Shown here: piece after piece, positions 1 to 64,000 of the stretch
Position numbering within the stretch: position 1 is the stretch's first letter
How the letters are laid out: every line of letters starts with the position of its first letter
Source of the DNA: Vibrio aphrogenes
Lineage (GTDB): Bacteria > Pseudomonadota > Gammaproteobacteria > Enterobacterales > Vibrionaceae
Direction: 5' to 3'
Assembly: GCF_002157735.2 (NCBI RefSeq)
Contig: NZ_AP018689.1
Coordinates: forward strand, 1,583,619 to 1,647,618
Length of the DNA: 64,000 nucleotides
The notes under the pieces: model-generated
The model's database searches: none
What the model saw: the letters and a program-made list of their open reading frames with translations, nothing else
What the model was told of the DNA's origin: nothing
Position numbers and translations under genes: made by a program

Positions 1-50
1 GGGCGAGTGCTTGATTCTTATTAAGGTTATGCCTCAGATCATCAATAATA

Positions 51-86
51 AAAAAGCCCTACTTACATAATAAGTAGGGCTTTCAT
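51..86 (-). terminator. Rho-independent terminator after adhE
   Basis: A 13-bp perfect stem (53-65 with 71-83) has a 5-base loop. Read on the minus strand it ends in a run of T directly downstream of the adhE stop. Confidence 0.85.
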
Positions 87-104
87 TATTTGGTCAGACT
101 AAGA

Positions 105-2771
105 TTATTTTTTCTTAGCGACTTTTTTAGGTTCTTCTGTTTTCTTAATCACAGTCGTACCTTCAAACGTTTCACCTTCAATGTAGGCTTTACCGTAGAA
201 AGAAGCGATAAGGACTTCTTTAAGCTCTTTAATTAGAGGGTAACGTGGGTTTGCACCAGTACATTGGTCATCAAACGCATCAACCGCTAATTCATCGACT
301 TTCGCAAAGAAATCAGCTTCGTTAACACCGGCTTCTTGAATTGACATTGGAATATCCAAGTCTTTCTTCACGTCATCCAACCAAGCTAATAGACGCTCAA
401 TTTTCTGTGCAGTACGGTCACCTGCTTGGCTTAAGCCTAGGTGATCGGCAACTTCAGCATAACGACGACGTGCTTGTGGGCGGTCGTATTGAGAGAATGC
501 CGTTTGTTTAGTTGGGTTATCGTTCGCGTTGAAACGGATAACGTTCGAGATCATCAATGCGTTCGCTAGACCGTGTGGAATGTGGAACTCAGCACCCAGT
601 TTGTGAGCAATTGAGTGACACACACCTAGGAAGGCGTTTGCAAATGACATACCTGCGATTGTCGCCGCATTATGTACTTTTTCACGAGCGATTGGGTCAG
701 CCGCACCATTTTGGTAGCTTGATGGTAGGTATTCTTTCAGCATCTTAAGAGCTTGCAGAGCGTGACCATCTGAGTATTCGTTGGCAAGTACTGAAACATA
801 AGCTTCTAGTGCGTGAGTGATTGCATCGTAACCACCAAACGCTGTTAGAGACTTCGGCATGTTCATCACAAGGTTCGCATCAACGATCGCCATGTTTGGT
901 GTTAACTCGTAATCCGCTAGTGGGTACTTCGCACCAGTACGGTCATCAGTTACCACAGCGAATGGTGTAACTTCAGAACCTGTACCAGAAGTCGTCGTTA
1001 CACAGACTAGTTCAGCTTTTGCGCCCATTTTAGGGAACTTGTAGATACGTTTACGGATATCCATAAAGCGCATTGATAGTTCTTCAAAGTGCGTTTCTGG
1101 GTGCTCGTACATAACCCACATGATTTTCGCTGCATCCATTGGTGAACCACCGCCTAGCGCAATGATCACGTCTGGTTGATAGCTTTGCATTTGTGCTGCA
1201 CCTTTTTCAACAACAGATAGCGTTGGATCCGCTTCTACGTCAAAGAACGTTTGCACTTCCATACCTTGCGCTTTCAGTAGGCTTACGATTTCATCAGCAT
1301 AACCGTTGTTGAATAAGAAACGGTCAGTGACTAGGAATGCGCGTTTTTTACCTTCTAAATCAGTCAATGCAACGGGTAGGCTGCCACGACGGAAGTAGAT
1401 TGATTTTGGAAGTTTATGCCACAACATATTCTCAGCTCGCTTAGCAACAGTTTTCTTGTTGATTAGGTGTTTTGGACCTACGTTTTCAGAGATAGAGTTA
1501 CCACCCCATGAACCACAACCTAGTGTTAGCGATGGTGCAACGTTGAAGTTGTATAAATCACCGATACCACCGTGAGTCGTTGGGATATTGATAAGAATAC
1601 GAGCTGTTTTTAATTTGTCGCCAAAGTATTTAATACGTTCAGCATTGGTGTCTTGGTTTGTATAAAGACCAGAGGTATGACCGATACCGCCGATTTCAAC
1701 CATAGTCACGGCTTGCTCTACTGCATTTTCGAAAGAAGACGCGCGGAACATGCCTAGAGTTGGAGACAGTTTCTCATGAGCGAACTCGTCGTCATGGCTG
1801 ACTACGCCACCTTCACCGATTAACACTTTAGTGTCAGCTGGCACTTTAACGCCCGCTAATTCAGCAATTTTAACTGCTGGTTGACCTACGATGTCAGCAT
1901 TTAGGTTGCCGTTGATAAGTAGTACTTTACGTACTTTATCCGCTTCCGCTTTAGATAGAACGTAACCTTTATGAGAAGCAAAACGCTCTTTTACTTCTTC
2001 GTATACTTCGTCCATTACGATAACAGCTTGCTCAGATGCACATACTACGCCGTTGTCGAATGTTTTTGACATAAGAACAGAAGCAACCGCACGTTTGATG
2101 TCAGCTGTTTCATCGATAACCACAGGAACGTTACCTGCACCTACACCGATAGCTGGTTTACCTGAAGAGTAAGCCGCTTTAACCATGCCTGGACCACCAG
2201 TTGCAAGGATAAGGTTGATACCATCGTGCTTCATCAGTGCGTTAGACAATTCAACTGAAGGTTGGTCAATCCAGCCAATGATGTCTTTTGGAGCGCCCGC
2301 AGCCACAGCTGCTTCAAGAACTAATTTTGCCGCATCATTAGTTGAATTTTTTGCACGTGGGTGTGGTGAGAAGATAATGCCGTTACGAGTTTTTAGAGAG
2401 ATAAGAGATTTGAAGATTGCTGTTGACGTTGGGTTAGTAGTTGGGACGATACCACAAATAATGCCGACTGGCTCTGCGATAGTAATCGTGTCAGTGCCTT
2501 CTTCAAGGATGCCACACGTTTTTTCATCGCGGTATTTGTTGTAGATAAATTCAGATGCAAAGTGGTTTTTGATTACTTTGTCTTCAATAATACCCATGCC
2601 AGATTCGGCTACCGCTTGCTGCGCTAGAGGAATACGTGCTTGGTTAGCAGCTAAAGACGCGGCACGGAAGATTTTATCAACTTGCTCTTGAGAATAAGTA
2701 GCAAACTCTTTCTGTGCTGCTTGAACGCGTGCGACTAAAGCATCTAGCTCAGCTAAGTTAGTTACAGGCAT
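105..2771 (-). CDS. adhE: Bifunctional acetaldehyde-CoA/alcohol dehydrogenase AdhE
   Basis: At 888 aa this has the usual AdhE length (E. coli 891). The N-terminal half is a CoA-acylating aldehyde dehydrogenase with the catalytic Cys in NGVVCASEQ (about residue 244). The C-terminal half is an iron-dependent alcohol dehydrogenase with the metal-site stretch around FLGVCHSIAHKLG and FHIPHG. It reduces acetyl-CoA to ethanol in two NADH-using steps and recycles NAD+ in fermentation. The ATG has a clear AGGAG seven bases upstream. Codon use is strongly biased, as in gapA, which suggests high expression. A hairpin terminator follows the stop. The 710-bp upstream region carries an FNR-like site, fitting anaerobic induction. 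The neighbouring MarC-family gene is next to adhE in E. coli too. Confidence 0.98.
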   Translation of the reverse strand: MPVTNLAELDALVARVQAAQKEFATYSQEQVDKIFRAASLAANQARIPLAQQAVAESGMGIIEDKVIKNHFASEFIYNKYRDEKTCGILEEGTDTITIAEPVGIICGIVPTTNPTSTAIFKSLISLKTRNGIIFSPHPRAKNSTNDAAKLVLEAAVAAGAPKDIIGWIDQPSVELSNALMKHDGINLILATGGPGMVKAAYSSGKPAIGVGAGNVPVVIDETADIKRAVASVLMSKTFDNGVVCASEQAVIVMDEVYEEVKERFASHKGYVLSKAEADKVRKVLLINGNLNADIVGQPAVKIAELAGVKVPADTKVLIGEGGVVSHDDEFAHEKLSPTLGMFRASSFENAVEQAVTMVEIGGIGHTSGLYTNQDTNAERIKYFGDKLKTARILINIPTTHGGIGDLYNFNVAPSLTLGCGSWGGNSISENVGPKHLINKKTVAKRAENMLWHKLPKSIYFRRGSLPVALTDLEGKKRAFLVTDRFLFNNGYADEIVSLLKAQGMEVQTFFDVEADPTLSVVEKGAAQMQSYQPDVIIALGGGSPMDAAKIMWVMYEHPETHFEELSMRFMDIRKRIYKFPKMGAKAELVCVTTTSGTGSEVTPFAVVTDDRTGAKYPLADYELTPNMAIVDANLVMNMPKSLTAFGGYDAITHALEAYVSVLANEYSDGHALQALKMLKEYLPSSYQNGAADPIAREKVHNAATIAGMSFANAFLGVCHSIAHKLGAEFHIPHGLANALMISNVIRFNANDNPTKQTAFSQYDRPQARRRYAEVADHLGLSQAGDRTAQKIERLLAWLDDVKKDLDIPMSIQEAGVNEADFFAKVDELAVDAFDDQCTGANPRYPLIKELKEVLIASFYGKAYIEGETFEGTTVIKKTEEPKKVAKKK

Positions 2772-3481
2772 AATGAATCTCCTAAGATTAAAAATTAAAA
2801 ACTATTTATTAAGGCTATACGGCTTGATTTTTGCACCAAATTTAACGCTAAACTCGCCTTAGTAAATCGCTTTCGAAACTGAGTATATTCCTTCAAATAT
2901 TCTGGAATATTGATATAGATCAGTTCTTGCAATCTAAATACCCCCAAAGCGGTAGTTACTGTTAAAATAAAATTATAAATAACTGATATTTAAAGGTTTT
3001 TATTTATTTCACAATGTGAAAAATATTTAACCTACCGTTAGCATACACCATAATTAAGCACAATTTTTGTAAGTTTATTACTATAAAACCATTGCAAAAA
3101 AGCACAATCTTATCGTGCTACAACGAGTATACGTAATCTAAATAGAAAGGTAATACTTTAGCGGTATTTTTTTCACTATATTAATGATTTTAAAGACTTA
3201 GCTCGAAATTCACATCTAACCTGTTGTAAAACGCTGAATCAACACTGATATCAAAATGCCCTGTATTGGCTAAAATATCACCACCAGTGTTTTTCTACCT
3301 CACATGTTCTCACTCGTCCGTGACGTCAACATGACGAAATATAAAGCATGAGATGAAATTTGATTTCTCTCTCAGCCCCATTAAGTAAAAATAAATTTTT
3401 TCATCATTAAATTTAAGCTCGAAAGATTCACACCCCCTATGTATACTCCCCCCTCTTCTGTTCAATATCCGAGATAACACT
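2772..3481. other. 710-bp gene-free divergent region adhE/marC-like
   Basis: I see no credible gene here. The stretch is AT-rich and holds the FNR-like site at 2910-2923, a perfect 15-bp palindrome TTTCACAATGTGAAA at 3007-3021, and an inverted repeat AACACTG/CAGTGTT (3241-3247 with 3285-3291) followed by T residues. It presumably contains a long adhE leader and the promoter of the rightward marC-like gene. Confidence 0.6.
2910..2923. promoter_or_regulatory. FNR-like site upstream of adhE
   Basis: TTGATATAGATCAG matches the FNR consensus TTGAT-N4-ATCAA at nine of ten defined bases. It lies about 140 bp before the adhE start codon. FNR activation fits a fermentative enzyme, but binding is inferred only. 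Confidence 0.5.
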
Positions 3482-4120
3482 ATGACCTCCATCGAATTTG
3501 CCATTTATTTACAATTTTTCCTCGGGCTAGTCGCTGCAGTAAATCCCATAGGTATTATGCCGGTGTTTGTGTCATTAACTGGCCACATGTCACCAGAAGA
3601 AAAAAATAAAACGGCGACTACAGCCAATATTGCGGTGGCGATTATCTTAATTGCTTCATTACTTTGCGGACAATTACTACTGGATATGTTCAGTGTGTCT
3701 CTCGATTCGTTCCGAATTGCTGGTGGGTTGCTATTAATCAGTATCGCTTTTTCCATGATGAGCGGTAAACTTGGTGAAGATAAACAAAACAAACAAGAAC
3801 GCACCGAATACATTAGCCGAGAACAAATCGGTGTGGTGCCGCTTGCAATGCCTTTAATGGCTGGCCCGGGCGCAATCAGTTCAACCATTGTATATGGCTC
3901 TCGATACCCAACCCTACTTGAAACCGTTGGCATCATCATTACGATTATGGTTTTTTGCTTTTGTTCTTGGCTTTTATATCGTTCCGCTCCTTTTATCGTG
4001 CGCTTTTTAAGACAAACGGGCATTAACGTGATTACTCGTATCATGGGTCTTATTCTTGCAGCCTTAGGCGTTGAATTTATTGTGACAGGTGTACGAAACT
4101 TAGTTCAGGGCTTAATGTAA
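3482..4120 (+). CDS. MarC-family integral membrane protein (YchE-like)
   Basis: A 212-aa, very hydrophobic protein with about six predicted membrane segments. It shows MarC-family features: an N-terminal FLGLVAAVNPIGIMPVF segment and a central GVVPLAMPLMAGPGAIS motif. The substrate of this inner-membrane family is not established, and the old link to multiple antibiotic resistance is not supported. E. coli ychE occupies the same place next to adhE, which supports orthology. The start ATG follows GAGATAACACT. The K+ channel gene begins 31 bp after its stop on the same strand, so the two may be co-transcribed. Confidence 0.9.
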   Translation: MTSIEFAIYLQFFLGLVAAVNPIGIMPVFVSLTGHMSPEEKNKTATTANIAVAIILIASLLCGQLLLDMFSVSLDSFRIAGGLLLISIAFSMMSGKLGEDKQNKQERTEYISREQIGVVPLAMPLMAGPGAISSTIVYGSRYPTLLETVGIIITIMVFCFCSWLLYRSAPFIVRFLRQTGINVITRIMGLILAALGVEFIVTGVRNLVQGLM

Positions 4121-4151
4121 TAACTGGGACGATAACTTAGGAAGGACCCTG

Positions 4152-5015
4152 ATGAATCAAGAATCATTAAAACATCGACTCTATGTCATCATATTTGGCA
4201 CTCACACCGCAGCGGGCCGCCGTTTTGATATCTTATTAATCCTTGCTATTTTTAGTTCATTAACGGTACTGATCCTTGATTCAGTACCGTATTTTGCTAC
4301 GAGCTGGCAACGAGAATTTGATTTCCTTGAATACTTTTTTACCGCACTGTTCACTCTCGAATATATATTGCGCTTATATTGCTCACCTAAACCCAGTGCC
4401 TATGCCAAAAGCTTTTATGGTGTGATTGATTTACTCGCGATCTTACCAACTTATTTGGCTTTCTTTTTCCCATCAGCCAGTTTTATTGGCATCATCCGCT
4501 TATTACGCGTCATGCGCATTTTCCGTATCTTAAAGTTGGTACGCTTTTTACAAGACTCTAATTTACTGGTTCGTACGCTCGCGATGTCACAACGAAAGAT
4601 TTTAATATTTTTCAGTGCGGTTGCGATCTTAGTGACTATTTTTGGCGCACTGATGTTTGTCATTGAAGGACCAGAAAATGGCTTTACCAGTATTCCTAGA
4701 GGAATTTATTGGGCCATTATTACCATTACAACGGTAGGATATGGGGATGTCGTACCACAAACTCCACTCGGTCAAGGTGTGGCAGCATTAACGATGTTAC
4801 TCGGTTATTCCATTTTAGCCGTCCCCACCGGGATCATCACGGCAGAGCTCAATCAAGAAATGAAAGCCCATCGCACATTAGTGTTATGCCCTAATTGCAC
4901 CAAGCCTGGTCATGAAACTGATGCTCTATTCTGTAAACATTGTGGCAGTGAATTAGCCGATCCCGATAAGCGAGTGGTCCCGGTCAAAGACCCTGATACC
5001 AATCACACTAATTAG
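4152..5015 (+). CDS. Voltage-gated potassium channel family protein with C-terminal zinc ribbon
   Basis: This 287-aa protein has the six-transmembrane plan. S4 is visible as RLLRVMRIFRILKLVRFL at about residues 115-132. The pore loop has the K+ selectivity filter TTVGYGD at 193-199, followed by S6. A short cytosolic tail carries CPNC (246-249) and CKHC (261-264), a four-Cys zinc ribbon. It most likely conducts K+ across the inner membrane; what the ribbon senses is unknown. The last codons and the stop lie inside a dispersed intergenic repeat (4996-5026), so the tail DPDTNHTN looks repeat-derived. The ATG has GGAAGGA upstream. Confidence 0.9.
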   Translation: MNQESLKHRLYVIIFGTHTAAGRRFDILLILAIFSSLTVLILDSVPYFATSWQREFDFLEYFFTALFTLEYILRLYCSPKPSAYAKSFYGVIDLLAILPTYLAFFFPSASFIGIIRLLRVMRIFRILKLVRFLQDSNLLVRTLAMSQRKILIFFSAVAILVTIFGALMFVIEGPENGFTSIPRGIYWAIITITTVGYGDVVPQTPLGQGVAALTMLLGYSILAVPTGIITAELNQEMKAHRTLVLCPNCTKPGHETDALFCKHCGSELADPDKRVVPVKDPDTNHTN

Positions 5016-5026
5016 ATGGCCACAGA
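4996..5026 (+). repeat. Dispersed repeat family A, partial copy (overlaps channel stop)
   Basis: About 31 bp close to the longer copies at 58763-58809 (same strand) and 52856-52902 (opposite strand), sharing ATACCAATCACA, TAATTAGATGG and CAGA. It covers the last six sense codons and TAG stop of the channel gene. Confidence 0.7.
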
Positions 5027-5120
5027 ATTAACCTTAGTTACGAATTAATCTCCATTGTGAATAACGACTACGATTGATATTCATCGCTCGCTCCATCTAA
5101 CTTTATGCGTTATTACCCAT

Positions 5121-5158
5121 AAAAAAGTCCGCGTTAGATTCAACGCGGACTTTCAGTT
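5121..5158. terminator. Bidirectional terminator between channel gene and asd
   Basis: A perfect 12-bp stem (5125-5136 with 5143-5154) with a 6-base loop, flanked by A and T runs on opposite sides. It can serve the rightward channel gene and leftward asd. Confidence 0.85.
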
Positions 5159-5238
5159 TTTAAAAGGTACTGGCGAGTCATTAAAAGTAAGCCACTTTTT
5201 ACACTCCGCCTCTTTTATTTATTTGTAATTAGTCGCAA

Positions 5239-6357
5239 TTAACGGTTTTGCAAAATAATACGTAATGTACGACGAAGTGGCTCTGCCGCTCCCCATAACA
5301 ATTGGTCACCCACTGTAAAGGCATTTAGGAACGTATCCCCCATCGCCATTTTACGTAAACGACCAACCGGAACAGACAAAGTACCCGTCACCTTAGCAGG
5401 AGAAAGCTCTTGCATCGTAATATCACGCTCATTAGGGATCACTTTGACCCAATCGTTATGGCTTGCAATGATGTCTTCGATTTCATCCATTGGCACATTT
5501 TGCTTCAATTTAATGGTGAGTGCCTGAGAGTGACAACGCATGGCACCAATACGCACACAAGTGCCATCAATCGGTACGATGGCATTTCCATCTAAACCTA
5601 AAATCTTGTTCGTTTCGACGGTGCCTTTCCACTCTTCTTTACTTTGACCATTGTCACGTTTGACATCAATCCATGGAATCAACGAGCCCGCTAAAGGCGC
5701 ACCAAACTCGCTAGTCGGATAGTCACTAGAACGAATCGTCTCTGCCACTTTGCGGTCGATATCCAAAATAGAGCTCGCCGGATCAGCCATTTCTGCGCTT
5801 ACCGATTGATTAATCACACCCATTTGTGAGATCAATTCACGCATATTTTTCGCACCAGCACCTGAAGCAGCTTGATACGTCATCGCGCTCATCCATTCAA
5901 TCATGCCTTTTTCGTATAGACCACCGAGGCCCATCAACATCAAGCTGACCGTACAGTTACCACCGACAAAAGTGTTAGTACCAGAGTGGAGACCTTGTTG
6001 AATTTGCGTTAGGTTGACAGGATCAAGGGTGATGATGGCATCGTCTTGCATACGTAATGTCGACGCTGCATCAATCCAATATCCTTTCCATCCCGCTTGG
6101 CGCAATGCTGGATACACTTTTTCAGTGTAAGAACCACCTTGGCAAGTAATAATGGCATCAAGTTGCTTGAGGCTTTCAATATCAAACGCATCTTGTAATA
6201 AGCCGGCTTCTTTTTGACCAAAAACCGGGGCAGGAATGCCCACTTGAGATGTACTGTAAAATACCGGTTCAATGAGGTCGAAATCCTTCTCTTCCACCAT
6301 GCGTTGCATCAGTACTGAACCCACCATGCCACGCCATCCGACTAAACCTACTCTCAT
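5239..6357 (-). CDS. asd: Aspartate-semialdehyde dehydrogenase (E. coli-type Asd)
   Basis: A 372-aa protein close to E. coli Asd throughout: N-terminal NADP-binding [11 protein letters not shown], catalytic Cys135 in GGNCTVSLM, and the later [14 protein letters not shown] segment with the active-site His. It reduces aspartyl-4-phosphate to aspartate semialdehyde, the branch point to lysine, diaminopimelate, threonine and methionine. It stands alone, with GAGGA upstream of the ATG. A second, distantly related Asd is at 46917-47930; having both subfamilies is a known Vibrio trait. Confidence 0.97.
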
Positions 6358-6507
6358 TATTTCATCCTCTCCATGATTAATTTTAATGTTATAAAGGCCG
6401 CCCAGTTAGACAGCCAAAATTTTATACGTTACCTGTACTATCTCATTGCTGCTGATATTCTTCAAATCCGATTTCAAGATTTTAATGATCAGAGATTACT
6501 GACAAAC

Positions 6508-7509
6508 TTAAGAATGGCGAGTCAGTTGATCTTTTAAATTCGGCGGAATACCTTTAATGGTTAATGTATCCGTTTCTGGATCATAAAACACACGCTCGCC
6601 CAGTAGCATACTGTCAAAGTTGATGGATAAACCACCACCCGCACCCACATATTTTGCTAACTTACGAATCGTCGAACGATCAACCGGAAAGCTGTCTTCT
6701 AATTCATAGCCTTGCTTTTGAGTGAAATCTTGAAAATTATCATGATGCCCAGCGCCTGCTAGCTCACCTGATAATTCTTTAATTGTGACTTCATCGCCCG
6801 CTTTAAGCTGTTCATTACAAAAATCATGCACTTGTTTACGGCAGGCTACTGTTTCTTCTTTATTGAGTTGCGCATCGGCACAGTAATCGTCTACCGCTTG
6901 CATCAAAACTTGGTTTTGCTTTTTGGTGTCTAAGCCCACTTCAGCTTGCAAAAAGTCCAAGAAAAAATCAGCCACTTTACGCCCCACACGACCTTTGATG
7001 TAGCTTAAATAACGATTAGAATCTGGGTCCGTTTCATAGCGAGATAAATCGATACGCACGGCAATATCCATTTTATTGATATCAAGGTAATCTGTACCGC
7101 TAATATCAAGATCATCGTTTACTTTTAAACTTTGATTAGAAGGCAACAATGCAATAAATAGGTAATCTGTCGCTAATGATTGGTATTCGGCGAGCACTAA
7201 TACGCCTTCATCGGCAAAAGGGTATTTGGCTAATTCTGACTTCAAACGCTCAGCCGATTGCTGAGAAAAGTCATAAAACTTTAATTCACCTTGGCGTAAC
7301 TGCTTCATCCACGCTTGGAATTCACTGTCTTCTTTGTAGATACCAAACCCTTTACCCGCTTTCGCACTAAAGGTTCGATGCAGCTCAGCAACTAATTGCT
7401 CAGTCACACCATCATTGGGTAAAGCTGAATCGCGTAAGCTAACAACTAGCTCATTTTGGTCATTTTTTGTCAATTTATGCAGTATGACGTTGGAAATATT
7501 TAAGCTCAT
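6508..7509 (-). CDS. yejK: Nucleoid-associated protein YejK (NdpA)
   Basis: A 333-aa homologue of E. coli YejK, beginning MSLNISNVILHKLTKND and ending in the conserved VFYDPETDTLTIKGIPPNLKDQL region. The family binds the nucleoid and interacts with topoisomerase IV; its exact role is unsettled. It is divergent from yejL, the same arrangement as in E. coli, with a 184-bp gap that must hold both promoters. No strong Shine-Dalgarno sequence is visible before the ATG. Confidence 0.95.
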   Translation of the reverse strand: MSLNISNVILHKLTKNDQNELVVSLRDSALPNDGVTEQLVAELHRTFSAKAGKGFGIYKEDSEFQAWMKQLRQGELKFYDFSQQSAERLKSELAKYPFADEGVLVLAEYQSLATDYLFIALLPSNQSLKVNDDLDISGTDYLDINKMDIAVRIDLSRYETDPDSNRYLSYIKGRVGRKVADFFLDFLQAEVGLDTKKQNQVLMQAVDDYCADAQLNKEETVACRKQVHDFCNEQLKAGDEVTIKELSGELAGAGHHDNFQDFTQKQGYELEDSFPVDRSTIRKLAKYVGAGGGLSINFDSMLLGERVFYDPETDTLTIKGIPPNLKDQLTRHS

Positions 7510-7693
7510 GGTAAATTAGTTTCAGTTGATGTTTCAGTTGTGAGGAAGACTAGGTTATCATAAGCCGCTTTATATACCCAAGTAGCTTAGCACTCTTAAC
7601 TAAGAGGCTCTGAAAGCAGAGAAAAAATCTCAACACAGACTTGCTACTCAGTACTATCATTAACCGAAATCTAGGAAAATATTCAAGACCGTT

Positions 7694-7909
7694 ATGCCTA
7701 TTAATTCAAAATACAGCGACCAAAAGATCGAACAAATTCTGGCAGAAATTGCTGCCGTGTTAAAAAAGCATGATGCAAATCCTGATCTGAGCTTAATGAT
7801 AGCTGGTAATATAGCCACTAACATCTTGAACTCAAATGTGCCAAAATCTCAACGTAAACTCATTGCGGATAAATTTTCTCAAGCTCTTTTATCATCAATC
7901 GATGACTAA
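7694..7909 (+). CDS. yejL: UPF0352 family protein YejL
   Basis: A 71-aa protein with the YejL family pattern (N-terminal [20 protein letters not shown], then [10 protein letters not shown] and LNSNVP). The function of this small cytosolic helical protein is unknown. It lies 40 bp upstream of yejM on the same strand, as in E. coli, so the two are probably co-transcribed. Confidence 0.93.
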
Positions 7910-7949
7910 AATGTATTCTTAAACTAATTGAGTTAGAACGAAATCATAC

Positions 7950-9767
7950 ATGGTAGATAGCGGAAATTCTTACGGAGAGCGAGTCTCTCGACTAGTCAGT
8001 TGGGGGCATTGGTTCGCCTTCTTCAATATTATTATAGCCATGCTTATTGGGACGAGCTTTATTACCCAATCACCATGGCCAGAGACGATTCTAGGTCAAG
8101 CTTACTTACTCATTTCTTGGGTAGGTCACTTTAGTTTCTTAGTTTTCGGTCTCTATATCTTGATATTGTTTCCGCTAACTTTCATTATCCCTTCGCGGAA
8201 ATTGTTACGCTTATTCAGTGTCTGTTTTGCCACGATTTGCTTAACCTTATTGATTCTTGATAGCCAAGCTTACGAACGATTGCATTTGCACCTAAATCCC
8301 GTCGTTTGGGAGCTGTTATTAAGCAAAGAAAAAACCGCCTTTAATGCTGAGTGGCAATACTTATTTGCTGCTGTGCCGGTGATTTTCTTATTGCAAATCG
8401 CCATTTCAGAGTGGATCTGGAAAAAGCAACGTAAATTGTCTCGCAAGCAGATTGGTAAACCCGCTACCATCATTTTCTTTTTGTGCTTTATTAGTAGCCA
8501 CCTAATTTACATTTGGGCGGATGCTTTTTTCTATAGCCCAATTACTAACCAAAGAGCGAACTTCCCACTGTCTTATCCAATGACGGCGAAATCCTTCATG
8601 GAGAAACACGGGCTTTTAGATAAAGATGAATATCTAGAACGTTTGGAAAAAAATGGTAAATCGAGTGAAGTAGTCAATTACCCTCTTGAACCACTTAAAT
8701 TTGAGGGTCGAGGCAAAAAGTACAATGTCCTGATTGTCATGATTGATAATTTACGTAGCGACATGCTCACTCAAGCTACGATGCCGACAACGTTTGATTT
8801 TGCTAAAAATAATCAAAACTTCGTCAATCACTATAGTGCCAGTAACAATATCTATGGTGTCTTCGGGCTATTTTATGGGCTACCTAGCAACTATGCCGCG
8901 AGCATCAAAACCCAAGATACTCCACCGTTATTTATCTCAACTATGAATAACCGTGATTACTCGATGTCGGCTTTCAGCGGCGATCAGTTTAATAATGCCA
9001 AATTTTATGATGAGATTTTTGCGCCAATTGATATTACCAAATTAAGCAATCGCCAAACCGAGAACGATCAAGAAACTATTTCTGAATGGCAACAATGGCT
9101 CAGTGCAAGTACTAATAAGCCTTGGTTTAGTTACATTGAATTATCTGAAGTGGATAAATTTGAAGATAACCCGACCATTTTGCCTCAATTTGATACGGGC
9201 TCGAAAAAAGCGAGTGATAAATTATTAGCCCAATATCAATCTGCGGCATTCACTGCTGACCAAAAGGTTGCTCAGATCTTAAATGAATTAGAAATAAAAG
9301 AACTGTATGACAACACCATTGTCATCGTGACCTCAAATCACGGTACTGAGTTTAATGAAACGAAAAGTAACAGCTGGGGTTCAAACACCAACTTTAGCCG
9401 CTACCAATTACAAGTGCCAATGGTCATTCACTGGCCAGGAAAAGCACCAGAGTTATTTCAACATAAAACCAGTCATTTAGATTTATCGGCCACACTGATG
9501 CAGGATTTATTTCAGTCCTCTTCCAACCCTTATGACTTTGGTAGTGGGAAAAACTTATTTAATAGTACTCCTCGCCCATGGATATTGGCTGGAGACAGCG
9601 ATGATATTGCACTCATTACCGACGATACTACAACGGTTGTCGATAAATTTGGCAACTATAAAGTCTACGATCAAAACTACAAACGCAGTGAAGATATCAA
9701 ACCTAAGTTATCCATTGTGTTGCAAGGTTTATCAGAGCTTAAACGTTTTTATCGTCAAAGTGATTAG
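7950..9767 (+). CDS. yejM: Inner-membrane sulfatase-like protein YejM (PbgA)
   Basis: A 605-aa protein: five N-terminal membrane segments within about residues 18-200, a linker, then a periplasmic sulfatase/alkaline-phosphatase-like domain starting at YNVLIVMIDNLRSDML. E. coli YejM (586 aa) senses lipopolysaccharide and restrains LapB/FtsH degradation of LpxC; this role is taken from the family. The sulfatase fold keeps VMIDNLRSDM but no clear activatable Cys/Ser motif, in line with a non-catalytic regulator. It is followed by tRNA-Pro, as yejM is by proL in E. coli. Confidence 0.95.
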   Translation: MVDSGNSYGERVSRLVSWGHWFAFFNIIIAMLIGTSFITQSPWPETILGQAYLLISWVGHFSFLVFGLYILILFPLTFIIPSRKLLRLFSVCFATICLTLLILDSQAYERLHLHLNPVVWELLLSKEKTAFNAEWQYLFAAVPVIFLLQIAISEWIWKKQRKLSRKQIGKPATIIFFLCFISSHLIYIWADAFFYSPITNQRANFPLSYPMTAKSFMEKHGLLDKDEYLERLEKNGKSSEVVNYPLEPLKFEGRGKKYNVLIVMIDNLRSDMLTQATMPTTFDFAKNNQNFVNHYSASNNIYGVFGLFYGLPSNYAASIKTQDTPPLFISTMNNRDYSMSAFSGDQFNNAKFYDEIFAPIDITKLSNRQTENDQETISEWQQWLSASTNKPWFSYIELSEVDKFEDNPTILPQFDTGSKKASDKLLAQYQSAAFTADQKVAQILNELEIKELYDNTIVIVTSNHGTEFNETKSNSWGSNTNFSRYQLQVPMVIHWPGKAPELFQHKTSHLDLSATLMQDLFQSSSNPYDFGSGKNLFNSTPRPWILAGDSDDIALITDDTTTVVDKFGNYKVYDQNYKRSEDIKPKLSIVLQGLSELKRFYRQSD

Positions 9768-9804
9768 TTTTTAGTCGAACGATATCACTCACTTCTGAAT
9801 GATA

Positions 9805-9833
9805 TTGACGACATTTATAATGATGATTTACAT
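9805..9833 (+). promoter_or_regulatory. Probable tRNA-Pro promoter region
   Basis: TATAAT at 9816-9821 and TTGACG at 9805-9810 lie just before the tRNA. They are too close to be one -35/-10 pair, so the exact promoter is uncertain: either TATAAT with a weak -35, or TTGACG with a weak TTACAT -10 after 17 bases. Confidence 0.4.
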
Positions 9834-9842
9834 TAGCGAAAT

Positions 9843-9919
9843 CGGTATGTAGCGCAGCTTGGTAGCGCACTGTCATGGGGTGTCAGGGGTCGGAGGTTCA
9901 AATCCTCTCATACCGACCA
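9843..9919 (+). tRNA. proL: tRNA-Pro (anticodon GGG)
   Basis: A 77-nt cloverleaf ending in genomic CCA. The acceptor stem pairs CGGTATG with CATACCG. The anticodon loop ATGGGGT gives anticodon GGG, which reads CCC/CCT. It is very close to E. coli proL and sits at the same place after yejM. Its 3' half starts the 141-bp tandem array described separately. Confidence 0.97.
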
Positions 9920-9928
9920 TTTATTTAA

Positions 9929-9963
9929 AGGCGTTGTGAGTTCACAGCGCCTTTTTGCTTTTT
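9929..9963 (+). terminator. Terminator after tRNA-Pro
   Basis: A 10-bp stem (AGGCGTTGTG paired with CACAGCGCCT, loop AGTT), then T5-GC-T5. An exact copy lies 141 bp downstream. Confidence 0.9.
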
Positions 9964-9976
9964 AGGCTCGCTGAAA

Positions 9977-10060
9977 TTATTGTAAGCGCAGCTTGGTAGC
10001 ATCGTCACCCACTGCGCATGAGGTGCCAATATCGAGGTTCAAATCCTCTCATACCGACCA
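9977..10060 (+). pseudogene. Decayed tRNA-Pro copy 1
   Basis: It keeps the D-arm GCGCAGCTTGGTAGC, the complete T arm and the 3' end CATACCGACCA. The 5' acceptor strand (CGGTATG) is lost, and the anticodon arm is lengthened by 7 nt and rewritten (CATGAGG where the tRNA has CATGGGG). It cannot form a normal acceptor stem, so it is not expected to be charged. It may still be transcribed and processed. Confidence 0.85.
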
Positions 10061-10069
10061 TTTATTTAA

Positions 10070-10104
10070 AGGCGTTGTGAGTTCACAGCGCCTTTTTGCT
10101 TTTT
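10070..10104 (+). terminator. Duplicated terminator in the tRNA-Pro array
   Basis: An exact copy of the hairpin at 9929-9963, offset by 141 bp. Confidence 0.85.
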
Positions 10105-10117
10105 AGGCTCGCTGAAA

Positions 10118-10190
10118 TTATCGTGAGCGCAGCTTGGTAGCGTCGTCACCCACCGCGTATGAGGTGCCAACATCGAGGTTCAAATCCTCT
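10118..10190 (+). pseudogene. Decayed tRNA-Pro copy 2
   Basis: Like copy 1, with the D-arm and T-arm sequences retained and the anticodon region enlarged. The match ends at AATCCTCT, so the 3' acceptor strand and CCA are missing too. Confidence 0.8.
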
Positions 10191-10257
10191 TTTGGGTAAA
10201 AAGACGACTTTTATGGTTCAACCGCTTAAAATTCATTCAAACTATTGAAATTAAGGG

Positions 10258-10286
10258 TTTACAAATTTTTTAGCTCTATATATTAT
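10258..10286 (+). promoter_or_regulatory. Promoter of tRNA-Ser
   Basis: -35 TTTACA (10258-10263), 17-bp spacer, -10 TATTAT (10281-10286), then a GC-rich discriminator ACCGCGTC, typical of stringently controlled stable-RNA promoters. The tRNA begins 12 bases after the -10. Confidence 0.7.
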
Positions 10287-10297
10287 TTACCGCGTCT

Positions 10298-10388
10298 GGA
10301 GGGATGGCTGAGTGGTCGAAAGCACCGGTCTTGAAAACCGGCAGTCGTTAATAGCGGCTCTAGGGTTCAAATCCCTATCCCTCCACCA
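10298..10388 (+). tRNA. serT: tRNA-Ser (anticodon UGA)
   Basis: A 91-nt class II tRNA with a long variable arm. The acceptor stem pairs GGAGGGA with TCCCTCC, and CCA is encoded. The anticodon stem-loop CCGGTCTTGAAAACCGG gives TGA, which reads TCA/TCG. Confidence 0.97.
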
Positions 10389-10394
10389 CTTTTA

Positions 10395-10424
10395 AAAGCC
10401 CGCTAATTTTAGCGGGCTTTGTCG
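10395..10424 (+). terminator. Terminator after tRNA-Ser
   Basis: A perfect 10-bp stem (10395-10404 with 10411-10420) with a T-rich 3' arm directly after the tRNA. Confidence 0.85.
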
Positions 10425-10507
10425 TATCTGGAATATACAAATTATTCGCAAATGGTATAGTTTGATTTTTTAAGACATTTGATATTTTAAGACAAAGGAT
10501 AAGTCTG

Positions 10508-11179
10508 ATGAACACGGGGAATCATACCGCTCAACTGTCATTATCGAGCAAAAGTGCACTCATTATTGTGGATATGCAAAACAGCTTTGTTGAAGGCGAT
10601 GATCCAAACGTACATAGTTTAGCAGTCCAAGGTGGCAGAGAATTAATTCCAGCGATCAATGCTTTACAAGCCAAGTTTGATTTAATTGTCGCAACGCAAG
10701 ATTGGCATCCACAAAACCATGGAAGCTTTGCCAGTCAATACCCAGATAAACAGCCCTTTGATATCACTACTTTAAGCGGTGTCGAACAAATTCTGTGGCC
10801 AGATCATTGCGTGCAAAATACCCAGGGTGCTGAATTTGTCCCTCACATAGACACGACGCGCATTCAACATATTACCCAAAAGGGAACTGACCCTTTGGTA
10901 GACAGCTACAGTGGCTTTAAAGACAATAACAGCCATGCCTATACTGACTTGAATGATTATTTAAAATCGCACTCAGTAAGTGATATTTATGTGGTGGGTT
11001 TGGCGGCAGATTTTTGTGTAAAGTTTACCGCTATCGATGGCGCGGAGCTGGGGTATACCACCTATTTTGTCAAAGATCTCACCAAGGCGGTCAACCCTAG
11101 TGAAAGCAATCTTAAGCAGCTTTATGGCGAATTAACTCAACATGGAGTTCAGGTAATTCATTCCGAACAAATATTCTAA
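10508..11179 (+). CDS. pncA: Nicotinamidase PncA
   Basis: A 223-aa isochorismatase-fold hydrolase. The catalytic Asp is in ALIIVDMQNSF and the nucleophile Cys170 in DFCVKFTA. The metal-binding Asp/His residues are in ATQDWHPQNHGSF and WPDHCV. It deamidates nicotinamide to nicotinate for NAD salvage in the cytosol. AAGGAT sits before the ATG. In E. coli pncA adjoins ansA; here it is 10 kb away, next to the tRNA genes. A terminator follows. Confidence 0.96.
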   Translation: MNTGNHTAQLSLSSKSALIIVDMQNSFVEGDDPNVHSLAVQGGRELIPAINALQAKFDLIVATQDWHPQNHGSFASQYPDKQPFDITTLSGVEQILWPDHCVQNTQGAEFVPHIDTTRIQHITQKGTDPLVDSYSGFKDNNSHAYTDLNDYLKSHSVSDIYVVGLAADFCVKFTAIDGAELGYTTYFVKDLTKAVNPSESNLKQLYGELTQHGVQVIHSEQIF

Positions 11180-11200
11180 TTTCGCTTGATTGATCTAACC

Positions 11201-11230
11201 AAAAGCCGCTTCACTGGCGGCTTTTCACTT
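11201..11230. terminator. Terminator between pncA and ybiB
   Basis: A 9-bp perfect stem (11201-11209 with 11217-11225) with A and T flanks between two converging genes; it can act in both directions. Confidence 0.8.
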
Positions 11231-11291
11231 CTTGGCTTAACAAGTTTGCCTTACAAGGTGTCACTCGTTATTCACACTTCTCATTTATACA

Positions 11292-12275
11292 TTACGAATG
11301 ATCTCGGCAATATTGCTCCCAGAAACCACAAGCTTGCTCATGAGCTAAATCTTCATTTTGGTGAGCTGCAAATAAAATAGCCGCCATGCTGGAAATGACA
11401 ATACTGGCAATATGAGCGCCTTGTTGTGAAGCCGCAAAAGCAGAAAAAGAATCTGGAAATGACCTATGTTCTTTGAGCATTTCAGGCCAATAATAAGAGG
11501 TCACGCCATCTTGATTACTCAACCAAACGGTTTGGCTCACTTTGGGGTTATATTCTGATTCTCCATTTTGACCTTTATAAGAAATTACCGATAAACTTTT
11601 TCGATCAATGACTTGGTCAACCTCTGCATGCAATTGCTGAAAACCGGGATGAAAGCTCCCACGAACCCCTAACTTGGCGGCTCCAGGATTAAGCGCGCGC
11701 ACAACCGTATTGATTGGTGTACGAAGACCATAGCGAGCTTTCCATCCCATCATCGTCTGTGCTATCGGAGCAAAAGCCTGCAATGGTAAATAAGCAATAT
11801 GGTGACGCTCTAATAATTGTTTAGCCTGCTCCGGCGTGTCAGCAAGGGGAATCTCTAGTTGCTCCAAATGATCTTCAATGTGCACCCGGCCATTATTGGC
11901 TTCTTTATAGCCATGCAATAACACCTTGTAACCATTAAGAGATAAAATCTTTGCCGCCAATCCATGCCAAGGAAATGATAAAGCCTCATCACCCGCTCGC
12001 TTACCCGCATAACAAGGCCAATCTATATCTGCCCCAATAGTTGGCACACGAGATTGGAAAGCTTTCACAAAACCGGCTATTTCTTGCTGAGTTTCATTTT
12101 GCACTCGGATCAACATTAGTAACATCGCCATTTGATCATCACCAATTTCGCCATTGTGTGTTTCTTGGCTCGTCAAATAGGCATCCATCACAGCAAATGC
12201 TTGCGCTTCAGTTAGCGGCTTCCTTCCTCTTTCTCCCCGCCCAACTGTACGAATACACTCTAAAATAATGCTCAT
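11292..12275 (-). CDS. ybiB: YbiB, TrpD-like nucleic-acid-binding protein
   Basis: A 327-aa member of the YbiB (TrpD2) branch of the anthranilate phosphoribosyltransferase fold. Visible features are the N-terminal helical domain (LTEAQAFAVMDAYL, DDQMAMLLMLIRVQNET), the KILSLNGYKVLLHG segment in place of a catalytic PRPP loop, and RTPINTVVRALNPGAA. Family members bind DNA/RNA rather than make tryptophan precursors, and the trpD phosphate-binding motif is not conserved here. AAGGATAAAC precedes the ATG. E. coli ybiB is LexA-controlled with dinG; I see no LexA box here. Confidence 0.88.
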   Translation of the reverse strand: MSIILECIRTVGRGERGRKPLTEAQAFAVMDAYLTSQETHNGEIGDDQMAMLLMLIRVQNETQQEIAGFVKAFQSRVPTIGADIDWPCYAGKRAGDEALSFPWHGLAAKILSLNGYKVLLHGYKEANNGRVHIEDHLEQLEIPLADTPEQAKQLLERHHIAYLPLQAFAPIAQTMMGWKARYGLRTPINTVVRALNPGAAKLGVRGSFHPGFQQLHAEVDQVIDRKSLSVISYKGQNGESEYNPKVSQTVWLSNQDGVTSYYWPEMLKEHRSFPDSFSAFAASQQGAHIASIVISSMAAILFAAHQNEDLAHEQACGFWEQYCRDHS

Positions 12276-12715
12276 GTTTATCCTTAATTTTCCTAAAAAC
12301 TCTGCGCTACTTTACCTTAAAGTAAGCCAATATGGTGTTTTTTCCCAAGAGAAAACCAGCTTTATTGACGATTTAAATAACTACCAATTTGCAACCCGCT
12401 ATTAACATAATGATGACCAAGTTAAAATTTATGTAAATCCGGCAATGTATATATTGTGCGCAATAATTAACTGAGTAATATCATTGTTGTGAATGCTAGG
12501 CTTTATTCATTCACGCCTATTCAAAATTGATATTAGCCATCGATATTTACCCACATTTTTAAGTGCTTGTATTGGAGTTGAGTCGGCAGACTGAAGCTAA
12601 CATTTATGGACGAATGGATCATTCAATTGACTTGGTCGTGGTTAAAACCGCTTTATTATCACGCCCCCTTTCAACTGATTGATTACTTTTAATCTCATCT
12701 CCAGAGAATAGCTTT
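12276..12715. other. 440-bp gene-poor divergent region
   Basis: Promoter space between leftward ybiB and the rightward hydrolase gene. The only ORF of note encodes 28 aa at 12606-12692, without a Shine-Dalgarno sequence, and is not called. No operator was recognised. Confidence 0.5.
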
Positions 12716-13939
12716 ATGAAATCATTGACCTTGTTTCATTTCAGAACCATCCACCGCCCGTGGCTAAAAATTGCTTTATTGGTGTTATCTTGTCTTTCTC
12801 TTAATTCTTATGCCGCTTTGGATTCTAATCCTACCGAGACCGCATCTGGGGTTTTGGTTGCTCAGGAGCCCTTAGCCTCTTCATTGGGATTAAGTGAAGC
12901 GGCACTACAATATCAGATCCATTACACCTCAGTCAGTGGTGTTGATGGTCAAACTAAAAGAGAAGATACCGCTGCGGTGTTTATCCCTAAAAGTGCCGCG
13001 CCTAAAGAAGGCTGGCCTGTTGTGATTTGGGCGCATGGCACGATTGGCGTTGCCTCACAATGTGCTCCTTCACTCAACCCACGCACTCCTCGTGATGTAC
13101 AATATCTTAATACTTGGTTATCGCTGGGCTTTGCGGTGGTTGCCCCTGACTATCCAGGTTTAGGGTCTTCCGGTTTACATCATTATCTCAATGCTCGTGC
13201 TGAGGCTTGGAGTGTGTTAGATGGTGCCCGTGCAGCTCTTAGTCAATTTCCGCTGAATAATAAAATGATCATTGTCGGCCAATCTCAAGGCGCACATGCG
13301 GCCTTTTCTGCAGCGGGTTATCAGCCTGAATACGCACCGGAACTCAATATTGTCGCAACTGTATTAACGGGGACACCTTATTTCAAACCGGGAATGTCGG
13401 CTGCGCAAGTATTTAATAGTACTCATAAAATAGAAGGTGGCGATCCAAAGCTGCCTTATGCAATGTACATCTATCTTTCGGCAGCCGATCAAGATAAAAC
13501 ACTCAAACCTGAAGACTATTTCCAACCATTGGCGGCACAAAATATCCAATATGCTCGTCAATTATGCATTGGTGATTTAACGGCTTTAGTGATGGAAAAA
13601 GGACTGAATGCGAGTAATAGCTTACTCCCTAATATTGAGACCCTATTAGAATCAGAGCTTGAAAAAATGGCGTATCCCACTTTGAAAATCAATCATCCGG
13701 TTTTCATCGGCATTGGCCTCAATGATGTCAATGTACCAACAGTGATGCAGCAAATCTTTGCTAAAACGGCCTCTAATTCAGGTACGCAAACGCTAATTCG
13801 TACCTATCCTCAAATGAGTCATTCTGAAACAGTGAATGTGTCTTTGCGCGATTCCGTACCTTTTGTTTTACATGCTCTGCAGGCCAGTAATACACCACCA
13901 GAGCACGCCACAAGAACCGACTCAATAGCACAACCTTAA
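12716..13939 (+). CDS. Exported alpha/beta hydrolase (secretory lipase-like)
   Basis: A 407-aa protein with an N-terminal signal peptide (basic start, hydrophobic LKIALLVLSCLSL, likely cleavage near SYA at about 33). It has an alpha/beta-hydrolase core: oxyanion region VIWAHGTIG, nucleophile Ser190 in GQSQGAH, and a candidate His in MSHSE near the C-terminus. The large fold resembles the secretory lipase family, whose members hydrolyse lipids or other esters outside the cytosol; the substrate here is unknown. It is a single-gene unit ending in a strong terminator that overlaps the end of topB. Confidence 0.82.
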   Translation: MKSLTLFHFRTIHRPWLKIALLVLSCLSLNSYAALDSNPTETASGVLVAQEPLASSLGLSEAALQYQIHYTSVSGVDGQTKREDTAAVFIPKSAAPKEGWPVVIWAHGTIGVASQCAPSLNPRTPRDVQYLNTWLSLGFAVVAPDYPGLGSSGLHHYLNARAEAWSVLDGARAALSQFPLNNKMIIVGQSQGAHAAFSAAGYQPEYAPELNIVATVLTGTPYFKPGMSAAQVFNSTHKIEGGDPKLPYAMYIYLSAADQDKTLKPEDYFQPLAAQNIQYARQLCIGDLTALVMEKGLNASNSLLPNIETLLESELEKMAYPTLKINHPVFIGIGLNDVNVPTVMQQIFAKTASNSGTQTLIRTYPQMSHSETVNVSLRDSVPFVLHALQASNTPPEHATRTDSIAQP

Positions 13940-13954
13940 AATGAGAATAAACCG

Positions 13955-13987
13955 TAGGGACACCAGTGAGTGTGTCCCTATTTTTTT
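13955..13987 (+). terminator. Terminator after the exported hydrolase gene
   Basis: A perfect 9-bp stem TAGGGACAC/GTGTCCCTA (13955-13963 with 13972-13980), then T7. The T run and 3' arm overlap the last codons of the convergent topB gene. Confidence 0.9.
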
Positions 13988-15936
13988 CTCACTTTTTTAC
14001 GTTTCCACTTTTTGTTGCCGTCTACTTTAGGTAGATGACGTAGAGCCTCAGGGACACCACCGCTTTGCACCTGCTCGATCAAACCGGAGATTTGTTGCTC
14101 AAGAGTACTCATAAATGGGCTATAGCTTTGTTTCTTTTCCGCCATCGCTTGTAATTGGTGCTCCCAATGAGCGGTCATATCAGGATACGTCGATTCTTCT
14201 GGCAGCGCATGGATCAGCCCTCTACCTGCCTCACTGCCTTTTATAAAACGGCCATCACGGAGCAGCAATTGTCTTTTAAACAGCGTATCTAAAATGCCGG
14301 CACGTGTCGCTTCTGTTCCTAAGCCGTCTGTCTCTCTTAAGATTTTTTTCAAGTTTTTATCGGCAACAAAGCGCGCTATCCCCGTCATCGCCTGCAATAA
14401 GGTGGATTCAGTAAAGTGGCGTGGTGGCTCGGTTTTATGATCTTTGATTTGTCCTTCTCGACACAGCAAACTTTCTCCGATCGCCAATGCTGGAACCGGA
14501 TCCAAATCATCTTCATCAACCACGGTCGCTTTGTTGTTTAGCGTTTTACTGTTGTTTGTCGTTTTACTATTGCTTAACGTTTTCCAGCCTAAGCTGACCA
14601 ATACTCGCGCTTTGGCAATAAAACATCCCCCAGCAATATCAAATTCTAATTTCGATTCGGCATATACCGCAGCAGGATAGAACTGCATCAAATATTGGCG
14701 AGCAATCAGCTGATAAATTTTCATTTCCTGACCAGATAATCCATTGGCGGCCATTTTTTTAGGTGTCGGAATGATCGCATGATGCGCATCGACTTTAGCA
14801 TCATTCCACGCTTTGGATTTCAACGATAAATCCGCCTCAGCCACCGCTTTTTGTAAGTGAGCCTCATTATTAGCAATGGCTTCCGTCACACTCTTGGCTT
14901 GAGCGAAATGTTCTTTGGGTAAATAACGGCTATCGGAGCGCGGATAAGTGATCAGTTTATGTTTTTCATACAAGGACTGACACACATTCAGCACATCTTG
15001 CGCACTCATTTGGAAACGACGCGCAGCATCAATTTGTAACGCAGATAAGGAATAAGGTAATGGTGGAGATTGCTTGGTTTGCTTTTGTTCTGAGTCTTTC
15101 ACAATAGCAGGCTGGCCTTGAATACGGCGGGCAACATTCTCCACCAACTTACGGTTAAGCACGCGCCCTTCTTCATCTTGCCAAGGCTTAATCGCTTCAC
15201 TTGGTTTCCATTTGGCGCGAATATCAAAAGCGTCATTACCCTGTTGATAGGGAATCAAAGCATGTAGCGTAAAATAATCTCGTGGGACAAAGTTTTCGAT
15301 CTCTTCATCACGTCTAACCACTAAGCCCAAAACCGGTGTTTGCACTCGCCCTACCGACAACACTCCCTGATAACCGGCTTGCTGACCCAATAAAGTATAA
15401 GCGCGAGACATGTTCATGCCATACAACCAATCGGCACGCGAACGCGCCAAAGCCGAGACGGAAAGCGGAATAAACTCTTGATTCGACCGCATGTGGGTCA
15501 ACGCACGTTTGACTGCCGGTAAATTTAAATCATTGACCAATAAACGTTGTGTCGCTTGCTTCTGCGCCTTGGTCGCTTTGAGGTAATCAATGACTTCATC
15601 CACCAGCAATTGGCCCTCCCGATCTGGGTCTCCGGCATTGATTAAATCTGGCTTTTGTTTCAATAACTGCTTGATCACGGAAAGCTGTTTTTTAGCCGCA
15701 GCCCGTGGTCTAAGTTGCCATTGCTGCGGCAAGATAGGCAAATCGGCCATATTCCATTTTTTATAGCGCGGGTCATAAGCGTCAGGTTCTACCTGTTCGA
15801 GTAAATGTCCGATGCACCAAGTCACCACATCGCCATTAGCACAGCGGATATAACCTTGTTCATTTTTATGGGGTTTTGGCAGCGCAGCCGCGATGGCTCG
15901 CCCTAGACTTGGTTTTTCAGCAATAAATAAACGCAC
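13978..15936 (-). CDS. topB: DNA topoisomerase III
   Basis: A type IA topoisomerase of about 652 aa, like E. coli TopB: Toprim start [15 protein letters not shown], acidic DPDREGQLL, the [17 protein letters not shown] motif, the active-site Tyr in KLITYPRSD, and [11 protein letters not shown]. It decatenates and unlinks replication intermediates. I place the start at a GTG at 15936, because E. coli TopB begins exactly there (MRLFIAEK); an in-frame TTG 30 bases earlier has no family support. The tail [11 protein letters not shown] is basic. topB beside ydjA is conserved with E. coli. Confidence 0.96.
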
Positions 15937-16037
15937 AGCAATCTCAAATAGCAGTTCAAATAACAAAAAGAAAAGGCAACATCTCTATGTTACCTTTTAA
16001 AATCATTTAACCTGTTAATTTATACAGTTATTTTTTG

Positions 16038-16586
16038 CTAAAGAAAAGACACATAATCACTGATTTTTCTTTCTGGTACTTTCATTGGCGAACACCCTGG
16101 CGTACCAAGGTATAAAAAGCCAACGATTTGATCTTGTTCGGCAAGACCAAAAGCTTGGTGAACTTCTTGGTGGAACATCCATTCACCGGAGCGCCAAAAG
16201 CCCTGAAATCCTTGAGCAACCGCAGCCATTTGCATTGCTTGAGCGGCGCATCCTGCAGATAAATATTGCTCTAGCGCTGGGACTTTTTCATGGGAGGTGA
16301 CTTTGGCGATCACAGTGATCACCATCGGCGCACGAAACGGTGCTTTTTTTAATTTCTCAATTACGGCTTCATCACTTTGGTTAGCTTGTGCAGCATCAAC
16401 CAATATATCAGCCAGTTTCTTTAACCCTTCACCTTGAGCAATCACGAAACGCCACGGAGTCAAACTGCCATGATCAGGCGCTCGCAAGCCAGCTTTAATA
16501 ATATTCTCTAATACCTTACCTTCTGGTGCCGGTGCGACTAAATTGGCAAGAGAGCGGCGTTCTAATAACAAATCCAATGCTTGCAT
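16038..16586 (-). CDS. ydjA: NAD(P)H nitroreductase YdjA
   Basis: A 182-aa minimal nitroreductase-fold flavoprotein: FMN-binding LLERRSLANL at the start, APDHGSLTPWRFVIAQGEG, and GFLYLGTPGCSPMKVPER at the end. YdjA reduces nitro compounds with NAD(P)H in vitro; its physiological substrate is unknown. AGGGATAG precedes the ATG. About 25 bp upstream lies an inverted repeat of two Fur-like boxes (16611-16659), so iron control is possible. Confidence 0.92.
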   Translation of the reverse strand: MQALDLLLERRSLANLVAPAPEGKVLENIIKAGLRAPDHGSLTPWRFVIAQGEGLKKLADILVDAAQANQSDEAVIEKLKKAPFRAPMVITVIAKVTSHEKVPALEQYLSAGCAAQAMQMAAVAQGFQGFWRSGEWMFHQEVHQAFGLAEQDQIVGFLYLGTPGCSPMKVPERKISDYVSFL

Positions 16587-16610
16587 AACTATCCCTAACG
16601 CTTAAAAGAC

Positions 16611-16659
16611 CAATGAGAATCATAATCAAATAAAATAATATTGACTATGACTCTCATTG
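16611..16659. promoter_or_regulatory. Inverted pair of Fur-like boxes upstream of ydjA
   Basis: Nineteen-bp arms 16611-16629 and 16641-16659 are inverted repeats with two mismatches and an 11-bp spacer. The left arm AATGAGAATCATAATCAA resembles a Fur box (about 14 of 19 positions against AATGATAATAATTATCATT). The regulator is inferred. Confidence 0.5.
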
Positions 16660-16752
16660 AAATTTCAGAAAATTCATGTCGGTTATATTGAGATAATGAC
16701 GACATTAACCTCGCGACTGTAAATAGATATTGTTATTAAATAAACCTCGCTC

Positions 16753-18759
<2,007 letters not shown>

Positions 18760-18785
18760 TTACCTTTTCGGCTAATAATTATTGT

Positions 18786-18802
18786 ATATGGTCCGACCAG
18801 AA
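18786..18802. promoter_or_regulatory. FadR operator upstream of fadH
   Basis: ATATGGTCCGACCAGAA carries the perfect 11-bp palindrome TGGTCCGACCA and matches the E. coli fadB-type operator at 14 of 17 bases. It is placed to repress fadH when long-chain acyl-CoA is absent. Confidence 0.75.
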
Positions 18803-19034
18803 TATAACTTGCCAATCAAGGACTCAAACATCTGTTTACATTTTTGCAACCTAGTTCCAATTTTCATATCGATATTTCGTTTACGCAGCATAAATAGAAA
18901 AAAGGGATGAAAAGCTTATATTTAACGCTGACAGATTTACCCTTCTGCCACAAGCTTATGTTACATTTGCTTAAATGCATTATGCTTCTCTTGCTACTCA
19001 ATTAGAGATACACACGTTTAACTGGATAAAAGAT

Positions 19035-20891
19035 ATGAAAAAACTGTTTTGCTTTATCGCGAAAATGTTCAGAGGGATATGGAAGTTGATTAGCTTTCTT
19101 CGTGTCGCCTTATTGAACATCGCCTTTTTAGCGCTTTTAGTCTTCGCTTACTTCTCATTCTTTCCTCAATCCACCACCTCCTCCGATGAAGCCGTGGATA
19201 CAAAATCAGCGCTGATCCTTAATTTAGAAGGCCCCATTGTTGAACAACGCTCTTATGTCAACCCATTAGATTCCGTCTCCAGCTCGGTATTTGATAAAGA
19301 CCTACCGAAAGAAAACGTGTTGTACGACATTGTCACCACCATTCGCGCAGCCTCTGTCGATCCTTCGATCACCGGGCTCGTTCTTAATCTCAAGCAAATG
19401 CCTGAAACCAACCTCACTAAGTTGCGTTATATTGGTAAAGCGATCAGCGAATTTAAAGCGAGCGGAAAACCGATTTATGCTTATGGCGATTTTTACAATC
19501 AAAGCCAATATTATTTAGCCAGTTACGCAAATCAAATCATGCTCTCCCCTGATGGCGCAGTATTACTCAAAGGCTACAGTGCCTATAATTTGTATTTCAA
19601 AGATCTTCTCGAAAAAATGAACGTCTCAACGCATATTTTCCGAGTAGGTACTTACAAATCGGCCGTCGAACCTTTCATTAGAAATGATATGTCACCTGCG
19701 GCAAAAGAATCGGCTACCGCTTGGCTTACTCAACTCTGGGGAGCTTATGTCGATGACGTTGCCCATAACCGTAACATTGATGGCAAAGTATTATCGCCAA
19801 CCATGGAGCAATTTTTGGCACAAATGAAAGCGGTAGATGGTGATCTCGCCACGTTGTCAAAACAAGTCGGTTTGGTCGATAGCCTCATGACTCGCCAACA
19901 AGTGACCACCTTCCTACGCAACCAATTTGGCGGTACTGAGAGTAAGGGTTACAACGGCATCAGTTATTATCAATATAAACACTCTTTGTCTCAGCCAATC
20001 ACCAATACAACCAACGATATTGCAATCGTAGTCGCCAGTGGCACCATTTTAGATGGTGACCAACCCAAAGGCAGTATTGGCGGAGATTCTACTGCGCGCT
20101 TATTACGTCAAGCTCGCTTAGATGAGCATGTGAAAGCGGTAGTCTTGCGTGTCGATAGCCCAGGAGGCAGCGCCTTTGCTTCAGAAGTGATTCGTCATGA
20201 AGTCGAAGCGCTCAAGCAAGCGGGCAAACCTGTCGTGGTGTCTATGTCGAGTCTAGCCGCCTCTGGAGGCTATTGGATTTCAATGAGCGCAGATAGAATC
20301 ATTGCGCAGCCGACAACCTTAACCGGTTCAATTGGTATTTTTGGCGTCATTACGACCTTTGAAAAAGGTTTAAATCAACTGGGCGTTCACACCGATGGTA
20401 TTGGTACTAGCCCATTCTCCGGTGTTGGTATTACCAATGGTTTATCTAAAGGCGCATCTGAGGCGATGCAAATGGGGATTGAACATGGGTATCATCGCTT
20501 TATCTCATTAGTTGGAGCCAATAGAGACATGACAACAGAAGCGGTTGATAAAGTAGCTCAAGGTCGTGTTTGGACAGGACAAGATGCCTTAAATCATGGT
20601 TTAGTCGATCAACTCGGTGACTTTGATGATGCTGTGGCCGCCGCGGCCAAACTGGCAAAAGTGTCTGATTATCAACTCAAGTGGGTAGATAAATCACTCA
20701 CGCCAACTCAGCAATTATTACAAGATTTGTTCAGTACGGTGGATGCCTCTCTTGGCGCTCACATTGAGCAATACTTACCTGATGCGTTAAAACCAGCCGC
20801 GACACAAATGGTCCAAAGTGCTGACTTACTCAATCGCTTTAATGACCCTAAAGGTTATTATGCGTTTTGCTTAAATTGCCAGACTCTCTAG
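19035..20891 (+). CDS. sppA: Signal peptide peptidase SppA (protease IV, long form)
   Basis: From the ATG at 19035 the protein is 618 aa, exactly the E. coli SppA length; an upstream in-frame ATG at 18975 would add a 20-residue tail with no family support. One N-terminal membrane segment (FLRVALLNIAFLALLVFAYF) anchors two tandem S49 domains in the periplasm. The catalytic dyad is visible as Lys208 in VGTYKSAVEPF and Ser410 in SLAASGGYW. It degrades cleaved signal peptides in the inner membrane. Followed by a terminator and then ansA, as in E. coli. Confidence 0.96.
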   Translation: MKKLFCFIAKMFRGIWKLISFLRVALLNIAFLALLVFAYFSFFPQSTTSSDEAVDTKSALILNLEGPIVEQRSYVNPLDSVSSSVFDKDLPKENVLYDIVTTIRAASVDPSITGLVLNLKQMPETNLTKLRYIGKAISEFKASGKPIYAYGDFYNQSQYYLASYANQIMLSPDGAVLLKGYSAYNLYFKDLLEKMNVSTHIFRVGTYKSAVEPFIRNDMSPAAKESATAWLTQLWGAYVDDVAHNRNIDGKVLSPTMEQFLAQMKAVDGDLATLSKQVGLVDSLMTRQQVTTFLRNQFGGTESKGYNGISYYQYKHSLSQPITNTTNDIAIVVASGTILDGDQPKGSIGGDSTARLLRQARLDEHVKAVVLRVDSPGGSAFASEVIRHEVEALKQAGKPVVVSMSSLAASGGYWISMSADRIIAQPTTLTGSIGIFGVITTFEKGLNQLGVHTDGIGTSPFSGVGITNGLSKGASEAMQMGIEHGYHRFISLVGANRDMTTEAVDKVAQGRVWTGQDALNHGLVDQLGDFDDAVAAAAKLAKVSDYQLKWVDKSLTPTQQLLQDLFSTVDASLGAHIEQYLPDALKPAATQMVQSADLLNRFNDPKGYYAFCLNCQTL

Positions 20892-20922
20892 TTAACCAGT
20901 AAAACACCCATCCTATTGATTC

Positions 20923-20955
20923 AAGCCAACGACACGCTCGTTGGCTTTTTTATTT
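20923..20955 (+). terminator. Terminator after sppA
   Basis: A perfect 10-bp stem (20923-20932 with 20938-20947), a 5-base loop and a T run. Confidence 0.88.
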
Positions 20956-21043
20956 CCCTCATATTCAATCTGCTATCCTTTTCCTTTTATTGTTATTTAT
21001 CGCTATAATCGCGGTCTCTGTTCCCAAGTACATTAATCTTATT

Positions 21044-22057
21044 ATGACAAGAAAACACATCTATATTGCCTACACTGGCGGCACGATTGGGATGAAACGT
21101 TCATCTCATGGTTACATTCCAGCAGATGGTTTCATGACCCAACAACTTGAAGCGATGCCTGAGTTCCATCGTGAAGAAATGCCACTGTTTACGGTTCATG
21201 AGTATTCGCCCTTAATGGATTCATCGGATATGACGCCTAATGATTGGCAACATATCGCCGATGACATTAAAGCCAATTATGACAAATACGATGGTTTTGT
21301 GATCCTGCATGGTACCGATACTATGGCCTACACGGCGTCGGCTTTATCATTTATGTTTGAAAACTTAAGCAAACCTGTGATTGTCACTGGCTCACAAATT
21401 CCTTTAGCGGAATTACGTTCAGACGGTCAAGCTAACCTGCTTAATGCTTTGCATATTGCGGCAAACTACCCGATTAATGAAGTAACCTTATTCTTCAATA
21501 ACCAATTAATGCGTGGTAACCGCAGCACCAAATCGCGTGCTGATGGCTTTAATGCTTTCACTTCGCCGAATCTACCGCATTTATTAGAAGCGGGAATCAA
21601 CATCCAAGTGAGCAATCCGGATCTGATTAATAAAAAACCACAAGGCGAATTTAAGGTACACAACATCACCCCACAACCGATTGGCGTGATCACTATGTAC
21701 CCAGGTATTTCTCACGAAGTGATTCGTAATACCTTGCTTCAACCGGTCAATGCGATGATTCTGCTGACATTTGGTGTGGGTAATGCGCCACAAAATAAAG
21801 ATATGCTTGCTCACTTAAAAGAAGCGTCGGAACGTGGCGTGATCGTGGTGAACTTAACGCAATGTTTAACAGGCAAAGTAAATATGGATGGCTATGCGAC
21901 TGGCGTTTCTCTGGCTGAAGCAGGAGTGATCAGTGGTTATGACATGACCCATGAAGCCGCTCTGGCAAAACTGCATTATTTATTAAGTAAAAATTTAAGC
22001 TACGAAGAAGTCAAAGCGCAAATGAAACAAGTTTTGCGTGGAGAGATGAGTATTTAA
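21044..22057 (+). CDS. ansA: L-asparaginase I, cytoplasmic
   Basis: A 337-aa asparaginase (E. coli AnsA 338 aa). The first catalytic Thr is in AYTGGTIGMKRS and the second in ILHGTDTMAYTAS, with a Lys in RSTKSRADGF. It hydrolyses asparagine to aspartate and ammonia. The ATG at 21044 is chosen because MTRKHIYIAYTGG aligns with E. coli AnsA and no signal peptide is expected; an in-frame ATG at 20990 would add 18 unrelated residues. A strong inverted repeat (22079-22089 with 22102-22112) without a T run follows the stop. Confidence 0.95.
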   Translation: MTRKHIYIAYTGGTIGMKRSSHGYIPADGFMTQQLEAMPEFHREEMPLFTVHEYSPLMDSSDMTPNDWQHIADDIKANYDKYDGFVILHGTDTMAYTASALSFMFENLSKPVIVTGSQIPLAELRSDGQANLLNALHIAANYPINEVTLFFNNQLMRGNRSTKSRADGFNAFTSPNLPHLLEAGINIQVSNPDLINKKPQGEFKVHNITPQPIGVITMYPGISHEVIRNTLLQPVNAMILLTFGVGNAPQNKDMLAHLKEASERGVIVVNLTQCLTGKVNMDGYATGVSLAEAGVISGYDMTHEAALAKLHYLLSKNLSYEEVKAQMKQVLRGEMSI

Positions 22058-22078
22058 GCGTTACTTGAATTCTCGTTA

Positions 22079-22112
22079 CTCGTTGCTCGGAAAAGATAGT
22101 TCGAGCAACGAG
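22079..22112. repeat. Inverted repeat in a low-complexity spacer after ansA
   Basis: Perfect 11-bp arms CTCGTTGCTCG/CGAGCAACGAG with a 12-base loop in a run of CGTT/ACGAG-rich sequence. No T run, so it may stabilise the 3' end rather than terminate. Confidence 0.6.
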
Positions 22113-22159
22113 AAGCAAAGCGCCCGAGAAACAAGCCCCGTGCCTTTCAAAACTAGGAA

Positions 22160-22444
22160 CTAATTATCCACCTTCATTCTCACAATATCGGCTTCATTAG
22201 GTTCTGCAAACTGCTTTTTCAGCTCTGCTTTAGATTTAAACGACACTTCTCCACCAGCTGCCACCGTCATGTGTTGCGCATCAACGTTATGCTTTGATTG
22301 GTACAACATCACCGCTTGCATACAGGCATCACGCTGCTCTTGACTAATTGGAGTGCCATCTAACCAACGACCGGTCTCAATCGCATAATTTAAACGTTGG
22401 TAAACTTCCGGTGTCATGGCGGCCAGCAATTGTTCTACATTCAT
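22160..22444 (-). CDS. yeaC: YeaC family protein (DUF1315)
   Basis: A 94-aa protein with the family signature MTPEVYQRLNYAIETGRWLDGTPIS and an EQRDACMQAVMLYQ segment. Function unknown. AAGGAAAA precedes the ATG. It lies downstream of msrB on the same strand, the same yeaC-msrB order as in E. coli. Confidence 0.93.
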   Translation of the reverse strand: MNVEQLLAAMTPEVYQRLNYAIETGRWLDGTPISQEQRDACMQAVMLYQSKHNVDAQHMTVAAGGEVSFKSKAELKKQFAEPNEADIVRMKVDN

Positions 22445-22576
22445 CTTTAATTTTCCTTGATGAGACTAAATTTGATATCACGACACGCCGTGACAGTGAG
22501 TATTGATAGCTTATGTATTAGTACTTTTATACTGTTATATATTGGCACTTTGATTGAACGTTTGTCGATTTATCAT

Positions 22577-22960
22577 TTATTGATTAAAGACTAGCGATAC
22601 TGAGTTAACACAAAAACGTTGGCCAGTCGTCTCTTGAGGACCATCTAAAAAAACATGACCTAAGTGGCTATCACATTGAGCGCAGCGAACTTCTGTACGA
22701 ACCATGCCATGACTCCGGTCTTCCAAATAACGCACCGCCTCATCAGAGATCGGCTTATCAAAACTGGGCCACCCACAACCAGAATCAAACTTACTCTCGG
22801 ATGAAAACAAATCAGCCTGACAACAGGTACATTGATAAATGCCGGTGTCTTTATTATGAAGTAACGTTCCCGAATACGGCGCTTCAGTTCCCCCTAAGCG
22901 ACAAACACGGTATTGCTCTTCGCTCAGACTTGCCTTCCATTCTTTATCCGTTTTCTTCAC
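22577..22960 (-). CDS. msrB: Peptide methionine-(R)-sulfoxide reductase
   Basis: A 127-aa MsrB with both zinc-binding CxxC pairs (CTCC and CAQC), the GWPSFDKP motif, and catalytic Cys117 in [11 protein letters not shown]. It reduces methionine R-sulfoxide in proteins, using thioredoxin. The start is a GTG with GGAG eight bases before it. It is divergent from gapA, as in E. coli. Confidence 0.96.
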
Positions 22961-23169
22961 TAGAGCTACTCCATTTGATTAAGGTTATCGTTTTATTGCG
23001 GCTGATATTCAACATTGAAGAGATTGAAGTCAATAACCAGAGAATTAAACTGATAGTCCAGTCTCTGTTTTATTGTCGTCATTTTATAGTGGAAAAGTTT
23101 ATCACTGAATATGGATAAGAAAAACTTGCGTATTGACTACAATGTGGCACATACTTTCCAACGATTTGA

Positions 23170-23191
23170 AATGGTGATGTGAATCACGTTA
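23170..23191. promoter_or_regulatory. CRP-like site upstream of gapA
   Basis: GTGA at 23174-23177, six bases, then TCAC at 23184-23187: the CRP core. About 15 of 22 positions fit the full consensus. Confidence 0.5.
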
Positions 23192-23316
23192 AGCTATGAT
23201 TCATGTCTGAACATGCAGGATATGTACAAGCTTGTAGTATTAGCAAAGTGAAACAGTCACTTATTGGGCGCAAATTAATCGATTTTGCCGGTTTTGGAAG
23301 AAAGTAACTCTTTTTT

Positions 23317-23345
23317 TTGACTTTAAACAAGTAAAAGCCGATTAT
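23317..23345 (+). promoter_or_regulatory. Candidate gapA promoter
   Basis: TTGACT (23317-23322), 17-bp spacer, GATTAT (23340-23345). Predicted start near 23352 gives a leader of about 75 nt. Confidence 0.55.
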
Positions 23346-23369
23346 GCCTTGCAGTCACTGACTGGGTTT

Positions 23370-23384
23370 TGTAATTTTACTACC
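23370..23384. promoter_or_regulatory. HexR-like operator in the gapA leader
   Basis: TGTAATTTTACTACC matches TGTAAT-N3-ATTACA-type HexR sites (TGTARTWWWAYTACA) at all but the final base. HexR is a known regulator of gapA and central carbon genes in several gammaproteobacteria. It lies just downstream of the predicted start, a position suited to repression. Confidence 0.6.
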
Positions 23385-23401
23385 AGTTATCTTTAATCTG
23401 A

Positions 23402-24421
<1,020 letters not shown>

Positions 24422-24471
24422 GCATTAGCACAGACTTTCTTTGAAAGGTCTTCTTTTAGAAGATAAGTGAC

Positions 24472-24500
24472 AAAAGGCGGCCATAGTGTCGCCTTTTTTG
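24472..24500 (+). terminator. Terminator after gapA
   Basis: An 8-bp stem AAAAGGCG/CGCCTTTT (24472-24479 with 24490-24497), then more T. A weaker hairpin, GACTTTC/GAAAGGTC, precedes it. Confidence 0.8.
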
Positions 24501-24506
24501 TTGATA

Positions 24507-24645
24507 GTTCCTGGGTGGCTAGTCCCTAGTCCCTGGGTTTTCACTGAAGCTATTTGCTTTACTGACTATAGTTATGATTTTGATGACTCCCTTTTTCAGG
24601 AAATCTTCTTTTCCTAGAAACTAGGGACCAGAAACTAGGAACCCA
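24507..24645. repeat. Inverted low-complexity CTAG-type arrays between gapA and yeaD
   Basis: Left array 24507-24537 is built of CTAGTCCCTAGTCCC-like units. Right array 24611-24645 is built of CTAGAAACTAGGGACC-like units in inverted orientation, and it supplies the AGGA ribosome-binding site of yeaD. Confidence 0.6.
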
Positions 24646-24649
24646 TTCC

Positions 24650-25534
24650 ATGAAGCTAACCCATTTACCTATCATCAGTACTCTCTCTGACTACATCACG
24701 ATTACTCAAAAAGATCAGCTTAAAATCATCCACATTCAACACCCTAAAGCCGAAGCTGCAATTTCTCTATTTGGTGGTCATGTCATTTCATTCAAACCAC
24801 AAGGTGAGCAAGATCTTATTTGGACTAGCGAAGACGCTATTTTCGATGCAATCACTCCGATCCGCGGCGGTATTCCGGTTTGTTGGCCTTGGTTTGCGCG
24901 TATAGGCACGCCTTCACATGGCTTTGCACGAACCACTCAATGGTCACTCGTAGAGCATAGAGAAAATGAACACGGCGCTATGGTACGCATCGCCCTGCCT
25001 CTCTCACAAGAAACGCTCGCGATTTGGCCTCATCAATTTGAAGTTTTTTTAGATATTGAAGTTGCCGAGCAATTAACGACGACTTTACGCATTAAAAATA
25101 CCGATGACCATGCGTGGACCTTCTCAGGTGCTCTTCATAGCTATTTCAATATTGCGAATATCTTAGAAACGCAAATTACTGGTATGGGTGATCACTATAT
25201 TGATAAATTACAGGCGGATAAAATTTGTCTCGGTGGCACAACATTAAATATCACAGCCGGTGTTGATCGTGTTTATACTCATCCAACACAACAAATTTGC
25301 ATTTCAGATCCCAGCCATCAACGCACCATTTGTGTGGAAAATAGCGGTGATAATGCGGCCGTGATTTGGAACCCATGGGAGCTTACCCATGGTATGGTTG
25401 ATATGAAAGATGAAGCCTACCGCAATATGGTATGTGTCGAGTCAACCTTATATGCCGAAAGCCTTGAAACTGGCCATACTCTTGAGCCAGGTGAAAGCTA
25501 TTTACTCAGTACTAAGATAGGTTTGCAAGCTTAA
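24650..25534 (+). CDS. yeaD: D-hexose-6-phosphate mutarotase
   Basis: A 294-aa aldose-1-epimerase-fold protein of the YeaD group: GGHVISFKPQGEQDLIWTS, RGGIPVCWPWFAR, the catalytic His in ALHSYFNI, and the acidic residue in NMVCVEST. It interconverts alpha and beta glucose-6-phosphate, next to gapA as in E. coli. The ribosome-binding site lies inside the right arm of a low-complexity inverted array. A terminator follows. Confidence 0.94.
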   Translation: MKLTHLPIISTLSDYITITQKDQLKIIHIQHPKAEAAISLFGGHVISFKPQGEQDLIWTSEDAIFDAITPIRGGIPVCWPWFARIGTPSHGFARTTQWSLVEHRENEHGAMVRIALPLSQETLAIWPHQFEVFLDIEVAEQLTTTLRIKNTDDHAWTFSGALHSYFNIANILETQITGMGDHYIDKLQADKICLGGTTLNITAGVDRVYTHPTQQICISDPSHQRTICVENSGDNAAVIWNPWELTHGMVDMKDEAYRNMVCVESTLYAESLETGHTLEPGESYLLSTKIGLQA

Positions 25535-25557
25535 TACCTATATAGACGCTCAAAACT

Positions 25558-25594
25558 AAGGGCTAGGATCTTTTTCAACCTAGTCCTTTTTTCA
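25558..25594 (+). terminator. Terminator after yeaD
   Basis: A 10-bp stem with one G-T pair (25558-25567 with 25579-25588), then T6. Confidence 0.8.
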
Positions 25595-25649
25595 TCATAT
25601 ACTCCATGCCATACTTCACAGCCCAATTAACAATAAGATTAAAAGCCGT

Positions 25650-26501
25650 ATGACTTATCAATGCCCTCTTTGCCATCACACTCTCACAGTCACCTCAAGT
25701 GGCTATCAATGTGACCATAATCATCAATTTGATCGTGCTAAAGAAGGCTATGTTAATTTAATGCCGGTTCAGCATAAGCGTTCAAAACAACCCGGTGACA
25801 ATGCAGAAATGATGCAAGCGCGACGCCGCTTTTTAGATTCGAATCATTACCATCAAATGCGTGAAGCGGTAGCCACACTTTGTGTTGAGCATAGCTTAGT
25901 CGCCTCTCCCCAGCTCCTTGATATCGGCTGTGGTGAGGGCTACTACACTGATTTTATCGCCCAGCAACTCCAACAGCGCAGCCCCAACGCAACCTGTTAT
26001 GGTTTGGACATTTCAAAAGTCGCCATTCGCTATGCTGCCAAACGCTACGCTCGTGATGATTTACAATTTTGCGTCGCCTCCAGTCACCGACTCCCGTTTG
26101 CGGATCAAAGTTTAGATACCATTTTACGTATATACGCACCCTGTCATCACTCAGAGCTACAACGAGTCACTACAGAAAATGGTTGCGTTATTACGGTTAC
26201 GCCAGCAGCACGTCATCTTTACCAACTACGTGAATTGGTTTATCAAGACGTTCGCTTGCATGATGAAACCCCTGAAGAGATTGAAGGGTTTGAATTGATA
26301 CAGGCCGACAAACTCCACTACACCATGACAATGAGTGGAGAGCAGGCGGATGACTTATTACAAATGACGCCGTTCGCTTGGAAAGCAACCGAGGCAATGC
26401 GGAAACAACTGAAATCTACACCACAATTTCAATGTGAAGCCGATTTCATGTTGAGAGTATATAAGAAATCCGCATTAACTAGCCTCACTGAGGATAACTA
26501 G
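25650..26501 (+). CDS. rlmA: 23S rRNA (guanine-745 N1)-methyltransferase RlmA
   Basis: A 283-aa protein. The N-terminal zinc finger CPLCHHTL...CDHNHQFD (residues 5-28) is followed by the RlmA-type AKEGYVNLMP and GDNAEMMQARRRFLD motifs, then a Rossmann SAM site LLDIGCGEGYYTD. It methylates N1 of G745 in 23S rRNA. The closest alternative, the tylosin-resistance branch, is mostly Gram-positive. A single-gene unit, convergent with endA, with no terminator between the two stops (34 bp). Confidence 0.94.
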   Translation: MTYQCPLCHHTLTVTSSGYQCDHNHQFDRAKEGYVNLMPVQHKRSKQPGDNAEMMQARRRFLDSNHYHQMREAVATLCVEHSLVASPQLLDIGCGEGYYTDFIAQQLQQRSPNATCYGLDISKVAIRYAAKRYARDDLQFCVASSHRLPFADQSLDTILRIYAPCHHSELQRVTTENGCVITVTPAARHLYQLRELVYQDVRLHDETPEEIEGFELIQADKLHYTMTMSGEQADDLLQMTPFAWKATEAMRKQLKSTPQFQCEADFMLRVYKKSALTSLTEDN

Positions 26502-26535
26502 CGCAAAGAGTGCCAAATAACACGGATGGATAACA

Positions 26536-27285
26536 TTATTTTGCCGCGCAACGTGCCGCTAAAATCGGGTTATCGTTGTGCTGGTAACTTTGCACAATTT
26601 TCGCTTTTTGACATTCAAAATCACTGACCGGATATTGTTTGTCCCATGCGGTAAACAATTGTTTTTGCTGTTTACTCAAGCGAAACTTAGGGTAGGTCAC
26701 ATCAAAGTACAAATAGGTTCGAGCAATTAAACCTCGAGCCTTTTCTGGTGGTTGTGCTTTGCGCTCATCGACATGAAAATCACAGCTACCAAAATCCGAT
26801 TGAGTGCCTGAAAGCATCTGAAAATTATAATTTGAGCGGTAGGCATTCACACTGCCAATCGCTGCAAATAAGTTATAACCATCCGCTTGCATTAATCGAT
26901 ATTCGTGGCTGACTTTATCGGCACACTTCCGGCCTTTATAAGATTTGCCTTTACTACTCACACATTGTGCATCCCCTTCTCGCCACTCAACAAAAGCACG
27001 ACCAAAGTTCTCAGCAGGTACAATATGTTCAAACTCCACTCGTTTTGAACGTTTGGTATATAAACGATCGTCAAAACCTGCGGGCAAGGTGATATTTTTC
27101 TTCGCGTCAAATTGGGCGTCACAATACACGGTGTTACGCATAGAGGGTTGATTGTAAACCTTTTCCATCAGCAAGCGCTTGGCTTTAGAAAATGAATCAA
27201 TTTGAGTATTAGGGCTTGCCATTGCGAAACTGGGTAACGCCAGTAACGGAGACAACATATAAGGGATAAGTGACCACTTTTTCAT
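26536..27285 (-). CDS. endA: Endonuclease I (periplasmic or secreted DNase)
   Basis: A 249-aa protein with a signal peptide (MKKWSLIPYMLSPLLALPSFAMA). It has the EndA/Dns core: KRVEFEHIVPAENFGRAFVEWREGD with the catalytic His, and SHEYRLMQADGYNLFAAIGSVNAYRSNYNF. Paired Cys residues suggest disulfides. Family members cut double-stranded DNA in the periplasm or outside; in Vibrio the Dns homologue affects natural transformation. AAGGAAG precedes the ATG. Divergent from the ChaN-like gene. Confidence 0.95.
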   Translation of the reverse strand: MKKWSLIPYMLSPLLALPSFAMASPNTQIDSFSKAKRLLMEKVYNQPSMRNTVYCDAQFDAKKNITLPAGFDDRLYTKRSKRVEFEHIVPAENFGRAFVEWREGDAQCVSSKGKSYKGRKCADKVSHEYRLMQADGYNLFAAIGSVNAYRSNYNFQMLSGTQSDFGSCDFHVDERKAQPPEKARGLIARTYLYFDVTYPKFRLSKQQKQLFTAWDKQYPVSDFECQKAKIVQSYQHNDNPILAARCAAK

Positions 27286-27385
27286 TATAAGCTTCCTTTT
27301 TGAAGCCTATATTTTACGTTGCCTTTAATACTTTTTTCATACTTATTATCACGTTATTGTGCAATTAATCAGCAAACAGATTTTT

Positions 27386-27404
27386 AATGAAAATAATTAT
27401 CAAT
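27386..27404. promoter_or_regulatory. Fur box upstream of the ChaN-like gene
   Basis: AATGAAAATAATTATCAAT matches the 19-bp Fur consensus AATGATAATAATTATCATT at 17 positions. It lies 56 bp before the lipoprotein start and 100 bp from divergent endA. Confidence 0.72.
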
Positions 27405-27459
27405 TGCATTGAATCATTTGCTCCAACGTTTTACTATAAGCGCCTACACGGAGAACATT

Positions 27460-28419
27460 ATGGTTAATCTTTCGACTTCTTTACCTCTAACAGCCTTATT
27501 ATCTGCCACAGCATTGCTAAGTGGTTGCAGCACGCTCAATACCCCATCTGAGCCAGATTCAGTGAACACTTTTTACGACTATCAACTCTATACCCCACAG
27601 AATCAGCCACTTGAATTATCACAATGGGTGACAGAAGCACAGCAAGCCGATGTTATCTTGATTGGTGAATGGCATACACACGCGGGGATTCATCGCTTCC
27701 AGACCCAAGCTTTGCAGCAATTAATCACAAACAGCAGTCATCCCGTTGCTTTGTCGATGGAACAATTTAGCCGTGATGCGCAACCTATCGTCGATGAATA
27801 TTTGCATGGTGAGATCGGCGAGCAAACCTTAATTCAACAAGGACAAGCTTGGCCCAATTATGAAAGTGATTATCGCCCTTTAATTGAAGTGGCTAAAGCG
27901 TCGAATATTGATGTACTCGCAGCCAATGCTCCCAAACCCATCATTCGTTGTATTGCTCAGCAAGGATTGGGTTACTTAGATAAACTTGATGCTTCAACCC
28001 GCCATTCTGTAGCAGCTAATATCGACATCAGTGACTCAGCCTATAAACAAAAATTCATGGCCTCGATGCACCATGGGGAACCAAGCCAACATATCAATAT
28101 GTATGCCTCTCAATTAACTTGGGATGCCACAATGGCAGAAACCATCGTTGATTACCTTGAGCAGCACCCACATACCACAGTCTTACATATTGCAGGAAAG
28201 TTTCATACTGAAGGTGGCTTAGGCACCGCTGCACAAATTAACAAGCTGAACCCTAAGCTAAAGGTAATGATTGTGACTCCGGTAGCCACTCCAGAACTCA
28301 ATCACAGCGACTATCAATTACACGTTTTAGCGCCACCAGTTCGCTATGTGAAAAAAGAAAACCAGCAACAAGCCTATAAGGCAATGTCCACCCGCGCAGC
28401 CCCAACTCGTTGTGAGTAA
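27460..28419 (+). CDS. ChaN-family (haem-binding) lipoprotein
   Basis: A 319-aa protein from the ATG at 27460, which has GGAG six bases upstream and gives a clean lipoprotein signal with lipobox LLSGCST; an in-frame ATG at 27409 would hide the signal. The ChaN domain shows ADVILIGEWHTHAGIH, SMEQFSRDAQPIVDEYL, PNYESDYRPLIEVAK and HIAGKFHTEGG. ChaN of Campylobacter binds haem at the outer membrane and is iron-regulated; the strong Fur box here supports an iron role. Single-gene unit with a hairpin after the stop. Confidence 0.88.
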   Translation: MVNLSTSLPLTALLSATALLSGCSTLNTPSEPDSVNTFYDYQLYTPQNQPLELSQWVTEAQQADVILIGEWHTHAGIHRFQTQALQQLITNSSHPVALSMEQFSRDAQPIVDEYLHGEIGEQTLIQQGQAWPNYESDYRPLIEVAKASNIDVLAANAPKPIIRCIAQQGLGYLDKLDASTRHSVAANIDISDSAYKQKFMASMHHGEPSQHINMYASQLTWDATMAETIVDYLEQHPHTTVLHIAGKFHTEGGLGTAAQINKLNPKLKVMIVTPVATPELNHSDYQLHVLAPPVRYVKKENQQQAYKAMSTRAAPTRCE

Positions 28420-28421
28420 AT

Positions 28422-28462
28422 AAAAAACGCCCTGCTGATAATATTAAGCAGGGCGTTGTCTC
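28422..28462 (+). terminator. Terminator-like hairpin after the ChaN-like gene
   Basis: A perfect 11-bp stem (28426-28436 with 28447-28457) with a weak T-rich tail. Confidence 0.7.
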
Positions 28463-28957
28463 TATTCTACCTTTGTGTAACTAAGCAGTTCTCTACCCTA
28501 CAAGTGAACCCTACTCCTTTACACCGTCAGCCACCATAGTGACTACACAGTCGATTATTCGTTGTAACAGGTGTTTGGACAATTGTGATTTAGGGAACTC
28601 TTTCTATCAGATCAGCGAAAGTATGTTGAAGCCTTGAACTTTAGTATGGAAAATTATCCCTATCGTTCGACCTGTTTCGGGTAAGACTTTAGCTGCAACT
28701 AAAGCTTCCCCTTGGCAAATGGTGTCACTGTACCACTACACACTGACAATAATAGTTTATAAGGGGAAGCGGGGATGGGATTGATTACACTAAATCCTTT
28801 TTGAGGGAAAACTCATTTTAAGCTACTCGCAGATATCCGAATCAGGCACAAAATGACTCCCTTTAATACTTAGTCTCAGTTGTGATTACTTAAATTTCTA
28901 CTACGCTCTATCGCTAATAATGATAGAATCTCCGCATCAGAATTACCGAGAAAATCA
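28463..28957. other. About 500 bp without a gene, containing nested inverted repeats
   Basis: No credible ORF was found. At 28687-28704 CTTTAG and CTAAAG form a hairpin. Next, GCTTCCCCTT (28704-28713) pairs with AAGGGGAAGC (28761-28770), enclosing a TGTCA/TGACA inner stem. This could be a structured RNA or a remnant of an inserted element. Confidence 0.45.
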
Positions 28958-29296
28958 ATGTATATTCATCATGTTAATGATATCGACTGGCTGGTGATTA
29001 CCGCTTTTGAAGAGCTGAAAACTCTCTTTATTGAAGATGCCGGTACGATCCCTTCTTGCTTCTCTATTGCTAGCGAATTGAGCCTAATTGATCAAGCCAA
29101 GCGTACTTATGGATATTTGCCTCCACTCCGTGGCGTGATCACCGATACCGGTACTTTTCAGAGCCAAGACAATGAAGAAGATTTAAACCCACAGCTTGCC
29201 TGTCTCGTTGAGGGGCGTGGTCGGGTGTTTATCTATCACGGCGGCTTTGTGGCTTTTGTCGATGATGAGCAAACCTTTATTACTCGAATAGATTGA
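28958..29296 (+). CDS. Uncharacterised 112-aa protein
   Basis: I do not recognise the family. The 112-aa product is acidic and soluble with no signal peptide or membrane segment. It begins MYIHHVNDIDWLVITAFEEL and ends in an alternating hydrophobic stretch GRGRVFIYHGGFVAFVDDE, suggestive of a small beta-rich domain. The coding look is good (balanced composition, no rare-codon run), though the ribosome-binding site (CCGAGAA) is weak. It is a single-gene unit after a long gene-free stretch. No function is proposed. Confidence 0.65.
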   Translation: MYIHHVNDIDWLVITAFEELKTLFIEDAGTIPSCFSIASELSLIDQAKRTYGYLPPLRGVITDTGTFQSQDNEEDLNPQLACLVEGRGRVFIYHGGFVAFVDDEQTFITRID

Positions 29297-29453
29297 AAAT
29301 CATTTAGTTAGCTGACCGCTGTAAATTAAGCACGCAGATAAAACACACGGTGCGCTTATTTATCCACTGGTCACTTAAAATGGTGTCCTGTTTTAAAACC
29401 TCTCAACGATCTTCTTACTCCCACTCTTTCTACCATCATTTTTTATCACCATT

Positions 29454-29495
29454 AAAAAAGCCACTTTGTTACCATTAAATAGGCAACAAAGTGGC
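29454..29495 (-). terminator. Terminator after ycgN
   Basis: A perfect 11-bp stem (29460-29470 with 29485-29495), followed on the minus strand by T6. Confidence 0.85.
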
Positions 29496-29577
29496 GGCAA
29501 ATTGTCATAACAGAAAATGATATCGGCGTAAAAAGGCACTCACATAACGGACAAGCCCTTATCCAGCTTCATCTCAC

Positions 29578-30018
29578 TTATCTACGATGTGGGTGGTTCA
29601 AAATGTGATCTTCCCAATCCACGACATCGATTTCATAAACGACTTTATTGCGCACACTTTCTCCGGCGGCGTGCATCGCAGATTTCGAGCCGGTAATCAA
29701 CGGGTGCCATTGTGGTAATGTTTGCCCTTCGGCTAATAAGCGATAAGAACATGTCTCTGGTAACCAATTAAACTCTTCAATTTTATCACGAGTCAGCTTT
29801 AAACATTCTTCACCAGATTGAAAGCGGTTTGGGTAATCTTTACAGCTGCAGGTTTTACTATTCAGCCAGCTACAGGCAACATTGGTGTAATATACCTCAT
29901 CGCTGTCTTCGTCCATGAGTTTATGTAGGCAACATTTACCACAACCATCACATAGAGACTCCCATTCCTGCTCGCTCATTTGTTGTAATGTCTTTGCTTG
30001 CCAAAATGGAATTGTCAT
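29578..30018 (-). CDS. ycgN: YcgN family cysteine-cluster protein (UPF0260)
   Basis: A 146-aa protein with the cluster [16 protein letters not shown], then [21 protein letters not shown] and [15 protein letters not shown], the standard UPF0260 pattern. The cysteines probably bind a metal ion; the biochemical role is unknown. It is divergent from another cysteine-cluster gene 157 bp away. Its own terminator follows. Confidence 0.93.
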
Positions 30019-30175
30019 AACCTGCCTACTTAAAAATAAATGGAACCAATACTCAATATAGGTTGCGCTTTATACGCCCATTCTGAATGAAATTCAAGTT
30101 ATGCTACTTTTTGAAAGGGTATTTTGCTACACTCTGCGGCCAATTTTCGCGCATATAAAGGTAGAGGAATAGTTT

Positions 30176-30424
30176 ATGGAATGCCGATTAGGTTGTGGAG
30201 CCTGTTGTATTGCCCCCAGTATTTCATCACCGATCCCAGGTATGCCTAATGGTAAACCCGCTGGTGTGCGTTGCATTCAATTGAATCAAGACAACTTATG
30301 TCAGTTATTTGGTCAACCTGAACGCCCAGCCGTCTGCCATGCATTTAAGGCAGAGAAAGCCATTTGTGGTCATTCTAATGCTGAAGCACTCGTGATTATT
30401 TCTGATTTAGAAAAGATGACCTAA
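30176..30424 (+). CDS. YkgJ family cysteine-cluster protein
   Basis: An 82-aa protein beginning MECRLGCGACCIAPSISSPIPGMPNGKPAGVRCIQL, with CQLFGQPERPAVCHAFKAEKAICG downstream. This is the short zinc/iron-chelating YkgJ form. Function unknown. AGAGGAATAG precedes the ATG. It faces ycgN head to head, and both proteins share the CxxCxxCC arrangement, suggesting related metal chemistry. Confidence 0.88.
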   Translation: MECRLGCGACCIAPSISSPIPGMPNGKPAGVRCIQLNQDNLCQLFGQPERPAVCHAFKAEKAICGHSNAEALVIISDLEKMT

Positions 30425-30525
30425 GCAAAAATCGAAACTTAATATCGGGTCGAATCATCAATACCTTTATCAAGTTTCGAGTTTAACTTATTATTTGAAA
30501 TATAAATTATTGTTTGAAATATAAC

Positions 30526-31125
30526 TTACAGTTTCAAACGTCCCAATAGTGAGTGCGATAACGTGGTGCCATCCACCAGCTCCAGCTCGCCTCCCATAGG
30601 AACGCCATGAGCAATTCGGCTGGCATTGACTTGATGGGCCTTACACAACTCCGCAATATAGTGCGCTGTCGCTTCCCCTTCTACCGTTGGGTTGGTTGCC
30701 AAAATCACTTCTTCAATATCACCCTGACTTAAACGGCGATCCAATAAGTCTAAGCCAATGTCACTTGGCCCGATCCCATCAAGGGGTGATAAATGTCCCA
30801 TCAGCACAAAATAACGGCCTGAATACTGGCCCGTCGCTTCAATAGCGGCAATGTCTGCTGGCGTTTCAACCACACAAATTTGCCCATTGGCTTGACGTTT
30901 TGGGTTGGTACAGATGTGACAAGTTTCATTTTCAGTAAATGTCCTACACTGATCGCAATGCCCTATCTCTGTCATTGCTTGAGATAACGCCTCTGCCAGT
31001 TGTAAGCCACCTTTCCGATTTCGCTGCAATAAATGAAAGGCCATACGTTGTGCTGATTTGGGTCCTACCCCAGGTAAGCAACGTAAGGCCTCCATCAATT
31101 GTTCCAGCATACTGCTTGTGCGCAT
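30526..31125 (-). CDS. recR: Recombination mediator RecR
   Basis: A 199-aa protein: helix-hairpin-helix [20 protein letters not shown], four-Cys zinc finger [16 protein letters not shown], and a Toprim domain beginning [19 protein letters not shown]. With RecF and RecO it loads RecA at gapped DNA. It is the last gene of the leftward dnaX-ybaB-recR run, 39 bp after ybaB, as in E. coli. Confidence 0.97.
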
Positions 31126-31164
31126 GTATGACTCTCTCGGGTCTATTGACCTTTGATGGTTAAA

Positions 31165-31500
31165 TTAAAATGGCATTTTCATACCTGGTGGTAATTGCAT
31201 ACCGCCAGTAATAGAAGCCATTTTCTCTTTTTGGGTTTCTTCGATACGACGAGAGGCGTCATTAAATGCCGCCGCAATTAAGTCTTCTAGCATTTCTTTG
31301 TCGTCTTCCATTAAACTTTCGTCAATGTCAACGCGGCGTACACTGTGGCTGCCTGTTACTGTTACTTTCACTAGGCCAGCACCAGATTCACCAACAATTT
31401 CCATGTTCGCGATTTCTTCTTGAAGCTTTTGCATACGCTCTTGCATTTGCTGGGCTTGCTTCATCATGTTGCCCATTCCGCCTTTACCAAACATGCTCAT
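31165..31500 (-). CDS. ybaB: Nucleoid-associated protein YbaB/EbfC
   Basis: A 111-aa YbaB/EbfC: Met/Gln-rich helix [24 protein letters not shown] and central [22 protein letters not shown]. It dimerises into a tweezer-like DNA-binding protein. It lies 111 bp after dnaX and just before recR, the conserved order. Confidence 0.96.
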
Positions 31501-31611
31501 TTCTCGCTTGTTATCTAACTAGAATAAAATATTTAAGTTGGTTATTGGGTTAGAAAGATTGGATTTCAATCCTTCATTGACCAAGTGTTGCTTTTTCATA
31601 CAATGCTGATT

Positions 31612-33753
31612 TTAGATTGGACGTACACTATCCACATCCATTTCTGCAGCAAAACGCTTTTGCAAAAATTGCACGTTCGGATCACTTTCTAAACTTTCAA
31701 ATGCCTTGTGTAATTTATCTTGATAAAGCTTTTCTCTTAATTCTAGCGGTGTCATGCCTTGGTCGCTGACTTCCACCACTAATTCACAACTTTGTTGAAA
31801 GTGTGCCGATAATTCATCAACTAATTCTTGTTGAGCTTTCGGAGTATTCAAGTGTGCTTGTTCAGCACGAAGCCCAAGAACGATTTGATTCTCTTGCTTA
31901 CTAAATGTGGAATTTAAGGCTAATTGTTCCACCAGCTTTGCGGTATTCATTTTCGCAATGATGGCTGCCCATTCACTTTGAGCAATACTTTCTTGTAATA
32001 ACATCTCTGCCATTTCAGGCGTTTTAACGTGCTCTAACGCTTTTTTAATTTGCGAAGGCGTGAGCTCATTATTCTCTGCTTGCAATGGTGCTGGTTGTGA
32101 GGGTATCCATTGATAAGGTTGTTGCTCAGACGCGTTGTCGGTACTCGTAGTTGCTATTGATGTCGCAGACGACCCCTGCACAGCCTCAACTGCCGCTGCC
32201 GTATGCTTACTTGCGATACGATCAAGGACAGAGGTTTTAGCCGGTTTTGCAGACGTCGTATCAAACTTTTTTGAACGGTCGTTTCCTTGCGCACTCGCTT
32301 GTGTTGGTGCGGCTTTTAAATGCTCACGCTTACTGCGCAACTGATGTCTCAAGCCAGTTAATGGTGAAGCTGCGGAGCTTGGCTCTTGTGGTTGAGCTTG
32401 AACCGGTGGCTGAGAAACTGGCGCTTGTGGCGCTAACGACTGTGATGCTGATGGTTGCGAGCCTGTTGGTTGCGAGACTGCTGTCTGCGAAGTTGGAGCT
32501 TGCGAAGCAGGCCGTTGCGGTGCTTTGTTCATTGGCGCAGCCGGTGCATCGGTTTGCCTCATGTTCACTTGCTGATTCGCCATTGGCTTCGCTTTAGGGG
32601 CAGATTCCACCACTGGAATAGTATGTGCTTGTTGAGTTGGTTCAACAATGGCATTACCTGAGGTCACGGTCGCAGGCCGAAAAGCCAACATCCTCAGGAT
32701 CAACATTTCTGCCGCCATTTTTTCACTTGGCGCAAAAGGAAGGTCTTGTCGACCTTTAACAATAATTTGGTAATACAGTTGAATATCTTGTGGCGTCAAA
32801 GATTGGCTAAGTAACTCCACTCTTTCCGCATCTGGCTGTTCTTTATTTAAGCTGGCAGGTAGCGCTTGATACATCGCAATCCGATGCAGCTGTGTCGCTA
32901 ACTCTTTTAATAAACCATCCCAATCCGTGCCATTGGCTGCCAATTTTTCTAAGCAATCCATCGCGGTTTGTGGCTGCTTACTGCTAATGGCTTCCAATAA
33001 AAAGATTGCTTGTTCGGTATCTAAAGTACCAAGCATATTGGCAACGGTTGCATCATCAATATGGCCATTTCCAAGTGCAATCGCTTGGTCGGCTAAACTT
33101 AACGCATCACGCATACTGCCATCTGCAGCATGTGCGATCAGCCTCAAGGCGCGAGGTTCAGAAGTAATGCTCTCTTCACCTAACACATAATTAAGCTGTT
33201 CGTGTATCTGTTCTGAATTAATCGGTTTAAGATGAAATTGCAAACAACGCGATAAAATCGTGACCGGTAGCTTTTGTGGATCGGTGGTCGCGAGTAAAAA
33301 TTTCACATACTCAGGGGGCTCTTCTAATGTTTTCAATAAAGCATTGAAGCTGTGGCGCGATAACATGTGCACCTCATCAATGAGATACACCTTGAATCGG
33401 CCACGTGCTGGCTTGTATTGCACATTATCAAGCAACTCACGAGTGTCTTCCACTTTGGTGCGTGACGCTGCATCAATTTCTAATAAATCGACATAGCGCC
33501 CTTGGTCAATTTCGACACAACTGTCACAGACACCACAAGGGTTGTCCGTGATCCCGGTTTCACAGTTAAGCCCTTTTGCAAATAAACGACCAATAGAGGT
33601 TTTACCTACGCCTCGGGTACCACTAAACAAATACGCATGATGCAAGCGATTCTGTTTAAGGGCATTCTCTAACGCAGTAATGACATGGCTCTGGCCAACG
33701 ACATTTTCAAATTTGGTTGGTCGCCATTTTCGGGCTAACGCTAAATAACTCAT
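31612..33753 (-). CDS. dnaX: DNA polymerase III subunits tau and gamma
   Basis: The 713-aa tau subunit: AAA+ Walker A GTRGVGKTS (45-53), zinc-binding Cys64/73/76/79, DEVHMLSRHSFNALLKTLEEPP, a long Gln/Ala/Pro linker (about 365-480) and the tau C-terminal domain that binds the alpha subunit and DnaB. It is longer than E. coli tau (643 aa), mostly in the linker. A programmed -1 frameshift signal at codons 494-496 would give a gamma product of about 497 aa. First gene of the dnaX-ybaB-recR run, with apt upstream. Confidence 0.98.
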   Translation of the reverse strand: MSYLALARKWRPTKFENVVGQSHVITALENALKQNRLHHAYLFSGTRGVGKTSIGRLFAKGLNCETGITDNPCGVCDSCVEIDQGRYVDLLEIDAASRTKVEDTRELLDNVQYKPARGRFKVYLIDEVHMLSRHSFNALLKTLEEPPEYVKFLLATTDPQKLPVTILSRCLQFHLKPINSEQIHEQLNYVLGEESITSEPRALRLIAHAADGSMRDALSLADQAIALGNGHIDDATVANMLGTLDTEQAIFLLEAISSKQPQTAMDCLEKLAANGTDWDGLLKELATQLHRIAMYQALPASLNKEQPDAERVELLSQSLTPQDIQLYYQIIVKGRQDLPFAPSEKMAAEMLILRMLAFRPATVTSGNAIVEPTQQAHTIPVVESAPKAKPMANQQVNMRQTDAPAAPMNKAPQRPASQAPTSQTAVSQPTGSQPSASQSLAPQAPVSQPPVQAQPQEPSSAASPLTGLRHQLRSKREHLKAAPTQASAQGNDRSKKFDTTSAKPAKTSVLDRIASKHTAAAVEAVQGSSATSIATTSTDNASEQQPYQWIPSQPAPLQAENNELTPSQIKKALEHVKTPEMAEMLLQESIAQSEWAAIIAKMNTAKLVEQLALNSTFSKQENQIVLGLRAEQAHLNTPKAQQELVDELSAHFQQSCELVVEVSDQGMTPLELREKLYQDKLHKAFESLESDPNVQFLQKRFAAEMDVDSVRPI
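32215..32290 (-). promoter_or_regulatory. Programmed -1 ribosomal frameshift signal in dnaX
   Basis: The slippery heptamer A AAA AAG (32272-32266) is in the correct phase (TCA AAA AAG). An internal Shine-Dalgarno-like AAGGAA ends ten bases upstream. Downstream, GATACGA (32262-32256) pairs with TCGTATC (32221-32215). After slippage the -1 frame reads GTT TGA, giving Val and stop. Confidence 0.88.
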
Positions 33754-33806
33754 TAATGATTCCGGTTCAGTTGTTCCAACAGTGAAAGATACCGTGCTCG
33801 CGGCTA

Positions 33807-34352
33807 TTAGTGTCCTGCAAACTCACAAATGCTGTACACCGTTAAGTCCAATGCTTTTAATTTTTCCTCACCACCAATATCCGGTAGATTAATCACAAAG
33901 GCCGCATCCGTTACTTCACCGCCCAATTGGCGAATTAATTTTACGGTTGCTTCAATGGTGCCACCAGTGGCTAGCAGGTCATCGACCACTAAGACTTTAT
34001 CACCAGGTTGAATAGAGTCAGTGTGAATTTCTAGCACGTCAGTACCGTATTCAAGCTCATAAGATTGAGAAACGGTTTCGCGTGGCAATTTGCCGGGTTT
34101 ACGAACTGGGATAAAACCTAAACCTAATTCCAGCGCTAGAGGTGCACCAAATAAAAACCCACGGGCTTCCGTACCGACGATTTTAGTAAAACCTTTTGAT
34201 TGATACTGTTCAACCAATAATTGGATGGTTGCCTGATAGGCTTTAGCATCTTCCATTAAACTGGTCACATCGCGAAATAAGATGCCCGGCTTTGGATAAT
34301 CAGGGATGGTTTTAATGCTCGCTTGAATGAAAGCTTGAGTCTTTGTAGTCAT
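33807..34352 (-). CDS. apt: Adenine phosphoribosyltransferase
   Basis: A 181-aa phosphoribosyltransferase with [32 protein letters not shown] and PRPP-binding [13 protein letters not shown]. It converts adenine and PRPP to AMP for purine salvage. It sits just upstream of dnaX on the same strand (53-bp gap), as in E. coli. A short imperfect inverted repeat (about 34378-34405) lies in its leader. Confidence 0.97.
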
Positions 34353-34525
34353 AATCTATTTCTTATCTAAAATTAACTTTAAGGAGAATAATAACACTCC
34401 TAAAGCGTGGGAGTAATGATTTATATCCTGTCATTACAATATACGAACACAAAAGCTCCAATATAGAAGCAAGCTTTTAGCATTTCCTATACAAAGAGGC
34501 TGATGTGCCGCCTGAGATGGCGATG

Positions 34526-34960
34526 TTAGTGATTTTCACGAGGTTCATCAACCTCATGATCAGTTTCAAGAATGGGTAATCGATGAAAGCAAAACAATAA
34601 TATGGCATAACCGAGCACAAGACCTAACTTCATCCACCAAGCTGTCAGCATGATAAAGGAAAAGATAAAACTGAGACTCAACAGCAGATAACCGCGCTTT
34701 TTCATCTTTGCACTGACGGCTCGGTGTTGTTGCCAATTATCAATGATCGGCCCAAGATGAGGGTGGTGGTGAATCCAGTGATGGAATTTTTCATTGCTGC
34801 GAAGAAAACAAGCACTCGCAAGCAATAAAAAAGGGGTGGTAGGAAGTAAGGGCAAAAAGATCCCCAAAACGCCTAATATCAAGGCTAAGCCACCTACGGC
34901 GTTTAATAAAATTTTACGTATGATGGCTTTTATCCCTAAATAAACACTAAAAACAAGCAA
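34526..34960 (-). CDS. ybaN: YbaN family inner-membrane protein (DUF454)
   Basis: A protein of about 130-144 aa with three or four membrane segments and the DUF454 signature ALILGVLGIFLPLLPTTPFLLLASACFLRSNEKFHHWI. Function unknown. The start is unclear. The reading frame opens with a TTG at 34960, but alignment with E. coli YbaN (MQRIILIIIG) points to the region IIRKILLNAVG, where only ATC/ATA codons occur behind an AGGGAT. Next to apt as in E. coli. An unannotated small membrane ORF ends 39 bp upstream. Confidence 0.88.
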   Translation of the reverse strand: MLVFSVYLGIKAIIRKILLNAVGGLALILGVLGIFLPLLPTTPFLLLASACFLRSNEKFHHWIHHHPHLGPIIDNWQQHRAVSAKMKKRGYLLLSLSFIFSFIMLTAWWMKLGLVLGYAILLFCFHRLPILETDHEVDEPRENH

Positions 34961-34999
34961 TAGACCGCCTACTTAACTGCAAGATTTTTAGTGGTAACA

Positions 35000-35122
35000 C
35001 TAGTTTTGGCTAAGCAGGTTTATCCAAGTTAGTGTTGCAGGAAGTGTGGGTAAAAGTAAAGCTACTATGATCCCTAAAAAGTAAAAAAGATTAAACGGTT
35101 CCTTAAAATTGGTCTCTGCCAT
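35000..35122 (-). CDS. Small membrane protein ORF upstream of ybaN (40 aa)
   Basis: ATG at 35122 has AAGGG seven bases upstream. The product starts MAETNFKEPFNLFYF and carries one hydrophobic segment, GIIVALLLPTLPATLTW, then INLLSQN and a TAG stop. The Leu/Pro/Thr-rich segment resembles the LGIFLPLLPTTPFLLL part of neighbouring YbaN. It lies 39 bp before ybaN on the same strand, so they could be translated from one transcript. I do not recognise it; expression is untested. An ATG one codon earlier (35125) is possible. Confidence 0.5.
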   Translation of the reverse strand: MAETNFKEPFNLFYFLGIIVALLLPTLPATLTWINLLSQN

Positions 35123-35368
35123 CATTCATCCCTTCATTATCATGAAAGCCGCACTATAAAAGATAAAGTTGATGACAAAAACGGACAATCCAAAGGGTTA
35201 TTCCAAAGCTGAAAGCTACGTCACAAAACCCGTTGGCAAAAAGCTAAATCCTCAAAAGCCTAAATACTCACAAACCTAATACTCACAAATCAAGTGATAG
35301 GAACCTAACTTATGAATCAGTAACTCCAACATACAAAGTCAAATCAAGCTCATAAAACATCACCGTTA

Positions 35369-36469
35369 TTAATAACTAAGATTAGTGATCATTAATTTAA
35401 AACTTCGCACTCCTATTTCACTTAACACCAACTCCCCACCCTGTTTCATCGGCAAGTCGCTGGTCATAAAGTTACCTGTACACCCTTCACCTAATTTAAT
35501 TCCTTTTTCAATCACTTGTGCCGAGCCTGCGTGTGTCCAACGGCTTTTTAATCCAGCAGGTAAAATAGAAATACTGCCTTCAACCATATCAGCAATGCCA
35601 AATAACGCATTAATCGGTGCAGAACATTGAGTACAACTAATGCCTTTTTCTACCGCATCCGCCAAATCTTTTAAATCCGAATGACAACGTTTACGAGTTC
35701 TTAAAAAGTCATTAAATAATGCTCTTACTAACAAAGCTGAGCCCACACCATTGTCGCCACCATCAGAAGAATCCAACAAATAAAAGGCAAATCGACCATC
35801 CATTAACCAAGCATAATCAAACACTAAGGGCATCATTTCCGAAGGCTGTAAGACTAAGTAACTGCACTTCCAACCCCCTTGTTGGGTGTCCCGTTCAGGT
35901 TGAAGCGCTTGCAACAGATCTCGAGACGTCACAACATTGTCTTTTAAGTGATTTAAGTGCCAATACAGCTCTTTTTCTTGATCAATTTGCCCAGAATGAT
36001 CCAATTGAAACCATTGGCTTGAAAAGTCTCTGACAACACTAGGATTTGCGTGGGATTCAGAGAGTGTTGATTGAATTGCGGAGGTAAAATGTTCAAGGCG
36101 AGTGATGGGTTTGGTCAGGAAGTCTTTAATACCAAAACGGAGAACTTTTGCCACATCAGCCATATCTTCGGTCGCTGAGACCACAATCATAGGTAACATG
36201 GGAAATTGCCAACTGACTTCTTCCACTAATTCAATCCCGGTCATGATTGGCATATTCAAATCACAAATCATCAAATCGGGAACATGTTGGCGTAACGTTT
36301 TCAGAGCTTCAAGACCATCTTCCGCTTCAATGACCTCATAGCCTAATTGCCGCAAGTAAGTAGCCATCATAGAACGAAAAACAGAATCATCATCCACCAG
36401 CATAATTGTTTGCATTGCATTACCTAGGTCAGCATCAGGGGTTTGCATATAAGACACAAAATTATGCAT
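35369..36469 (-). CDS. rssB: RssB-like response regulator (sigma-S turnover adaptor)
   Basis: A 366-aa protein with an N-terminal receiver (acidic VDDD at 25-28, phospho-acceptor Asp70 in PDLMICDLNMP, SATEDMADVAKVLRFG, KPI) and a C-terminal degenerate PP2C-like domain. Segments such as LLQALQP, NGVGSALLVRALFND and the receiver motifs line up with E. coli RssB (337 aa), which hands RpoS to ClpXP. A CxxC (ISCTQCSAP) occurs in the effector domain. The start is ambiguous: ATG 36469 has AAGAGG ten bases upstream, and MQTIMLVDDD at 36415 is a shorter alternative. Confidence 0.82.
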   Translation of the reverse strand: MHNFVSYMQTPDADLGNAMQTIMLVDDDSVFRSMMATYLRQLGYEVIEAEDGLEALKTLRQHVPDLMICDLNMPIMTGIELVEEVSWQFPMLPMIVVSATEDMADVAKVLRFGIKDFLTKPITRLEHFTSAIQSTLSESHANPSVVRDFSSQWFQLDHSGQIDQEKELYWHLNHLKDNVVTSRDLLQALQPERDTQQGGWKCSYLVLQPSEMMPLVFDYAWLMDGRFAFYLLDSSDGGDNGVGSALLVRALFNDFLRTRKRCHSDLKDLADAVEKGISCTQCSAPINALFGIADMVEGSISILPAGLKSRWTHAGSAQVIEKGIKLGEGCTGNFMTSDLPMKQGGELVLSEIGVRSFKLMITNLSY

Positions 36470-36991
36470 ATTGGGATAACCTCTTAATCGTCAGTGAATC
36501 TCTAATACCATTCATATGAAAGGTGAAATTATCTCATCAACACGTTCATCAGCCAATCTATAGTGTGTGGTTATCAATATCTTGGCTTTTATAAGAATAA
36601 CTGCCGAGTTAAAAATACTTATTGTGAAACACGAGAATAAAACGATTTTTATGAGAATGATTGTTACGAAAACTAGAGCCTAAACACATCAAGTTTGTTC
36701 ACATAACCTACTTCAAAAGTAGTTATCAAAAAGAGTAAATTCAACTTACAACTCAGATTATTTTGAGGGGATCTCAAAAACAAATAATAATTGGAACTTT
36801 TATCAATAAGATTAGATGGCAGCTTGAAAATGAGAGATAAAAGATTGTATTTAAAACTAGCTGGCCTGATGATAAGGTCAAATAACAAGGATTTTTGATA
36901 ATACACAATCATTTTTGATATTGAACAACCAACTTTGTGGATGTTTGATTACACTAACCACTAACTCGATGTATTTATAAGTGCACATACC
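36470..36991. other. 522-bp AT-rich divergent region rssB/LysR gene
   Basis: It holds no supported gene. A leftward reading frame at 36673-36912 is low-complexity and lacks a ribosome-binding site. A short hairpin (AACTACTT/AAGTAGGTT near 36706-36726) was the only structure noticed. Promoters for both flanking genes must lie here. Confidence 0.5.
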
Positions 36992-37867
36992 ATGAAACTT
37001 GATGATTTGAATTTATTTCGACTAGTTGTAGACAATGGAAGTTACACGGCAACATCCCGTAAAACGAGTATCCCTGTTGCCACTATCACTCGTCGGATTC
37101 AAGCTTTAGAAGAAGGCTTAAACTTACGTTTACTCAATCGTAATGCGCGCAAGCTTTCACTTACCGAAGCTGGACAACGTTTCTACGATGAATGTTCACC
37201 TTTATTAAAGCACCTAGCAGAAACGACCGAAAGTATCTCAGATGAATGTCGAGGCGCATCTGGTAAATTGCGTATCTCCGCGCCTTCCAATACCGCCAAG
37301 CGCATGATCATGCCAATGCTGAATGAATTTATGGCCAAATATCCAGAGATTCGCATTGAGCTTTCTATGACCAATTACGCCGATCAACTTGATCCTACTG
37401 AGTGGGATGTGATCTTCCGTGTTGGCCCACAACGCGATTCCACCCTAATTGCACGTAAAATAAACCAAGTGAAAGATATTCTGGTCGCAAGCCCTAAATA
37501 CCTTGCTGACTGCGGTGATTTACACCACGCCGAAGATTTACGTCATCATGCCCTCTTAAAAGGCTTACCCCTCGTTAAGTGGCAACTGACTAACTCTCAA
37601 GGTGAAACCATTACAATAAATGAAAAAGGCCGTCTGGAAGCCAGCGAACTTAATGTGGTACGTAAAGCATGTACGTATGGATTGGGGATCAGTTTGATGC
37701 CAGATGTAATGATTGAAGCCTATTTACGTGAGGGTCGTTTAGTTCAAGTGCTGGATGACTGGAGCGCAAACTCACGTGATATTTATATGCTGTATAACCA
37801 CAAACATCATCAACCAGAAAAAGTTCGTCTCTTGATTGATTTTATTGCGCAGCACGAAGCGCTCTAA
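36992..37867 (+). CDS. LysR-family transcriptional regulator
   Basis: A 291-aa LysR-type regulator. The N-terminal winged helix-turn-helix spans KLDDLNLFRLVVDNGSYTATSRKTSIPVATITRRIQALEE...LTEAGQRFYDEC. The effector domain starts near GKLRISAPSNTAKRMIMPML, typical of the CrgA/AaeR-like branch. The target is not evident; it is divergent from rssB, a common arrangement for LysR genes but not proof of control. A bidirectional terminator separates it from purF. Confidence 0.9.
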   Translation: MKLDDLNLFRLVVDNGSYTATSRKTSIPVATITRRIQALEEGLNLRLLNRNARKLSLTEAGQRFYDECSPLLKHLAETTESISDECRGASGKLRISAPSNTAKRMIMPMLNEFMAKYPEIRIELSMTNYADQLDPTEWDVIFRVGPQRDSTLIARKINQVKDILVASPKYLADCGDLHHAEDLRHHALLKGLPLVKWQLTNSQGETITINEKGRLEASELNVVRKACTYGLGISLMPDVMIEAYLREGRLVQVLDDWSANSRDIYMLYNHKHHQPEKVRLLIDFIAQHEAL

Positions 37868-37895
37868 TCTCGCAACTACGACTCTCTCGTGAAAA

Positions 37896-37928
37896 CACAA
37901 AGCCAGAGCATTACACTCTGGCTTTCTA
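37896..37928. terminator. Bidirectional terminator between LysR gene and purF
   Basis: A perfect 10-bp stem AAAGCCAGAG/CTCTGGCTTT (37899-37908 with 37916-37925). Confidence 0.8.
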
Positions 37929-38030
37929 GTAGTAAACAAGCTATTGGTAAACAAGATTTGTCGTGGTCTCAAGCCCACTGTCGAGAAAGGCTAAGCCTGA
38001 TAAATATCAGACTTACGAACACATTCCCAA

Positions 38031-39548
38031 TCATGCCCCTTCGTTATGCATCTCTAAATTTGCTAGATCCACTTGCATATCACGCTCTAATTTTGCGTCA
38101 TCATTACGCAGCGAATCGATATGATCGAGATAAGCTTGGTCAATATCACCAGTCACGTATTGTCCACTAAATACTGAGGTTTCAAACTGAGTAATATTGG
38201 GGTTGCCAATACCGACTGCATCCACTAAATCATCAATCTCTTGGAACATTAACGCATCAGCTCCTATCATTTGACAAATTTCGTCAATATCACGACCGTG
38301 AGCGATCAATTCATTAGCGCTAGGCATATCGATACCATACACATTCGGGAAACGAACTTCTGGCGCAGCCGACACCATGTACACATTCTTCGCCCCAGAA
38401 TCACGAGCCATCTCAATGATTTGCTCAGAGGTCGTGCCTCGGACAATAGAATCATCGACTAATAACACATTCTTACCTTTAAACTCCGAACGGATGGCGT
38501 TTAATTTACGACGTACCGATTTTTTACGCTGTTGTTGGCCCGGCATAATGAAAGTTCGCCCAACATAGCGGTTTTTCACAAAGCCTTGACGGTAAGGTTT
38601 ATCGATAAGTTGCGCAATTTCTAACGCAATATCGCACGAAGTTTCAGGAATAGGAATGACCACATCAATGTCTAAATCATCCCATTCACGCTTAATTTTC
38701 TCACCCAGTTTTTTACCCATTTCAACACGTGCGCTGTACACGGAAATTTTATCAATGAAAGAATCTGGACGAGCAAAATACACAAACTCAAAGATACAAG
38801 GATTTAATTTCGGCTCTTCAGCACATTGCTCACTAAATAATTGCCCATCAAAGGTGGCATAAATCGCTTCACCTGGTGCGACATCGCGAACAAAATCAAA
38901 ACCAACCGCATCCAATGCCACCGATTCAGACGCCACCATGTATTCAGCGCGGCCATCAACGACACGTTTACCTAAACATAATGGACGAATGCCGTTAGGA
39001 TCACGAAACGCTACCATACCGTGCCCAATAATCATCGCAGCGACGGCATAAGCACCTTTTACGATGGTGTGAACTTTTCGAATCGCATTAAAGATATCAG
39101 CTTGAGTGAGGGGATAATTTTCGAATTGATCAATTTCTTGGGCGAGGATATTAAGAAGAACTTCTGAGTCGGAGGTGGTATTAATATGACGGCGTCCTTG
39201 TTCAAATAACCACTGCCTGATGTCGTTGGCATTAGTCAAATTACCATTATGGGCTAAGGTTATTCCATAAGGCGAGTTCACGTAAAAAGGCTGTGCTTCA
39301 GAAGCACTTGAACTCCCCGCCGTCGGATAACGAACATGCCCCACACCCACTGTGCCTTGTAGTCTTTGCATGTGCTTAATTTCAAACACATCTTTAACTA
39401 ATCCATTAGCCTTACGTAGACGAAAACGATTGCTATCTATGGTAATAATACCTGCCGCATCTTGGCCACGATGCTGCAGTACCGTTAAAGCATCATAAAT
39501 CGATTGATTGACAGGCGTTACACCTACGATCCCAACAATACCACACAT
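38031..39548 (-). CDS. purF: Amidophosphoribosyltransferase PurF
   Basis: A 505-aa protein. Cys2 directly after Met (MCGIVGIVG) is the glutaminase nucleophile, indicating no propeptide. The PRPP loop is [16 protein letters not shown]. It makes 5-phosphoribosylamine, the first committed step of purine synthesis. It lies 44 bp after cvpA and should share the PurR-controlled promoter seen before cvpA. Confidence 0.98.
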
Positions 39549-39592
39549 GTCTTAAATCCTCGATTGGTAAAGAACTGGTGCTTACCGTCCCT

Positions 39593-40087
39593 TTAGATAG
39601 CCGCACCAGACAAAAAACTTGATGTTTGTTTTAGATGGTCAAAAAAAGGAGCAATGATTCGACTAAATTGCGGAATCAACTGCGACTCTTTCCACCAATC
39701 TGAATTTGGGAATGCTGTAAAGGCATCCATAAAAAATAACACGACCGCTACGATCAGTACCCCACGCAAAGCGCCAAATACAATCCCTAATACTCTGTCA
39801 GTGCCCGATAAACCAGTTTTAATCACCAATTGACTAACCACGTAGTTCAACAAAGCTCCAACCACTAAAGTGGCAATAAATAACGCCCCTAAAGCAGCGC
39901 CATTGCGGGCCATATCATTTTCGATATTAGTGAAGTAGGCAGCAAGCTTCAGGTAGTATTGAGTGGCAATATAAAATGCTCCACACCAAATCACCAATGA
40001 CAAAGCTTCTTTTACAAAACCACGTACTAAGCTGATCAAAGCTGAAAAGCCGATCACCCCTAAAATGACAAAATCTATCCAAATCAT
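39593..40087 (-). CDS. cvpA: CvpA family membrane protein
   Basis: A 164-aa protein with four predicted membrane segments, beginning MIWIDFVILGVIGFSALISLVRGFVKEALS, the CvpA signature. It is needed for colicin V production in E. coli and affects envelope homeostasis; the mechanism is unclear. cvpA-purF is a conserved operon, and a near-perfect PurR operator lies 48 bp upstream of the ATG. Confidence 0.96.
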   Translation of the reverse strand: MIWIDFVILGVIGFSALISLVRGFVKEALSLVIWCGAFYIATQYYLKLAAYFTNIENDMARNGAALGALFIATLVVGALLNYVVSQLVIKTGLSGTDRVLGIVFGALRGVLIVAVVLFFMDAFTAFPNSDWWKESQLIPQFSRIIAPFFDHLKQTSSFLSGAAI

Positions 40088-40134
40088 AAAATTTACATCT
40101 TAAGTTGGCGCGCATTTTAACAGAAAAATACGCG

Positions 40135-40150
40135 ACGCAAACGTTTTCTT
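40135..40150. promoter_or_regulatory. PurR operator upstream of cvpA-purF
   Basis: ACGCAAACGTTTTCTT matches the PurR consensus ACGCAAACGTTTTCGT at 15 of 16 positions. It sits between dedD and cvpA, showing that cvpA-purF has its own purine-repressed promoter. Confidence 0.9.
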
Positions 40151-40151
40151 A

Positions 40152-40739
40152 TTAATTAAGTGGCTTAAATGTCTGTAATTGACCTTTGAGCCCAGTAATT
40201 TCTTTTAGCTTATCAATTTGTTGTTCCATTTTTTCTTTTGAAACATCAGGACCGATAATTACACGAGATAATCCACCATCTGGTCTTAAATGCGCTTGGA
40301 AACCGCGCTTTTGCAGATCGGCAACGAGCTTCTTCGCGTTATCTTGGTTTTTCAAAGCAACTAACTGAATCATCCAAGCGCTATCATTATATTGATTGGT
40401 TTCCCTCATTGGTGCCGGCTTTTGCGCCACGGTTTTAGGCTTAGTTTGGGTAACAGATGGACGATTGTTCGATTGAGGTTCCGCTTTAGCTGTGGTTGTA
40501 GGTTGCTCTTCAATCGTTTGGCTAACGGGTTCGTCAGGTAAGGCTACATCTAATTCAACCGGTGGCTTAACCTGATGACCAGAGCTTGGCGTTGCCTCAT
40601 GATTAGGTTTGATCGGAATCGCCGCGAAGTCTTCTTTATAATGTTCCTTCTGACCATCAAATACATCAGGTAATACAATGACCCCAATCGCGACTAAGAT
40701 CACCGTCCCTATCAAACGACTTTGAAACTTACTGGCCAT
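40152..40739 (-). CDS. dedD: DedD, SPOR-domain cell-division protein
   Basis: A 195-aa protein: one N-terminal membrane anchor (LIGTVILVAIGVIVLPDVFDG), a Pro/Gln/Lys-rich periplasmic linker, and a C-terminal SPOR domain (AWMIQLVALKNQDNAKKLVADLQKRGFQAHLR...RVIIGPDVS, about 120-195) that binds denuded septal peptidoglycan. Its start overlaps the end of folC by 11 bp, indicating translational coupling. Confidence 0.95.
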   Translation of the reverse strand: MASKFQSRLIGTVILVAIGVIVLPDVFDGQKEHYKEDFAAIPIKPNHEATPSSGHQVKPPVELDVALPDEPVSQTIEEQPTTTAKAEPQSNNRPSVTQTKPKTVAQKPAPMRETNQYNDSAWMIQLVALKNQDNAKKLVADLQKRGFQAHLRPDGGLSRVIIGPDVSKEKMEQQIDKLKEITGLKGQLQTFKPLN

Positions 40740-42018
40740 GCTGACTCCCCATGTTCGTTGTTTGCCAATAATCGAGAACCGCTCCTACCGTATGGAAAGA
40801 ACCGACAACTAAAACCACATCATCTTTAGTAGCGTGTTGATTTGCCTGTACAAAGGCTTCGACAGGCGTCTCAAACTTACCTTCCACCTGTGGAAGATAA
40901 CCGACTAATTCATCCACATTCGCCGCCCTTGGGCCATGCAAAGAAGCAGGATACCAATGAGTGACGACAGAAGACAATGCCGATAAAGTGGAAGCAATAT
41001 CCTTATCATGCAACATTGCCACTACGGCTCGAATGGTTTGGTTAGGATAAGCATGTTTTAGCTGCGTCACCAGATATTGAGCAGAATGTGGATTATGAGC
41101 CACATCTAACAAAATAAGGGGCTGTTGAGACAGAACTTGCATCCGGCCTGCTAGCGTCGCATTGTGCAAGCCATTGACAACATTGACATCGCTAAGCTCT
41201 AAACCAGAGACACTCAAGGCCATCAGGGCGGTAGCCGCATTGGCTAAAGGAAGAGAGGGAATAGGTAAATCGTTTAAATCAAAGCCACCAGACTGCCAAC
41301 GCCAGCGTTGTTGTTTTTCATCCGTCACTTGATAGTTAAATTGCAATCCTACTTGATAAAACTCAGCGCCAATATCATCAGCATGCGCTGCAACGGTATG
41401 AGGGGCTTTCGGTTGTCCACAAATCGCCGGTCGACCTGTACGATAAATTCCTGCCTTTTCAAAGCCAATGACATTAATATCATCACCAAGCCAATCGACA
41501 TGATCTATCGCTAAACTTGTAATCACAGACACATCGTGATCAACCACATTCGTGGCATCTAAGCGCCCTCCTAACCCAACTTCAAGCAAGACTACATCCA
41601 CATTTTGTTGTTGAAATATCCGCAAAGCCGACAAGGTCCCAAACTCAAAAAAGCTTAAACTAATGTCTTTTCTTTGTTGTTCAATAAAATCGAAAGATTG
41701 GGTTAACAATGCATCTGACACATCCTGCCCGTTAATACGTACACGTTCATTATAGTGAATCAGATGAGGAGAACTATAAACACCCACTGTATAGCCGGCA
41801 TCAAGTAAAATGGATTCCATGAGTGCGCAGGTTGACCCTTTCCCATTGGTCCCGGCGACTGTAATCACCGTTGGAGCGGGTTTGGTTAGATTGGCGGCTT
41901 GAGCAACTTGGCTCACGCGATCTAAGCCAAGATCAATGGCACTGGAATGGATATTTTCTAAATAATGAAGCCACATCGCTAAAGGAGATGTGGCTTCAGG
42001 AGAATTAAGTTTGCTCAT
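40729..42018 (-). CDS. folC: Folylpolyglutamate/dihydrofolate synthase FolC
   Basis: A 429-aa Mur-ligase-fold enzyme with P-loop VAGTNGKGSTCA (54-65), YSSPHLIHYNERVRING, VGLGGRLDATNV and a C-terminal DVAHNPHSAQYL motif. It adds glutamate to dihydropteroate and extends folate polyglutamates. It lies in the accD-folC-dedD run shared with E. coli, 104 bp after accD and overlapping dedD. Confidence 0.97.
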   Translation of the reverse strand: MSKLNSPEATSPLAMWLHYLENIHSSAIDLGLDRVSQVAQAANLTKPAPTVITVAGTNGKGSTCALMESILLDAGYTVGVYSSPHLIHYNERVRINGQDVSDALLTQSFDFIEQQRKDISLSFFEFGTLSALRIFQQQNVDVVLLEVGLGGRLDATNVVDHDVSVITSLAIDHVDWLGDDINVIGFEKAGIYRTGRPAICGQPKAPHTVAAHADDIGAEFYQVGLQFNYQVTDEKQQRWRWQSGGFDLNDLPIPSLPLANAATALMALSVSGLELSDVNVVNGLHNATLAGRMQVLSQQPLILLDVAHNPHSAQYLVTQLKHAYPNQTIRAVVAMLHDKDIASTLSALSSVVTHWYPASLHGPRAANVDELVGYLPQVEGKFETPVEAFVQANQHATKDDVVLVVGSFHTVGAVLDYWQTTNMGSQHGQ

Positions 42019-42122
42019 TAAATGCTGAACTCATTATATCTTCACATCAATGAAGATAAGATAACATTTTATTGGCTATTTATCGCAAAAAATAAACCGC
42101 TATTTATCCTAAGATAAAGGGA

Positions 42123-43037
42123 TTATTTTTCTTTCTTATCTGCCACAGGGACTTCATATGCGGCATCATCAGAAGATTCTAATGGAAACTGATAATTCGT
42201 TAATTTAGCCACCAGCTTACCAATACGTGGACGCATCTCACGACGGTCAACGATCATATCAATCGCACCGTGCTCTAATAAGAACTCACTACGTTGGAAG
42301 CCTTCTGGTAGGTTTTCACGTACCGTTTGCTCGATAACACGACGACCAGCAAAACCAATAATGGCTTTTGGCTCACCGATATTGATATCACCTAACATCG
42401 CAAGACTGGCAGACACACCACCGTAAGTAGGGTCTGTCATCACGGAAATAAAAGGCAAACCTTTTTGAGATAAACGTTCTAACGCCGCACTGGTTTTGGC
42501 CATTTGCATCAAGGACATTAATGCTTCTTGCATGCGAGCACCGCCACTTGCAGAGAAACACACTAAACCACAATTATTTTCAATCGCCGCATCGACCGCA
42601 CGAACAAAACGCGCGCCGACTACAGAGCCCATCGAACCGCCCATAAATGAGAATTCAAAAGCACAAGCGACTAATGGCATGCCCATCAGCTCACCTTTCA
42701 TAGCAACAAGAGCTTCGCTTTCACCACTTTCTTTTTGTGCAGTTGAAAGACGGTCTTTATAACGTTTAGAGTCTTTAAACTTCAATTTATCTTTCGGTTC
42801 TAACTCTTGACCAATTTCAACTTGAGTACCGGTATCTAAAAAGGTTTCAAGACGACGACGGCCTTTCATGCGCATGTGATGGTCACACTTAGGACAAACT
42901 TCTAAGTTACGCTCTAACTCTGCTTGATATAACACCTGTTCACAAGAGGTACATTTGGTCCAAATGCCTTCAGGGATAGACGCTTTACGAGTATTAACAA
43001 TATTGGTAGTTGTAAAAATTTTTTCAAGCCAACTCAT
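42123..43037 (-). CDS. accD: Acetyl-CoA carboxylase carboxyltransferase subunit beta
   Basis: A 304-aa protein with the N-terminal zinc finger Cys29/32/48/51 (CTSC...CPKC) and the carboxyltransferase core [23 protein letters not shown] and [16 protein letters not shown]. With AccA it transfers carboxyl from biotin to acetyl-CoA, giving malonyl-CoA for fatty-acid synthesis. A 415-bp gap upstream implies its own promoter. Confidence 0.98.
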
Positions 43038-43452
43038 GGGAAGACCTTTTAGCTAGATCCCTCGCGTCATGCAAGAGATGAGAATTTGAGAAATAAAATA
43101 CGGAGCAAATTAAAACACATAATGTCCGCAGTGTAGATAAAAAACTGGTTGTACCTATATTAATGCGTTTTAAAAAACACCAAAAATCACAAAAAGGTTA
43201 ACTAATGCACAGTTTTTAATCGAAAAATTGAGATTTATCATACAGTGACGTAATCACGCTAGTGTAATAATAATGTGAAGAAAATCAAACTAATCCATAA
43301 AACTGAAGGTTGATTAGCAATAACAGGCAATCAACCAGCAAAAGATATTAGCAGCCGCAAATGATTCTCCACAACCCCCTTGGTAACACAACCAATTATT
43401 CGCTAAAACCAGTTATTGGCTAAAATAGAGCGAATTGCAGGCTAACATAAAA
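43038..43452. other. 415-bp gene-free stretch upstream of accD
   Basis: No gene or known operator was recognised. Near its truA end there are three degenerate direct repeats of TTATTnGCTAAAA (43396, 43413 and 43457), the last overlapping the final codons of truA. Confidence 0.5.
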
Positions 43453-44250
43453 CTAATTATTAGCTAAAAATAACGGACCAATTGCCACTTTCGGCAAATT
43501 AAAATGTTCTGGATAATCCACATCGACAAGATACAACCCTTCGGCCTTGGCGGTGGCTCCAGCTAAGGTTCGGTCTTTTTGCGCCAACAACCATTCAATC
43601 CATTCGACCTTTTCTTCGCCAGTGCCCACTTTGATCAAGCTCCCAACGATATTTCTCACCATGTGATGTACAAAAGCATTGGCTTTAATATCCACAATCA
43701 CATATTGCCCCATGCGAGAAACATTAAGGTGCATCACATTACGCCACGGACTTCTCGACTGGCAATGTACCGCTCGGAAAGAGGTAAAATCATTTTCGCC
43801 TAACAAGTATTGCCCGGCTTGGTGCATTTTTTGCTCATCGAGCGGATTATGATAATGGCTTACTCCCGAGCTTAATATTCCAGGGCGAAAAGCATTATTA
43901 AAGATGATGTAGCGATATCGACGCGCTGTCGCTGTAAAACGTGCGTGAAACTCATCTGAGACTTCATGCGCCCAACGCACCGCAATATTACTTGGTAAGT
44001 TAGCATTCACACCCATTGTCCAAGCAACTAACTTACGAGAGGCCGTAGTATCAAAGTGTACCACCTGTCCCGTGCCGTGAACGCCTGCGTCGGTTCGCCC
44101 TGCGCATTGCACTTCAATAGGGTGATTCGCGACAATCGATAACGCTTTTTCTAAATGTTCTTGTACACTCGGTACGTCTTTTTGCTTTTGCCAGCCAAAA
44201 AGCTTACTACCATCATATTCAACACCTAAAGCAATGCGCATGTTAACCAC
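43453..44250 (-). CDS. truA: tRNA pseudouridine(38-40) synthase TruA
   Basis: A protein of about 262-265 aa with the catalytic Asp54 in [19 protein letters not shown], and [19 protein letters not shown] near the C-terminus. It makes pseudouridine at positions 38-40 of tRNA anticodon arms. The frame opens at a GTG (44250); an ATG three codons later (44241) is about as likely. Between hubP and accD, a neighbourhood shared by many Vibrio. Confidence 0.96.
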
Positions 44251-44387
44251 TCTTTTTTATACATCAATCAATAAGCCGCAAAGTATATAGACTCAATTAT
44301 GGATAAGAAAGTCATAACCACGTAATTCATTACCTAGCAGTGAGTCTATCGCCACCTTTTCTCAGGTGTAAAACAACCATTTAAACA

Positions 44388-44413
44388 ACAAAAAGACGGC
44401 CCGAAGCCGCCTT
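44388..44413 (-). terminator. Terminator after hubP
   Basis: Minus-strand stem AAGGCGGC/GCCGTCTT (one G-T pair) with loop TTCGG, then T5. Confidence 0.82.
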
Positions 44414-44445
44414 AAATGATAAAACTGTCCTTACATATTATCGAT

Positions 44446-46428
44446 TCACGACAATAACCCTAATAGCTTTTTCGCTTCCTGTTTGAGTGATTGGTCGCCT
44501 TTGGCTAATACTGTTTTGAGTAATTTTTCAGCGGTACGCTTGTCATCCATTTCCATAAAGACGCGAGCAAGATCTAAATGACTGTTCATTTCAGCGTTAA
44601 TATCCACATCGAAAGGTTTGACATCCCCTAACACATCAGGGAACTCATCCAGCCCGACTTCTAAATCTGGTTCATCAGAAGCGTCGACTGTTTCAAATGA
44701 TTGAGCTATTTTAGTTGGTTGATCTATTTCAGGTGGTTGAGCTATTCCAGTTGGTTGAGCTTCGGCTTTTGCTTGCGTTAACTCGTTATGCGCTTTCGTG
44801 GCAACTTCGGCCTGCGATTGCTCGAGGGACTGCTGTTGCGAAACAGACGCCTGTAACTGTGTATTATCGTCAAGTGTTGGAGATACTAGCGCCACCGCTT
44901 GTTCAGATTGAACAGGAGGCTGAGTAATTAAACGTTCATCAAACTCATGTTGCGGAGCTGGCTCGTCTGCTTGTGCTTCTGGAACCTCTTGCATTGACAC
45001 ATCAAATTCGACCGGTTTCATTTCTGCATCAAGGCGCGCTTCATCTTCGCTATAAACCATCGATGCCATGTCATCAAAGCTGATTTCTGTTTCTGTTTCT
45101 GTTTCTGTTTCTGTTTCTGTTTCTGTTTCTGTTTCTGTTTCTGTTTCTGTTTCTGTTTCTTGATAATGGTTATCGACAGCAGAGACATCTGCAAGCAAAA
45201 TTTCCGGATTAACACTCACCTCTTTAGGCTCAACTTTCTGAGTCATTGCCAAGGTTTCTAGCGGTTGATTTGTTTTCGGTTGACGCACAAAAAGCAGTCG
45301 CACAATTAATAAAATCAAGACTAACGGTAATAAGATGATCACCCACAACCAAGGATGTTGATTAGCAATACGTACAAAAGCTTGAGGAGAGTCGATTGAT
45401 GTAGAAGGCGCTTCATCAACCTGCATAGCATTGGCTCGATTGTGATCGCCTATGGCCAAACTGTTTTTCAATTCATTTAACTGCTGCTGAATTTTTGTCA
45501 GTTCATCGGTTAAGCGAGAATTCATTTCCTCAACTTTTTCCATCTCGATGGTTTCAGTGGTTAAATCCGATACTATCGATTGTTGCTCCTCATCCATCAC
45601 CTCATGAGCAGGAGCTTGTGTTGCGATGACCCCATTCACCGGAGCATCAGCTTCTTCGTTTTGTTGCAAGCTAGCCTTTGATACTGAGCTATCCTCTGGC
45701 GACACAGCGTAAACTTGAGAGGTCGCAGCTTGAGAAACGGTGGTTTGAGAAACTGTAGATTGAGAATCCGTTGTTAGTGACGCACTTGCGCTCTGTGAAA
45801 CTGATGCAAGCTCTTGTGGGGATTGAGACGCCGGTTCTGCAACTACAGGTTCTGTAGCCGCTGTTTCGCTAACAACAGCTTCTGTAATAGTAGGTTTTGC
45901 GTCGCCTTCTCGCTCCTCAACGGGCACAGCTAGGCTGGTATAATCTTCTAGTTTGGCTGGCGGGGGGGGAGTAAGGCTTGAATCAACTTGTGAAGGCACC
46001 GGGCGTTGTTTATCGCGCTGAATAACCTCAACGGCTTGTTCTGTAGTGACCTTTTGAATCGCGTCTAATGTGGGTAAGCGCAACATACTGCCGGGAATTA
46101 AACCGTGAATATTATGATCTTCAAACGCCTTAGCATTGAGTTGGTAGGTCGCTAATACCGTTTGAGCCACAGAGACCGACTTCGCAGGACGATAATCTTT
46201 TGCTATCGACCACAACGTTTCCTCTTCTTGCGTTGGCCCATAAGTTGAGGCTATATCATCGTCAGAATACGAGACCGTTGGCAAAGACAGAGATTCCGAT
46301 GTTTGTTGGCTAGACACCTGGCTTATTGGTTCTTCTGCTGTTCTTACCTCATCTGCACAAGCAGCCGGCATTTGCGTTGCAAACAATAAAACAACAGGAG
46401 TGATAAAGTGCTTAAATGTATAGCGCAT
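44446..46428 (-). CDS. hubP: HubP/FimV polar landmark protein
   Basis: A 660-aa protein: signal peptide (to about 25, ATQMPAACA), a periplasmic LysM-like domain (TLWSIAKDYRP...GSMLRLPTLDAI, about 70-122), a coiled segment near 300-330, one membrane span (WLWVIILLPLVLILLIVRLLF, about 358-379), a very acidic cytosolic region, and the FimV C-terminal domain (HLDLARVFMEMDDKRTAEKLL, about 614-660). In Vibrio, HubP recruits ParA-type ATPases for chromosome, flagellum and chemotaxis placement. It is far shorter than V. cholerae HubP. A (Glu-Thr)n tract at about residues 425-449 comes from a hexanucleotide repeat. Confidence 0.9.
   Translation of the reverse strand: MRYTFKHFITPVVLLFATQMPAACADEVRTAEEPISQVSSQQTSESLSLPTVSYSDDDIASTYGPTQEEETLWSIAKDYRPAKSVSVAQTVLATYQLNAKAFEDHNIHGLIPGSMLRLPTLDAIQKVTTEQAVEVIQRDKQRPVPSQVDSSLTPPPPAKLEDYTSLAVPVEEREGDAKPTITEAVVSETAATEPVVAEPASQSPQELASVSQSASASLTTDSQSTVSQTTVSQAATSQVYAVSPEDSSVSKASLQQNEEADAPVNGVIATQAPAHEVMDEEQQSIVSDLTTETIEMEKVEEMNSRLTDELTKIQQQLNELKNSLAIGDHNRANAMQVDEAPSTSIDSPQAFVRIANQHPWLWVIILLPLVLILLIVRLLFVRQPKTNQPLETLAMTQKVEPKEVSVNPEILLADVSAVDNHYQETETETETETETETETETETETETEISFDDMASMVYSEDEARLDAEMKPVEFDVSMQEVPEAQADEPAPQHEFDERLITQPPVQSEQAVALVSPTLDDNTQLQASVSQQQSLEQSQAEVATKAHNELTQAKAEAQPTGIAQPPEIDQPTKIAQSFETVDASDEPDLEVGLDEFPDVLGDVKPFDVDINAEMNSHLDLARVFMEMDDKRTAEKLLKTVLAKGDQSLKQEAKKLLGLLS
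45084..45155. repeat. Hexanucleotide microsatellite (TTTCTG)12 in hubP
   Basis: Twelve perfect TTTCTG units (plus partial ends) encode alternating Glu-Thr on the minus strand. A six-base unit keeps the frame, so slippage alters length only. Confidence 0.97.
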
Positions 46429-46563
46429 ATAAAATTCGGCTGATCCAAGAAGTTAATCAATAAATTTAAATATATAGGATAATACCCCTATTCGGGTAGT
46501 GATGATGTCTAAAAACATCTATTTTTCAGTTATTTTTCTCTCAAACCTCACTTTTCATACCCT

Positions 46564-46610
46564 AAGTTAACCTTAACGGCCAATAAGTTAACCTCAGCTG
46601 CGAATAACTA
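46564..46610. repeat. Palindromic repeat family B, diverged direct pair
   Basis: Two direct 23-bp copies, AAGTTAACCTTAACGGCC-AATAA and AAGTTAACCTCAGCTGCG-AATAA, are related to the unit in the palindrome at 46803-46843. Confidence 0.6.
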
Positions 46611-46802
46611 GAAGTCACTCAATACAGCACTTTGGGCGTCTAACTTCGTTAAAATCAACGCAATAGGCCAGCTATTGACTTATGATTTTGCCTTGTTAGT
46701 CATCCCAAATTGCAATATTGAGAGAAAGCAATCAACCCTATGTACCTGATAGATTTTTTATCTTTTATATATCATAAGGTTAGAGTTGTTATTGTGACAC
46801 TC

Positions 46803-46843
46803 TTATCCGCAGTTGAGGTTAAGTTAACCTCAACTGCGGATAA
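46803..46843. repeat. 41-bp palindrome (family B)
   Basis: Two perfect 20-bp inverted arms, each TTAACCTCAACTGCGGATAA or its complement, meet around a single G. It lies just downstream of the asd terminator, reading leftward. Confidence 0.95.
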
Positions 46844-46847
46844 GTTA

Positions 46848-46884
46848 GAAAAAAAGCCTCATGTTTGACATAAGGCTTTTCGTG
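46848..46884 (-). terminator. Terminator after the asd paralogue
   Basis: An 11-bp stem with one G-T pair (46853-46863 with 46869-46879), followed by T6 on the minus strand. Confidence 0.85.
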
Positions 46885-46916
46885 ATAATCAATTTATATT
46901 ATTGCTGATGGCAGTG

Positions 46917-47930
46917 TTAAAAATAATCTCGGATTAACACTTCGGCAATTTGTACCGCATTGGTGGCCGCTCCTTTACGCACGTTATCAGCCACAACCCA
47001 CATATTGATCCCACTGTGGTGACTAATATCATTACGTACACGCCCTACCATAACGGTATCTTTACCGCCAGCATCACGAACTTGAGTCGGATAATCCTCA
47101 CCACGGAAAACTTCCACCCCTTCCATTTGCTCAAGCATATCCATTACTTGTTCAGCATCGATTGGCGATTGCGTTTCGATGTGTAAAGATTCTGCGTGGC
47201 CATAAAATACCGGAACTCGCACGCAGGTAGGATTGACTTGAATGGATGGGTCGTTGAAAATCTTTTGCGTCTCCCACACCATTTTCATCTCTTCTTTGGT
47301 GTAGCCGTTTTCCATCATCACATCGATTTGTGGAATACAGTTAAAAGCAATTTGCTGTGAGAAAGCATCATTTTCTGCTGGTAAACCATTCAGAAGTTTT
47401 GCAGTTTGTCCTGCTAATTCATCAATGCCCTTTTTACCTGCTCCTGAAACGGATTGATAAGTGGAAACATTAATACGTTCAATACCTACCGCATCATGAA
47501 TCGGCTTTAATGCCACTAACATTTGAATGGTTGAGCAATTTGGGTTAGCAATAATATTACGGTTACGGAACTCAGCAATCGCTTCAGGATTCACTTCTGG
47601 CACCACTAGCGGTACATCAAATTCATAACGGAATTGTGAGGTATTATCAATCACGACAACCCCTTCATCCGCAGCAATTGGTGCCCAATGCGCCGATAAT
47701 TCACCGCCCGCAGAAAAGAGTGCGATATGCACTTGCGACCAGTCAAACTCTTCAACGTTTTGCACTTTGATGGTTTTGCCATTAAAACGATACGTTTTGC
47801 CTTCACTACGCTCACTCGCCAATAAGAATAAATCTCCTACTGGGAATTTACGCTCTTGCAGTACTTCCAGCATGGTTTCGCCAACGGCACCGGTTGCGCC
47901 AAAGATTGCCACGTTAAATTCTTGACTCAT
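46917..47930 (-). CDS. asd: Aspartate-semialdehyde dehydrogenase, second subfamily
   Basis: A 337-aa enzyme with NADP-binding AIFGATGAVGETML, catalytic Cys132 in ANPNCSTIQML, and VPVFYGHAESLHIET with the active-site His. It belongs to the shorter Asd subfamily typical of Gram-positives and Pseudomonas, unlike the E. coli-type copy at 5239-6357. All key residues are present, so it should be active. It is first in transcription after pdxB, 46 bp apart, and ends in a terminator. Confidence 0.95.
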   Translation of the reverse strand: MSQEFNVAIFGATGAVGETMLEVLQERKFPVGDLFLLASERSEGKTYRFNGKTIKVQNVEEFDWSQVHIALFSAGGELSAHWAPIAADEGVVVIDNTSQFRYEFDVPLVVPEVNPEAIAEFRNRNIIANPNCSTIQMLVALKPIHDAVGIERINVSTYQSVSGAGKKGIDELAGQTAKLLNGLPAENDAFSQQIAFNCIPQIDVMMENGYTKEEMKMVWETQKIFNDPSIQVNPTCVRVPVFYGHAESLHIETQSPIDAEQVMDMLEQMEGVEVFRGEDYPTQVRDAGGKDTVMVGRVRNDISHHSGINMWVVADNVRKGAATNAVQIAEVLIRDYF

Positions 47931-47976
47931 TTAAACCTCAATTTAGATATAGAGCGTATGGATTCATTTAAGCTGT

Positions 47977-49146
47977 TTATTCAGCTCGTTTAAACCCTAA
48001 TTGATACAAAGGTGTCAGTTTTGCGTTGAATTGCGGGGTTGCGGATACGGTGATCGCCGAATACTCACGACGGTCCCAATACTCTTTTCGCATCCGATCA
48101 AACGCTTTTGCTTGTTTTTCGCTGTCTGCTTCATCGATTACACGACGAAACAGCGCATCATCCTGGCGCACATCATAGATCAACTGAGTCAAATTGTGCA
48201 GTAATGCTTGGTTTTTATTATCGTCATCTTGCCAGCCTTGAGCCAAATTAACCGCCGGAATGGGCGCAACCGGTAATAATGATTCAGGATTTGCGCGCAG
48301 CTCTAAGCCAAGAAACTGACAATAACGATTGAAAATGATGGTGGTGCCTCGTGCTTTGCCTTCAAGGCCATATCCTGCGATATGAGGCGTGGCGAAAGTC
48401 AACAAAGGCAGCAAGTCTAAATCCACACACGGTTCTTGTTCAAACACATCTAAGACAGCGCAAAAGCCATCTTGTTTTTGTAAACGTTGCTTTAATGCTC
48501 GATTATCCACCACAGGGCCACGAGCAGCATTCACTAAAATTTGATCGCCACGTAACGAGGCTAACTGCGCCGAACCGATTAAATGATGAGTCGGCCATTC
48601 CCCTGAATTAGTAATAGGAGTATGCAAAGAAATCACATCCGCTTGCTGAAGCAATACCGATAATTCCGTGAAATGACGTGGATCGCCTGCAGCTTGCTTA
48701 GGAGGATCATTGAGTAGAGTTTTCACTCCAATAGCTTGTAAGCATTGTGCTAAATAGCTTCCAACTTGCCCAGCTCCCACAATCCCTACGGTTTTATCGA
48801 ATAAGTGAAAGCCTTGTTGCTGCGCCATAACCAATAACGCACTGATCACGTACTCTGCCACCCCAACCTTGTTACAGCCTGGCGCTGCTGAAAATGCAAT
48901 GCCTTTTTCTGCTAATAAGGCTTGGTCAACATGATCCATGCCCGCTGTCGCCGTCCCAACGAACTTGAGCTTATTGGCTTTCATTAACAGTTGAGCATTT
49001 ACTTTGGTTACCGAACGAATCATCAAGGCATCCACATCCACCAGATCATCTGCACATAGCGTTCGCCCAGGCTTCATTTCTACCTCACCTAATTGGCTAA
49101 ATAAACTTTCGGCATAAGGCATGTTTTCATCAATGACGATTTTCAT
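47977..49146 (-). CDS. pdxB: Erythronate-4-phosphate dehydrogenase PdxB
   Basis: A 389-aa D-2-hydroxyacid dehydrogenase: [22 protein letters not shown] start, Rossmann [16 protein letters not shown], active-site region [11 protein letters not shown] and the catalytic His in [16 protein letters not shown], plus the PdxB-specific C-terminal dimerisation domain. It is the second step of the DXP-dependent pyridoxal phosphate pathway. Between fabB and the asd paralogue. Confidence 0.97.
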
Positions 49147-49180
49147 TCTGAGATCTCAATAGTGAATAAGGGCCCATAAT

Positions 49181-49216
49181 AAAAAAATCCCCAGCCTAAG
49201 CCGAGGATTTTTTTAT
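49181..49216 (-). terminator. Terminator after fabB
   Basis: A long stem (about 15 bp with G-T pairs, 49181-49195 with 49200-49214) around a 4-base loop, flanked by T7 on the minus strand. Confidence 0.85.
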
Positions 49217-49270
49217 TAAATATTGATAATGCCTAACATCATTGGGATGACCGCTTAAGGCATAAGACCA

Positions 49271-50494
49271 TTACGCTTCGTATTTCTTAATCACAAGCGT
49301 TGCGTTGGTTCCACCGAAGCCAAAGCTGTTTGACATGACCGTCTTCAACTCTTGCTCACGAGGTTCTGTCACGATATCAAGACCTTCTGCTTCAGGGTCA
49401 AGCGTGTCAACGTTGATGCTCGGTGCAATAAAGCCATGCTCAAGCATCAAAGTAGAATAAATCGCTTCATGAACACCCGCTGCACCCAATGCGTGACCTG
49501 TCATCGCTTTAGTTGCAGAAATCGCCGGACATTTGCTATCGCTACCTTTGCCAAAGACTTCTTGAATCGCACCAAGCTCTTTAACATCACCCACAGGTGT
49601 TGATGTACCGTGCGTATTCACATAATCGATCACATCGACATTTTGCATTGCCATCTTCATACAGCGCACTGCGCCTTCACCTGATGGCGCAACCATGTCG
49701 TAACCATCTGATGTTGCGCCATAACCAACGATTTCACCGTAGATTTTTGCGCCGCGAGCTAGAGCATGTTCAAGTTCTTCAATGACCACCATACCGCCGC
49801 CACCAGAGATAACAAAACCGTCACGGTCAGCATCGTAAGTACGAGATGCACGATCAGGGGTTTCGTTGTATTTGGTTGAAAGCGCGCCCATTGCATCAAA
49901 CATCATCGCGGATGACCAATGTAATTCTTCACCACCACCGGCAAAGACTACGTCTTGTTTACCAAGTTGGATAAGTTCTAGAGCGTGACCAATACAGTGT
50001 GCCGATGTTGCACAAGCTGAGCTGATGCTGTAGTTCACACCGCGGATTTTAAATGGCGTCGCAAGACAAGCTGATACCGAAGAAGCCATTGTACGTGGCA
50101 CCATATAAGGCCCAATACGTTTTACGCCTTTTTCGCGTAAGGTATCGACTGAAAGTACTTGGTTTTGAGAAGACACACCGCCTGAACCAGCCACTAAGCC
50201 AGTACGATCGTTAGACACTTGATCTTCAGTTAATTTAGAATCTTCAATCGCTTGCTGCATTGCAAGATAAGCAAAAGAGGCAGTATCACCCATAAAGCGC
50301 ATTTGTTTACGATCGATGTGCTCGCTTGGGTTAATCTTCAATTCACCCCAAACTTGAGAGCGTAGACCAGCTTCTTTAAACTGTTCAGAACCTGTAATGC
50401 CTGATTTACCTGTTTTTAAAGACGCTAATACTTCTTCTACGTTATTACCGATACTAGAGATAATACCTAGACCAGTGATGACGGCTCGTTTCAT
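49271..50494 (-). CDS. fabB: 3-oxoacyl-ACP synthase I (FabB)
   Basis: A 407-aa condensing enzyme with nucleophile Cys161 in [14 protein letters not shown] and catalytic His residues in [11 protein letters not shown] and [10 protein letters not shown]. The E. coli-type start [18 protein letters not shown] identifies FabB rather than FabF. It elongates acyl-ACP and is needed for unsaturated fatty acids. Divergent from mnmC, as in E. coli. Confidence 0.97.
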
Positions 50495-50800
50495 GTGACG
50501 TTCCTATAATTCAAAAATCGCTTAATGATAACTGACTTCACAATTTAAGTGGTCAGCTTTCCTTTAATACTTATTCTACATGAGCAAAAATTCATCGCTC
50601 TGTATCACTCGATGTCGCTGTAGCTTACTGCCCAGCTTTTCTCTGTGCGTTGATCTTGATCGTCATGCTACAGAAAACGGGCCAATGATAAAACCCAAGC
50701 CATTAAATCGGTAATAAGGCCTTTATAATTCACCGCTTAGCAATGATCACCCCTTACCCTTACTTCATTAAAGTATATAATAGCCCCAAATTGATACAAA
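50495..50800. other. 306-bp divergent region fabB/mnmC
   Basis: No gene. A TGGTCAG half-site at about 50549-50556 is faintly FadR-like, but there is no convincing full operator. Promoters for both genes are expected here. Confidence 0.4.
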
Positions 50801-52852
50801 ATGACAGGTAATATCCGCGTGATTAAAAATGCCCAGCTCGAATGGAATGAATCCGGTACTCCCATTTCCCACCAATTTGATGATGTCTACTTTTCCAACC
50901 AAAACGGTTTAGAAGAAAGTCGTTACGTTTTCATCAAACAAAATCATTTGCTTGAACGTTGGCAAGCAGCACTACAACCACGCTTTGTGATTGCAGAAAC
51001 CGGGTTTGGAACTGGCCTTAACTTTTTAGCCGTTTGGCAAGAATTTGCTGCATTTCGATTGGCTAATCCACAATCGGCGCTTACCCAATTGCACTTTATT
51101 AGCTTCGAGAAATTCCCTGTCCAATTAGATGATTTAATCAAGTCTCATGCGGCTTGGCCAGAGCTGCAACAATACGCCAAAGAATTACAGCAACATTATC
51201 CGCTTGCGATCCCTGAATGCCACCGTTTAGTGTTGGCCGATGGCATGATCACGCTTGATCTTTGGTTTGGAGACATCCACGACTCATTACCTAAGCTTGC
51301 TCAATCTGAACATGGCTTAGTCGATTCGTGGTTCTTAGATGGTTTTGCACCAAGTAAAAATAAAGACATGTGGAATGACGCGCTATTTAATCACATGGCA
51401 AGATTAACCAAGCTTGCAGGAACTTGTGCCACCTTTACCGCTGCCGGCTTTGTTCGTCGCGGTTTAATCGAAGCAGGCTTTGACATGAAAAAAGTCAAAG
51501 GATTTGGCACCAAACGCGAAATGATCGCCGGCCAACTAATGAGCCTTAAAGCGCAATCAACCTATGCACCGTGGTTACCTCGCTTCCCATTAGAATCGGA
51601 ATCAACACACCCATCTATTGCTATCATTGGTGGCGGCATTGCCAGCGCGACATTAGCGTTAGCGCTGCATCGTCGAGGCCATCACATTAACCTTTATTGT
51701 GAAGATGATAAGCCCGCTTTAGGCGCTTCAGGCAACCGCCAAGGTGCTTTGTATCCATTAATTGCTGAACCTGGCTCCGCATTAAATCGATTCTTTGCCC
51801 CGGCCTTTTTATTTGCTCGTCAACTGGTTCAACAAGCTTCTCAAGCGCTTGAGTTTGATCATCAATTTTGTGGCGTGACCCAATTAGCTTGGAGTGATAA
51901 AGCCAAAAGTAAGCTGGATAAAATGTTACTCAATGAATATCCAGACCAATTGCTAACCGCTTTAGATAGTGAACACACCGCCAAGACTATCGGCCTAGAT
52001 ATGGATTTAGAGAGCATCCATTACCCGTTAGGAGGTTGGTTATGCCCTCAGCAACTGACGCAAGCGTTAATTTATGAGTTGGAAAAACAGCCAAATGTCC
52101 AAGTACAGTTTAATACTCGTATTGAGGCGTTATCATTCCATCCCGAAGAGCGTCAATGGACTTTACAAGCATCAGAGGCTTCCTTTACCCATAGCGCCGT
52201 TGTTGTCGCCAATGGTCATCAATTTTCCCGCTTCAAACAATTGAGCGCCATTGCGGCCACTCCCGTTAAAGGACAAGTGAGCCATATTCCGACCACGGAT
52301 ACCCTCAGTAAATTAAACACGGTTTTATGCTATGACGGTTATATGACGCCACAAAACGTTAATAATGGACATCACTGTATTGGGGCTAGTTATGATCGCA
52401 GTCATATCGATGCGCATTTTGATCCTGAAGCTCAGGTGAGCAATGGTAAACGCTTACAAGATTGCATTCCTAACCAAGCTTGGGTGAATGAGGTTGATAC
52501 TTCCGGTAACCTTTCTCGACAAGGCATTCGTAGTGTCACCCGTGATCACCTTCCTTTCGTAGGTAATGTCTTCCAATTTGAGCCAGTTGTCGAAAGTTAT
52601 GCTCAATTAGACCCTCAAATTCTACGTAAGCATTCAGAGCTCATGCCTAATATTCCGCATTATCCAAATTTATTTTGTATGGTAGGCCTAGGTGCGCGCG
52701 GACTTTGCTCTGCACCATTACTTGCCGAAGTACTGGCATCACAAATCTCGGGTGATCCACTTCCGTTACCATTAGAAGTATTAGAAAAAATTCATCCGGC
52801 GAGAATGTGGGTAAGAAAAATGCTCAAAGGTCGCCCCATTACCGAGGAGTAA
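50801..52852 (+). CDS. mnmC: Bifunctional tRNA modification enzyme MnmC
   Basis: A 683-aa protein. The N-terminal SAM methyltransferase (MnmC2) has [17 protein letters not shown] and [18 protein letters not shown]. The C-terminal FAD oxidase (MnmC1) starts near [21 protein letters not shown], with [13 protein letters not shown]. It converts cmnm5(s2)U to nm5(s2)U and then mnm5(s2)U in tRNA wobble positions. The ATG start matches the E. coli N-terminal length; a GTG at 50819 with CAGGT upstream is an alternative. The 3' end abuts a dispersed repeat. Confidence 0.96.
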
Positions 52853-52855
52853 TAC

Positions 52856-52902
52856 CATTAATCGTACTCATTATCTGACCATCTAATTCATGTGATTGGT
52901 AT
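52856..52902 (-). repeat. Dispersed repeat family A, full copy 1
   Basis: 47 bp, reverse complement of the copy at 58763-58809 with about four to five differences, starting three bases after the mnmC stop. The adjoining TAGTGTGATTGATATAA looks like a further partial unit. Confidence 0.85.
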
Positions 52903-52923
52903 AATTAGTGTGATTGATATAAT

Positions 52924-52960
52924 AAAAAACGGGATGAGCTTACCGCGCATCCCGTTTTTT
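52924..52960. terminator. Bidirectional terminator mnmC/flavin reductase gene
   Basis: A perfect 13-bp stem AAAAAACGGGATG/CATCCCGTTTTTT (52924-52936 with 52948-52960). Confidence 0.88.
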
Positions 52961-52980
52961 ATTAATTCAATAACTGAGAG

Positions 52981-53508
52981 TTAGGCATTTAATGTTGCGG
53001 CGGCTTGCGCTAATTTTGTCGCTATTTTTTCATCCGTTACTTGTCCTTTTTCCATATCGAACACATCATAAAAGCTAGGTACAGATACCGAAGCTTTAAC
53101 ATCTGCATGAAAAAAAGCACCCGAATTAACCGCTTGAGCTAAAACACTCTGTGCGCCACCAGGACCTGGGCTAGTCGAAAGATAAACCACCGGTTTGTGA
53201 GCAAACATTTGTTGATTAATTCTTGAAGCCCAGTCGAATAAGTTTTTATAGGCAGCAGTATAAGTACCATTATGTTCTGCTAAAGAAATCACAAAAGCAT
53301 CGGCACTTTCTAACTTTTTAAAATAAGCCTGAGCACCTTCTGGGCGACCCACTTCTTTTTCTGTATCTTCACTGAACATAGGCACGGGAAAGTCGTTCAA
53401 ATCCAACACTTCCACTTCAGCACCTTTCACTAAATTTGCCGTATAAGTCGCTAAAGCACGATTAATTGAGTGAAAGCTAGTGCTCGCACCAAAGGCAATA
53501 ATTTTCAT
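52981..53508 (-). CDS. NADPH-dependent FMN reductase family protein
   Basis: A 175-aa flavodoxin-fold protein: IIAFGASTSFHSINRALATYTA (phosphate-binding loop), FVISLAEHNGTYTAAYKNLFDWASR and VVYLSTSPGPGGAQSVLA. Such NAD(P)H:flavin/quinone reductases (ChrR/YieF-like) act on quinones, chromate or azo compounds; the real substrate is unknown. It is not part of the E. coli mnmC-aroC block, so it is a local addition. Single gene with a shared terminator. Confidence 0.87.
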   Translation of the reverse strand: MKIIAFGASTSFHSINRALATYTANLVKGAEVEVLDLNDFPVPMFSEDTEKEVGRPEGAQAYFKKLESADAFVISLAEHNGTYTAAYKNLFDWASRINQQMFAHKPVVYLSTSPGPGGAQSVLAQAVNSGAFFHADVKASVSVPSFYDVFDMEKGQVTDEKIATKLAQAAATLNA

Positions 53509-53638
53509 AAAAACTCCAAATTTTAATCACTAACGATGGATTAACTGTACTCAGTTTATTTCCCTATTAACACCCAAACGCTTTTATCAAGTTGTTCAAA
53601 AATTTAGAATAAAGTCAAGAAAAGATGTTAATTGCATG

Positions 53639-53896
53639 TTAACCGTTCAACCTGTCCCACATTTTTGCCACAATCACTTGGTCTGATGGTTTCAATTCAC
53701 TACGAGCTTCATCCAAACTGGTTTGAATCTTTTGCTTAAAGATCTCTACATCTTCGATCCCTTCCAATTCACAATCTGCTGCCGCTAATGAAATATGACC
53801 ACGCAAATAACCACCAGCAAACAGCTCATCGTCTGAAGCAGTCGCTACTGTGGCATCAATGGATTCCAATAAGGCTTCTTCTAATTCAAGTATCAT
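53639..53896 (-). CDS. yfcL: YfcL family protein
   Basis: An 85-aa acidic protein with the YfcL pattern LESIDATVATASDDELFAGGYLRGHISLAAADCELEG. Function unknown. It lies 77 bp downstream of epmC on the same strand, as in E. coli (epmC-yfcL-mnmC neighbourhood). Confidence 0.92.
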   Translation of the reverse strand: MILELEEALLESIDATVATASDDELFAGGYLRGHISLAAADCELEGIEDVEIFKQKIQTSLDEARSELKPSDQVIVAKMWDRLNG

Positions 53897-53973
53897 TTTA
53901 TTTTCTCTATTCCTTTAACGGTTTAAGCCACAATATGATTCAATTAACAATATGATTTAATTAACAATAAGAT

Positions 53974-54522
53974 TTAAGCAACGATAAATTGCTCAGCACT
54001 TAATGGTGGCACTTGATAATATTCACGCAATGACTCCGACAACATCGCTACTCGAGGCGGAAGTCCTTGTTGCAAAATAGTGACCACTTCTTGTTTCACT
54101 TTTTGCATAAAGCCTAAACGGTCTGGCTCAAAATCACCATTTAAATTATCGCAACTGACCGAAAATGGAAAACCGGCACTCATTGACAATATCCATTCAT
54201 AAGCTTGTGGCCGAATTTCAACTTTTTCAAATTCCGCTTGAACCTGTGCCGTTCGACCATCCGGTTCATACCAATAGCCAAAATCTTCTAATAAACGGCG
54301 TTGTGGTCCAGCCACGCACCAGTGAGCGATCTCATGCATCGCTGAAGCAAAAAAGCCGTGAGCAAAGACAATACGATGATAAGGCGTTTTTTCATCTGCA
54401 GGTAAATAGATAGGTTCATCATCACCGCGAACTAAACGAGTATTGTAGTCGGCAAAAAAAGTTTGATTGAAAATAGCAATAATATCTTCAGGTGTATGTG
54501 TTTGTAACGGCATTGTATTCAT
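53974..54522 (-). CDS. epmC: Elongation factor P hydroxylase EpmC
   Basis: About 182 aa from the ATG at 54522, the E. coli YfcM/EpmC length; the frame also opens at a TTG at 54543 without support. Conserved stretches are NTRLVRGDDEPIYLPAD, the metal-binding HEIAHWCVAGPQRR, DFGYWYEPDGRT and VSCDNLNGDFEPDRLGF. It hydroxylates the beta-lysyl-lysine of EF-P. No good Shine-Dalgarno sequence is visible. Confidence 0.94.
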   Translation of the reverse strand: MNTMPLQTHTPEDIIAIFNQTFFADYNTRLVRGDDEPIYLPADEKTPYHRIVFAHGFFASAMHEIAHWCVAGPQRRLLEDFGYWYEPDGRTAQVQAEFEKVEIRPQAYEWILSMSAGFPFSVSCDNLNGDFEPDRLGFMQKVKQEVVTILQQGLPPRVAMLSESLREYYQVPPLSAEQFIVA

Positions 54523-54742
54523 GAATAATAACGATAATAACAATTAATAGGTGGCTATTGTCCTTTCTTTTATTAGTCAGGTAAAGCTTCCATAACAGGC
54601 AATATCAAGGAGATGAGTTATTCTCAACGAGCCCATAACATTCAGATTAGTTTTTCTAATCTTCTAAGCTTAAAAAGCACGATAATTTTCATTCGCAATA
54701 AATAGTGATCCACTCTACAATCTCGCCTAATTTATAAATGAA

Positions 54743-55399
54743 ATGGTACAGTCTTCCATGTTGTTAAGTATTATTTACGTTATTGGCATTACTGCTGAAG
54801 CGATGACCGGTGCATTAAGTGCTGGACGCAGAAATATGGATTGGTTTGGTGTGATGCTAGTTGCTAGTGCAACGGCAATTGGCGGCGGCAGTGTGCGCGA
54901 CATTATTTTAGGGAACTACCCTCTAACTTGGGTAAAGCACCCTGAGTATTTACTCATTACTTGTGTAGCAGGAATTTTAACGACCTGGGTTGCAAAATGG
55001 GTAGTAAAATTCCATGGTATTTTTATTCGCCTAGACGCCTTAGGGTTAGCGGCTTTTAGTGTTATTGGCTGCCAAGTGGGTATCAATATGGGGCTGCATC
55101 CAGGGATCTGTCTGGTTGCTGCTATCGTGACAGGTGTCTCTGGTGGTTTATTGCGCGATCTCATTTGTCGTCAAGCGCCACTTGTTTTGCATCAAGACTT
55201 ATACGCCTCGGTAGCTTTAGTCGTCGCGGCCTTGTACTTAGCTTTATTGCATTTTGGCTTTAATGAGATAGCAACCGTGAGCTCCTTAATTGTTGGTTAT
55301 GTTATGCGTATGGCATCCGTGCGTTTTAAATGGCGATTACCGACGTTTTGTTTAATCGACAACTCAGACAACAATTCAGAGTCAACCGTCAAACATTAA
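54743..55399 (+). CDS. TRIC cation-channel family membrane protein
   Basis: A 218-aa protein with two YadS/TRIC repeats of three membrane spans each: AEAMTGALSAGRRNMDWFGV, ATAIGGGSVRDIILGNYPLTWV, then VSGGLLRDLICRQAPLVL. The GGG-VRD and GG-LRD motifs are the family hallmark. Prokaryotic TRIC proteins form trimeric cation channels; ion and role here are unknown. In E. coli this slot holds yfcA, so the gene is a local replacement. The start may be 15 bp later (MLLSIIYVIG). A hairpin follows. Confidence 0.9.
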   Translation: MVQSSMLLSIIYVIGITAEAMTGALSAGRRNMDWFGVMLVASATAIGGGSVRDIILGNYPLTWVKHPEYLLITCVAGILTTWVAKWVVKFHGIFIRLDALGLAAFSVIGCQVGINMGLHPGICLVAAIVTGVSGGLLRDLICRQAPLVLHQDLYASVALVVAALYLALLHFGFNEIATVSSLIVGYVMRMASVRFKWRLPTFCLIDNSDNNSESTVKH

Positions 55400-55412
55400 C
55401 TCAGCCTTCTTA

Positions 55413-55460
55413 AGAAACGAACTTTGATGATGTATCGAAAGTTCGTTTCTCTATTTTCTT
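55413..55460 (+). terminator. Terminator after the TRIC gene
   Basis: A perfect 13-bp stem (55413-55425 with 55438-55450), then the T-rich CTATTTTCTTT. Confidence 0.75.
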
Positions 55461-55583
55461 TATGTCAAAGAGTTCTTTACGTCACAGAGCTCAAAGCACA
55501 ATGTCACTTTGACCAATAATCGTATCCATAATGGTAGCTTATGCGCTACACCCACCATCAAATGATAAGAACAATATTGCACT

Positions 55584-55612
55584 AAAAAAGCCGTGGAATT
55601 ACCACAGCCTTT
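55584..55612 (-). terminator. Terminator after aroC
   Basis: A minus-strand stem of about 10 bp with two G-T pairs (AAGGCTGTGG/CCACGGCTTT) and T6. Confidence 0.8.
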
Positions 55613-55691
55613 CATTTACCTCTATCAAGAGCAGTCACTCACCGAAAATGAATCTTGGATAGAATAAAAACAAAAAATGCAGTTAAACCCA

Positions 55692-56777
55692 TTAAATCTT
55701 CGGCGTTTGCGTTGTCACCCCATGATTTTGACCACGGTGGCGCAATAAGTGATCCATTAAAACAATGGCTAACATCGCCTCTGCAATTGGAACCGCACGA
55801 ATACCGACACATGGGTCATGACGTCCTTTGGTGATAAGTGACGTGGACTCCCCTTGTCGATTAATTGTTTCACCAGGAACCGTAATGCTTGAGGTGGGCT
55901 TTAAAGCAATGTTGGCCACAATATCTTGACCAGAAGAAATGCCCCCTAAAATGCCACCTGCATGGTTAGATTTAAAACCTTGTGGGGTCATTTCATCACG
56001 ATGTTGGCTACCTTTTTGCGTGGCGACGTCAAAACCATCACCAATTTCAACACCTTTTACTGCATTTATTCCCATAAGTGCATGAGCAATATCAGCATCT
56101 AAGCGATCAAAAATCGGCTCACCTAAACCGACTGGCACATTGGTTGCTACTACTGAAAGCTTGGCCCCTATCGAATCACCTTGTTTTTTCAGATCACGAA
56201 TTAGCTCGTCTAAGGCGGCAACCTTATCGACATCTGGACAGAAAAATGGGTTATTTTCAATTTCATCCCAATCGACTTTATCTATAGTCACATCGCCCAT
56301 TTGGGATAAATAAGCCCGGATTTCAATGCCAAACTCTTGCTTTAAATACTTCTTCGCAATGCCCCCAGCCGCCACTCTCATTGCGGTTTCACGTGCAGAA
56401 GAACGGCCACCACCGCGGTAATCACGCACACCGTATTTTTGGTGATAAGTGTAATCTGCATGGCCTGGGCGGAATTTGTCCATGATTTCAGAATAGTCTT
56501 TAGAGCGCTGATCCGTATTCTTGATCAACAGACCAATTGACGTTCCTGTTGTCACGCCTTCAAATACACCCGATAAAATCTCAACTTCATCCGGTTCCCG
56601 ACGCGCCGTTGTATAACGAGATGTTCCTGGACGTCTGCGATCAAGATCTTGTTGTAAGTCTTGTTCAGAAATCTCAAGCCCTGGAGGGCAACCATCCACA
56701 ATGCACCCGAGTGCTTTTCCGTGGCTTTCACCAAACGTGGTTACTCGAAAATGCTGACCAATACTATTCCCTGCCAT
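55692..56777 (-). CDS. aroC: Chorismate synthase
   Basis: A 361-aa Aro[81 protein letters not shown] and [12 protein letters not shown]. An FMN-dependent enzyme making chorismate from EPSP, the end of the shikimate pathway. In the conserved order prmB-aroC; mepA, next to aroC in E. coli, is absent here. Confidence 0.98.
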
Positions 56778-56819
56778 GAATCCCTCTTATCGATATCTCT
56801 AATCGTGTTTCAATTTCAT

Positions 56820-56878
56820 AGTTAGCCTCAACTGCGGTATTGATTAACTTCTAATTATCCGCAGCTGAGGTTAGTTAG
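56820..56878. repeat. Family B repeat, inverted pair upstream of aroC
   Basis: AGTTAGCCTCAACTGCGG and its inverted partner CCGCAGCTGAGGTTAGTTAG are separated by about 20 bp. Arm order is opposite to that of the palindrome at 46803-46843. Confidence 0.75.
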
Positions 56879-57042
56879 CTTAAGTGTACCGTTAATTACA
56901 CCGTTGCTTTCAATAGCACAATAACTGTCTATTACTATAATGACTGTCTATTATTACAATGATTTTCTATACCTGACTAGATAGTGTCTTTAAGCCTTTA
57001 GCTTGTAAACCCTATTTGAGAAAATAATCGCCTTATTATAAA

Positions 57043-57076
57043 CAAAAATGCCAACCTCGTATGAGATTGGCATTGT
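57043..57076 (-). terminator. Terminator after prmB
   Basis: A minus-strand 11-bp stem ATGCCAATCTC/GAGGTTGGCAT with one G-T pair, followed by T5. Confidence 0.83.
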
Positions 57077-57129
57077 CTTAAAAGCCCATTTAAAAAACCT
57101 AGCTTAGATATGATACGCAGGTTATCTCA

Positions 57130-58062
57130 TTATCTTTTGTAAATTGAAAAATCCGCCGCGTGCTCAACTAATTGCTCACGAGTAAGCAAGAATACGCCAT
57201 GGCCACCATTTTCAAATTCTAACCAAGTAAATGGAATATGTGAGTATTGCTCCATCACATGCACCATCGAGTTGCCAACTTCACAGATCAAAATACCATC
57301 ATCGGTTAAATAATCAGGGGCATCGGCAAGAATACGTCGCATCAATTTAAGCCCATCAGTTCCCGCTGCAAGGCCAAGCTCCGGTTCATGTTTAAACTCT
57401 TCCGGCAAACTGTCCATATCTTCTTGATCCACATAAGGCGGATTGGTCACGATGATGTTGTATTTATCTTGTGGAATATCGTTAAAAAGATCAGAACGAA
57501 GTGGGAACACTTGTTGCTCTAAACCATGATCGGCAATATTTCTCTCCGCAACCTGTAATGCATCCACAGAAATGTCCACGGCATCAACTTCAGCATTTTC
57601 AAAGGCGTAGGCACAAGCAATTGCGATACAACCACTGCCGGTACATAAATCCATAATGCGAGTCGGTTGCTCTGTTATCCATGGCTGGAATTGTTGCTGA
57701 ATCAACTCACCAATCGGCGAACGAGGCACTAAAACACGCTCATCGACATAAAACTCTAAGCCGCAGAACCAGGCTTTATTGGTTAAATATGCTGTTGGTG
57801 TACGTTCATTTATACGCTGAATCACACGTTCAACAATACGCATGCGCTCGCTGGTGATAAGGCGTGAATTTAATACGTGTGGAGGAATATCAATCGGTAA
57901 ATATAAAGTTGGTAGGATCAATTGTACGGCTTCATCCCAAGAATTATCCGTGCCATGACCATAAAATAATCCCGCGGCATTAAATCGGCTAACCGTCCAA
58001 CGGATCATATCTTGAAGGGTATGCAGTTCTGATACCGCTTCATCTATAAAAATTTTATCCAA
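57130..58062 (-). CDS. prmB: Ribosomal protein L3 glutamine methyltransferase PrmB
   Basis: 310 aa, the E. coli length, when started at a TTG at 58062 ([14 protein letters not shown]. coli MDKIFVDEAVNEL). GGAGG sits five bases before this TTG, which supports it over an upstream in-frame ATG at 58104 that would place the Shine-Dalgarno inside the gene. The SAM site is [14 protein letters not shown] and the catalytic motif NPPYVD. It methylates a Gln of ribosomal protein L3. Divergent from smrB as in E. coli. Confidence 0.95.
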
Positions 58063-58179
58063 GAGTGCCTCCACATGGCTTTTAGCTAAAATACATCCTG
58101 ACACGACAAACCGATAAGGAAACTCGCATCTTAACTAATCTTAAGGTTACAATACCGCCCTTACTGTAAAGGATCTATC

Positions 58180-58710
58180 ATGAGCGAGAAAGACTTCAAT
58201 AACGAAGACGACTTTGCGCTATTTCAACAAGAAATGAAGGGCGTTAAAAAGTTGTCACAGGATACCATAATCCAACAACCGAAAAAGAATTTACATCAAA
58301 AAGAGATTCGTCGCACCTTCCGTGAAGCCAAAGATAACGAGTTTTATTTTTCCGATGAGTTTGTCCCGCTATTAAGTGATGAAGGTCCAACCCGATACGC
58401 TCGTGATGATGTATCTAAATACGAATTAAAGCGTTTACGTCGCGGTGTTTATGTCCCTGACGTATATTTAGATCTCCATGGTATGACTCAAATGGAAGCA
58501 AAGCGAGAGTTAGGTGCCATGATTGCGCACTGTGTCAAAGAAGGGGTGGCTTGCGCGAGCGTCATGCACGGTATTGGCAAACATATTTTAAAACAAAAAG
58601 TCCCTTTATGGTTGGCGCAACACCCTGATGTTATGGCTTATCATCAAGCACCACTTGAATTTGGAGGCAATGGCGCGCTCTTAGTGCTTATCACAATTCC
58701 AGAAAAATAA
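58180..58710 (+). CDS. smrB: Ribosome-rescue endonuclease SmrB
   Basis: A 176-aa protein with an N-terminal extension and a C-terminal Smr domain: DLHGMTQMEAKRELG, the signature MHGIGKHILKQKVPLWL, and GNGALLVLI. In E. coli SmrB cuts mRNA at collided ribosomes. AAGGAT precedes the ATG. A terminator lies about 140 bp downstream, behind a dispersed repeat. Confidence 0.94.
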   Translation: MSEKDFNNEDDFALFQQEMKGVKKLSQDTIIQQPKKNLHQKEIRRTFREAKDNEFYFSDEFVPLLSDEGPTRYARDDVSKYELKRLRRGVYVPDVYLDLHGMTQMEAKRELGAMIAHCVKEGVACASVMHGIGKHILKQKVPLWLAQHPDVMAYHQAPLEFGGNGALLVLITIPEK

Positions 58711-58762
58711 CGCCTTTCTATTGTCCTCTTATTGACTTAACACCTGCCCTCTGCGCCACTTT

Positions 58763-58809
58763 ATACCAATCACATTAATTAGATGGTCAGATAGTGAGTA
58801 AGATTGATG
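58763..58809 (+). repeat. Dispersed repeat family A, full copy 2
   Basis: 47 bp beginning ATACCAATCACATTAATTAG, then ATGGTCAGATAGTGAG; related copies are at 52856-52902 (inverted) and 4996-5026 (partial). Confidence 0.85.
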
Positions 58810-58846
58810 CTCTCCTTCATCATTTAAAAGTTGGGAGACAGCAACG

Positions 58847-58898
58847 AAAAGGGAAGCACCTACGCTTCCCTTTTTTATTTCGCTTCCCTTTTTTATTT
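58847..58898 (+). terminator. Terminator after smrB with a tandem-duplicated 3' arm
   Basis: An 11-bp stem AAAAGGGAAGC/GCTTCCCTTTT and T6. The 18 bp CGCTTCCCTTTTTTATTT (58863-58880) is repeated exactly at 58881-58898. Confidence 0.85.
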
Positions 58899-58961
58899 CA
58901 ATGAAATATTCGTACTGATTGTGTGGTTTTTATTGTTTTTTGCTTAAAAGGCTCGCCGTCA

Positions 58962-59429
58962 TTAAGAAGGCTGCGTTTGCCACAACAGCTCACCACGACG
59001 TGACAATAAATCAAACTCAATACAAGCCAGACCCGATGTCGGAAACATTGGAGGCGGAATATCAGTAACAAAGTCCGCAGTTAAATAGCCCACTAAGGGT
59101 AAGTGAGAAACCAGCAAAATACGCGCTAAATCTTGGGTTTCCGCCAGAGCACAGACATACTCGACCACCGTATCAGAATCACCATAAGGCGTAATATCGT
59201 CACAGTCTTCCACCCGTTGTGCACTGATTAATGGCGCAATAGTTTGCCAGGTTTGTTGGGCACGTAAATAAGGGCTCACTAACACTAAATCAAACTCATC
59301 GTGTCCATGCGCTTTGCAATATTGAGCCATTTGGTAACAGCCTTCACGTCCAAGAGAACTGAGCGGACGCTCTGCATCTGAAGCGGCAAATGTTTCCGCA
59401 TCACCATGACGCATAATAAAAATTTGCAT
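58962..59429 (-). CDS. sixA: Phosphohistidine phosphatase SixA
   Basis: 155 aa from the ATG at 59429, which has TAGGA upstream; an in-frame TTG two codons earlier lacks support. It has the RHG phosphatase motif MRHGDAETF, SPYLRAQQTW and LLVSHLPLVGYLTADF. SixA dephosphorylates histidine in phosphotransfer proteins such as NPr. It neighbours fadJ, as in E. coli, with the protease gene interposed. Confidence 0.94.
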   Translation of the reverse strand: MQIFIMRHGDAETFAASDAERPLSSLGREGCYQMAQYCKAHGHDEFDLVLVSPYLRAQQTWQTIAPLISAQRVEDCDDITPYGDSDTVVEYVCALAETQDLARILLVSHLPLVGYLTADFVTDIPPPMFPTSGLACIEFDLLSRRGELLWQTQPS

Positions 59430-59779
59430 ACACAATCCTAATTCATACTCTGATAATGAGCGTTAGACTTTAGTATAACAAGTCCGCTACAAATATTATT
59501 CAAATTCCAGTGCTTTGAAGGAAAAAATTACAAAATTGTACAGTTGACCACAAGATTCATTTTAATTCTTTGATTTGAATTAATTCCTTTAAGAAATCAT
59601 TTGCAGCTTGAAGCTGAAGCGTCATAATTAATTGATGATGATAATGATTCAATGACCAACTCGTTTCATGTATCTCGGAGCCCTCAATTGATTGAGGAAA
59701 ATCAGTGTGCGGTCTTGCCTTCTCAATAGAATAAATACTCAGCATTGCAAGGACGCCAACTCAACGCAGGGAATGTATC
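59430..59779. other. 350-bp stretch between sixA and the protease gene
   Basis: The only candidate is a leftward 62-codon ORF (59557-59745, starting MLSIYSIEKARPH), with protein-like composition but no Shine-Dalgarno sequence. I leave it uncalled. Confidence 0.35.
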
Positions 59780-62575
59780 GTGCACATAAGTCCAAACGAT
59801 AAAAAACACTATCGCTCTATCACTCTCAATAATGGACTCAAGGTTTTGCTCGTCCATGATAGCTCAGCGCAAAAAGCGGCGGCAGCATTGGCCGTCAATG
59901 TTGGTCATTTTGATGATCCTTACCAACGTGAAGGATTAGCCCACTATCTTGAACATATGTTGTTTTTAGGGACGCAAAAATTCCCTGTTATTGGTGAGTT
60001 TCAAGCCTTTATTAGTCAACATGGCGGTAAGAATAATGCCTGGACAGGAACTGAACATACGTGCTTTTTCTTTGACATTATCGCCACTCAATTTGAAGAA
60101 GCCCTCGACCGTTTCAGCCAATTTTTTATCGCCCCGTTATTTAATCCAGAAGCTTTAGAGAAAGAGCGTCAGGCGGTTGATTCCGAGTTTCGTTTAAAGC
60201 TGAAAGATGACATGCGCCGCTTATATCAAGTGCATAAAGAAGTGGTAAATCCAGAACATCCTTTTGCTAAATTCTCCGTGGGTAATGAACAAACGTTAAG
60301 TGACATAGTGGATGACAACGGCCAAACAACAGGCTCAATCCGCGATGAGATTATTGAGTTTTACCATAACCATTACTCTGCAGATTTAATGACTGTCACT
60401 CTCGTTGGCCCTCAATCCTTAGATCAATTAGAGCACTGCGCTTCCCACTATTTTCAATCCATCATTAATCATCAACGTGCGGGGAAAATCATTAATATCC
60501 CATTAGTTCGGGAACAAGATGCCGCTCAATTTATTTGTGTAGAACCAGAAAAAGACAGTCGAAAATTAATGCTAACCTTTAATTTTCCAAGCATGGATCA
60601 ATACTATCGTTCTAAGCCCTTGTCTTATTTTGCTCACTTGCTTGGCGATGAAAGTGAAGGAAGCCTATTGCAAGTTTTAAAATCAGAGGAACTGATCACC
60701 TCTCTCACTGCTGGAGGCGGTATTAGTGGCAGTAACTTTCGTGAATTTTCTATCAGCTGTAGCCTAACAAAACAAGGTTTATCGCAAACCACCTATATTA
60801 TTCAACGTGTCTTTGAATTTATCGAATTGGTGCGTCAAGAGGGCCTTGCTCAATGGCGTTATCTTGAAAAACAAGCGGTTCTGGAATCGGCATTTCGCTT
60901 TCAAGAGGCCTCTCGTCCTATGGATATCGCCAGCCATTTAGTCATGAATTTACAGCACTATCATCCCGATGACGTCATTTACGGCGACTACATGATGACC
61001 GAGTATGATGAAAGCCATTTGCGACAATTATTGCAACACTTCACGGCTTACAATATGCGAGTCATGTTACTGGCGAAAGGCCTGCACTATGACCGTACCG
61101 CAAAATGGTATGAGACGCCCTACTCAAGCCGAGCCATTAACGATCAAGAACTGCACACTTGGACACACCCAAGGTTAACCGGTCAACTCAAGCTGCCAGA
61201 ACCTAATCCATATATCTGTTATGAGCTTGATCCTAAACCGATTGAAGATGACCACACCTTACCTGAAATTATCGAAGATAAACCCGGCTTTCGTTTATGG
61301 CACCTACAAGAGAAAGAGTTTCGTGTTCCAAAAGGTTTAGCCTTCATTGCTATTGATAGCCCTCATGCGGTATCAACTGCGCGAACAATCGTCAAAACTC
61401 GCTTATGTGTAGAGATGTTTCTCGACTCTTTAGCCAAAGAAACCTATCAAGCAGAAATAGCGGGTATGGGCTATAACTTATATGCCCATCAAGGTGGTGT
61501 GACGTTAATGCTATCGGGCTTTACCCAAAAACAAGCACAATTATTAGACGTCATCATCAATAAATTTAATACCCGTGAATTTAATCAAGCGCGTTTTGAT
61601 TCGATCAAACAACAAATGCTCAGAAATTGGCGAAATACCGCTAAAGATCGTCCGATCTCACAACTATTTAATGCGATGACGGGCATTTTACAGCCTAATA
61701 ATCCCCCTTATCCTGTATTGATAGAAGCGTTAGAATCAATTGAAGTCGATGAACTGCCTTCATTTGTCAGCGCCATGCTAGCAGAGCTGCACATTGAAAT
61801 GTTTGTGTATGGTGACTGGAGTAAACAATCGGCTTTGAGTTTAGCCAACAGTTTAAAAGAAGCATTGCGCGTTAAAGATCAGCAGTATGAAGAGTCGCTA
61901 CGCCCCTTAGTTATGCTGGGCGATAATGGCACCTTCCAGCGTGAAGTTTACTGTGATCAAGCTGATTCAGCGTTAGTTGTTTATTATCAGTCGACAGAGA
62001 TATCCGAAAATCATGTTGCGCTCTACATTTTAGCCAACCACTTAATGTCTGCTGCGTTTTTCCATGAAATTCGCACTAAGCAACAGTTGGGTTATATGGT
62101 CGGTACCGGTAATATGCCGCTCAATCGCCACCCGGGTTTAGCGCTTTATGTGCAATCACCCAATGCGGCACCTAATGAGTTACTGTCTTCGGTCGATGAA
62201 TTTCTCAATGCTTTTTATCTGGTTCTGCTCGAATTAAATGAACAGCAATGGCAAAACAGTAAGCAAGGCTTATTAAACCAAATTCTCTCACCTGACAGCA
62301 ATTTAAGAGCACGAGGTCAACGACTTTGGGTAGCGATTGGCAATAAGGATGCACAATTCAATAATCGTGAACTGGTGGTCGAAGAAATTCTCAAATTAGA
62401 CCGCACCGACATGATCCGCTTTGTCGTAAATACCTTAAAACCTAGAACGGCTAATCGATTGATTATGCACTCTAAGGGCACCGCCCATCTCGATGCACCT
62501 GATTTAGAGGCGGGATTAGAAATTGGCTCTATCGACGAGTTTCAATTGCGCCCCACAGATGTCGATATCGGCTAG
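59780..62575 (+). CDS. Insulinase-family (M16) zinc protease, protease III-like
   Basis: A 931-aa protein. The inverted zinc motif HYLEH (His55-xx-Glu58-His59), the downstream Glu in EKERQAVDSEF, and the M16 repeats with RTKQQLGYMVGTG near the C-terminus place it in the PtrA/insulysin group. There is no signal peptide (starts MHISPNDKKHYRSITL), so unlike E. coli PtrA it is probably cytosolic. The start is a GTG with CAGGGAA upstream. Single-gene unit convergent with fadJ. Confidence 0.92.
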   Translation: MHISPNDKKHYRSITLNNGLKVLLVHDSSAQKAAAALAVNVGHFDDPYQREGLAHYLEHMLFLGTQKFPVIGEFQAFISQHGGKNNAWTGTEHTCFFFDIIATQFEEALDRFSQFFIAPLFNPEALEKERQAVDSEFRLKLKDDMRRLYQVHKEVVNPEHPFAKFSVGNEQTLSDIVDDNGQTTGSIRDEIIEFYHNHYSADLMTVTLVGPQSLDQLEHCASHYFQSIINHQRAGKIINIPLVREQDAAQFICVEPEKDSRKLMLTFNFPSMDQYYRSKPLSYFAHLLGDESEGSLLQVLKSEELITSLTAGGGISGSNFREFSISCSLTKQGLSQTTYIIQRVFEFIELVRQEGLAQWRYLEKQAVLESAFRFQEASRPMDIASHLVMNLQHYHPDDVIYGDYMMTEYDESHLRQLLQHFTAYNMRVMLLAKGLHYDRTAKWYETPYSSRAINDQELHTWTHPRLTGQLKLPEPNPYICYELDPKPIEDDHTLPEIIEDKPGFRLWHLQEKEFRVPKGLAFIAIDSPHAVSTARTIVKTRLCVEMFLDSLAKETYQAEIAGMGYNLYAHQGGVTLMLSGFTQKQAQLLDVIINKFNTREFNQARFDSIKQQMLRNWRNTAKDRPISQLFNAMTGILQPNNPPYPVLIEALESIEVDELPSFVSAMLAELHIEMFVYGDWSKQSALSLANSLKEALRVKDQQYEESLRPLVMLGDNGTFQREVYCDQADSALVVYYQSTEISENHVALYILANHLMSAAFFHEIRTKQQLGYMVGTGNMPLNRHPGLALYVQSPNAAPNELLSSVDEFLNAFYLVLLELNEQQWQNSKQGLLNQILSPDSNLRARGQRLWVAIGNKDAQFNNRELVVEEILKLDRTDMIRFVVNTLKPRTANRLIMHSKGTAHLDAPDLEAGLEIGSIDEFQLRPTDVDIG

Positions 62576-62599
62576 AGTCGAGCTAAGAGAGTACCAAAT

Positions 62600-62636
62600 A
62601 AAAAAGCTTTGCCGATCACCGACAAAGCTTTTCATT
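62600..62636. terminator. Bidirectional terminator between protease gene and fadJ
   Basis: A perfect 10-bp stem AAAAGCTTTG/CAAAGCTTTT (62602-62611 with 62623-62632), flanked by A and T runs. Confidence 0.85.
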
Positions 62637-62656
62637 TTCTCAGCTAAGGCCGAGGC

Positions 62657-64000
62657 TTACGAATAAAATTTCTCACCGGTGCCAGCTCGAGTCAATAAGC
62701 CATCGCAAGGTGCAAAACGACTACCGTATTTTTCTGCATAGCCATTCATCATCTCAACCAATTTAGCAGCACCAATTTGGTCGATATAGCGGAATGGCCC
62801 TCCTAAGAACGGTGGGAAACCAATACCAAAAATCGCACCAATATCACCGTCTCTTGCGCTGTGAATAATCCCATCATCAAAGGCTCTGACGGCTTCATTC
62901 AACATCAACAACACACAACGCAGCGCCACGACTTCTTCTGTCAATAAAGACTCTGGTTTCAGTTTTAATAAGCTGTATACGGATTTATCTACTGTCTTTT
63001 TCTTGCCTTTATAGGTATAAAATCCTTTACCGCTTTTACGTCCTTTACGGCCATCTTTTAAGAGCGTTTCAAATACATCGGGTGCTTGGAAACGCTCGCC
63101 TAACGCTTCAACTAAGATGGGGGTAATTTTCGCACCAATGTCCACTCCCACTTCATCCAGTAAAGCAATTGGCCCAACTGGGAAGCCAAAATTCAATAAT
63201 GCGTCATCAATATGCTCAATCGGCTCGCCCGACAACAAAATTTTTGCCGCTTCATTCATGTATGGTGCCAAAATGCGATTCACATAAAAGCCAGCTTTAT
63301 CTTTCACGACAATCGGAGTTTTCCCTTGTCGACGCGCAAATTTGACCGTTGTGGCAATCACTTCTTCCGAGGTGCCTTCATGTGGAATTACCTCAACCAG
63401 CGGCATTTTATCCACCGGGCTAAAATAATGCAGACCAATGACATTTTCCGGTTTGGCCGCCCCTTTAGCAATACTGGCGATTGGCAATGAAGAGGTGTTG
63501 GTGGCAAATATCACCCCTTTCTTCGCCTGTGCTTCAATGTCACGCACCATGTTTTGTTTCAATGACAGATCTTCAAATACCGCTTCAATAACCATATCTT
63601 TTTGGCTAAAGCCGGTAAAATCCGTTCCACCAGAAATGAATTGCATCTGACGTTGGAGCTGAGTTTGAGTAATTGCGCGGCGCTTTTGTAATTTGCTTAA
63701 TAATTGATAGCTGTAATTCATGGCATGTAAAACGCCATCATTTGACACGTCTTTAATCCGTACTGGTACTTTCGCTTTCGTAGCAGACACATAGGCAATA
63801 CCAGCCCCCATGAGTCCACCGCCAAGCACGCCCACTTTATTAATGTTTTGAGGTTGAGCGCTAGAGCCAAAATCTTTCTTCATTTCCGTTGTGGCAAAGA
63901 AGATCGAGCGTAAAGCTTGTGATTGAGGCGTCATGACTAACTGACCAAACTCTTGCGCTTCTTTTGCAAGGCCTTCTGTTAGCCCTTTTTCCAAACCATG
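62657..64000 (-). CDS. fadJ: Fatty-acid oxidation complex alpha subunit FadJ (C-terminal part, cut by window edge)
   Basis: About 447 residues are visible; the N-terminal enoyl-CoA hydratase domain lies beyond the right edge. The 3-hydroxyacyl-CoA dehydrogenase part is complete: NAD site [50 protein letters not shown] with the catalytic His, and the C-terminal [17 protein letters not shown]. FadJ rather than FadB is indicated by these sequences and the sixA neighbourhood. It oxidises hydroxyacyl-CoA in beta-oxidation. The reading frame continues to the last base without a stop. Confidence 0.94.

Follow-up and report, generated by a model that had tools for sequence, protein, structure and literature searches.

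The tandem array that follows tRNA-Pro(GGG) in the analyzed stretch of Vibrio aphrogenes DNA (64,000 nucleotides, hereafter the window) is best explained, with a probability of about 0.55, as an array of pseudo-tRNA units of the E. coli rtT type, which would have been amplified by unequal crossing-over and homogenized by gene conversion and would be mostly silent. The array fits a plan that recurs at other tRNA genes of Vibrionaceae, in which a tRNA 3' part with CCA, a terminator and a partial tRNA with an enlarged loop are repeated in tandem at a tRNA.

The functional tRNA-Pro(GGG), with its CCA encoded, occupies positions 9843-9919 (ARAGORN; 55.5 bits with Rfam RF00005) of the forward strand, on which the array, the promoter-like sites and tRNA-Ser also lie. 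A consensus scan places a promoter-like site, TTGACG - 18 - TACATT (9805-9834, 9 of 12 matches), so that it ends 9 nt 5' of the tRNA, and a similar TTACATT or TTAGATT precedes the tRNA in other loci. The array proper spans 9893-10190, with a period of 141 bp, 2.1 copies, 96% matches and 0% indels according to TRF, and repeat search placed GAGGTTCAAATCCTCT at exactly 9893, 10034 and 10175, the three positions that the first-pass annotation had given for GAGGTTC. In each unit the T arm, 3' acceptor strand and CCA are followed by a terminator with a 12-bp stem, a spacer of about 20 nt and a degenerate piece consisting of a D arm and an anticodon arm. The first such block, 9893-9919, belongs to the real tRNA itself (TRF, repeat search). 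It is followed by intrinsic terminator 1 with its U-rich tail (9927-9964, stem 9927-9954; folding energy -18.4 kcal/mol, z -5.75), by spacer 1 (9965-9984) and by pseudo-tRNA-Pro 1 (9985-10060), composed of a D arm (9985-10000), an enlarged anticodon-arm part (10001-10033) and a T arm with the 3' acceptor strand and CCA (10034-10060). Intrinsic terminator 2 (10068-10105, stem 10068-10095), recovered by repeat search and scan, is identical to terminator 1; after it come spacer 2 (10106-10125) and pseudo-tRNA-Pro 2 (10126-10190), which includes the D arm, the enlarged anticodon-arm part and the T arm up to CCTCT and has neither acceptor strand nor CCA, so that the last unit ends before CCA. Further downstream, a promoter-like site, TTTACA - 17 - TATTAT (10258-10286, 10 of 12 matches), precedes the neighboring tRNA-Ser(TGA) (10298-10388; ARAGORN, Rfam). 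The flanking genes are yejM on one side and an isochorismatase-family gene on the other. TRF also detected, at 45084-45160 of the window, the 6-bp motif TTTCTG repeated perfectly in tandem (12.8 copies), a possible phase-variable site.

Copy 1 was correctly described by the first-pass annotation as retaining the T arm and CCA, lacking the 5' acceptor strand and having an enlarged anticodon-arm region: GGTAGC and the T stem are 33 nt apart in the window pseudo copies vs 26 nt in the real tRNA, that is, 7 nt more, the excess being about 9 nt in the sister species that bears the same array (G058; the genome of the window is G000). The 5' acceptor strand of the pseudo-tRNA is absent in both these species. 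The recurring "5' half" of tRNA-Pro mentioned in the same annotation is in fact reduced to the D arm, whose string AGCGCAGCTTGGTAGC is present in every unit, with one D-stem pair disrupted in copy 1. Two matches to the pseudo-tRNA signature occur in the window, with 0 expected from shuffled sequences.

Comparison of the locus across relatives, which the first-pass annotation had named as a check, recovered the same array in one of them and a trace in another, the rest having the single-copy layout. The tandem pattern behind tRNA-Pro(GGG) was found in 3 of 228 genomes of the genus, namely G000, G058 and, as a trace (GCATAGCTTGGTAGTTGATTTACC), G027, and a run of the tandem-layout pattern over 330 Vibrionaceae genomes yielded matches behind tRNA-Pro(GGG) in the same three only. 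The G058 array lies at the same locus, comprises two full units and a partial third, and also has a period of exactly 141 bp. The remaining genomes carry tRNA-Pro, one terminator and, in many of them, tRNA-Ser some 170-190 nt further on; in a set of 41 loci, BLAST revealed no extra tRNA-Pro pieces at any other. One genome (G135) could not be scored for the array, its assembly being broken inside tRNA-Pro at a contig end. In the same genome, a second copy of the first 24 nt of tRNA-Ser stands ahead of the gene itself, beside a run of N (L145, 85-240), so the interval is repetitive there too.

The two units of the window differ at six sites, all of them transitions and all inside the 53-nt pseudo-tRNA part, and there are no differences in the 88 nt formed by the 3' part, the terminator and the start of the spacer (P=0.0023). 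The G058 units behave likewise, with 0/60 differences in the block of the 3' part and terminator vs 8/81 elsewhere (P=0.010). Such confinement of the differences to the pseudo part fits either repeated homogenization of what the unit has in common with the real tRNA or selection acting on that sequence. As to the divergence between G000 and G058, their YejM proteins are 84% identical in the compared part, and 96 of the 133 four-fold sites of yejM differ, which is close to saturation. In the pseudo-only part 23-24 of about 37 sites are identical (61-65%, P 0.001-0.002), and the terminator shows 78% identity; the spacer, with 48%, is no closer to its counterpart than shuffled sequence (P=0.416 for spacer 1). 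Since the pseudo-only part is common to the two species and absent from the real tRNA, the unit was inherited and not remade, and the array is therefore old. At the same time, nearby intergenic DNA is 69-74% identical between these genomes (74% in the 100 nt 5' of tRNA-Ser), that is, about equally conserved, which argues that the constraint on the window array is weak.

The tRNA-like decoys or small RNAs that the first-pass annotation expected from this array found no support in our analysis. The covariance-model check of the copies, in which RF00005 was applied to 9925-10260, gave no match at E 10, and ARAGORN made calls on the array copies at relaxed thresholds only, these calls being mutually inconsistent. 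The acceptor stem needed by RNase P, the CCA enzyme and the synthetase is missing from the pseudo-tRNA-Pro copies, and together with the absent tRNA score this rules against a decoy tRNA. The window units fold no better than shuffled sequence (z -0.3 and -0.7), and the minimum-energy folds predicted for the pseudo units differ between G000 and G058. Units of the other arrays described below have folding z values mostly near 0, the lowest being -2.0; the consensus fold of Pro(UGG) reaches only about -0.4 kcal/mol, and the Gly inserts (n=77), hairpin-like to the eye, show no covariation and no pairing above shuffles. Conserved RNA structure was rejected because neither folding energies nor covariation support it. 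A consensus scan found no forward-strand promoter between terminator 1 and the tRNA-Ser promoter, and any transcript from tRNA-Pro would meet the strong terminator first. A repeat-encoded peptide appears unlikely as well, the ORFs of the array being trivial (20-37 aa, mechanical predictions).

The analogy with E. coli tyrT/rtT, also drawn in the first-pass annotation, holds for the layout only. Subjected to the same analysis as the window, the tyrT/tyrV units measure 178 bp and are present in 3.1 copies behind the tRNA; in both systems, the units that follow the tRNA in tandem include its 3' end and CCA (the last window unit excepted). The rtT units carry tRNA nt 67-85, i.e., the last 19 nt, have no D arm detectable by BLAST and no terminator per unit, in contrast to the window with one in each, and are annotated with the rttR RNA and the Tpr peptide. 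Membership of the Rfam RtT family (RF00391) was rejected, as a search of the complete genome of the window at E 10 returned no hit to the model, the E. coli control being positive. Ahead of the insert, the rtT units contain a piece, AAGGTTCG, that resembles a T arm, although this is no more than a lead (P 0.02-0.10); rtT itself might be, judging by this resemblance, a tRNA-Tyr whose T loop is interrupted. Another comparable system is the tRNA-Pro/tRNA-His repeat cluster of Photobacterium phosphoreum, reportedly described by Giroux, Beaudet and Cedergren in 1988. It is said to contain repetitive tRNA-Pro and comes from the same family as the host of the window, but reportedly is a Pro/His operon and not tRNA-Pro(GGG).

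A tRNA survey of the same genome (32 loci, 90 tRNAs) revealed extra tRNA pieces at 5 of the 32 loci: Pro(GGG), Pro(UGG), Trp, Gly of a Cys-Gly-Leu-Gly unit and Gly of a Gly/Met unit. The Trp array has a period of 114 bp and 5.2 copies, and the Gly array of the Cys-Gly-Leu-Gly unit, 143 bp and 3.4 copies; at Pro(UGG), 5'-half units (99 bp) are located upstream and units of the 3' part and terminator (98 bp, 5.5 copies) downstream. In the Arg-His-Pro-His-Pro unit (G000:C1:141,100-142,600; L155/L004) the real tRNA-Pro(UGG) is flanked by both arrays. Terminators are visible in the Trp, Gly and Pro(UGG) array sequences, and in the partial tRNAs either the anticodon loop (Trp, Pro) or the T loop (Gly, Pro) is enlarged by an insert of about 19-20 nt. 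The window array differs from these by its shorter insert (7-9 nt vs 17-21 nt), while they concern other isoacceptors and are more widely distributed and better conserved. No Rfam family covers the Trp, Gly and Pro(UGG) arrays, and a literature search on such arrays yielded nothing on point.

Counted with exact or near-exact patterns, and hence as lower bounds, pseudo-Trp units occur in at least 78 of 326 Vibrionaceae genomes (three genera), pseudo-Gly units in at least 107 of 326 (five genera) and pseudo-Pro(UGG) units in at least 44 of 330; the backwards-read pattern had no matches in the genomes listed. The anticodon-loop insert of Trp is about 19 nt long with a consensus of about CCCTAATACCAAAACAG (L158 855-1432, L215; L180-L209), and the T-loop insert of Gly measures 17-21 nt (L161 1117-1604, L175, L217), one version of it, CCTAAGCCTTGAAGATCGG, being letter-for-letter the same in several genera. 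Pseudo-tRNA-Pro(UGG) units whose anticodon loop is replaced by AATAGCGGACCAGAGGG number up to 9 in a genome and belong mainly to one other genus (L095-L144), and some pseudo-tRNA-Pro(UGG) carry hairpin-like T-loop inserts (CTGG-AGCG-CCAG), found in pseudo-Trp too. A common origin of the inserts across tRNA types was considered and rejected: forward similarity exceeds shuffles with z of 4-9, but that of the reverse complement is about equal, which indicates that the inserts have a pyrimidine-then-purine pattern in common and are not clearly homologous.

The matching loci of G058 (Trp, Gly and Pro(UGG)) also bear arrays, in different copy numbers. Between G000 and G058 the inserts are identical at 16/19 (Trp), 17/19 (Gly) and 20/20 (Pro(UGG)) positions, that is, 84-100%, vs spacers at or near chance level for Gly and Trp, a difference that points to selection somewhere in the class. 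As the real gene has no inserts, conversion with it cannot maintain them, and purifying selection is the simplest reading.

We suppose that the history of the window array could be as follows. In an ancestor, tRNA-Pro(GGG) would have been duplicated in tandem together with its terminator; the duplicate would then have lost the 5' acceptor strand and gained some 7-9 nt in the anticodon arm, becoming a pseudo-tRNA. The resulting unit of tRNA 3' part, terminator, spacer and pseudo-tRNA 5' part may have been multiplied through unequal crossing-over, and either gene conversion or selection on the terminator may have maintained the identity of the blocks in common with the real tRNA, i.e., the 3' part and the terminator. 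The array would act mainly as DNA, a recombination substrate with drifting copy number, and at the RNA level would give rise to rare read-through transcripts, each ending at the next terminator, and probably to no stable tRNA-like product. It is part of a wider Vibrionaceae class, the loop insert of which is constrained at other tRNA loci. Two facts count against this explanation. A purely neutral array would be expected to decay, and G000 and G058, near saturation at the four-fold sites of yejM, have both retained it; besides, the class-wide constraint is left unexplained by a mostly silent recombination substrate.

It is the conserved inserts that speak for a functional RNA, according to which read-through transcripts would be processed to tRNA-like or small RNAs serving as decoys, sponges or regulators, with the loop insert as the working part. 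In E. coli, leuZ has a 3' external spacer that acts as a sponge, and the inserts at Gly, Trp and Pro(UGG), absent from real tRNAs, are conserved between species when the spacers are not. We nevertheless consider this unlikely for the window, where the copies have lost the acceptor stem, the tRNA score and any significant fold, where a strong terminator stands 5' of every copy with no promoter inside the array, and where the pseudo part is not conserved above nearby intergenic DNA; the 77 Gly inserts without covariation argue in the same direction. Quite unlikely, too, is retention of the array as a reserve of terminators protecting the tRNA-Ser gene and promoter against tRNA-Pro read-through. 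The presence of a terminator in each window unit and in the Trp, Gly and Pro(UGG) arrays, its identity within the array and its higher between-species identity than that of the spacer all agree with such a role; yet a single terminator between the two tRNAs suffices in many Vibrio genomes, identical terminators are obtainable by conversion alone, and insulation explains neither the pseudo-tRNA part nor the conserved loop inserts elsewhere.

Very improbable, finally, is an origin of the array as a scar left by integrative elements, with tRNA-Pro(GGG) as their attachment site and with displaced 3' ends remaining. The gene does appear to serve such elements in other genomes (G149, G202, G118, G224, G073; L042-L046), where a further 3' piece of the tRNA is located some 40-48 kb away, with a phage-type integrase (PF00589) directly behind tRNA-Pro(GGG) in the two loci checked (L044, L046). 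There, the identity of the displaced ends begins at tRNA nt 21-30, within the D or anticodon arm; here it starts in the T stem (nt 51). A D arm in every unit, unlike att duplications of the tRNA 3' part, and flanking genes other than an integrase led us to reject an att scar, and a mobile-element origin was rejected since the plasmids, phages and viral contigs searched contained no match.

The preferred reading of the window array as an rtT-type pseudo-tRNA array can be placed in a broader frame, which we propose tentatively and at less than even odds: Vibrionaceae may possess uncatalogued, selectively maintained tRNA-derived tandem elements behind several tRNA genes, namely pseudo-tRNAs that each have a terminator of their own and a conserved anticodon-loop or T-loop insert. 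The inserts would be functional as RNA or as a DNA site; rtT would be distantly related to these elements by its layout, and the window array would be one of their weakly constrained members. To our knowledge, E. coli rtT has so far been an isolated oddity; now that similarly organized arrays are seen at several tRNA types in one family, it becomes a comparative problem. The data suggest a recurrent, partly conserved kind of element that has not been catalogued. In genome annotation they call for caution, as tRNA-like copies behind tRNA genes are not necessarily decoding tRNAs. The inserts evolve far slower than their own spacers, which poses the question of what constrains them, and along with it the questions of whether tRNA 3' ends are general seeds of tandem arrays and whether such arrays may affect tRNA supply or termination.
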